A stretch of DNA of 34,073 nt, taken from positions 1 to 34,073 of the forward strand of contig CAIXPS010000047.1 of NCBI GenBank assembly GCA_903921365.1, read 5' to 3'. How positions within the stretch are numbered: position 1 is the first letter of the stretch; each line of letters begins with the position of its first letter. The notes under the pieces are model-generated. The model did not search any database and had not been told where the DNA came from. It saw only the letters and a program-made list of their open reading frames with translations. Positions 1 to 34,073 of this stretch are shown here, piece after piece. Position numbers and translations under genes: made by a program. This stretch comes from an uncultured bacterium (GTDB lineage: Bacteria > Chloroflexota > Anaerolineae > J036 > Brachytrichaceae).

Positions 1-24
1 CGTCGGTTTCTAACCGATGTCGCA

Positions 25-127
25 ACTGAGTTTTGAAAGAAGTATGTCGCTGCCAAATAACGTGAAAGAGCTAAAACAAGCTATTTGACGCTATTGGCGG
101 TGCGACATTCATTTGTTAAAACTCAGT
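25..127. repeat. Imperfect inverted repeat, about 103 bp (MITE-like or structured element)
   Basis: The left arm (25-54) begins ACTGAGTTTT and later reads ATGTCGC..TGCC. The reverse complement of 96-127 begins with the same ACTGAGTTTT and later reads ATGTCGC..CGCC, so two blocks of 10 and 7 bases match in the same order with an indel between them. The 41-base centre (55-95) has no obvious reading frame. A further ATGTCGCA lies at 17-24. The layout resembles a small non-autonomous element or a long RNA hairpin. No target duplication was identified, and the element could extend to the left of the window. Confidence 0.45.
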
Positions 128-133
128 AATGAA

Positions 134-159
134 GCTGGGACGCCCATGGGCGTCCCAGC
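134..159 (-). terminator. Perfect 26-bp palindrome just past the beta-propeller gene; probable terminator
   Basis: Positions 134-146 (GCTGGGACGCCCA) are followed directly by their exact reverse complement at 147-159. The palindrome starts 5 bases beyond the stop codon of the (-) strand gene ending at 165. On the (-) strand it is followed by a T-containing stretch without a clean T-run, so Rho-independent termination is plausible but not textbook. With no unpaired centre, the RNA hairpin would need to open a few bases to form its loop. Confidence 0.5.
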
Positions 160-164
160 CTGGT

Positions 165-1112
165 TTATGCATATAGCCAGAGCCCGTCTTCCTGAGAACC
201 CGCCAGGAGGACGCCGTCGTCGCCAACTCCAATGCTGATAATCCCCTGCGGAACATGACCCTCAGCGCGTGTCCAGTTGGCGCCTTGATCGCTCGAAACA
301 GCCACTACGGCCGGAGTCGCGATTGCAATCAACTGCCCGGTGCTGTTCGCAGCCATAGCGTTAATCTGACCCGACTTGAAAGAGCTGCGCTTGCCCCAGA
401 CATTGCCCACATTCTCGGAGTAAAACACCCCCTGGGTTTCACTTCCAACAATGAGAAGCCCACCGGCAAATATCATGCTCGCTACGGGTAACGCCTCAGT
501 CGGGAATAGTAGTTCGCGCCATGCGCGACCAGCGTTAGTGCTGCGGAAAATCCCGCGCACTGTGGATACGACGACGGTTTCGTCTTGTGAGAAAGCCGGC
601 GATATCGCCAGTGCGATAGTCTCCAGGTCAAGCAATCCGAAATTCCATGCCTGCCAGGTCGCGCCGAAATCGGTTGAGCACAGAACGCCATCCTGCATCG
701 TCGCAGCAAACGCAATCCGGTCCATCTGGAACGCCGGTGAGACGACCAGATGCGAAATCTGGGCTAACTGGGGCATAGTCGTTCCCTGCCAACTCTGCCC
801 TTCATCAACCGTCATCGCGATTCCGTCCGCGGCGCCGCACAAGGCGACTGGATGGATTGGGAAGTTGGAGGACGCCACAACCGCGGTGATCTGTGCGGGA
901 CGCAACGTCTCTGCAACGATCGAACACGACTCGTTGACATACTTCCACACGCCTTCACTTGTTCCAAGTATCCAGCCAACCTGGCCGGCGCGCGCAATAG
1001 AGAAAATCGAATTCGGGCTATCAATATGCTGCCATCGTTGTTTTGCCATGGGCATTATTATCGCTAAAAGGCTCATCGCGACAAATCCGGTAATCCGGTC
1101 CGGGTGCGACAT
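165..1112 (-). CDS. Asp-box (BNR/sortilin-like) beta-propeller protein
   Basis: This 315-residue protein has a hydrophobic N-terminal segment (about residues 7-23), so it is probably exported or anchored. Five Asp-box motifs of the form S/T-x-D/N-x-G-x-x-W follow: TVDEGQSW (101-108), STDFGATW (146-153), STNAGRAW (191-198), SENVGNVW (232-239) and SSDQGANW (273-280). They are spaced about 40-45 residues apart, as expected for blades of a sialidase, sortilin or YCF48-like propeller. No catalytic sialidase residues are recognisable, so a binding or scaffold role is more likely than an enzyme. The ATG at 1112 lacks a clear Shine-Dalgarno sequence. It is transcribed away from the cytochrome c gene, and its substrate is unknown. 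Confidence 0.7.
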   Translation of the reverse strand: MSHPDRITGFVAMSLLAIIMPMAKQRWQHIDSPNSIFSIARAGQVGWILGTSEGVWKYVNESCSIVAETLRPAQITAVVASSNFPIHPVALCGAADGIAMTVDEGQSWQGTTMPQLAQISHLVVSPAFQMDRIAFAATMQDGVLCSTDFGATWQAWNFGLLDLETIALAISPAFSQDETVVVSTVRGIFRSTNAGRAWRELLFPTEALPVASMIFAGGLLIVGSETQGVFYSENVGNVWGKRSSFKSGQINAMAANSTGQLIAIATPAVVAVSSDQGANWTRAEGHVPQGIISIGVGDDGVLLAGSQEDGLWLYA

Positions 1113-1197
1113 TTTTTCATGCAGACAGGTAAACTACGCCATTTGACTGTTAGCGCACCAGTCCGTAGACTATTCAAGAACATATGGAGCAAACACA

Positions 1198-1695
1198 ATG
1201 ACACTTCACCCACTTAACATCTGCCGCGCATGGGCTGCGGCAGCCGTCTTCTTGTCGCTTGTCCTGAGCGGTTGTGGCGCAACAAGCATTCCAACAATCA
1301 CCCCTCTTCCGGCCACGCCGACGCCGACACCTGAACCGACGCCGCGCCCGGAAGTGCTCAAAGCAGGCAAGGATGCCTTTGTCCGTATCGGGTGCGTTGC
1401 CTGTCATGAGATCAAGGGCGTCTCAGATAATGTGCTGACTGCCCCACCTCTTACAGAAGCCTATAAACTTGTGACCAGTATCCTTAAGTCGCCCGAATAT
1501 AAAAAGAGCGCCGGCAAGGCCAGGACACCACGGGATTTCCTGATCGAGTCCATCATGGAGCCGGACGCATTCACCTACCCTGATTGCCCACAGGGGCCGT
1601 GTATTAAAGGAACGATGCCATCAAATTATAAAGACATCATCAGGCCTGAAGAACTAAACACTATGGTGGAATATCTGCTTTCATTGGGCCGTTAG
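1198..1695 (+). CDS. Lipoprotein monohaem cytochrome c
   Basis: This 165-residue electron-transfer protein is probably anchored by lipid on the outer face of the cytoplasmic membrane. A signal peptide ends in the lipobox LSGC (Cys26). A Thr/Pro linker of TPTPTPEPTPRP type follows. The haem site is CVACH (Cys66, Cys69, His70). Met140 in the GTMPSNY segment is the likely sixth haem ligand. Two additional cysteines (130 and 135) lie just before it and could form a disulfide. A GGAG sequence sits about nine bases upstream of the ATG. The SCO1/SenC gene follows 57 bases later on the same strand, which suggests a role near a terminal oxidase. The redox partner cannot be told from sequence. Confidence 0.85.
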   Translation: MTLHPLNICRAWAAAAVFLSLVLSGCGATSIPTITPLPATPTPTPEPTPRPEVLKAGKDAFVRIGCVACHEIKGVSDNVLTAPPLTEAYKLVTSILKSPEYKKSAGKARTPRDFLIESIMEPDAFTYPDCPQGPCIKGTMPSNYKDIIRPEELNTMVEYLLSLGR

Positions 1696-1752
1696 CGCAA
1701 TGAGAACTGTATACTTTACCGAATGCCTATAGCAACCAGAGAGAAGTATGTT

Positions 1753-2367
1753 ATGAAAAAGTTGTCTGTATTTATCTGTGTCATCGGCATCCTGTTGAGT
1801 GGGTGTGAACCCCTCCAATCCCTGCTGGGGCCCACGCCGACTGCGACCCCACACGGCGTCGGTATTGATCCGCCGAAACAGATGCCGGATTTCTCACTCA
1901 CCAGCAGCACGGGCAAAACCTTAAAGCTAAGCGACCTGCAGGGACAGTACGTAATGATGTTCTTCGGCTATACCCATTGCCCGGATATCTGTCCGATGAG
2001 CCTGGCCGACTTCAAGAGCGTCAAGAAGGCGCTGGGGAATGACGCCGCAAAAGTAAGATTCGTCTTCATCAGTGTTGACGGCTCACGCGACACACCAGAA
2101 GTGTTGAACAATTACGTCAATGCGTTCGATACAGACTTCATCGGACTGACGGGCAATGAGACTGACGTGGCGAAGATTGGCATCAACTATGGCGTGCATT
2201 TCGAGAAACAGAAAGCAACGGGCACAGAAGCTGCCTATCTCGTAGCGCATACGACCTACAGCTATTTACTGGACGCAAAAGGGCGCTGGAGCATGGTTTT
2301 CCCGTTTAAAACACCGTCAGAGAGTGTGGCAACCGATATCCGCAAAGTAATGTCCGAGGCAAACTAG
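1753..2367 (+). CDS. SCO1/SenC/PrrC family copper chaperone lipoprotein
   Basis: SCO proteins have a thioredoxin fold and deliver copper to the CuA site of cytochrome c oxidase, or act as thiol reductases. From the ATG at 1753 the protein has 204 residues, with a lipoprotein signal ending LLSGC (Cys18) and a short PTPTATP linker. The copper motif CPDIC gives Cys76 and Cys80, and the conserved distal ligand is His166 in the VAHTTYSY segment. The set of three ligands is complete. An earlier in-frame ATG at 1723 would put ten polar residues before the signal peptide, so 1753 is preferred. Its position after the cytochrome c gene points to assembly of a respiratory oxidase, but no oxidase subunits lie in the window. 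Confidence 0.88.
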   Translation: MKKLSVFICVIGILLSGCEPLQSLLGPTPTATPHGVGIDPPKQMPDFSLTSSTGKTLKLSDLQGQYVMMFFGYTHCPDICPMSLADFKSVKKALGNDAAKVRFVFISVDGSRDTPEVLNNYVNAFDTDFIGLTGNETDVAKIGINYGVHFEKQKATGTEAAYLVAHTTYSYLLDAKGRWSMVFPFKTPSESVATDIRKVMSEAN

Positions 2368-2411
2368 CGCCAGAAGCGCCAACCATGGACACAAAGAGGA
2401 CACAGAAGAAA

Positions 2412-2483
2412 GCTGCCTACGGGAGTCGAACCCGAAACCTATCACTTACGAAGCGATTGCTCTGCCGATTGAGCTAAGGCAGC
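2412..2483 (-). tRNA. tRNA-Thr (anticodon CGU)
   Basis: On the (-) strand the sequence folds into a 72-nt cloverleaf. The acceptor arms GCTGCCT and AGGCAGC pair perfectly and the D stem is GCTC/GAGC. The anticodon loop TTCGTAA reads CGU, and the T loop is TTCGACT. The outermost T-stem pair is a T-T mismatch. The CCA end is not encoded. The CGU anticodon decodes ACG, so it belongs to a set of threonine isoacceptors. Confidence 0.93.
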
Positions 2484-2493
2484 GACTGACCTA

Positions 2494-2522
2494 AATATAC
2501 CTGATACTGGCGTTTGAGTCAA
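2494..2522 (-). promoter_or_regulatory. Sigma-70-type promoter for tRNA-Thr
   Basis: On the (-) strand TTGACT (2522-2517) and TATATT (2499-2494) are separated by 17 bases. The expected start of transcription falls a few bases before the mature tRNA end at 2483. It lies immediately past the proC stop codon, so the tRNA need not depend on proC transcription. Confidence 0.7.
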
Positions 2523-2525
2523 ATA

Positions 2526-3356
2526 TCAATTTATGTTTTTGGGCTTGCCAAGCTCAAGTGCGCGTTTGAAAGCAGCCCAGACGCCGTCCGCCAGAGTCGT
2601 TCGCATGCCTCCCCGCTCAAGCTCGTAGAGAGCGGCGGCCGTGGTGCCGCCCGGTGACGTGACCTGGTTGCGCAATTCAGTCGGGTATTTCCCGGTTTGG
2701 ATCGCAAAATCGATGCTGCCTTTGATCGTTTGTTCGACCAGTTGCTGCGCAACCGGGCGCGAGAAGCCGAGATGCACACCGGCATCGATTAATGCCTCCA
2801 TGAAAAGGAATACATAGGCCGGGCCGCTTCCACTGATTGCGGTAGCCATGTCGATGTAGTGTTCGTCGTCGAAATACGCTTCCTTACCCATCGAGGCAAG
2901 AATTGCTTTTGCCTGCGACCGCTGTTCGGCGGTGACCGTTGCAGTGCATGTCCACACCGACATGCCTTCACCGATCTGTGCCGGCGTGTTTGGCATCACC
3001 CGCACTATTGGTTGTGCGTCGCCAAATATCTGCGCAATCGCATTGATCGAAACACCGGCGGCTATCGAGATGACGAGCGTGGATGGATTCAGGGATGTGT
3101 GCATATCCGCAATGGCAGAAGCCATCACCTGAGGCTTTACCGAGAGCACACAGATAGTGCTTTGCATTGCTGCTTCCGGATTACTGGCGGTGACATTTAC
3201 GCCATACCGCGCAGCGAGGTGCGCGCGGCGTTCAGCAATGGGTTCTGCGATGGTGATGTGACTCGGATCAACACCGGCACCCTTGAGCAGGCTATTGATG
3301 ATCGCCTCGCACATGACGCCGCCGCCAATAAAACCTATTGCAGTATCTTTTAACAT
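2526..3356 (-). CDS. proC: Pyrroline-5-carboxylate reductase
   Basis: This enzyme performs the last step of proline synthesis, the NAD(P)H-dependent reduction of 1-pyrroline-5-carboxylate in the cytosol. From the ATG at 3356 it has 276 residues, normal for the family. The N-terminal Rossmann motif reads IGFIGGGVMCEAI. The C-terminal dimerisation domain carries the family signature region ISGSGPAYVFLFMEAL, followed by a TSPGGTTAAAL segment. A good AAGGA sits about nine bases before this ATG. An in-frame ATG 36 bases further upstream would add residues before the Rossmann strand and is less likely. The gene stands alone, divergent from mreB. Confidence 0.95.
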   Translation of the reverse strand: MLKDTAIGFIGGGVMCEAIINSLLKGAGVDPSHITIAEPIAERRAHLAARYGVNVTASNPEAAMQSTICVLSVKPQVMASAIADMHTSLNPSTLVISIAAGVSINAIAQIFGDAQPIVRVMPNTPAQIGEGMSVWTCTATVTAEQRSQAKAILASMGKEAYFDDEHYIDMATAISGSGPAYVFLFMEALIDAGVHLGFSRPVAQQLVEQTIKGSIDFAIQTGKYPTELRNQVTSPGGTTAAALYELERGGMRTTLADGVWAAFKRALELGKPKNIN

Positions 3357-3461
3357 AACTTCATATTCCTTGCTGGGGATGCCAATCGGCATGGTTTGCG
3401 CCTATGCGAGGCTGCACTCTCATCGCAATTTGCGCAAAAGCCTCGGCACGCGCAGTTGGTC

Positions 3462-3467
3462 TATAAT
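3462..3467 (+). promoter_or_regulatory. Candidate -10 element for the mreB operon
   Basis: A perfect TATAAT lies 26 bases before the mreB ATG, and the ribosome-binding site GAGGA is at 3481-3485. No convincing -35 hexamer occurs at 16-18 bases. TTGCGC at 3430-3435 is too far away. An activator or an alternative promoter is possible. Confidence 0.4.
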
Positions 3468-3493
3468 AAACCAATATGTTGAGGACGTTATAA

Positions 3494-4588
3494 ATGCCAA
3501 GTATCATCGACCAATTCCTGGGCTTGTTCTCCCTGGACTTGGGCATTGACCTGGGCACGGCCAATACACTCGTTGCAGTGCGCGGAAAAGGCATAGTGAT
3601 CAATGAGCCGTCGTGGGTTGCCATCAACCGCAAGACCAAGCAGGTGCTCGCAGTCGGCGCAGAGGCCAAAGAGATGGTTGGCCGCACCCCGGCAAAGATC
3701 ATCGCCATTCGCCCGTTGCGCGACGGGGTTATTTCGGACTTCGAGATCACTGAGTCGATGCTGGATTACTTCATCCGCAAAGCGCACAGCCGAAGTTTGT
3801 TTAATATCCCGCGCCCCCGCGTCGTGATCGGTATTCCGGCAGGGGTGACTGAGGTTGAAAAACGCGCCGTTTATGACGCGGCGATGTCAGCCGGCGCGCG
3901 TGAAGTGTACCTGATCGAGGAACCGATGGCCGCTGGGATTGGGGCTGGCCTGCCAGTCACAGAAGCCCATGGCAGCCTCATCGTTGATATCGGTGGTGGA
4001 ACGACCGAAGTCGCTGTGTTCGCGCTTGGCGGTATCGTGGTGAGCCGTTCACTGCGCGTCGCCGGCGACGAGATGGATGAGGACATCATCAACTATGCGC
4101 GCCAGAAGTACAACCTCCTGATCGGCGTGCGCATGGCCGAAAAGATAAAAATCTCCATTGGCTCTGCATTCCCACTGCCCGAAGAAAAGACGATGACGTT
4201 GCGCGGGCGCAACCTCGTCACTGGCTTGCCGGAAGCTGTCGAGATTTCGTCAATTGAAGTGCGCGAGGCTCTTTCAAATTCGGTCAGCACGATTGTCGAA
4301 TCCATACGCGCTACGCTCGACGAGACGCCTCCGGAGCTGGTCGCCGACCTGATGGAGACAGGCATCGCCATGGCAGGCGGCGGGTCATTGCTGCATGGGT
4401 TGGTCGAGCGCGTTGCTGATGAGACAAATATCCACACCTGGCTCGCTGAAGACGCTCTCACGTGTGTCGCCCGTGGCGCCGAAAGCGTGCTGGAAAATCT
4501 TGACGCATTGCGCGACGTTCTGGTCGGGCTTGAGCGTGGCAGCACCTCACGCACTACGACAATGCTTCCAGGCAGACGCGCCGCATAG
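3494..4588 (+). CDS. mreB: Rod-shape determining protein MreB (actin homologue)
   Basis: MreB polymerises on the inner face of the membrane and guides lateral wall synthesis by the elongasome. The 364-residue protein starts with an amphipathic segment, then the phosphate-1 motif DLGTANTLV (19-27), phosphate-2 VDIGGGTTEVAV (Asp about 165) and the adenosine motif GIAMAGGGSLLHGL. GAGGA lies eight bases before the ATG. A short Ser/Thr/Arg-rich tail after the last conserved region is slightly longer than in most MreB proteins. It is the first gene of a run of eight same-strand genes ending with rodA, and mreC starts three bases after its stop. Confidence 0.97.
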   Translation: MPSIIDQFLGLFSLDLGIDLGTANTLVAVRGKGIVINEPSWVAINRKTKQVLAVGAEAKEMVGRTPAKIIAIRPLRDGVISDFEITESMLDYFIRKAHSRSLFNIPRPRVVIGIPAGVTEVEKRAVYDAAMSAGAREVYLIEEPMAAGIGAGLPVTEAHGSLIVDIGGGTTEVAVFALGGIVVSRSLRVAGDEMDEDIINYARQKYNLLIGVRMAEKIKISIGSAFPLPEEKTMTLRGRNLVTGLPEAVEISSIEVREALSNSVSTIVESIRATLDETPPELVADLMETGIAMAGGGSLLHGLVERVADETNIHTWLAEDALTCVARGAESVLENLDALRDVLVGLERGSTSRTTTMLPGRRAA

Positions 4589-4591
4589 TGG

Positions 4592-5485
4592 ATGAACCGT
4601 TCACAATCCAGATCTCTAGTTGTTCCTGTCTTAATCGTGATTGCGGCGATTTTGCTCATCATCAACCTTGGCGCCCAGACAACGCAGATCGCTGAAGGCC
4701 CCTTCTCGTTCATCCTGGCCCCATTGCAGCAGATTTTCAACTCTGTGGGACGCGCATTCAACACCGCTTTCAGTAGCTCTGCAGACGTGCAGCAGCTTCA
4801 GCAACGCGCGCAGACGCTGCAAACCACGGTTGACAACCTCAGCAACGAAAACGCGCGCCTGCGCGAGTTCCAGGCCGAAGTGAAACAGTATCGCGATCTG
4901 TTGAAATTTGCCAACGACAACCCATCGTATTCCGTGATCGGCGCGGATGTCGTTGGTATCGGCAATCCAGGCTGCAACCCTGCTAATTCAAGCCAGATGA
5001 GTAGCGGCGTCTGCGCAAATGTGATCGGCGGCGAACCCAGCCCCTATGCGCGCTACCTGAGCATCAATGTCGGCAGACGCGATGGCATCGCGGTCGGCAT
5101 GCCTGTCGTTGCCGGCGGTTTTGCCCTGATAGGCCGCATTGGTCAGGTGAATGAAACCTCCTCCCAGGTGGCTTTGCTGGTCGATCCCAACTCATACGTC
5201 AACGTATTGCTTGTTGGTTCCCGTTCCACCGGTGTTGTCGCGGGTCAGTCAGACGGCAGCCTGCATCTGATCAATGTGCCTCAGACAGACGAAGTGACGC
5301 CAGGAGACCTGATTGTCACCAGCGGCCTCGGAGGCAAGCTCCCACGCTTGCTCACGATAGGTCAGGTGGATAAGATCATCAGCACCGACGCGCAGTTATT
5401 CCGCGAGGCGCTGGTGCGTCCGGCTGTCGATTACAATCGAGTAGACGTCGTGCTTGTCATTACCTCGACAACCCCGGCGCCTTAG
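4592..5485 (+). CDS. mreC: Rod-shape determining protein MreC
   Basis: MreC is a bitopic membrane protein that links MreB/MreD to PBP2 and RodA on the outer face. The 297-residue protein has one N-terminal membrane segment (about 10-28), a coiled coil (about 64-105, rich in Gln and Leu) and the beta-barrel MreC domain, including the segment SINVGRRDGIAVGMPVV. Between the first strand of the barrel and PYARYLSINVG there is an extra loop of roughly 20 residues that contains Cys128 and Cys141. Most MreC proteins lack this loop, and the two cysteines could be disulfide-bonded outside the cell. The gene follows mreB by three bases. Confidence 0.95.
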   Translation: MNRSQSRSLVVPVLIVIAAILLIINLGAQTTQIAEGPFSFILAPLQQIFNSVGRAFNTAFSSSADVQQLQQRAQTLQTTVDNLSNENARLREFQAEVKQYRDLLKFANDNPSYSVIGADVVGIGNPGCNPANSSQMSSGVCANVIGGEPSPYARYLSINVGRRDGIAVGMPVVAGGFALIGRIGQVNETSSQVALLVDPNSYVNVLLVGSRSTGVVAGQSDGSLHLINVPQTDEVTPGDLIVTSGLGGKLPRLLTIGQVDKIISTDAQLFREALVRPAVDYNRVDVVLVITSTTPAP

Positions 5486-5496
5486 GAAGAATAAAC

Positions 5497-5544
5497 GTGG
5501 CTCTTGTGAAATACTTCTTGCGTCCCTGGTTGTTAGTGCGATGA
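5497..5544 (+). CDS. Possible 15-codon leader ORF coupled to mreD
   Basis: GTG at 5497 is preceded by AGGAAG at the correct distance and opens a 15-residue frame, MALVKYFLRPWLLVR. It ends in TGA overlapping the mreD ATG as ATGA (5541-5544). mreD itself has no clear Shine-Dalgarno sequence. The peptide is hydrophobic and basic, like the start of a membrane protein. It could be a coupling leader, or the original mreD N-terminus separated by a frame change. No homology can be shown by eye. Confidence 0.35.
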   Translation: MALVKYFLRPWLLVR

Positions 5545-6044
5545 AATGGTACTTTCTCTCAGGTGTATTCCTGCTCGCCACAGCGTTGATTGAGGCGAGT
5601 CTGCTGCCGGCGGCGATTGGCACAGCACTACGACCTGGTCTTGTGCTGGTATTCTCTGCTGTGTGGGCTTCCTTACGCGGCAGCGATGGCTTTGCATGGG
5701 CATTAGGAGGGGGGTTGATGCTCGATTTAATGTCCAGCATGCCCCTGGGATTGACCAGCTTGTGTCTCCTGATTGGCAACACTGTCGCGACAATCCTGGA
5801 TCGCGCCCCGATCCCTTCACGCCTGTTCCGCACAACCACCTGGGTTGCGATTGTGACTGTTGTGTCACATGGGCTGATGTTGATCGGACTGGCGCTAAGC
5901 GGCAAAGTGGTCGATGTGGGTTATGCGACGATCAACGTGATATTGCCTTTGATGATTTTGAATCCTGTTCTGGCAATTCCAGTTTACGCAATCATGAACG
6001 CTGTCGATCAGCGTCTCAAACGCCGGCAGAGTATTCTGGTGTAA
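5541..6044 (+). CDS. mreD: Rod-shape determining protein MreD
   Basis: MreD is a small polytopic membrane partner of MreC in the elongasome. The 167-residue product starts MKWYFLSGVFLLATALIEAS and contains about five hydrophobic segments. It also has the pattern of Gly and Asp residues in GGGLMLDLMSSMPLG, typical of the family (the D-x-x-S region). The upstream in-frame extension to 5454 overlaps mreC in another frame and is basic rather than hydrophobic, so the ATG at 5541 is preferred. No good ribosome-binding site precedes it. Translation may be coupled to the 15-codon frame that overlaps its start. Its position between mreC and the PBP2 gene is the usual one. Confidence 0.9.
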   Translation: MKWYFLSGVFLLATALIEASLLPAAIGTALRPGLVLVFSAVWASLRGSDGFAWALGGGLMLDLMSSMPLGLTSLCLLIGNTVATILDRAPIPSRLFRTTTWVAIVTVVSHGLMLIGLALSGKVVDVGYATINVILPLMILNPVLAIPVYAIMNAVDQRLKRRQSILV

Positions 6045-6080
6045 CGGCAACAGCACGCGCAGGCAGTCATATGTTTTCAT

Positions 6081-8093
6081 ATGTTTATTGACATTGACAA
6101 TATACCGATCAAGCGACGCACCAGCCTTACGCCGCCGCCTGACAATCGCGGCGGGCGCATGCGCCTTCTGGTGCTGGGCATAGGGATCATTGTCGCATTT
6201 GCATTCATCATTCTCCGGTTGTATGACCTGCAAATCAACTTCAAAGATTCGTTTGTGTCCAAAGCGCGCGGCAACAGTGAAGTTGAACATAAACTTCCTG
6301 CCAGCCGCGGCCTGATCTACGACCGCAACGGAATTCCGCTGGTAAGAAATGCGCCTGCCTTCGAAGTGGCCATCATCCCGATCAAGCAAATGCGCAGTGA
6401 CGACCGGATTGACCAACGTGTGCAACGCATGGCGGTATACAACAAACTCGCACAGATGATCAACCAACCAGGCGTCACAGCAGGCGATATCTATACAAAG
6501 GTGCTCGCAAACACATTCAAGGCGCCCTACTCACCCGTCGTTGTCGCCGAGAATGTGCCTCGTGAAACAGCCTTAACCATACAGGAGCAATCGCTTGAGA
6601 TGTCAGGCGTCGTTGTCCTGTCGATCGGATCACGCACCTATCCATACAAAGAGCTGCTTGGCAATATCCTTGGATACAGCGGCAAGATTCCAGAACAACT
6701 CCAGGATCAATATGACCCGAAGGTCTATGGGCCTGATGACCGTGTGGGACTAACGGGGATCGAATACGTCGGCGAGGAATCTATGCGCGGCGTAAAAGGC
6801 TCAGAGACGGTGCTGGTGGATGCTTCGGGCGAAGTGATCCGCAACGTCGGCGACCCAGTCCCCGCTCAGGAAGGCAATGGGATACGGTTAACCATCGATC
6901 TGCGTTTACAGCAGATCATCTCGGATGCCTTGCTGCCGATCATGGCCGCCCGAGGTTCGCCGCGCGGCGCTGTCGTTGCGCTTAACCCCAACACCGGCGA
7001 AGTAATCGGCATGGTCACCGTCCCTGGATACGATAACAACATCTTTGCGCGAGGGGTAAAACAGGAGGAACTGGATGCCCTGTACAACAACCTGCATCGC
7101 CCACTGATTAACCACGCCACTTCAGACAATGTTCCGCCTGGCTCAACGTTCAAAATTGTGACATCAGCCGCTCTGCTCGAAGAACACGCCGTGGACGAAA
7201 ACACGATCATCAACGATCCAGGGCTGTTTAAGATACCCGACCTTTATGATCCGAACAAAGGCCAACCGTTCGTATGCTGGATATACGCATCTACTGGCGG
7301 AGGCCATGGCCCCCAGAAGATCACCGATGCACTGCGCAACTCCTGCGACACTTTCTTCTACAAAGCGGTCGGAGGATATGCGCCCGAGCATATACCGGGC
7401 ATGGGCCCCGAAAAGCTGGCGCAGTGGGCGCAAACATTCGGGATATCCGAGACTAACCGGCTTGAGATTGGTGGAGGCAACGGATTCGCCCCCACACCGG
7501 CATGGAAACGAAATCTTTACGGCGATGTCTGGACAACCGGCGACAGCTACAATTTCGCGATTGGCCAGGGATTTCTCGGGGCGACGCCTCTGGAGATGGC
7601 AAATGTCATGGCCAGTATTGCCAATGGCGGGACTCTTTACCAGCCACAGATCATCTACGATATCGTTGATAACAAAGGCAACGTCGTCAAGCCTTTCCAG
7701 CCAAAGGTCATCCGTAAACTACCTATATCGGCAGCCAACATTCAGCTTATCCAGAGATCGCTGTTCGACGTCGTCGATCACGGCACTGCAATTGAGTCGA
7801 AAATACCGGGTTTTAACTTCGCTGGCAAGACGGGAACGGCAGAATTCTGCGACCTGGAAGCCATCAAAAGCCACGTGTGCTACAACGGCATCCAGTTTAT
7901 GCCCACACATGCCTGGTTCCTCGCCTATGCGCCCTACGAAAATCCCCAGATTGCATTGGCGGTCTACATCTGGAACGGCGGACAGGGTTCTGGCGTAGCG
8001 GCGCCAGTTGCGCAACGAATCATTGCAAAGTACCTGAATGTTCCGCTTGAAAAACCAATGCAAGTTCAGAAGACGAAAGGCGCATCTGAGTAA
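6081..8093 (+). CDS. mrdA: Penicillin-binding protein 2 (elongation-specific transpeptidase)
   Basis: This class B PBP crosslinks peptidoglycan during elongation together with RodA. The 670-residue protein has a short basic N-terminus, one membrane segment (about 28-46), a PBP dimer/pedestal domain starting near SRGLIYDRNG, and a C-terminal transpeptidase domain. Catalytic motifs are present: STFK (Ser355-Lys358), SCD (421-423, the SxN/D motif) and KTG (583-585). The ATG at 6081 follows ATATG-type repeats and has no obvious ribosome-binding site; an alternative ATG at 6071 meets a stop after six codons. The gene lies 36 bases after mreD, and minC begins two bases after its stop. Confidence 0.96.
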   Translation: MFIDIDNIPIKRRTSLTPPPDNRGGRMRLLVLGIGIIVAFAFIILRLYDLQINFKDSFVSKARGNSEVEHKLPASRGLIYDRNGIPLVRNAPAFEVAIIPIKQMRSDDRIDQRVQRMAVYNKLAQMINQPGVTAGDIYTKVLANTFKAPYSPVVVAENVPRETALTIQEQSLEMSGVVVLSIGSRTYPYKELLGNILGYSGKIPEQLQDQYDPKVYGPDDRVGLTGIEYVGEESMRGVKGSETVLVDASGEVIRNVGDPVPAQEGNGIRLTIDLRLQQIISDALLPIMAARGSPRGAVVALNPNTGEVIGMVTVPGYDNNIFARGVKQEELDALYNNLHRPLINHATSDNVPPGSTFKIVTSAALLEEHAVDENTIINDPGLFKIPDLYDPNKGQPFVCWIYASTGGGHGPQKITDALRNSCDTFFYKAVGGYAPEHIPGMGPEKLAQWAQTFGISETNRLEIGGGNGFAPTPAWKRNLYGDVWTTGDSYNFAIGQGFLGATPLEMANVMASIANGGTLYQPQIIYDIVDNKGNVVKPFQPKVIRKLPISAANIQLIQRSLFDVVDHGTAIESKIPGFNFAGKTGTAEFCDLEAIKSHVCYNGIQFMPTHAWFLAYAPYENPQIALAVYIWNGGQGSGVAAPVAQRIIAKYLNVPLEKPMQVQKTKGASE

Positions 8094-8095
8094 AA

Positions 8096-8797
8096 ATGAT
8101 TACGATTAAAGGACTGCGGGATGGCTTACTGGTCATCTTCGATCAACAACCCTGGTTGACGCAAGTGAGAGAGCTTGAGAGCAAGCTCGAAGCCAATGCG
8201 CACTTTTTCAAGGGCGGCCGCATCGCGATGGATGTCAGGTCACTGGCATTGAGCCGGGACGAAATCAAACGCGTCGACGCGTTGCTGACCCAGCATGAAG
8301 TGTCACTGTGGGCAATACTTTCGCAGGATGAAAGCACGCGGCACACCATTAAGGCATTCGGATTTGCGACTTCCCTCGCCGAGCAAAGCCAGCCGGTCGC
8401 CGAACCCTCAGGCGCGGAAAGTGAACAAAATGCGGCTGAGAATACAGTCACCGAGGGCACAGACGGATTGCTCGCCCGAAAGCGCGTCCGTTCGGGTCAA
8501 ATCCTGCGCCATCCCGGCCATATTGTCGTCATCGGCGATGTCAACCCCGGCGCCCAATTAATCGCAGGGGGTGATATTATTGTATGGGGTAAATTGCACG
8601 GTGTAGCGCATGCTGGAGCACTAGGAGATAATAGTGCTGTGATATGTGCGCTGGAGTTAATGCCAAGTTTGCTGAAAATAGCTGACGCGACTCGCACTAG
8701 TTCGCCGTTAAGCCAGAAGCGCGGGCGCATCAAGCAGCCGGAAACGGCAATGCTTGAACTTCAGGAGATAAAGATAACCTCTTGGCGTGAGAAATAG
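8096..8797 (+). CDS. minC: Septum-site determining protein MinC
   Basis: MinC inhibits FtsZ assembly away from mid-cell after recruitment by MinD. The 233-residue protein has an N-terminal FtsZ-inhibiting domain (about 1-95), a Ser/Glu-rich linker, and the C-terminal beta-helix. The helix holds the motifs RSGQILRHPGHIVVIGDVN, GAQLIAGGDIIVWG and LHGVAHAG, which mediate dimerisation and MinD binding. After the helix it has an unconserved tail with a basic stretch. The start is two bases from the mrdA stop, so translation is probably coupled. Confidence 0.95.
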   Translation: MITIKGLRDGLLVIFDQQPWLTQVRELESKLEANAHFFKGGRIAMDVRSLALSRDEIKRVDALLTQHEVSLWAILSQDESTRHTIKAFGFATSLAEQSQPVAEPSGAESEQNAAENTVTEGTDGLLARKRVRSGQILRHPGHIVVIGDVNPGAQLIAGGDIIVWGKLHGVAHAGALGDNSAVICALELMPSLLKIADATRTSSPLSQKRGRIKQPETAMLELQEIKITSWREK

Positions 8798-8866
8798 ATC
8801 ATAATTTTGTATTTACAGCGTGAGATCAATAGGGATCTTATGCAGGAGTTGGAGAACGGTAACTGA

Positions 8867-9652
8867 ATGCAATCGGTAGTCATTACAGTCACGTCTGGTA
8901 AGGGCGGCGTGGGCAAGACCACCTGCTCCGCAAATGTGGGCTGCGCGCTGGCGTTGCTCCAGAAAAAAGTGATCGTCATGGACGGCGACATCGGCCTGCG
9001 CAACCTTGACATTGTCATGGGGCTCGAAAACCGCATTGTTTACGATGCAGTCGATGTGATCGAGGGCCGCTGCCGGTTGCGGCAGGCCTTGATCCGTGAC
9101 AAGCGAGCGCCAGAACTTTATCTGCTGCCCACCGCGCAGACACGCGATAAATCTGCAATTAACCCCCAGCAAATGGTGCAGTTGTGCGATGAGTTGCGCA
9201 AAGACTTTGACTTTATCCTGATCGATTCGCCCGCTGGGATTGAACAGGGTTTTCACACCTGTCTTGCGCCCGCCAACCGCGTGCTCATCGTGACAAATCC
9301 CGAAGTATCCTCAGTGCGTGACGCCGATCGGGTCATCGGATTGGTCGAATCGCAGGAAAAAGGCCCCGCGCACCTTGTCATCAACCGGCTTGTGATGAGC
9401 CGCGTCAAGAGGCAGGAAATGTTGTCCGTGGATGACATCATTGAAGTGCTTTCGACGGAAGTGATTGGCATTGTTCCCGAGGACGAAAACATTCTTATGT
9501 CCACAAACCGGGGAACACCCGTCGCCTTAAATGGTCGTTCGCCGGCTGCTTTAGCGTTTCACGATATTGCCCGGCGCTTAACAGGTGAGGATGTGCCGCT
9601 GAACACCCAGCAACCCACATCGTTTCTGCAGAGATTGTTCGGAAGAGGATGA
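8867..9652 (+). CDS. minD: Septum-site determining ATPase MinD
   Basis: MinD is a membrane-associated ATPase that carries MinC and is displaced by MinE. The 261-residue protein has the deviant Walker A motif GKGGVGKTT (11-19), the switch segment MDGDIGLRNLD and the LIDSPAGIEQG Walker B region. It ends in an amphipathic helix, SFLQRLFGRG, the usual membrane-targeting sequence. A 69-base gap, the largest in this operon, separates it from minC and carries AGGAG/GGAG sequences before the ATG. The stop overlaps the minE start as ATGA. Confidence 0.97.
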   Translation: MQSVVITVTSGKGGVGKTTCSANVGCALALLQKKVIVMDGDIGLRNLDIVMGLENRIVYDAVDVIEGRCRLRQALIRDKRAPELYLLPTAQTRDKSAINPQQMVQLCDELRKDFDFILIDSPAGIEQGFHTCLAPANRVLIVTNPEVSSVRDADRVIGLVESQEKGPAHLVINRLVMSRVKRQEMLSVDDIIEVLSTEVIGIVPEDENILMSTNRGTPVALNGRSPAALAFHDIARRLTGEDVPLNTQQPTSFLQRLFGRG

Positions 9653-9930
9653 ACGCGTTTAAAAATTTGTTCAAGGGTCGTAACAGTGCTGACGAAGCAA
9701 AACAGCGGCTGCGTTTTGTGTTGATCCATGACCGCGCCGAGATTCCGCCCGGAGTTCTCGACCTGATCAAGGATGACATTATCGCTGTCATCTCACGCCG
9801 CCTGCCCATCGATCGCAACAGCGTCACCGTCAACATCGATGTCGTTGGAGAAGAAAACCGATTACTCGTTGATATACCACTGCTTGCGGACTCAAGACGC
9901 AAGGTGGATGGTCAGAGACGAAAATCTTAA
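9649..9930 (+). CDS. minE: Cell division topological specificity factor MinE
   Basis: MinE stimulates MinD ATPase and sets the oscillation or gradient of the Min system. The 93-residue protein has a basic, amphipathic N-terminus (MNAFKNLFKGR), the anti-MinCD segment with AKQRLRFVLIHDRAEIPPG, and the C-terminal specificity domain ending in VDIPLLADSRRK. The start overlaps the minD stop by ATGA, and the ribosome-binding site AGAGG lies within minD. MinE indicates a Min system of the gram-negative or clostridial type rather than the DivIVA-only type. Confidence 0.94.
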   Translation: MNAFKNLFKGRNSADEAKQRLRFVLIHDRAEIPPGVLDLIKDDIIAVISRRLPIDRNSVTVNIDVVGEENRLLVDIPLLADSRRKVDGQRRKS

Positions 9931-9948
9931 CCTGCGTCCGGTAAACTA

Positions 9949-11049
9949 ATGCCAGATAGACGTTTATGGCGGCATTTTGACTTCCTGCTACTCATCGGGC
10001 TGATTCTGCTATTGATCGCAGGCACAGCGATGGTGTACAGCGCATCGCGCGGCGACCCGCTGATTGAGCGCACGCCTACAGACCAGGCCATTACTGCGCT
10101 CGTCGGCCTGATTCTTGTGCTGGTGATCAGCCTTGTCGACTACACGCTATTCAAGAATGTCGCGCTTGGGATATACGCGCTGGTCGTTTTCTCGCTGGTC
10201 GCCGTTCTGGTTGTCGGCGCCGAGAGGTTTGGCGCTCGGCGCTGGTTTGAGTTTGGAGGGTTTGACGTTCAACCCGGTGAACTCGCCAAGCTCTTTCTAG
10301 GAATCGTCCTGGCGAAGTTTGTTGCCGACCGCCAGGGTAAGCGCCCCTATCTCGAAACAGTAGGCTTATCGTTCCTGTTGATCCTCCCATGCATCGTATT
10401 GATCATGCGACAACCCAACTTGAGCAGCGCACTGATCATCCTGTTCATGTGGATGGCAATCATTTTCGTCGGCGGCATCGAACGCCAGCACATGCTGATC
10501 ATCGGCATCACGGCCGCCGCAATGGTATTGATGGTAATACAACTCGGGTTGATCCAGCCGTACCAGGTGGATCGTCTGCAAAAGCTGCTTGGGATCAATG
10601 TGGCTGCCGGCGACAATTTCCAATCCGAACAAGCGCTTATCGCCCTTGGCTCTGGCGGCTGGCTTGGACAGGGGTTTTCCCAGGGTCAACAAAGCCAGTT
10701 GCGCTTTCTCCCGGTGCGGCACACTGACTTCATTTTCTCGGTGATCGGTGAGGAACTCGGGTTTGTCGGGTCAATGGTGTTCATCGGCCTGTTAGGATTC
10801 ATCATCTACCGCGCCCTGCGCGCCGCCTGGATTGCGCGCGACACATTTGGCCGGTTACTCTGCGTCAGCATTGGCGCGGTGCTCTTTTTGCAGACGTATA
10901 TCAACCTGGGGATGCAGGTTGGCATTATGCCCGTAACTGGCGTAGTGCTTCCCTTCGTCAGCTACGGACGCAGCAATCTGCTTGCGGCGATGGCAGCAAT
11001 CGGCGTTGTTGAAAGTGTTGTAATGCGCTACCGCAAGCTTGAGTTTTAG
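9949..11049 (+). CDS. rodA: Peptidoglycan polymerase RodA (SEDS family)
   Basis: RodA is the SEDS glycosyltransferase that polymerises lipid II and works with PBP2. The 366-residue protein has about ten membrane segments. It carries the conserved HTDFIFSVIGEELGFVG segment, whose Asp260 corresponds to the catalytic aspartate of the family. The C-terminal signature GIMPVTGVVLPFVSYGRSN is also present; the last residues differ slightly from the usual GGSS. The assignment to RodA rather than FtsW rests on its place at the end of the mre/mrdA/min operon. The gene follows minE by 18 bases and ends four bases from the convergent rsfS. Confidence 0.93.
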   Translation: MPDRRLWRHFDFLLLIGLILLLIAGTAMVYSASRGDPLIERTPTDQAITALVGLILVLVISLVDYTLFKNVALGIYALVVFSLVAVLVVGAERFGARRWFEFGGFDVQPGELAKLFLGIVLAKFVADRQGKRPYLETVGLSFLLILPCIVLIMRQPNLSSALIILFMWMAIIFVGGIERQHMLIIGITAAAMVLMVIQLGLIQPYQVDRLQKLLGINVAAGDNFQSEQALIALGSGGWLGQGFSQGQQSQLRFLPVRHTDFIFSVIGEELGFVGSMVFIGLLGFIIYRALRAAWIARDTFGRLLCVSIGAVLFLQTYINLGMQVGIMPVTGVVLPFVSYGRSNLLAAMAAIGVVESVVMRYRKLEF

Positions 11050-11053
11050 GCGG

Positions 11054-11443
11054 TCACTGCATGCGCAACAACACTGGCGCAGCCGACCACAACCCTTCCA
11101 GATTATAGTAAGCGCGCACCGTTGGCGTGAATATGTGGATGACGACGTCTATGTAGTCGATTAACACCCAGCCGGTTTCGCCATTACCTTCCACGTGACG
11201 CGCCTTTAGCTTGTACTCTTTGCGCATGACATCCTGCACATTGGCAGAAATGCCGTCCAGCTGGCGATCCACGGCGCCTGAACAAATCACGAAGTAATCG
11301 GTGACTGAAGACACCCTGCGCAAATCGAGCAGCACGACATTCTCGGCTTTCTTGTCTGCGGCGGCATCCACGGCCATGCGAGCGAAGGTAATTGCATCTG
11401 TGCCTGGACGCGGTGTGACCACCGTTTCCTGGTCGCTGATCAT
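11054..11443 (-). CDS. rsfS: Ribosomal silencing factor RsfS (Iojap family)
   Basis: RsfS binds ribosomal protein L14 and prevents subunit joining under starvation. From the ATG at 11443 the protein has 129 residues. Family features include the segment VVLLDLRRVSSVTDYFVICSG and the C-terminal WVLIDYIDVVIHIFTP, ending with a YYNLEGLW-like motif. The true start is uncertain. The only strong AAGGAG lies about 24 bases before this ATG and six bases before an in-frame ATA. A longer frame to 11536 would add an unlikely hydrophobic N-terminus. It is convergent with rodA and divergent from the Amt-fold gene. Confidence 0.9.
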   Translation of the reverse strand: MISDQETVVTPRPGTDAITFARMAVDAAADKKAENVVLLDLRRVSSVTDYFVICSGAVDRQLDGISANVQDVMRKEYKLKARHVEGNGETGWVLIDYIDVVIHIFTPTVRAYYNLEGLWSAAPVLLRMQ

Positions 11444-11548
11444 CTCTGTTAACTGTTCTATAGCATGCTCCTTATATAAAATATGAATTATGAAACTCAC
11501 AAACGGAACGGACGAAATGGCTCTTATGGTGAACAATTATATCCTTGA

Positions 11549-11554
11549 TATACT
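11549..11554 (+). promoter_or_regulatory. Candidate -10 element giving a leaderless transcript
   Basis: TATACT lies nine bases before the ATG at 11563, so transcription from it would begin at or within two bases of the start codon. No ribosome-binding site precedes that ATG. The -35 region is weak (TTATGG at 11524-11529, spacing 19). Confidence 0.3.
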
Positions 11555-11562
11555 TGATTAGC

Positions 11563-13149
11563 ATGTCGGCCGCGCGTCTATTACCGTTTCTATTGCCTTT
11601 AGGCATCTGGCTCGCACAGTCAACAGCCACGCCTCGCGCGCAGGAGTCGCGTCTCGCTGCCAGCGGCCTTGTGGCGATCATTGTCTCGTTCCTGGCTTAC
11701 TTAACCCTGGGCTTTGGTTTCATGTTTGGCGGTGTGGGCACTGTTACAAGCATCCCTGATCCCGCACAGTCCGTGAGTTATTTCACTTTGCCAGTCGCCG
11801 ATCAGACATGGGGCATCCTTGGACTGCGCGGGTTCCTGCTCTATTCGGTTCCACCCGCCGCGCTGGACCTGTTCATCAGCTTTGCGCCACTGGTGGCAAC
11901 CGTTGCGGTGATGTTGTCCAGTATTCTGGTGTCACGCACAGGCATGGCAACACAGATCACCGCCGTGACATTGATCAGCGGTTTCATTTTCCCAGTCGCA
12001 GGATTCTGGCTATGGGGCGGCGGATGGCTGGGCGCCCTGGGCATCAACCTGAACCTGGGTCATGGCGCCGTCGACATTGGCGGTGTGAGCACTGCGGCAG
12101 TGACGGCAGGAGCCGCCGGCATGGCGTGGCTGTTGCGAGGGTCGCGCGACCAACAGTCGCTTCCACCACAGCTGCCGGCCAGTTACCATCCGTTCAGGGC
12201 GCTGATTGGCATCGTCTGTATGATTATTGGAGCCTGCGCCTTCTTCGCAGGAAATTCTCTATACCCAACAGTGGCCGAGAGCGCGACAAGTCAATACACG
12301 ATCAACATCCTGGTTGCGTGTAGTGTTGCGAGTCTGGTTGCTCTGGCGTATAGCGCGTTCGCGCTGCACCGTCCGGATATCCTGATCACCGGGCGAGCCG
12401 TTCTCGCAGCGCTGATCATGACTGCCGCCGGTGGAATTCTGTATTCGTCCGGCGTGGCTGCCCTTCTCGGACTATTGGCCGCACTCATCGCCATACTGGG
12501 CGCCTACACAATGACAATAGTCTTGCGAATTCGAGATGATATTGGGATTGTCACCACAGCACTACTTGCGGGCATCGCCGGTTTGATGTGCGTTGGCGTA
12601 TTCGCCAACGGAAACTATGGGAGCGGATGGAATAGCGTAGGCGCGAAGGCATACCTGGGAATAAATGGGATGGGCATCAGCGGATTAGTCTCAACCGGGA
12701 CAGCGGCAACCGATCCCGGCCAACTCACAGCCCAATTGACAGCCATATTCGCTATCGTCGCATTCTCGTTTGCCATCTTTGCTATCCCCGCGCTTGCGAT
12801 CAGACGAGTGAGCATCCCTCAATATAGCAGTGACATCGCCATGCCGGCGCCGCAAGCCGCCTCGATATCACAATCACAGGACATCTCCCCAACGCCCGAA
12901 CCTATTTCGGTTACAGCAACCTCGTCGCAAAAACCAGCAGCGGATAAACCAAATCCGGGCGCCACGCTGCTTGAGAGGCTGCGAATGGCGCGCGTAGTGC
13001 GCGCCTCGAACAAATCCACTCCCGCGCCTGCACAGGCTCGCCATGTGGCATATCCGATGCGCGCAGGCGGTCGCCGTGTGCTCCTCAGGCCGCTAATGCG
13101 ATCAAAGGAAGCTCCGGTCGCCTCGGAATCCGGCGAGAAAGCTGACTAA
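11563..13149 (+). CDS. Amt/Rh-fold membrane protein lacking the pore histidines
   Basis: This 528-residue protein has about eleven membrane segments (to about residue 415) and a Pro/Ser/Ala-rich cytosolic tail ending in a basic region. The core follows the ammonium transporter layout. There is GFGFMFGG after the second helix, then a FISFAPLVAT segment at the position of the Amt FFQ..FA..A helix. WLWGGGWLG (149-157) comes next, followed by VDIGG (170-174) and AGAAGMAWLL at the Amt DFAGG...HINAGVAGL position. The conserved aspartate is kept (Asp171). The first pore histidine is replaced by Ala179, and no histidine occurs at the second position (region 325-350 or 361-372). Ammonia conduction is therefore doubtful. 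A TTG at 11545 in frame is an alternative start. Confidence 0.65.
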   Translation: MSAARLLPFLLPLGIWLAQSTATPRAQESRLAASGLVAIIVSFLAYLTLGFGFMFGGVGTVTSIPDPAQSVSYFTLPVADQTWGILGLRGFLLYSVPPAALDLFISFAPLVATVAVMLSSILVSRTGMATQITAVTLISGFIFPVAGFWLWGGGWLGALGINLNLGHGAVDIGGVSTAAVTAGAAGMAWLLRGSRDQQSLPPQLPASYHPFRALIGIVCMIIGACAFFAGNSLYPTVAESATSQYTINILVACSVASLVALAYSAFALHRPDILITGRAVLAALIMTAAGGILYSSGVAALLGLLAALIAILGAYTMTIVLRIRDDIGIVTTALLAGIAGLMCVGVFANGNYGSGWNSVGAKAYLGINGMGISGLVSTGTAATDPGQLTAQLTAIFAIVAFSFAIFAIPALAIRRVSIPQYSSDIAMPAPQAASISQSQDISPTPEPISVTATSSQKPAADKPNPGATLLERLRMARVVRASNKSTPAPAQARHVAYPMRAGGRRVLLRPLMRSKEAPVASESGEKAD

Positions 13150-13958
13150 GACGCGCGCCACATCCGCGCCAGGCGCCGATACATATCGAAGTTGTAATAA
13201 GCCGTCAAAGCGCACAAGCGCAGACCGTGCAGCCCATCCTGATACCCTTTCAATTGAATGAAACGCCGCCGGAACTCCCGCGCCGGCTGCAAGACAAAAT
13301 TGCGGGGTTTTGGCCGTATGCCCTGCTTGAATAGAATCCCGGCGTCAAGTTCAGCATACTTCTTCTGCTTCATGTGGAACTGATCCACCGTTTCGTAGTT
13401 ATAGTGAACCAGTGTGTTTTTCAAGTAACCCATTGTCCCCTGAAACAGGGCGACCTCATGAACCTCACGTGAGGGGTCGAACGACGCGCGACCGACCTGA
13501 AATAACCGCGCCTGGAAGTCAGGATACCAACCGGCGCCACGGGTTAACCGGCCAAACAGGTAATTGTCGCGTGGGACAGCCCACACAGGGTGATCGCTGG
13601 ATCGGACTGAGGCTCGAAGTTCCACCGCCAGCGCATCCGCACAACGCTCATCGGCATCTATAAAAAAGACCCATGCGGCATTTGACGCCGACAGTGCGGC
13701 GTTCCGCTGTTGGGCGAAATTCTGGAAGGGGTGCGCGATGACAGTGGCGCCCGCATCACGCGCAATGGCCTGCGTATTATCCGTGCTGCCTGAATCAAAC
13801 ACGATCCGTGTATCCGCCCAACGCACTGTCTGAAGACAATCTGCAATATGTTTCTGTTCGTTGTAAGTGAGGATCACCGCAGCGACACTCACCGCAGCGC
13901 CTGTCTGATAATCCGTCTCAGGTTTTGCCAGCATGAAGTCTATTTTAGGACTACCCAT
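13146..13958 (-). CDS. Glycosyltransferase family 2 (WaaE/KdtX-like)
   Basis: This 270-residue protein is a GT-A fold glycosyltransferase that transfers a sugar from a nucleotide donor in the cytoplasm. It starts with VAAVILTYNEQKHIADCL, the usual first strand and helix. FDSGSTDNT follows, and then the metal-binding DAD (101-103) in FFIDADER. The later region carries AVPRDNYLFGRLTRGAGWYPD, seen in the LPS-core glucosyltransferase-like subgroup. No membrane segment is present. It overlaps the convergent Amt-fold gene by four bases and starts 41 bases from tRNA-Cys. A second in-frame ATG at 13934 is possible. The acceptor is unknown. Confidence 0.85.
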   Translation of the reverse strand: MGSPKIDFMLAKPETDYQTGAAVSVAAVILTYNEQKHIADCLQTVRWADTRIVFDSGSTDNTQAIARDAGATVIAHPFQNFAQQRNAALSASNAAWVFFIDADERCADALAVELRASVRSSDHPVWAVPRDNYLFGRLTRGAGWYPDFQARLFQVGRASFDPSREVHEVALFQGTMGYLKNTLVHYNYETVDQFHMKQKKYAELDAGILFKQGIRPKPRNFVLQPAREFRRRFIQLKGYQDGLHGLRLCALTAYYNFDMYRRLARMWRAS

Positions 13959-13999
13959 ATTCTGTATTTTGCGGTATTATTAAGGGGCTAACTTGACTG

Positions 14000-14071
14000 G
14001 GCGACGTGGCCAAGTGGTAAGGCGAGGGTCTGCAAAACCCTTATTCATGGGTTCGATTCCCATCGTCGCCT
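14000..14071 (+). tRNA. tRNA-Cys (anticodon GCA)
   Basis: The sequence folds as a cloverleaf with acceptor arms GGCGACG and CGTCGCC and D arm GCCAAGTGGTAAGGC. The anticodon arm AGGGT-CTGCAAA-ACCCT reads GCA, and the T arm is ATGGG-TTCGATT-CCCAT. The discriminator base is T (14071), typical of tRNA-Cys. CCA is not encoded. Confidence 0.95.
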
Positions 14072-14085
14072 TGTGCGGATAAAAC

Positions 14086-14118
14086 AACGAGGGTCTATCT
14101 TATCGATAGACCCTCGTT
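14086..14118. terminator. Bidirectional hairpin terminator between tRNA-Cys and tetR
   Basis: AACGAGGGTCTATC (14086-14099) pairs perfectly with GATAGACCCTCGTT (14105-14118) around a five-base loop. On (+) it is followed by CTGTTTAATTATT, and on (-) by GTTTTAT, so it can end both the tRNA transcript and the convergent tetR transcript. Confidence 0.85.
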
Positions 14119-14129
14119 CTGTTTAATTA

Positions 14130-14714
14130 TTAGTTAAGCGCCAACCACTGCTCAATCTGCCGGATAGCCGCTTCGGCTTTATCTGGTCTTGCAGTCAGCC
14201 ACAACCCGGCGCCTTCCACCAGTGTCACTATCGTGGCTGCCATCGCTGCTGACTCAATCACCCTTCCCCACGCCTGTTGCGCAACACCCGCACTCAGTAT
14301 GTTTTCAAGCTGGTTCTGCCAATATGCATCCTGTTGTATGGCGTAACTCTGAGCCAGGCCGTGCTGCGCGCGCAGGTTGGTCTCAGCCAGCACGATGAGT
14401 AGCTCAGGCTCTGTCCGAACCAATAAGCGCAACCGTCGCAGATACTCGCGCATCTGCTCGACTGGCGTCCCGGCGAGGTCATGCAACAGGGAGTGCAGGC
14501 GTTCATTCGTGTACACAAGCACAGCCTGGATGAGCACCTCTTTCGTCGCGAAGTAATGATGTAATGTTGCGCCATTGATGCCAACCTGATACGCAACATC
14601 GCGCACGCGCAGTCCCTCGTAACCTCGCTCCGCAATCGTCTCAAACGCCGCAACGATCAAAGCGTGCCGCCGGTCTGTTTTGACTGACGTCGAATCATGT
14701 GGTGTTATAGCCAA
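14130..14714 (-). CDS. TetR/AcrR family transcriptional regulator
   Basis: The protein has 194 residues from a TTG start at 14714, chosen because AGGAG lies six bases before it. Upstream in-frame ATG use would read through an operator-like repeat. The N-terminal helix-turn-helix covers about residues 16-62, with GYEGLRVRDVAYQVGINGA and LHHYFATKEVLI. The C-terminal ligand domain ends in a Trp-rich helix and is not assignable to a ligand class. Three copies of a near-palindromic site, CAAAC(A/G)-NN-TGTT(T/A)G, lie within 205 bases upstream, which suggests autoregulation. It is downstream of the acyltransferase gene on the same strand and may share read-through transcription. Confidence 0.88.
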   Translation of the reverse strand: MAITPHDSTSVKTDRRHALIVAAFETIAERGYEGLRVRDVAYQVGINGATLHHYFATKEVLIQAVLVYTNERLHSLLHDLAGTPVEQMREYLRRLRLLVRTEPELLIVLAETNLRAQHGLAQSYAIQQDAYWQNQLENILSAGVAQQAWGRVIESAAMAATIVTLVEGAGLWLTARPDKAEAAIRQIEQWLALN

Positions 14715-14748
14715 TAAGCGCTCCTGTACTCCATCAGACCCTCTAAAC

Positions 14749-14762
14749 CAAACAACTGTTTG
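14749..14762 (-). promoter_or_regulatory. Operator-like site 1 for the adjacent TetR
   Basis: The sequence CAAACA-AC-TGTTTG is a perfect dyad with a 2-bp centre. It lies 35 bases upstream of the tetR TTG start. A candidate -10 (TACAAT on the (-) strand) lies about 20 bases further upstream, so a bound repressor would sit at the transcription start. Confidence 0.55.
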
Positions 14763-14860
14763 ATTGCTTACGCACTTATTGTAATGCCGATTCAAGAAAG
14801 CCAAACCGTGCACTTACGAAGCCGCAGTACAAAATAGAGTTCTTCCAGTCGATTATCTAT

Positions 14861-14874
14861 CAAACAGTTGTTAG
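14861..14874. promoter_or_regulatory. Operator-like site 2
   Basis: CAAACA-GT-TGTTAG repeats the dyad of site 1 with one mismatch in the second half-site. An AGTCGAT element lies a short distance to its left, as in site 3. Confidence 0.5.
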
Positions 14875-14903
14875 AATACCAAAATAACCCAACGCAAGTC
14901 GAT

Positions 14904-14917
14904 CAAACGGTTGTTAG
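14904..14917. promoter_or_regulatory. Operator-like site 3, overlapping the acyltransferase stop codon
   Basis: CAAACG-GT-TGTTAG has the same orientation as site 2, with 43 bases between their starts. It overlaps the stop codon (14914-14916) of the acyltransferase gene. AGTCGATCAAAC shows that the flanking sequence is shared with site 2. Confidence 0.5.
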
Positions 14918-17145
14918 TTTGCAGGCTTTACGGTGCCCGGACGTTGCTTCAGGATCGCATCAAATGCCTTAACCTGTGCAACTATTGTCTGGGCATAGAG
15001 CCGGCGTCCGGGCGGCTGCGGGTGTACTCCATCTTCCACGAAGAGTTCGGGATGCGGATCGCTCGCTGAATACCAATCAACAAGCACCGCATTGGAAGTT
15101 CGTTTGACGCCCTCGTCGAACAACGTGTTGTTTGGTCCTTCCCAGCGTCTGGGGACGCGCACATTGACCACCGCCACCACTCGAACCCCCGAAAGAATCT
15201 GCATCATCTCGTCGAACTGTTTGAGCGTCACATAACCGTTGCTGCCAATATGCAGCACAACGATATCGCCAAGAGTTCCGGCATCACGTCGCTGCTGTAG
15301 CACGACGATCGCTGCCGCTGCCTGCCGGCTGACAACTGCATCGACCTCTGCCCCGCCAAAAGCCTGTTGCAAGTCGAGAGAAGCGCCCAGCATGACAGAA
15401 TCACCTATAGCAAGAACATGGTAATTGGCCCCGAGCACATCCGTGATGGTCTGGGTGATCAAAGAGGGAACTGGCGTCGCTATTGGAATAACCGGCGCGA
15501 GAGTTGCAGGCACTGCTGCGGTGGGTGTATCGCCTGGGACCAGATCGGTGATCGTTGCAGTTGCGCCAGGCGCTACAGTTGCTGTGTCCGGAACCGGAAT
15601 GCCTGTCGGGGTATTACTGCCATCAACCGTGGAAACCGCTAATGCATAAGGCCATTGCGGTTGATAGGTCGCCTTTACGACCACCGGAGTGGGTGTTGCC
15701 GTTCTGATGATTGCAGGAGTCGGTTTTACGCCAATCGTCTTGGCAGGGACAACCACCACGGTGGAAAGCGTGATTGATGGGATCGCTGCAGTAGGCACAA
15801 CTACTGTGGCGCTCGGTTGAACCTCTACGTACTCCGCTGGGATATCCGCCGGTTTTGCGTTGACAACCGGGATGACTATACCAACTGCCAGCACGACTGA
15901 TGCCCCCACCCCGACAACCCATGGCGCCAGGCGCTTCCTTGATTTTGCCGTGCGGGCGCGTTTCCACAGCCTGCCCAGCGCGCCATCACGAATGGGGCGC
16001 TCGACATAGCGATACGAGAGTTCCGCGCAGACGAGTGTGAGCGCAAACCGCAGGATAAGAAGCGCGATGCCATCCAGGGCAATATCGAGGTGGGGGCGAG
16101 TCAAATTGAAGATCGGCCAGTGCCATAGATAAATGCTATAGGAGCGCAGTCCAATCCAGGCAAACAAACGATTGCCAAGCGCGCCAGGCACAAGGCGTTT
16201 CCCCGGCAATACAACAGCGATGATCATAACAGCCGTGAGCAGCGAGACAAGCGTGAACCCACCGGGGTACAGATAAGGGTTGATCTCGTCCAGCTTCACG
16301 AAACAGACGATCAGACCCGCCAATGCAACGATGCCGCTCCCATCCAATAGAACACGGGCGCCTCGCGAACTCACGCCGGCATCCCGCTTCAGCGCGATGA
16401 ACATCGCAAGAGCGGCCCCGATCAGGAAACCGGCCGCGCGGGTGTCTGTCCCATAATAGACGCGTGATGGATCCACGTCAGGTTGGTACATCATCACCAT
16501 CAAGGCAGTGGATGCCGCTGCCAACGCCAGTGTAAGCAACGGAAACACAACCTGCCTGCGCGGACGCAGCCAGTGCAAGGCAAGCGCCAGAATCACCGGC
16601 CAGACAAGGTAAAACTGTTCTTCGACGGCCAGCGACCAGAGGTGCCGCAGTAACGGCGGCCGGCCGATGGCTTCAAAGTAGGATTGGTGGCTAAAGACCT
16701 GGTACCAGTTACTGACATATACGGCTGCTGCCAGCACATCGAAGCGCAGAGATGCGACCTCATTTGGCAGGAAGAGCACAGCGAAAAGCAGGACTACCAG
16801 AAGGAGCAAAAAGACGGCCGGGAGTAGCCGGCGAGCGCGCCGGAACCAGAAGCGACCCAGGTTAATCCGTGCGTTCTTCCGCCATTCTGCCAGCAGCAGA
16901 CCCGTAATCAGGTAGCCACTGATAACAAAGAAAACCTCGACACCAAGGAAACCACCCGGCATCCATGGCACTTCGGCATGGTAAAACAGGACGGCAAGGA
17001 CTGCGATCGCGCGCAAGCCATCAATACCGGGCAAATAAGGTAACCGCGAAGGGCCGGAAGCAGCCGCCGAGGGGGATGATTCCGCGGCGATATCCGACGA
17101 CTCTGGCTTTACAGTAGCAACATTCTGCACGTTCAGTAGACTCAC
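14914..17145 (-). CDS. Acyltransferase-3 / SGNH hydrolase fusion (OatA-like)
   Basis: Such fusions move an acyl group, usually acetyl, across the membrane and attach it to peptidoglycan or a surface polysaccharide. The 743-residue protein has a polar N-terminus and an acyltransferase-3 membrane domain (about 36-400). That domain carries the IDGLRAIAVLAVLFYHAE motif (His56) and HLWSLAVEEQFYLVWP. A last membrane helix and an unusually long extracellular Thr/Pro/Val-rich linker (about 430-570) follow. The SGNH domain starts at AIGDSVMLG (Ser near 582), has GSNG, and ends with the catalytic pair in DGVHP (near 705). The start is GTG at 17145 without a clear ribosome-binding site. The acceptor polymer is unknown. 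Confidence 0.88.
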   Translation of the reverse strand: MSLLNVQNVATVKPESSDIAAESSPSAAASGPSRLPYLPGIDGLRAIAVLAVLFYHAEVPWMPGGFLGVEVFFVISGYLITGLLLAEWRKNARINLGRFWFRRARRLLPAVFLLLLVVLLFAVLFLPNEVASLRFDVLAAAVYVSNWYQVFSHQSYFEAIGRPPLLRHLWSLAVEEQFYLVWPVILALALHWLRPRRQVVFPLLTLALAAASTALMVMMYQPDVDPSRVYYGTDTRAAGFLIGAALAMFIALKRDAGVSSRGARVLLDGSGIVALAGLIVCFVKLDEINPYLYPGGFTLVSLLTAVMIIAVVLPGKRLVPGALGNRLFAWIGLRSYSIYLWHWPIFNLTRPHLDIALDGIALLILRFALTLVCAELSYRYVERPIRDGALGRLWKRARTAKSRKRLAPWVVGVGASVVLAVGIVIPVVNAKPADIPAEYVEVQPSATVVVPTAAIPSITLSTVVVVPAKTIGVKPTPAIIRTATPTPVVVKATYQPQWPYALAVSTVDGSNTPTGIPVPDTATVAPGATATITDLVPGDTPTAAVPATLAPVIPIATPVPSLITQTITDVLGANYHVLAIGDSVMLGASLDLQQAFGGAEVDAVVSRQAAAAIVVLQQRRDAGTLGDIVVLHIGSNGYVTLKQFDEMMQILSGVRVVAVVNVRVPRRWEGPNNTLFDEGVKRTSNAVLVDWYSASDPHPELFVEDGVHPQPPGRRLYAQTIVAQVKAFDAILKQRPGTVKPAN

Positions 17146-17168
17146 TTATAGAATAGATATGGGCGCAC

Positions 17169-17224
17169 GATTTGCGCGGCGCATGATTTGCGCATTGTGG
17201 ACATAGCGTAACACAACAATGCGC
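17169..17224. repeat. Repeats in the acyltransferase / small-ORF divergent region
   Basis: GATTTGCGC occurs at 17169-17177 and again at 17185-17193, 16 bases apart. GCGCATTGT (17190-17198) is mirrored by its reverse complement ACAATGCGC (17216-17224). These lie just upstream of the acyltransferase start and ahead of the small (+) frames, so they could be a regulator-binding region. No promoter with good hexamers was seen here. Confidence 0.4.
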
Positions 17225-17277
17225 TCACATAGCACACTTGAACTGTAAGTCTTCTCGATATGCCACTGAGGTTAAAC

Positions 17278-17394
17278 ATGGTGCTTTTACGCGTGCTGGT
17301 GGTCTTTTTCGTGGGGCTAGTGGTCATCTTGTTTGCACAACCCGCGCTTGCGGCCGAAATCATGTACACGTTGCATGGAAGAGGTGATACATGA
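17278..17394 (+). CDS. Small ORF: 38-residue putative secreted or membrane peptide
   Basis: The ATG at 17278 is preceded by TGAGGT at good spacing. The product begins MVLLRVLVVFFVGLVVILF, a strong hydrophobic segment after one Arg. It then reads QPALA-AE, a textbook signal peptidase I site after residue 25. The mature part would be only 13 residues, ending HGRGDT. The stop overlaps the start of the next small frame. No family is recognised. It could be a genuine micropeptide, a signal-like leader, or the 5' remnant of a longer exported protein disrupted by a frameshift. Confidence 0.4.
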   Translation: MVLLRVLVVFFVGLVVILFAQPALAAEIMYTLHGRGDT

Positions 17395-17483
17395 TCAACC
17401 CAGACAGCGCCACACTCGTTCGCCTGGCGTCGACTTACACCCTCGTCGGGGATTCTATGCAACTTCGCAAACAGACTCTATGA
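17391..17483 (+). CDS. Small ORF: 30 residues, overlapping the previous one by ATGA
   Basis: The ATG at 17391 overlaps the preceding stop (ATGA), and AGAGGT lies about five bases upstream of it, inside the preceding frame. The product, beginning MINPDSATLVRLAS, is polar with no recognised motif and ends at TGA 17481-17483. The overlap and the ribosome-binding site argue for translational coupling. The small size and lack of homology leave open that it is a chance frame or a remnant. It is convergent with the CxC protein gene ending at 17507. Confidence 0.3.
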   Translation: MINPDSATLVRLASTYTLVGDSMQLRKQTL

Positions 17484-17506
17484 GACAATCGTGGATCTAA
17501 CGCGTA

Positions 17507-17890
17507 TCAAGGTGGGCCAGCCACCACCTCACCACCGCCAGCCACGATTGCAGCGGCGATCTGTTCACGCGAGGCGGTCTTGGGGTCATAGGCGACGACG
17601 AAGTACAACAACCCTTCAGTGGGATTCAATATCTTCACCGTGCCAGCAAGTTGCGCTTTTTTCAACGCTGCGGAGACGTTGTCCGTCGCAGGGCTGTCGA
17701 AGCAACCGCAGTAGGGAATCCTGGCCCAGACAACGCCATTACCTGCCGAGGCCGTAGTCGACGCCGGAGCAGTCAGTCGAGCGATGGCCGTGGATATTAC
17801 TCCGCCGACCGGAAACGCCAAGAACACGGCCACGGCGAGCACCAGGGCGGCGCAACCGAGTCCGACGAGTAAGTATGGGCGAGATAACAT
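17507..17890 (-). CDS. Membrane-anchored small protein with a CxC, HMA-like domain
   Basis: From the ATG at 17890 the product has 127 residues with one N-terminal membrane segment (about 7-28), a short Thr/Ser/Ala linker, and a domain of about 70 residues. The domain starts VVWARIPYCGCF (Cys61, Cys63), then SAALKKAQLAG, YFVVAYDPKTASREQIAAAI and GGGEVV. The beta-alpha-beta-beta-alpha order and the segment with Asp-Pro and Glu-Gln match heavy-metal-associated (HMA) domains, but CGC replaces the usual CxxC. It may bind a metal outside the membrane, which is not proven. The longer in-frame extension to 17983 runs into a hairpin terminator and is rejected. It follows the ABC importer cluster on the same strand. 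Confidence 0.55.
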   Translation of the reverse strand: MLSRPYLLVGLGCAALVLAVAVFLAFPVGGVISTAIARLTAPASTTASAGNGVVWARIPYCGCFDSPATDNVSAALKKAQLAGTVKILNPTEGLLYFVVAYDPKTASREQIAAAIVAGGGEVVAGPP

Positions 17891-17946
17891 CCGAACTATC
17901 CTGCACTCCGCGCCGCATGACCTTCGGCTATAGGTGACCAGAAATC

Positions 17947-17981
17947 GCCGGGCCAGGCGCTTTGCTTGCGCCTGGCCCGGC
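17947..17981 (-). terminator. Strong hairpin terminator of the substrate-binding protein gene
   Basis: GCCGGGCCAGGCGC (17947-17960) pairs perfectly with GCGCCTGGCCCGGC (17968-17981) around a seven-base loop. It lies about 33 bases beyond the stop of the (-) strand gene at 18015. On the (-) strand only GATTTCTGG follows, so the T-run is weak. Confidence 0.75.
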
Positions 17982-18014
17982 AACCATGTTCTGCGGCAGT
18001 TATCCTGGAAACGG

Positions 18015-19919
18015 TTACGCCGGCTGGACCTTCAGTTGCGCGAGCAAGAAGCCCGCCCAGAGGTCGTAGGGCGCAACATAGGGGTTCTTTTCACTCGGCC
18101 AGCCCGTCCAGTACGTGTTATTGTTGCATCTGAGCCAAGTCTCCTCCGATACCGTGATCTCGACCACGTCGCGCAGGTAGATTTCTATGGCCTGGCGCAC
18201 CAGATCGGTGTAGCCCTTATCCGTCGGAGAGGGCAGAACGGTGTCCATCTTGTTGATGATGGCGTCGTAGTCGGGGTTCTTGTATTGGCTGTTTGCCCAG
18301 ATGTAGTTGTCCTTCTGTCCCTGCGCAGGCGAATTGAACTTGCTGTGGTAGTGCTGGAGCGTGCCCCAGGGTTCGCGGCTGCTCCCGCAGTGGACGATGA
18401 CCCATATGTCCGCTTTGCCGGTCTGGACGGTGTTAAAGAACTCAGTGCTATCGGTCTCGTTGATCTTCATCTTTACGTCGAAACCAGCATCACGAAGCTG
18501 CTTCTCGATCACCGGTCCCATTGGTCCGAGCCAGCTTGCCACCCACAACGGAGTCGTCAGGGTCTTGCCATCCTTGGCCCACATACCGTCACTACCCTTC
18601 GCGTACCCGGCAGCCTTCATCTCGCTTGCGACCAGGTCAGCGCTGGGATTGTCAGGGTTGTACTTCTTGATGATGTCGTCGACCAGCTTCGTGTAGGGCA
18701 CGAGGCCGCCGAAGGTTGAGAAGGGCACCACCAGCTTGGCCGTGGAGCCCTCGTAGGCCAAGTCAATGATCTTCGACCGGTCGATTGCCGCTTGAACGGC
18801 TCGGCGAACATGCGCGTCGGCCATCGGACCCCACTGGGTGTTGAGCCCCAGTGTGTAGAGGCAGGCGTCGGGAGCGCCCCAGATCGGCCCCTGCGCATGC
18901 CAGGTCTGGATTTTCGGGTTCTGCGCGATTGCGGATGTGAAGACGCCAGGTTGCAAGGTGACGTCGGCGTCTATCTCGTTGTTGATGAAGCGGGCGGTGG
19001 TCGCGTTAGCGTCGCCGGTTGGTATATATCCAATGCGCGTGACCTTAGACGGCTGCTGGAAGCCGGTCTTGGCGCCCCACCAGTTGTCGTCGCGATCGTA
19101 GAACTGGCCCTGCGGCAACGCCTCCACCAGCTTGAACGACCCGGTGCCTATCGGCCAACCCTTGTCCGGGTCGTAGAACGCGAACGTGGTCCAATCCTGC
19201 CCCTGCCAGATGTGCTTGGGCATGATCGCGATCTGGATCTCCGAATTCTCGACGAAATAGAAGTAGAAGAAGCGGGGGTTGGGTTTGTTCAGGTTGATGG
19301 TAAAGTGTTGATCGTCGGTCACCGTGACGTCTTTCACCCATTCCTTCATGTCCGACGAGAAGGTCAGGGCCGACGTGTCGCGCAACGTCTCGAGTGTGTA
19401 CTTGATGTCGTCAGCTATGAAGGGCTTGCCGTCGGACCACATCGCGCCCTTGCGGATCACGACGGCCACACTCTTGGCGTCGTCGGAGACCTTGTAACTC
19501 TCGGCAAGCCAGGGAATCTCGCTGCCGTCGTTGTGGTTGTAGATATACAGGAACTCAAAGAGTGTCCGGTTCAGTATGCCGCGAATATTACCTAACTGAC
19601 CGACCGAGTAGACGTTGAAGTTTTGTGCGTTTGTGATCTCGGTGACGGTGCCGCTGGAATAGTACATCGTGTCTTTGCGGGCAACGTCTTTCTTGGGAGC
19701 CATCGGCTTGGGCTGGGTCGACGTGGTCGCGGCAGCAGCGGTCGTCGCGGTGGGCGCGGCTGGAGCAGTCGTCGCAGCTGGGGCTATCGTCGCGGCTGGC
19801 GCTTGAGTCGAGCTTGGGGCTGTCGTCGCGGCCGGCGCGCCGCAGGCGGCCAATATCCCTGCTACTGTTGTCGCGCCAAGTGTCTGGAGAACCTGTCGAC
19901 GGGTCATATTTCTCGCCAT
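18015..19919 (-). CDS. ABC transporter substrate-binding protein, family 5 (peptide-type), lipoprotein
   Basis: This 634-residue extracytoplasmic binding protein captures peptides or similar ligands for the importer encoded upstream. It has a twin-arginine-type signal (Arg7-Arg8 in MTRRQVLQTLG) and a lipobox LAAC (Cys26), followed by an Ala/Thr/Pro linker to about residue 75. The SBP_bac_5 domain then fills the rest, with the motif ESYKVSDDAKSVAVVIRKG and the later VRRAVQAAIDRSKIIDLAY. It has its own near-consensus promoter 100-145 bases upstream and an AAGGTGAG ribosome-binding site. Both suggest it is made in excess over the membrane parts. The ligand is not inferable. Confidence 0.92.
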   Translation of the reverse strand: MARNMTRRQVLQTLGATTVAGILAACGAPAATTAPSSTQAPAATIAPAATTAPAAPTATTAAAATTSTQPKPMAPKKDVARKDTMYYSSGTVTEITNAQNFNVYSVGQLGNIRGILNRTLFEFLYIYNHNDGSEIPWLAESYKVSDDAKSVAVVIRKGAMWSDGKPFIADDIKYTLETLRDTSALTFSSDMKEWVKDVTVTDDQHFTINLNKPNPRFFYFYFVENSEIQIAIMPKHIWQGQDWTTFAFYDPDKGWPIGTGSFKLVEALPQGQFYDRDDNWWGAKTGFQQPSKVTRIGYIPTGDANATTARFINNEIDADVTLQPGVFTSAIAQNPKIQTWHAQGPIWGAPDACLYTLGLNTQWGPMADAHVRRAVQAAIDRSKIIDLAYEGSTAKLVVPFSTFGGLVPYTKLVDDIIKKYNPDNPSADLVASEMKAAGYAKGSDGMWAKDGKTLTTPLWVASWLGPMGPVIEKQLRDAGFDVKMKINETDSTEFFNTVQTGKADIWVIVHCGSSREPWGTLQHYHSKFNSPAQGQKDNYIWANSQYKNPDYDAIINKMDTVLPSPTDKGYTDLVRQAIEIYLRDVVEITVSEETWLRCNNNTYWTGWPSEKNPYVAPYDLWAGFLLAQLKVQPA

Positions 19920-19989
19920 ACTAATCTCACCTTCCTGGACTGAATGAATAAGCTTATTCGACCAAGTAAACTGCGAGTGGCGGCAATGA

Positions 19990-20010
19990 ACACCTTCTAT
20001 TGAAAGGTGT
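19990..20010 (-). promoter_or_regulatory. Hairpin in the 5' leader of the binding-protein gene
   Basis: ACACCTT (19990-19996) pairs with AAGGTGT (20004-20010) around a seven-base loop. It lies about 70 bases upstream of the ATG at 19919 and downstream of the promoter, so it would form in the leader RNA. It may stabilise the 5' end; nothing indicates a ligand-binding riboswitch. Confidence 0.45.
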
Positions 20011-20034
20011 GTGCCTCAACGCATGGGCAGAATG

Positions 20035-20063
20035 AGTATATAAGACACCTCCGAGCTTGTCAA
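20035..20063 (-). promoter_or_regulatory. Near-consensus sigma-70-type promoter of the binding-protein gene
   Basis: On the (-) strand TTGACA (20063-20058) and TATACT (20040-20035) are separated by exactly 17 bases. It lies just past the stop of the oppF-like gene (20086), so the binding protein is transcribed separately or additionally. The predicted start is near 20028, giving a leader of about 109 bases. Confidence 0.85.
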
Positions 20064-20085
20064 ATTTCCGAGTCGCAATTTGCCC

Positions 20086-21126
20086 TTATGAGGGCGCCAA
20101 ATTCGAGCGATCCACAAAGTTCTGCTGGAGCGTCGTTGACGTGGTCGCGGACGATTCACGGTACAGATAGCAGGCGGTCACGTGGTGGGGGGCCGTCTGA
20201 AACTGCGGCGGCCTGGCCTCGTCACACATCGGCATCCTGTGCGGGCAGCGATTTGCGAATAGGCACCCTTTCCTCTCCGCTCGAACTTTTTCCGTCTCCT
20301 CAACCACGTTCTCCACGTGCCCCCAGGGACGCTTGGGGTCGGGGAGAGGCACTGCCCCGATGAGTAGACGAGTGTAGGGATGCTCCGGCTGTTGCACAAC
20401 CCGATCAATTGCGCCGGCCTCGGCCACCCCACCGCGGTAGAGCACCACGATGTTCTCGCTGAGTTGGTACGCCGTCGTGAGGTCGTGGCTGATATAGATG
20501 ATCGAGATGCCAAGCCGGCGGTTCAGGTCGCGCAATGTGTCGATGATGGTGGCGCGCAGCGACGCGTCGACCATCGAGACTGGCTCGTCGGCGATGATCA
20601 GGCGCGGGCTCATGATCAGCGAGCGCGCCACCATGATCCGCTGGCGCTGGCCACCACTGAGCTGGTACGGGTAGCGCCCCAGCGTCTCCTCCGGGCGCAG
20701 GCCGACCGACACGAGGGCTTGCTCGATTAGCGCAAGCGCCTGCGCCTTGGACGAGGCCAGTCCGAAGTTCGCGACCGGGGCCTGGAGCACATGGTCGATC
20801 TTATAGAAGGGGTTGTAGACCTCGTCGGGATCCTGGAAAATCGCCTGGACGTCGCGCAGAAACTGCCGGCGCTGATCCCGGTCCAACCGGCGCAGATCGA
20901 CGCCGCGATAGAGCACTTCACCGGTGGTCGGCTCGCTCAAACCCAGGAGAAGCCGCTTGAACGTTGTCTTGCCGCTACCGCTCTCACCCACGACGGCGGT
21001 GATGGTCGGCGGCGCATCCTCGATGGCGAGCGAGAGATCGTCGAGCGCCACCAGGGCTTTGCTTTTGTTGAAGAGCCCCCCTCCATACACTTTCGTCAGG
21101 CGCCGGGCTTCAAGCAGTGCGGTCAT
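20086..21126 (-). CDS. ABC transporter ATP-binding protein, OppF/DppF type
   Basis: This 346-residue protein is the second ATPase of the peptide-type importer, on the inner membrane face. It has Walker A GESGSGKTT, the Q-loop AIFQDPDEVYNPFY, ABC signature LSGGQRQR, Walker B LIIADEPVSMVD and switch His in ISHDLT. The C-terminal oligopeptide (HPY) domain carries cysteines in CLFANRCPHRMPMC and a fourth in VTACYLY, a pattern linked to an iron-sulfur cluster in related proteins. The ATG overlaps the stop of the upstream ATPase by ATGA. Its end is followed by the promoter of the binding-protein gene. Confidence 0.93.
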   Translation of the reverse strand: MTALLEARRLTKVYGGGLFNKSKALVALDDLSLAIEDAPPTITAVVGESGSGKTTFKRLLLGLSEPTTGEVLYRGVDLRRLDRDQRRQFLRDVQAIFQDPDEVYNPFYKIDHVLQAPVANFGLASSKAQALALIEQALVSVGLRPEETLGRYPYQLSGGQRQRIMVARSLIMSPRLIIADEPVSMVDASLRATIIDTLRDLNRRLGISIIYISHDLTTAYQLSENIVVLYRGGVAEAGAIDRVVQQPEHPYTRLLIGAVPLPDPKRPWGHVENVVEETEKVRAERKGCLFANRCPHRMPMCDEARPPQFQTAPHHVTACYLYRESSATTSTTLQQNFVDRSNLAPS

Positions 21127-22112
21127 GATGCCTCCATGACGCGGCTCGATTCACTCGAGTAAAGATGGCAGGCCACCTCGCGCATCGGGCGGGCCTCCCG
21201 TAGGATCGGCTCTTCGGTCTGGCAGCGATCAATCGCGACCGGACAGCGAGGCTGGAACGGACACCGCACTGGCCGATTGCGGAGCGACGGCGCCAATCCG
21301 GGGATTCCCCGGGCTGCCTCCTTGCGTTCGAGGGTCGGCAAGCTGGCTATCAACAACTTGGTGTACGGATGGATGGGATCGGCGAAGACCTCCGCGACGC
21401 TGCCCGTCTCGACCAGGTCGCCGGCGTACATGACCCCAATGCGATCGACGGCCTGAGCCATCAGTCCCATGTCGTGGCCGATGAGGATGATCGACGCCCC
21501 CAGGGCCTTGCCGAGTGTCTTCAGCGTCTCCATCACCTGGCGCTGGACAACGACGTCAAGGGCACTCGTCGGCTCATCGGCAATGATCACCTTCGGCCGC
21601 AGACAGATCGCGATGGCGATGCACACGCGCTGCTTCATGCCGCCGCTCAACTCATGGGGGTACAGATCCGCAACGTTCCGGCGCAGACCCACCATGTCGA
21701 GTAATTCGTTGATGCGGTCAGACAACGCAATTGAGGACAGCTTCACGTCGTGGTCGCGCAGCGCGCACTCGATCTGAGGCCGCACCCGCATTACTGGATT
21801 GAGAGAGTTCATCGCGCCCTGGGCCACTAGCGCGATCTCCTTCAGCCGCATCTGGCGCATCTTCTCCTCGGGCAAGTCGAGCAAGGAAACGCCGTCAAGA
21901 AGCACCTGTCCACCCTCGATCTTGCCGGGCGGCTTAATCAGCCGCATCAGGGCCATCGCGATGGTCGACTTGCCAGACCCGGACTCGCCGACCAAGCCCA
22001 GGCGCTCGCCGATGCGCAAATCAAAGGTCACACCGTTGGCCGCCTTGACCGCGCCGTCGTTCGTATGGTAATACACCCGAAGATCGCGCACCTGGAGGAT
22101 ACTCTGGTTCAC
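21123..22112 (-). CDS. ABC transporter ATP-binding protein, OppD/DppD type
   Basis: This 329-residue protein is the first ATPase of the peptide-type importer. It has Walker A GESGSGKST, ABC signature LSGGMKQR, Walker B VIIADEPTSALD and switch His in IGHDMG. Its C-terminal HPY domain has the four-cysteine pattern in CPFQPRCPVAIDRC plus VACHLY. The stop overlaps the next ATPase start. About 31 bases separate it from the upstream permease gene. The two ATPases form a heterodimer in characterised relatives, and the same is inferred here. Confidence 0.94.
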   Translation of the reverse strand: MNQSILQVRDLRVYYHTNDGAVKAANGVTFDLRIGERLGLVGESGSGKSTIAMALMRLIKPPGKIEGGQVLLDGVSLLDLPEEKMRQMRLKEIALVAQGAMNSLNPVMRVRPQIECALRDHDVKLSSIALSDRINELLDMVGLRRNVADLYPHELSGGMKQRVCIAIAICLRPKVIIADEPTSALDVVVQRQVMETLKTLGKALGASIILIGHDMGLMAQAVDRIGVMYAGDLVETGSVAEVFADPIHPYTKLLIASLPTLERKEAARGIPGLAPSLRNRPVRCPFQPRCPVAIDRCQTEEPILREARPMREVACHLYSSESSRVMEAS

Positions 22113-22143
22113 ACCGCGCTCCTATAGGACGAAATGTCTGCCA

Positions 22144-23004
22144 TCATTGCTTCGCTTGGAGCCTGGGGTTCGCGATCTGGTCCAGACCCTGGCTCAACAT
22201 GAACAACCCGAGGAAAAGGAACACGATGATCACGATGGGCGGCATGAACCACCACCACATCTGACGCAGCAGAGCGCCATAGTGAATCGCCCAATAGATC
22301 GTCAGTCCCAACGACGGACTGGTCATTGGTCCCAGCCCAAGTGTCGACAGGCCAACCGAAGCCAGGATCGCCCCGGAAACCGAGCCGACCAGGTTGGCAG
22401 CCAGATATGGGAGCAGGTTTGGCAGCAGTTCCTGGAACACGATCTTCAGTGGGCCCGCGCCATTGAGCTTTGCCACCTGCACATACATACGCTCGCGAAT
22501 CGTCAGCACCTGGGCGCGCACCGTGCGAGCCGGCCACATCCACGCGAGCGCGGCGATGATCAAGGCCATGCTCTCGATGCTCACACTGCCTACCATGGAC
22601 GCGACGATGATCAGGATCATCAGATTCGGGATCGTCAACAGGACATCGATGAACACTCGGATGACCTCGTCAACAACGCCGCCAGCGTAGCCGGCGATCA
22701 TGCCCAACAAAGTGCCAACAACCACACCGATTACGCCGGCGATCAGGCCGATTTCCAACGAGGCCGGCGTCCCATAAATAATATCAGCCAGCACATCCCG
22801 GCCCTGCTGATCAGTCCCAAGCAAGTGGTCGATCGACGGCGGCTTGGCTACTCGCCCCGCGCCTACGTCTGCCATGCCACGCGGCACAAACAAGCTGCCG
22901 ACAACACCAAAAAGTGAGATGAATGCGACGATGGCGATGCCCGCTGCCACCAGGCGATAGCGGTTAATCCATTCGAAGATCGGGGGCTCTTTTCTTTCTG
23001 CCAT
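22144..23004 (-). CDS. ABC transporter permease, OppC/DppC type
   Basis: This 286-residue inner-membrane permease has an N-terminal helix (about 16-37) followed by a short periplasmic segment with LLGTDQQGRDVLADIIYGT, a hallmark of DppC-type permeases. About five further helices follow. The cytoplasmic EAA loop, which contacts the ATPases, is VAKLNGAGPLKIVFQELLPN. It starts six bases after the upstream permease stop, with GAGG as ribosome-binding site. Confidence 0.93.
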   Translation of the reverse strand: MAERKEPPIFEWINRYRLVAAGIAIVAFISLFGVVGSLFVPRGMADVGAGRVAKPPSIDHLLGTDQQGRDVLADIIYGTPASLEIGLIAGVIGVVVGTLLGMIAGYAGGVVDEVIRVFIDVLLTIPNLMILIIVASMVGSVSIESMALIIAALAWMWPARTVRAQVLTIRERMYVQVAKLNGAGPLKIVFQELLPNLLPYLAANLVGSVSGAILASVGLSTLGLGPMTSPSLGLTIYWAIHYGALLRQMWWWFMPPIVIIVFLFLGLFMLSQGLDQIANPRLQAKQ

Positions 23005-23009
23005 GCCAG

Positions 23010-24014
23010 CTAACCTCGCCGATATCTGATGCGCGGGTCGATGAGTGGATAGACGAGATCCAGCGCCAGTAATACGACTCCAATCGAGAGGATGATGAAC
23101 AGGGTGATGCCCTGGATGAGAAAGTAATCATTGTTGGCAATCGCGGCGAATAGAAGACTTCCCACGCCCGGGTAGCCGAAGATGACCTCGACGAGCACGG
23201 AGCCCGACATGATCAGGGACAGCGAGATCGCCAGAGAGGTAATCTGGGGCAGCATCGCGTTGCGCAAGGCGTAGCGCATGAATATCGTGCGCGAACGGAG
23301 ACCGCTGGCTTCCGCCATGCGCAGATAGTCTTCGCCCAGGGTGGTCTTCATCATCGCCCGCATACCGAGGCCCCAGGAGCCGATGCCAGACAGCACGATC
23401 GATGCGGACGGAAGGATCGCATGACGGCCAATGTCCAGTACGGTTGCCCAATCAGGCTTAAGTGTCATGCCGGCCGAGAACGCTGCGCCGACCGGCAGCA
23501 GATGCCAACCCATCGCCACTACATAGACGAACAGCATGCCCAACAGGTAATAAGGAATTGCCGAGAGGGTCATAAAAAGCGGTGAAAGCCCAAGTGCGAT
23601 GCGGCTTGTCTTGGGCCAGGCCATCAGTGCGCCAAACGCCGTGCCCAGGACAAACGCCAGGAGGGTAGAAACGATGAGGAGACCAAGCGTCCATGGCGCG
23701 GCACGCAGAATCATCTCCAGTGCCGTTTGCGGGTAGAAAGCGAGGGACTTGCCCAAGTCAAGGTTAAACAGATCCCGCCAGTAATTCAGGTACTGGACGT
23801 AGAGAGGCTTGTTCAGCCCAAACTTCTCGTTGTAGATCTTGATCATCTCCTCGATCTGGTTGCCGTAGACGCCACCCTGGGCGGCCATCGTGTACAGGCG
23901 CTGCTCGATCGGATTCGTTGCCCGCATGCGAGGCATGATGAAGTTGATGGTGACAGCGACGAAGATGATAAGAAGGAAGACGCCAATGCGGCGCGCAGCA
24001 TAACCTATCGACAT
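23010..24014 (-). CDS. ABC transporter permease, OppB/DppB type
   Basis: From the ATG at 24014 this permease has 334 residues. GGAGG lies eight bases before that ATG, and the protein begins MSIGYAARRIGVFLLIIF as DppB proteins do. An in-frame extension to 24176 would run through the promoter and is rejected. A large periplasmic loop follows helix 1, then about five further helices. The EAA loop reads RMAEASGLRSRTIFMRYAL. It is the first gene of the importer operon. Confidence 0.93.
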   Translation of the reverse strand: MSIGYAARRIGVFLLIIFVAVTINFIMPRMRATNPIEQRLYTMAAQGGVYGNQIEEMIKIYNEKFGLNKPLYVQYLNYWRDLFNLDLGKSLAFYPQTALEMILRAAPWTLGLLIVSTLLAFVLGTAFGALMAWPKTSRIALGLSPLFMTLSAIPYYLLGMLFVYVVAMGWHLLPVGAAFSAGMTLKPDWATVLDIGRHAILPSASIVLSGIGSWGLGMRAMMKTTLGEDYLRMAEASGLRSRTIFMRYALRNAMLPQITSLAISLSLIMSGSVLVEVIFGYPGVGSLLFAAIANNDYFLIQGITLFIILSIGVVLLALDLVYPLIDPRIRYRRG

Positions 24015-24166
24015 ATTCGTGACCTCCAGCCGCACACTGAATGCCTTAATTGACATCCCGGTTGTCGCACAGTCGACGTGATCCTTAACGGCGAACGAGG
24101 TACAGCTGGCTGTTGCATATGGCTCCAAGCACCGGGACCAGAATTCCAGGCCCCAAGATGGGGCGG

Positions 24167-24195
24167 ATAGTATCATGGTGGCGCGAACATGTCAA
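24167..24195 (-). promoter_or_regulatory. Sigma-70-type promoter of the importer operon
   Basis: On the (-) strand TTGACA (24195-24190) and TACTAT (24172-24167) are separated by 17 bases. Transcription would begin near 24160, inside the loop side of the GCCCC/GGGGC hairpin, which could act as an operator or 5' stabiliser. Confidence 0.8.
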
Positions 24196-24329
24196 TATGT
24201 TTTGGTCGGGGTGGTCTGGGTCATGGCTTGCTGGTGATAACGAGACGAGTAACAATGCTGGGACTGTCGCGCTGGACAGCAAAAATCGGGCTCGCGCATG
24301 ACCAATACGTGAAGTCTCCGGCTTTATAA

Positions 24330-24341
24330 TGACAAAAGTCA
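24330..24341 (+). promoter_or_regulatory. TGAC-N4-GTCA dyad upstream of gltB
   Basis: TGACAAAAGTCA is a perfect 4+4 dyad with an AAAA centre, two bases ahead of the candidate gltB -35 element. This half-site spacing matches the core of sites bound by some CRP/FNR-family regulators (TTGAC-N4-GTCAA). No such regulator lies in the window, so binding is conjecture. Confidence 0.3.
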
Positions 24342-24342
24342 C

Positions 24343-24370
24343 TTGTTTATGACAGATTACATGTTATACA
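24343..24370 (+). promoter_or_regulatory. Candidate promoter of gltBD
   Basis: TTGTTT (24343-24348) and TATACA (24365-24370) are 16 bases apart. Transcription would start near 24377, about 108 bases before the gltB start. Another TATAAT occurs at 24325-24330 but lacks a -35 partner. Confidence 0.45.
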
Positions 24371-24484
24371 TGCTACCTTAAGCGGAGCCCCCTCCGCCTG
24401 AGCCAGGACGCTCATCACTACAGGTATCTTCGCGCCAGTACCAAGTCGCACAATCTATTTACTGCAATCCAGAAGGTTATTGTT

Positions 24485-27400
24485 ATGATTGTTATGAATG
24501 ACTCAGACTGTAAATCACAGTTTCCCAAAGCCGAGGGTCTATACGATCCGGCGTTTGAACACGACGCCTGCGGCGTTGGACTGATCTCGAATATCAAGGG
24601 CGCTCAGTCGCACGAGATCGTCCGTATGGGTCTCGAAATGCTCGAAAATCTGAGTCATCGCGGCGCCGTTGGCAGCGACCCCGACACCGGCGATGGCGCC
24701 GGCATCCTGATGCATGTGCCGCACGCCTTTCTCAAGGCGCAATGCAGTGATCTGGGTATTCACCTTCCGGCGCCCGGCCAATACGCCGTCGGCATGCTTT
24801 TTACCCCGCGCGACAACGCCGGACGTTGCATGGAGATATTCGAGAAGGCCCTGCGCGACGAAGACATGAAAGTACTGGGATGGCGTCGCGTGCCGACTGA
24901 CCCAATGACGGTTGGCGTGACGGCCCGCAGCACCGTGCCCGAGGTTATGCAGGTCTTTGTGGCGAATCCCGGCGTGGATTATCTGACTTTTGAACGCCAA
25001 ATGTATGTCGCGCGGCGCGTGGCCGAAAACGCGGCCATCAAAGAAGGGGGCATAATCGCCGACCGATTCTATGTGCCCAGCCTCGGCAGCCACACCATCG
25101 TCTACAAAGGCATGATGATGGCGCACCAGTTGGGCAAGTTCTACCCCGAACTGAACGACCCGCAGGTAACCTCCGCCGTCTCGATCGTGCACGCCCGCTA
25201 CAGCACAAACACGTTCCCAAGCTGGCCACTGGCACAGCCATTTCGCGCGATGTGCCATAACGGCGAGATCAACACGCTGCGTGGAAACATCAACAAGCTG
25301 ATGGCGCGCCGGTCAATGCTGGCTACCAAAGCCTTTGGAGACGACATCAAGAAACTGATGCCGATCATCATTGAAGGCATGAGCGACTCCGCCTGCTTCG
25401 ACAACATGCTTGAGATGCTCTATCTGGGCGGTCGCAGCCTGCCCCACTCGATCCTGATGATGATCCCTGAAGCATGGGGAGACAAGTACTACATGGGGCA
25501 TGACCGGCGCGGGTTTTATGAGTACCACGCCAACATCATGGAACCATGGGACGGGCCGGCGGCAATCCTCTTTACCGACGGTGTGCAGTCCGGCGGCATC
25601 CTCGACCGTAATGGCCTGCGACCTTTGCGCTACACCATTACCCGGAATGACCTGCTCGTGCTTGGATCCGAAACCGGCGCGCTGGAACTCGATACGGATG
25701 ATATCGTTGAGCGCGGCCGACTGCGCCCCGGCAAGATGATGATCGTCGATGTCGCCAAACAACGCGTGCTAACCAACGATGAAGTCAAGGCGGACATCAC
25801 CCGCCAGCAACACTACCGTCGCTGGGTGACAGCGAACCGTATTGAGTTTCAAGGTTTCGGCATCGGAGCGGGCGCGACAGATTATGAACCCGCCACATTG
25901 TTGACGCGCCAGACCGTTTTTGGGTATACGCGCGAAGACTTGAATGTGCTCATCCGGCCGATGGCGTCATCCGCAACTGAGCCCATTGGATCCATGGGCA
26001 ACGACACGCCACTAGCGGTGCTTTCAGACCAGCCCCAACTGGTGTTCAGCTACTTCAAACAGATTTTCGCGCAGGTGACGAACCCGCCGATTGACCCGAT
26101 CCGCGAGCGCCTGGTCATGTCACTCACCACCTTCCTGGGGGGTGAGGGAAACATCCTGGAAGAAAAACCCGATCATGCGCGGCGTCTGAAACTGCGCGCG
26201 CCTATCCTCACCACGGTCGATCTGGAACGCATTCGCTTATCCAAGCTGCCCGAGTTCCGCGCCATGACGCTCGAAACCCTGTTCGATGCAAATCTGGGCG
26301 AAGACGCGCTGGAAGCCGCGATGGATGATCTGTGTCAGAAAGCGGCGGCGTGTGTCGAGCAGGGATACCACATCATTATCCTGAGCGACCGAAATACCTC
26401 GTCAGATCGGGCGCCTATTCCCAGTCTCCTGGCCGCATCTGGCGTCGCCCACCACCTGATCAACGCCGGCATCCGCAATCGCGTCGGGCTGATCGTTGAA
26501 TCGGGCGAACCGCGCGAGGTGAATCATTTTGCGCTATTGCTCAGCTATGGCTGCGACGCTATTTGCCCCTATCTCGCCTTCGAAACCGTCGCCAGCCTGC
26601 ATGCACAAGGCGAACTCCCCAAAACATTGACGCTGCAGGATGCCATCGAGAACTACATCAAGGCAGTCAGCGACGGCATTCTCAAGATACTGTCAAAGAT
26701 GGGCATCTCGACACTGCGCAGTTACAACGGTGCGCAGATCTACGAGTGCCTTGGTTTCAACAAGGAGTTTGTCGCTAAGTACTTCACAAAAACAACGTCG
26801 CGCATCGGTGGGATCGGCATCACGCATGTGGCTCGCGAAGCCCTCATGCGCCACACACAGGCCTATGAAATACGCCGCGGCGTCGATCTCTCACTGAATA
26901 GCGGCGGGTTCTACTCCTTAAGGATGGATGGCGAGCGTCACCTGTGGTCGCCCGAAGCGATTCACTATCTGCAGCAGTCCACTCGGCAGAACAACCCGCA
27001 GCTTTACAAGAAGTATGCGGATGAGATCAACTGCCAGGAGAACCGCTGGGTGACATTGCGCAGCTTGCTCGACTTCAAGACAGACGGCGCAACCCCCGTT
27101 CCGCTGGCCGAGGTCGAATCTGCGGATGAGATTGTGAAGCGCTTCACCACTGCCGCAATGTCCTTTGGATCTCTCAGCCGCGAGGCGCACGAGTCGATGG
27201 CGATTGCAATGAACCGCATGGGCGCGCGCTCGAACAGCGGCGAGGGCGGCGAAGACTCGGCGCGCTATACGCCCATGCCCAATGGCGATTCGCGCAGCAG
27301 TAGCGTCAAACAAGTCGCCTCCGCCCGCTTTGGCGTCACTGCGGAGTATCTGGCCAATGCCAAAGAAATCCAGATAAAGATCGCACAGGGAGCGAAACCC

Positions 27401-29059
27401 GGAGAAGGCGGCCACCTGCCCGGCCACAAGGTGAATGTCGAAATCGCGAAGACGCGCAACGCCACGCCCGGCGTCAGCCTCATCTCCCCACCCCCTCATC
27501 ACGATATCTACTCGATCGAGGATCTGGCGCAGTTGATCTTCGACTTGAAAAACGCCAACCCGACCGCGCGCATCAGCGTTAAGCTGGTTTCAGAAGCGGG
27601 CGTGGGCACGATTGCCGCCGGCGTGTGCAAGGGGCATGCCGACATGGTGCTGATCAGCGGCGGCGACGGTGGAACCGGCGCGAGCCCGCTCTCCAGCATC
27701 AAACATGCCGGATTGCCATGGGAACTGGGGATTTCCGAGACGCACCAGACCCTGGTGAAAAATGACCTGCGCGGGCGAATCCGTCTGCAGGCGGATGGGC
27801 AGATGCGCACCGGGCGTGACATAGCCATGGCGGCGCTCCTCGGCGCAGAGGAATATGGCTTCGGCACGAGCCCGCTGATCGTCCTGGGTTGCGTGATGCA
27901 GCGCAAGTGCCATCTAAACACCTGCGCCATGGGTATCACCACACAGGATCCGCGTTTGCGAGCCCGTTTCCAGGGGAAACCCGAATTCCTGATACGCTAC
28001 TTCCACTTCGTCGCCGAAGAGTTGCGCGGGATCATGGCACAACTCGGCGTGCGCACCGTGGATGAGATGATCGGTCGCGTCGAATTTCTGAAGGCGCGAG
28101 AGAACATCACACACTGGAAGGCGAAGGAACTCGACTTCTCCGCCATTCTGCACAAGGTCGATGCGCCTGCATCAGTGGCGCGGTACAGGGTGCAAGCGCA
28201 GGATCACGGGATCGACAACGTGCTCGATCTCAAATTGTTAACAGACGCCATGCCCGTGATTGAAGCGGGCACAGGCAAAGTCGAAAAGAGCTACGCGATC
28301 CGCAACAGCAATCGCACAACGGGCGCGATGGTGTCATTTGAAATCGCGCGGCGCCATGGGCATAAAGGCCTGCCCGATGATTCAATTACATTCAGCTTTA
28401 CCGGATCGGCTGGTCAGAGCTTCGGCGCCTTCGCCGCGCGGGGGCTTTCGCTCTTCCTGGAAGGGGATGCGAACGATTACGTCGGAAAGGGGCTTTCGGG
28501 CGGCCGGCTGGTGATCCGGGCGCCACGCAACACGCGCTTTGACCCGGCGCAAAACGTCATCGTGGGTAATACGGTTCTGTATGGCGCCACCTGCGGGGAG
28601 GTCTACTTAAACGGCCTGGCCGGTGAGCGTTTTGCAGTGCGCAATTCGGGCGCGCGCGCCGTCGTAGAGGGCGTCGGCGATCATGGTTGCGAGTACATGA
28701 CGGGTGGCGTGGTGGCTGTGCTCGGCCCGATTGGGGTGAACTTCGCGGCCGGTATGAGCGGTGGTATTGCCTACCTGTATGACCCCACGCAGGATGTCGA
28801 CACGCTGGTCAACCATGACATGGTTGACCTGGACCCGCTGACAGATCAAGAGGACATCGATGAACTTTACGGCATGATAGAAAAGCACTGGCAATATACC
28901 GGCAGCCAGCGCGCGCGCTTCATGCTCGACGACTGGGATATTGTGCGCCGCATGTTTGTGAAGGTATTCCCCATGGAATATCGCCGCGCACTGGGTCAAA
29001 TGAAGAAGGTTGAACGCAATGTGCGTCGTACCGAGGGTGAAAAGGTGGAACAGGCTTAA
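24485..29059 (+). CDS. gltB: Glutamate synthase large (alpha) subunit
   Basis: GltB hydrolyses glutamine and transfers the ammonia to 2-oxoglutarate, giving glutamate. The 1524-residue precursor has a 28-residue propeptide; Cys29 in HDACGVGLI is the expected N-terminal nucleophile after processing. The class II amidotransferase domain also shows RYSTNTFPSWPLAQPF and CHNGEINTLRGN. The FMN/2-oxoglutarate domain has PGEGGHLPGHKV and ISGGDGGTGASP. The 3Fe-4S cysteines are Cys1136, Cys1142 and Cys1147 in CVMQRKCHLNTC. The C-terminal beta-helix is glycine-rich (GCEYMTGGVVAVLG). GAAGG sits eight bases before the ATG at 24485, favouring it over the in-frame ATG at 24494. The length is normal for the bacterial enzyme, and gltD follows two bases after the stop. 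Confidence 0.97.
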   Translation: MIVMNDSDCKSQFPKAEGLYDPAFEHDACGVGLISNIKGAQSHEIVRMGLEMLENLSHRGAVGSDPDTGDGAGILMHVPHAFLKAQCSDLGIHLPAPGQYAVGMLFTPRDNAGRCMEIFEKALRDEDMKVLGWRRVPTDPMTVGVTARSTVPEVMQVFVANPGVDYLTFERQMYVARRVAENAAIKEGGIIADRFYVPSLGSHTIVYKGMMMAHQLGKFYPELNDPQVTSAVSIVHARYSTNTFPSWPLAQPFRAMCHNGEINTLRGNINKLMARRSMLATKAFGDDIKKLMPIIIEGMSDSACFDNMLEMLYLGGRSLPHSILMMIPEAWGDKYYMGHDRRGFYEYHANIMEPWDGPAAILFTDGVQSGGILDRNGLRPLRYTITRNDLLVLGSETGALELDTDDIVERGRLRPGKMMIVDVAKQRVLTNDEVKADITRQQHYRRWVTANRIEFQGFGIGAGATDYEPATLLTRQTVFGYTREDLNVLIRPMASSATEPIGSMGNDTPLAVLSDQPQLVFSYFKQIFAQVTNPPIDPIRERLVMSLTTFLGGEGNILEEKPDHARRLKLRAPILTTVDLERIRLSKLPEFRAMTLETLFDANLGEDALEAAMDDLCQKAAACVEQGYHIIILSDRNTSSDRAPIPSLLAASGVAHHLINAGIRNRVGLIVESGEPREVNHFALLLSYGCDAICPYLAFETVASLHAQGELPKTLTLQDAIENYIKAVSDGILKILSKMGISTLRSYNGAQIYECLGFNKEFVAKYFTKTTSRIGGIGITHVAREALMRHTQAYEIRRGVDLSLNSGGFYSLRMDGERHLWSPEAIHYLQQSTRQNNPQLYKKYADEINCQENRWVTLRSLLDFKTDGATPVPLAEVESADEIVKRFTTAAMSFGSLSREAHESMAIAMNRMGARSNSGEGGEDSARYTPMPNGDSRSSSVKQVASARFGVTAEYLANAKEIQIKIAQGAKPGEGGHLPGHKVNVEIAKTRNATPGVSLISPPPHHDIYSIEDLAQLIFDLKNANPTARISVKLVSEAGVGTIAAGVCKGHADMVLISGGDGGTGASPLSSIKHAGLPWELGISETHQTLVKNDLRGRIRLQADGQMRTGRDIAMAALLGAEEYGFGTSPLIVLGCVMQRKCHLNTCAMGITTQDPRLRARFQGKPEFLIRYFHFVAEELRGIMAQLGVRTVDEMIGRVEFLKARENITHWKAKELDFSAILHKVDAPASVARYRVQAQDHGIDNVLDLKLLTDAMPVIEAGTGKVEKSYAIRNSNRTTGAMVSFEIARRHGHKGLPDDSITFSFTGSAGQSFGAFAARGLSLFLEGDANDYVGKGLSGGRLVIRAPRNTRFDPAQNVIVGNTVLYGATCGEVYLNGLAGERFAVRNSGARAVVEGVGDHGCEYMTGGVVAVLGPIGVNFAAGMSGGIAYLYDPTQDVDTLVNHDMVDLDPLTDQEDIDELYGMIEKHWQYTGSQRARFMLDDWDIVRRMFVKVFPMEYRRALGQMKKVERNVRRTEGEKVEQA

Positions 29060-29061
29060 TA

Positions 29062-30525
29062 ATGGATAAATCAACCGGGTTCATAAATATCGAACGCAAG
29101 ATCGCTGAAAAGCAGCCAGCAACCGAGCGCATCCTGCATTTCCAGGAATTCAGGCAGCGCATGAGCGCTGATGAAGTCCGCGAGCAAGCCGCAAGGTGCA
29201 TGGATTGTGGCGTGCCGTTCTGTCACAGCGCAGGATGTCCACTCGACAACGTGGTGCCGGAGTTTGTAGACCTCGTTCATCGCGAGCGTTGGCGCGAGGC
29301 GGCAGACCTGCTGCAGTCCACAAATAACTTCCCTGAAATCACAGGACGGGTGTGCCCGGCGTTGTGTGAAACATCGTGTGTCAATGCGATTGACAGCCAG
29401 GCCACCAGCATTCGCGAGATCGAGTTGGAAGTAATCGAGAAAGCCTTCGACGAGGGCTGGGTGCAGCCCAGACCGCCAACGATCCTGACAGGCAAGCGGG
29501 TGGCCATCATCGGATCAGGCCCTGCGGGATTAGCGGCGGCGCAGCAGTTGCGCCGCGCGGGTCACAAGGTCGTCGTTTTCGATAAGGCCAACAAACCCGG
29601 CGGCATACTGCGCTACGGCATACCCGACTTCAAACTCGACAAGAAGGTGCTGGATCGCCGTCTCGATCAACTTCGCGCCGAAGGTGTTTCATTCAAGTGT
29701 CAGGTGGAAATCGGCAAGGATGTTTCAGTCGACTATCTGCGCCGCGGTTTCAATGCCGTCTGCATCACGATTGGCGCAATGCAACCCCGCGATTTACCCG
29801 TCCCCGGTCGCGAATTAAAAGGCGTGCACCTCGCGATCGAGTATCTGTCGCAAAACAATCGTCGCGTTGCCGGCGAAACCATTGCTGAAGAGCAATCCAT
29901 TCTGGCAACAGGAAAGCACATTGTCATCATCGGCGGCGGCGACACGGGCAGCGATTGCCTCGGCACTGCGATCCGCCAGGGCGCACTCAGCGTGCAGCAA
30001 CTCGAAGTGCTGCCCCGACCTCCGGAGTCTCGCCCCGACAACAACCCATGGCCGCAATGGCCGCTCATCATTCGCAGCAGCACGTCGCATGAGGAAGGCG
30101 GGGCTCGCGACTGGTCGGTCAATACCGTTCGTTTTAAGGGTGAAGAGGGGCATGTGACTGCGATGGAGTGCGTGCGGCTGGAGTGGGCCAAGTCGCCCGA
30201 CGGGCGCACGGTGATGACTCCCGTGCCCGGGAGCGAGTTCGAGATCAAGGCCGACCTGGTGCTCCTTGCGATGGGCTTCGTGCGCCCCGTGCATGACGGC
30301 TTGCTCGACAGCCTCAATGTCGAATACGATGCGCGAGGCAACGTAAAGGTGAATCCTGAAATGATGACCAACGTCCCCGGCATATTTGCGGCGGGTGATG
30401 CAAACACCGGCGCCTGGCTGGTTGTCGGCGCCATCGCAGCGGGTCGGCGCCTGGCGCGGCGGGTGGATCGCTATCTGATGGGTGAAACATCCCTTCCAGA
30501 AACCATCCTGCCCAATAAGCTATAG
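29062..30525 (+). CDS. gltD: Glutamate synthase small (beta) subunit
   Basis: GltD oxidises NAD(P)H through FAD and passes electrons to GltB through iron-sulfur centres. The 487-residue protein has N-terminal cysteines at 46, 49, 54 and 59 and again at 98, 102 and 106, as expected for two 4Fe-4S sites. The FAD-binding motif is IIGSGPAGLAAA (149-160), and a second nucleotide-binding motif is VIIGGGDTGSDC. The C-terminal FAAGDANTGAWLVVGAI completes the flavin site. The start is two bases after the gltB stop, so the pair is coupled. No terminator is obvious after it, and transcription may continue into the DUF433 gene. Confidence 0.97.
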   Translation: MDKSTGFINIERKIAEKQPATERILHFQEFRQRMSADEVREQAARCMDCGVPFCHSAGCPLDNVVPEFVDLVHRERWREAADLLQSTNNFPEITGRVCPALCETSCVNAIDSQATSIREIELEVIEKAFDEGWVQPRPPTILTGKRVAIIGSGPAGLAAAQQLRRAGHKVVVFDKANKPGGILRYGIPDFKLDKKVLDRRLDQLRAEGVSFKCQVEIGKDVSVDYLRRGFNAVCITIGAMQPRDLPVPGRELKGVHLAIEYLSQNNRRVAGETIAEEQSILATGKHIVIIGGGDTGSDCLGTAIRQGALSVQQLEVLPRPPESRPDNNPWPQWPLIIRSSTSHEEGGARDWSVNTVRFKGEEGHVTAMECVRLEWAKSPDGRTVMTPVPGSEFEIKADLVLLAMGFVRPVHDGLLDSLNVEYDARGNVKVNPEMMTNVPGIFAAGDANTGAWLVVGAIAAGRRLARRVDRYLMGETSLPETILPNKL

Positions 30526-30547
30526 GAAGCGCAAACGGAGTTTAGCG

Positions 30548-30775
30548 ATGAAACCAAATCAGGTCATCATGTCTTCAGAAGATGTCTTGGGCGGCACACT
30601 CGTCTTCGCAGGCACACGGGTGCCCATAAAGAACTTGATGGATTACCTCAAAACCAGCCATACTATTGATGATTTTCTCGAAGACTTCCCTTCTGTGACG
30701 CGAGATCAAGTTGCTGCCGTGATCGACCTTGCGCGTGACCAATTGACCGAGGCGTTTGATGCGCATTTTGCTTGA
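30548..30775 (+). CDS. DUF433 family antitoxin-like protein
   Basis: The 75-residue protein begins MKPNQVIMSSEDVLGGTLVF and has the DUF433 core GTRVPIKNLMDYLKTSHTID, followed by FLEDFPSVTRDQVAAVIDLA. This small helical family is the usual antitoxin partner of a DUF5615/PIN-like toxin. GGAG lies about eight bases before the ATG at 30548. A longer in-frame ATG at 30482 overlaps gltD and is rejected. The following frame, which would be the toxin, is cut to 13 codons. Confidence 0.85.
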   Translation: MKPNQVIMSSEDVLGGTLVFAGTRVPIKNLMDYLKTSHTIDDFLEDFPSVTRDQVAAVIDLARDQLTEAFDAHFA

Positions 30776-30800
30776 CGACCTTCGTGTTGAAGAGACTTGA
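30759..30800 (+). pseudogene. Truncated DUF5615 (PIN-like) toxin remnant
   Basis: An ATG inside the end of the antitoxin gene opens MRILLDDLRVEET followed by TGA. The first residues match the start of DUF5615 toxins (MRILLDE type, with the first catalytic Asp). The coupling to the antitoxin is the standard arrangement. The frame ends after 13 residues, and the next 165 bases (30801-30965) contain no continuation that I can recognise in any frame. The toxin is therefore probably lost, leaving an orphan antitoxin. The identification rests on only about six residues plus context. Confidence 0.5.
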
Positions 30801-30965
30801 GTCCGCTAAACGAGGCGAGACGATGCATATTTCTGAACCTGAGAATGGTAGTAACGAACGCTCAGATTGATCGTTGTGCCGGTGTTTCCAGATCATGCCG
30901 TCCCGATTGCGCCTGATTTCTAAAAGTGTCCTGACATCAGGCACTCAACCAAGTTGATTGTCGAT

Positions 30966-31406
30966 CTATTCGATGCCGGTCGAACCGAAACCACCCCCAC
31001 CCCGCTCGGTGGCGCCCAGGTCAGCAAGATCGGTGACCTGACGGGTGGTTTCGGTATAGCATGGCGTCACCAGCATCTGCACAATGCGGTCATTCACATT
31101 GATCTTATAGGGTGAATGGCCGCGGTTCTCAAGCAGCACCAGAATCTCACCGCGATACGATGCATCAATCACGCCGCCTGAAACACGCAGACCCGCGCGC
31201 GCCATTGAACTGCGATCCTTCAAAACACCGACCATTCCGGCAGGGATCTGCACATGCAGCCCCGTTGCGATGACCGCCTGTTCGTCGGGATGCAACTCCA
31301 GACGCTCATTGCTGCGGATGTCATATCCGGCATCGCCCGGCTTGGGTGAAACAAGCGGCGTCACGCCATTGGCGCGGGCAGATTCGTTCAAGTAGTAGCA
31401 AAGCAT
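30966..31406 (-). CDS. dut: dUTP diphosphatase (trimeric dUTPase)
   Basis: dUTPase cleaves dUTP to dUMP and pyrophosphate, keeping uracil out of DNA and supplying dUMP for thymidylate synthesis. All five motifs of the trimeric family are visible in 146 residues: DAGYDI (25-30), DRSSMA (64-69), GGVIDASYRGEI (77-88), NDRIVQM (105-111) and TERGGGGFGSTG (133-144). Tyr84 in the third motif is the base-stacking residue. GAGGAGC precedes the ATG by about eight bases. The start is 27 bases after the topA stop on the same strand. Confidence 0.96.
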   Translation of the reverse strand: MLCYYLNESARANGVTPLVSPKPGDAGYDIRSNERLELHPDEQAVIATGLHVQIPAGMVGVLKDRSSMARAGLRVSGGVIDASYRGEILVLLENRGHSPYKINVNDRIVQMLVTPCYTETTRQVTDLADLGATERGGGGFGSTGIE

Positions 31407-31433
31407 ACTTAATAGCTCCTCATGTCGGCGGCC

Positions 31434-33548
31434 TCAGCCATCGCTGGACGGCGCAGGCGTTTCCAGCGCCTCGACCTTGCGTGTCCCCTTGCATTTCGGA
31501 TAGGTCGAACAACCCAGAAATGACCCATGCGGCCCTGTGCGCTGCACCATCGGGGCGCCACAGATCGGGCACTTGACCGCTGTCAGCACCGGGGACGACT
31601 TTTTCGTCTTTGTCGCGCGCGTGCGCGCGCGTTTACCGGCCGTTCCACTGCCACGCGTGCGCCGCGTCCGAGTGGTTTTCTTTGTCCCGCCTGACGACGC
31701 ATCAGCGGCGTTCCCCTGGTGGCCTGCGGTGACTGGTTCAGCCGGCGGGCGCGGGACGCTGCGAAACTTCGCTTCAGCCTCGCCCAACGCCTGCGCAAAA
31801 GGCGTGTAAAAATCATGGAGCACCTTGACCCAGCTGACATCGCCGCGCGAGACATCGTCCAGCCAGTCCTCGACCTGCGCCGTAAAGCCATAATCCATGA
31901 CCTGCGGAAATGCCGCGACCAAGCCGTCACAGATTGCCTCGCCCTGCGCCGTGGGTCTCAGCAGCCGTTTTTCGAGCGCCACCACCTCGCGCGCCTTTAA
32001 GGTTGCCATGATTGCCGCGTAGGTGCTTGGGCGGCCAATCCCACGGTCTTCCAGCGCCTTGATCAGCGCCGCTTCGGTATAGCGCGATGGCGGCTGGGTA
32101 AAGTGCTGGCGTGTCAGCAATTCGAGCAGATCGAGCCTTTCCTCTGCCTGCACTGACGGGAGCTTCTGTAGCTCTTCGCCCTCTTCCGCCTTGTCTTCTG
32201 CCTCCTGCCACACGCGCAGGAAACCATCAAAAGCCAATTCGCGGCCAGTGGCGCGGAACAGAAAGACCGCCGACGTCGTGTGTGTTCCGGGTTCCTGTAG
32301 TGCAGGCGGGAGAGCGGCTGAAACGGGTGTAGCGATGACATCCACCGTAGTGCTGTCGTATACCGCAGCCGCCATCTGCGACGCGACGAACCGCCGCCAG
32401 ATCAGGTCATACACCATAAACTGGCGTTCGCTCAGGTGCGGCTTAATCACATTCGGATAACGCAGCACATCCGTGGGGCGTATGGCCTCATGCGCCTCCT
32501 GCGCATTCTTGACCTTTGTGGCATACGCCGGCGCGCTTGCAGGCAGGTATTTAGCGCTGAGCGTCTGCGTCACCATCTCACGCGCCGCTTGCTGTGCCTC
32601 CGCCGATATCGCGGTCGAGTCTGTGCGCATGTAGGTGATCAGACCGACCGCCTTGCCGGCGTCAATATCAATCCCTTCGTACAACTCCTGCGCGATTTTC
32701 ATCGTGTCCGCGGGCGACATCCCCAGCCGGGCAGATGCGGATTGCTGCAACGTGCTGGTGGTGAAAGGCGGCCAGGGCTTGCGCAGCTTCTTCTCCTGCT
32801 TGACGGCCTTGACACGATAGTTCGCGCCTGCAAGCGCCGCGATGATCTGGTCGGCCTCGGCGCGCGTCTTCGGCATGATCGGTTGATCGAGCCCCACTTT
32901 CCGATTGCCAATCTGGACCAACCGCGCCACAAAGTGCTTTGCGTGATCCTCGAGTTTGGCAATATCCGCGTGGATGCTCCAGTATTCCTGCGGCACAAAC
33001 GCGCGGATCTCGCGCTCGCGATCAACCACCAGCCGCAACGCCACGCTTTGCACGCGACCGGCACTCTTGCCAAGTTTTGTCTTCCACAGCAACGGGCTGA
33101 CCTGATATCCGACCAGCCGGTCGAGCACGCGCCGGGCCTGCTGCGCGTCCACCAGGTTGATGTCGAGGGATCCACCGGGTTTTGAGAAAGCCTTCTTGAT
33201 TGCATCCGGCGTAATTTCGTGAAACGTGACGCGTTGCACTTTCATATTGCGGGGTTTGAGCACCTGCAACAGGTGCCACGCAATGGCTTCGCCTTCTCTG
33301 TCTGGATCGGTCGCGAGATAGAGGACATCCGCATTTGCCAGTGCTTCGCGCAACACCTTAATCATCTTCGATTTCTGGCGCAGGATGGCATACGCCGGCT
33401 TGAAGTCATCGTCAATGGCGATGCCCAGTTCATGCACAGGCAGGTCGCGGACATGCCCCATGCTCGCCCGCACTGTATATCCTGTGCCCAGGATTGGGCC
33501 AAGCGTCTTTGCCTTGGTTGGCGACTCAACGATCACAAGCGCTTTCAT
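31434..33548 (-). CDS. topA: DNA topoisomerase I (type IA)
   Basis: TopA relaxes negative supercoils by cutting and passing one strand. From the ATG at 33548 it has 704 residues. The TOPRIM domain begins KALVIVESPTKAKTL with catalytic Glu8 and has DPDRE (81-85). The active-site tyrosine is Tyr306 in LITYMRTDSTAIS. Near the C-terminus a long Lys/Arg/Thr-rich stretch precedes one tetracysteine zinc motif, which starts CPICG and ends CSTYPKC. Many TopA proteins have three or more such zinc ribbons; this one has a single copy. An in-frame extension to 33593 overlaps the DUF554 gene and is rejected. Confidence 0.96.
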   Translation of the reverse strand: MKALVIVESPTKAKTLGPILGTGYTVRASMGHVRDLPVHELGIAIDDDFKPAYAILRQKSKMIKVLREALANADVLYLATDPDREGEAIAWHLLQVLKPRNMKVQRVTFHEITPDAIKKAFSKPGGSLDINLVDAQQARRVLDRLVGYQVSPLLWKTKLGKSAGRVQSVALRLVVDREREIRAFVPQEYWSIHADIAKLEDHAKHFVARLVQIGNRKVGLDQPIMPKTRAEADQIIAALAGANYRVKAVKQEKKLRKPWPPFTTSTLQQSASARLGMSPADTMKIAQELYEGIDIDAGKAVGLITYMRTDSTAISAEAQQAAREMVTQTLSAKYLPASAPAYATKVKNAQEAHEAIRPTDVLRYPNVIKPHLSERQFMVYDLIWRRFVASQMAAAVYDSTTVDVIATPVSAALPPALQEPGTHTTSAVFLFRATGRELAFDGFLRVWQEAEDKAEEGEELQKLPSVQAEERLDLLELLTRQHFTQPPSRYTEAALIKALEDRGIGRPSTYAAIMATLKAREVVALEKRLLRPTAQGEAICDGLVAAFPQVMDYGFTAQVEDWLDDVSRGDVSWVKVLHDFYTPFAQALGEAEAKFRSVPRPPAEPVTAGHQGNAADASSGGTKKTTRTRRTRGSGTAGKRARTRATKTKKSSPVLTAVKCPICGAPMVQRTGPHGSFLGCSTYPKCKGTRKVEALETPAPSSDG

Positions 33549-33573
33549 GGGATGGAGGCCTCGCCTGGCGCTG

Positions 33574-34073
33574 CTAAAATCCCGCCACGCCAACCATGTG
33601 CAGGATGGCGACGATCAGCGGGCCAATTAACAACGCCGGCAGGAAATTCGCCATGCGGATTTTCTTGAGGTCAAGCAACGTTAGCCCAATGCCGATGATC
33701 AATAGCGCGCCAACCGCCGAGAGCACCGCCAGCATAGGCGCAGTGAAGATACTCTGGGCAGCGTTGGCGGCAAGCGCGATACTTCCCTGGAACAACAGAA
33801 TTGTGATGGCGCTGAACCCGACGCCAATACCGAGTGAAGCGGCGAACGCGAGCGCGGCAAACCCGTCCAGTGTGCTCTTGATCGCCAGGAGCGAAAAGTT
33901 CCCCGAAAGGCCGTCCTGGATCGATCCAAGAATGGTCATTGGCCCGACGCAAAACACCAGGCTGGCGACAATATAACCGCGCACGAAGCGAGCTGTCGTC
34001 TCAGCGTTCTCACTGCGGGCGAACTTGCGCTCCAGCCAGCCGCCGAAACGCGCCAACAGCGGATCCAGACCAA
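33574..34073 (-). CDS. DUF554 (YqgA-like) membrane protein, N-terminus outside the window
   Basis: The readable 166 residues are open to the right edge of the window, so the gene is partial. They include FVRGYIVASLVFCVGPMTIL, GSIQDGLSGNFSLLAIKSTL and DGFAALAFAASLGIGVGFSA, the characteristic blocks of DUF554. At least four membrane segments are visible. Family members are about 230 residues, so roughly 60 residues are missing. A TTG at 34056 is not a start, because the family alignment continues upstream of it. The function is unknown. It precedes topA by 25 bases on the same strand. Confidence 0.9.
   Translation of the reverse strand, partial: GLDPLLARFGGWLERKFARSENAETTARFVRGYIVASLVFCVGPMTILGSIQDGLSGNFSLLAIKSTLDGFAALAFAASLGIGVGFSAITILLFQGSIALAANAAQSIFTAPMLAVLSAVGALLIIGIGLTLLDLKKIRMANFLPALLIGPLIVAILHMVGVAGF

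Follow-up and report, generated by a model that had tools for sequence, protein, structure and literature searches.

The window, i.e., the whole analysed stretch of 34,073 nucleotides, encodes an Amt-like protein of 528 aa without pore histidines on the forward strand (11563..13149), assigned from the open reading frame, a PF00909 match and a predicted model. The frame starts with ATG at 11563 and its stop codon ends at 13149; starting instead at a TTG 18 bases upstream would lengthen the protein by six residues, without consequence. PF00909 was the only Pfam family found in the protein (79.4 bits against a cut-off of 23.2, E 2.8e-22, residues 9-413), which confirmed the placement of an Amt/Rh-type frame here by the earlier note. 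The cut-off of TIGR00836, the amt subfamily of NCBIfam, was missed (63.3 vs 343.3 bits). Since the first profile was passed and the second fell far short, the protein is, judged by its sequence, an Amt homologue by descent that is remote from ordinary Amts. The best PDB sequence match was the sensor Ks-Amt5 (6eu6, E 2.3e-9).

The divergent neighbour is rsfS, the ribosomal silencing factor gene (11054..11536, reverse strand). Beyond it lies rodA (9949..11049, forward strand), which closes the mreBCD-pbp2-minCDE-rodA cluster; rsfS and the Amt-like gene come after this cluster. The divergent rsfS was found in 16/16 loci examined in the window's family, window included, and rodA followed in 15 of these, i.e., all but G018. 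The same divergent pair was found in G039, a genome of another family (L142:4747-5633). The back-to-back position of the two genes, both there and in the window (11054-11563), makes a shared control region possible; scans for promoters and terminators in the gap between rsfS and the window gene gave nothing above chance. Four genomes (G007, G012, G021 and G017) have rodA and lack the Amt-like gene at that place. In three of them (L154, L152 and L153, respectively, for the first three), RodA has 396-419 aa vs 366, with an insertion near residue 198, and this longer RodA may just reflect kinship.

Downstream of the gene, a glycosyltransferase (13146-13958) lies near a membrane acyltransferase (14914-17145) that combines a long stretch rich in Thr and Pro with a GDS-type (SGNH-like) part at its C-terminus. 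The pair likely serves envelope modification. These genes were rejected as functional partners of the Amt-like gene, being conserved in near relatives only. Both subunits of glutamate synthase, large and small, are encoded about 11 kb downstream (24485-30525).

Two other PF00909 genes were found in the same genome. Both scored above 370 bits and have the full canonical set of pore residues. Each is closely followed by a PII gene of its own (C84:38538 and C212:14183), whereas no PII gene neighbours the window gene. Ammonium uptake is thus covered without the window gene, and the idea that its product is the genome's own ammonium transporter, with normal uptake missing, was rejected. Amt matches of another kind were seen in G297 (C1:328736-329563) and G118 (C1:273074-273883), where they lie within frames of 1116 and 1168 aa, probably an Amt joined to a large fused part.

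The core of the Amt-like gene showed dN/dS values of 0.10-0.36 in six pairs. In three genome pairs the values were 0.10, 0.36 and 0.24, and the same pairs gave 0.04-0.07 for canonical Amt and 0.05-0.10 for RodA. The gene in the window's family is under purifying selection that is looser than in canonical Amt and RodA. This 2-6-fold excess over canonical Amt, together with a copy in G006 that has no Pfam match, could suggest a transporter gene in decay without function. However, the values stay well below 1, about 20 species of the family have an uninterrupted frame, and both the position of the locus and a peptide of the tail are conserved. A pseudogene was made unlikely by dN/dS and conservation, and functionless decay is considered highly improbable.

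Pore residues and predicted fold

The pore positions were read from two alignments. The first contained the window protein, E. coli AmtB (L098), the two canonical Amts of the genome and relatives; the second, independent one joined the window protein to 21 named canonical Amts of other phyla. The positions themselves were partly taken from the AmtB literature. Asp171 (codon 12073..12075, forward strand as all codons here) aligned with AmtB D160, as claimed before. The twin-His pair of AmtB, H168 and H318, is replaced by A179 (12097..12099) and A333 (12559..12561), in columns that are nearly invariant His among the 21 canonical Amts. The loss of both pore histidines had been proposed by the earlier note, and neither alignment places a His in the pore. 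The only histidines of the protein are residues 167, 209, 269 and 494, none of them in a transmembrane helix of the model, so an overlooked second pore histidine was rejected.

Other pore features are partly retained. Of the Phe gate, F107 is lost (L110) and F215 is kept (F227). In the outer ammonium site, W148 (W151) and D160 are kept and S219 is changed to N231. Further replacements are W212 to A224, T273 to A288 and D313 to G328, and the AmtB S263 column in TM8 is occupied by R278 (12394..12396). The reading of pore positions across homologues, recommended by the earlier note, found the His loss in many relatives and throughout the orthologues of the window's family that were read. Because the loss is shared in this way, chance was excluded.

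The structure was predicted by AlphaFold2 from the window protein and 21 distant Amts. The model reached a pTM of 0.72, although it leans on canonical Amts because these made up the remaining rows of the alignment, and it comprises eleven long confident helices and a disordered tail. By VIA-align, the closest structures were Ks-Amt5 6eu6 (Z 45.8), A. fulgidus Amt-1 (45.6), AmtB 1u77 (43.2) and Rh50 (36), and the RhAG-RhCE complex was also among the fold matches. Beyond Amt/Rh, urea transporters gave Z 13 and unrelated folds less than 6. The 11-helix Amt fold, suspected earlier from helix motifs, is thus predicted for the window protein and superposes on AmtB. From the model and the Amt topology, i.e., which side is cytosolic, R278 is the sixth residue of TM8 from the cytosolic side.

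Histidine loss and pore constraint across the clade

Related genes were found in 50/60 relatives, some of these being canonical Amts, and at E 1e-50 in 122/199 genomes of the class, where some lower-scoring ones are canonical Amts. The clade was read in 108 members from the window's phylum, some of them from fragmented assemblies. It was split from canonical Amts with 100/100 support in IQ-TREE (66 sequences). FastTree support at the clade root was low (0.32 after re-rooting), so the separation rests on the IQ-TREE split. The suggestion of a divergent subfamily in the earlier note was right but understated, as the clade has at least 108 members with repeated His loss.

Both pore histidines are absent in 68 of the 108 members, one is left in 11 and both are kept in 29. 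By parsimony on the FastTree tree, at least 11 changes are needed for H168 and 9 for H318. The His columns carry Ala, Gly, Ser, Asn, Gln, Val, Leu, Tyr or Phe, in pairs such as Gly/Val, Gly/Ala, Ala/Val, Phe/Phe (12 members), Phe/Leu, Phe/Thr, Tyr/Ala, Asn/His and others. The twin-Phe form recurs in several families of the class (L199, L203, L207, L222, L224, L230, L235 and L240). The first 30 homologues hinted that H168 was always lost before H318, but four H168-only members in the larger set refuted this order. Outside the His pair, F107 is lost in 107/108, the outer Asp is kept in 106/108 and W148 in 85/108.

The effect of twin-His loss is known from E. coli AmtB. Without the pair, the selective transporter becomes an unselective channel through which ammonium still passes, and some of the variants pass potassium (PMC9040831, PMC10433425). 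His loss alone therefore does not mean loss of conduction. The earlier note had expected twin-His loss to change or abolish conduction: the change holds, but simple abolition does not for AmtB (PMC9040831, PMC10433425). Because of this behaviour, it is improbable, by analogy with AmtB, that the window protein transports ammonium selectively. An unselective ion channel could be considered instead, whose pore would hydrate and let ammonium and/or potassium through, with the tail perhaps controlling the gating. Besides the AmtB variants, this would suit the residues A179, A224 and A333, which are smaller than their AmtB counterparts, so that the pore of the window protein could stay open. However, the bulky residues that replace the histidines in sister lineages, twin-Phe among them, would close the pore, and an open leak would be costly.

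The TM8 position also bears on the channel. Arg occupies the S263 column in 98/108 clade members and in 0/34 canonical Amts, where Asn (31), Ser or Thr is found. This Arg sits in the inner half of TM8 and, if turned towards the pore, would be expected to work against cations; the channel is considered unlikely on the whole. In AmtB, GlnK pushes its Arg47 into the cytoplasmic pore exit and thereby blocks it (PMC4274968). It is only by analogy that the TM8 Arg of the clade might act much as Arg47 of GlnK does.

Column entropy was compared at 21 positions that line the pore according to the AmtB literature. Canonical Amts showed a mean of 0.55 bits at these positions vs 1.62 in the core, whereas the clade showed 1.95 vs 1.99. 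Across the clade, the pore is no longer a specially conserved region. In the window's family alone the values were 1.28 vs 1.56 bits, and random sets of positions were equally conserved in 4%. By region, the outer loops were the most conserved (0.64) and the inner loops the least (0.49) in the clade outside the window's family; in canonical Amts, the inner loops were highest (0.66 vs 0.55 for the outer loops).

These patterns bear on a transporter of a different solute, for which the outer Asp and the clade-specific Arg would form a new putative binding site. The near invariance of both residues (106/108 and 98/108) and the conserved outer loops are in keeping with it. However, the remaining pore is not conserved in the clade, the His replacements differ between lineages and no substrate gene is a constant neighbour. 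The heterogeneous replacements seem to fit dispensable conduction better than a pore tuned to one new solute, and such a transporter is regarded as quite unlikely.

Cytosolic tail and putative role

The cytosolic tail covers residues 417-528 (12811..13146, forward strand), and the long tail described in the earlier note is real. Its linker (417-465) is variable, disordered and rich in Pro, Ala and Ser. A short helix is predicted at 469-482, and the conserved C-terminal peptide, RHVAYPxRxGGRxxxxRP, occupies residues 493-510 (13039..13092, forward strand). The general form in the family is [R/K]xVAYPxRxGGRxxxxRP. Majority-residue conservation was highest in the peptide (0.67), followed by the core (0.55) and the linker (0.38). 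The tail had no Pfam match, and with PF00909 as the only hit of the protein, no fused signalling domain was found there.

In the window's family, the peptide is specific to this gene. The pattern VAYPxRxxGR, searched in DNA, was found in 17/28 genomes with one match each at the Amt-like gene, plus one stray match in G018. A motif common to other proteins was therefore rejected, this stray match aside. Outside the window's family, the peptide core was sought in 76 members of the class, and none of them had it. The copy in G006 (L151:3480-5039) has no Pfam match, and the one in G018 (L155:3074-4594) scores 24.5 bits, just over the cut-off. The outer Asp is gone from both, yet rsfS is still their neighbour and the C-terminal peptide is intact. 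In these copies, the peptide has outlived the eroded pore signature.

Because the pore is unconstrained, the outer face is intact, the tail peptide is conserved and canonical Amts are present elsewhere in the genome, a non-conducting receptor or scaffold is judged most likely. We give a probability of roughly one half to this reading, in which, on sequence and model evidence, the window protein would be an Amt-fold membrane receptor or scaffold that acts through its cytosolic tail. As the clade has lost its pore histidines many times, the window protein is probably a transporter turned into a membrane sensor or anchor. Of the roles offered by the earlier note, i.e., sensor, scaffold or transporter of another solute, the evidence leans to the first two, and the last stays as the quite unlikely rival described above.

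In the mechanism that we propose, the 11-helix body would be retained as a membrane receptor or scaffold and would not conduct. The outer face around D171 would be kept intact, and the pore would be freed from constraint. In most of the clade, TM8 has an Arg towards its inner side, and in the window's family the conserved peptide at the tail end may bind a putative partner. Against the receptor or scaffold, the pore positions in the window's family are still somewhat more conserved than average. A more specific proposal is that the clade abandoned transport and that the window's family became a tail-driven adaptor, which would pass an outside signal to ribosome silencing by rsfS or to the RodA/Min growth machinery. 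This proposal is decidedly unlikely as it stands.

The repeated loss of the twin-His in one bacterial clade, for which parsimony requires a minimum of 9 to 11 changes, has a meaning beyond this locus. The clade offers a complete natural range from H/H, over forms with a single His, to A/A, G/V and F/F, and thereby ready-made variants for testing the role of the histidines. The same variants bear on whether loss of transport is compatible with keeping the fold, and on a possible non-transport role of bacterial Amt-fold proteins without a fused kinase. Among the papers searched, the terms used turned up none dealing with bacterial Amts that lack the histidines or with proteins of this kind close to rodA.

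Comparison with known systems

Canonical AmtB and Amt1 share with the window protein the fold, Asp160, Trp148 and the general helix motifs. However, the window protein has no twin-His and no F107, carries Asn for S219 and Arg for N/S263, lacks a PII neighbour and has a long tail.

The Rh30 proteins, i.e., RhD and RhCE of the red cell Rhesus complex, also have the Amt/Rh fold without the twin-His and serve as structural partners. Unlike the window protein, they belong to the animal Rh branch and have RhAG partners; the tail is not shared and the similarity is lower (Z 36).

The fungal Mep proteins with Glu in place of the first His were termed in 2020 the only twin-His variation in the family (PMC7447429). 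They resemble the window protein as a natural variation of the pair, but they retain one His and their transport is active.

Ks-Amt5 (PDB 6eu6) is the top match in both sequence and fold, and like the window protein it joins an Amt fold to a cytosolic tail. It is an Amt body that lost transport and became a sensor (PMC5764959), a precedent for the receptor or scaffold reading given above. However, Ks-Amt5 still has both pore histidines together with the Phe gate and the W/S filter, and it includes a histidine kinase. In the window protein, the two histidines, F107 and S219 are gone, and the tail is without a known domain.
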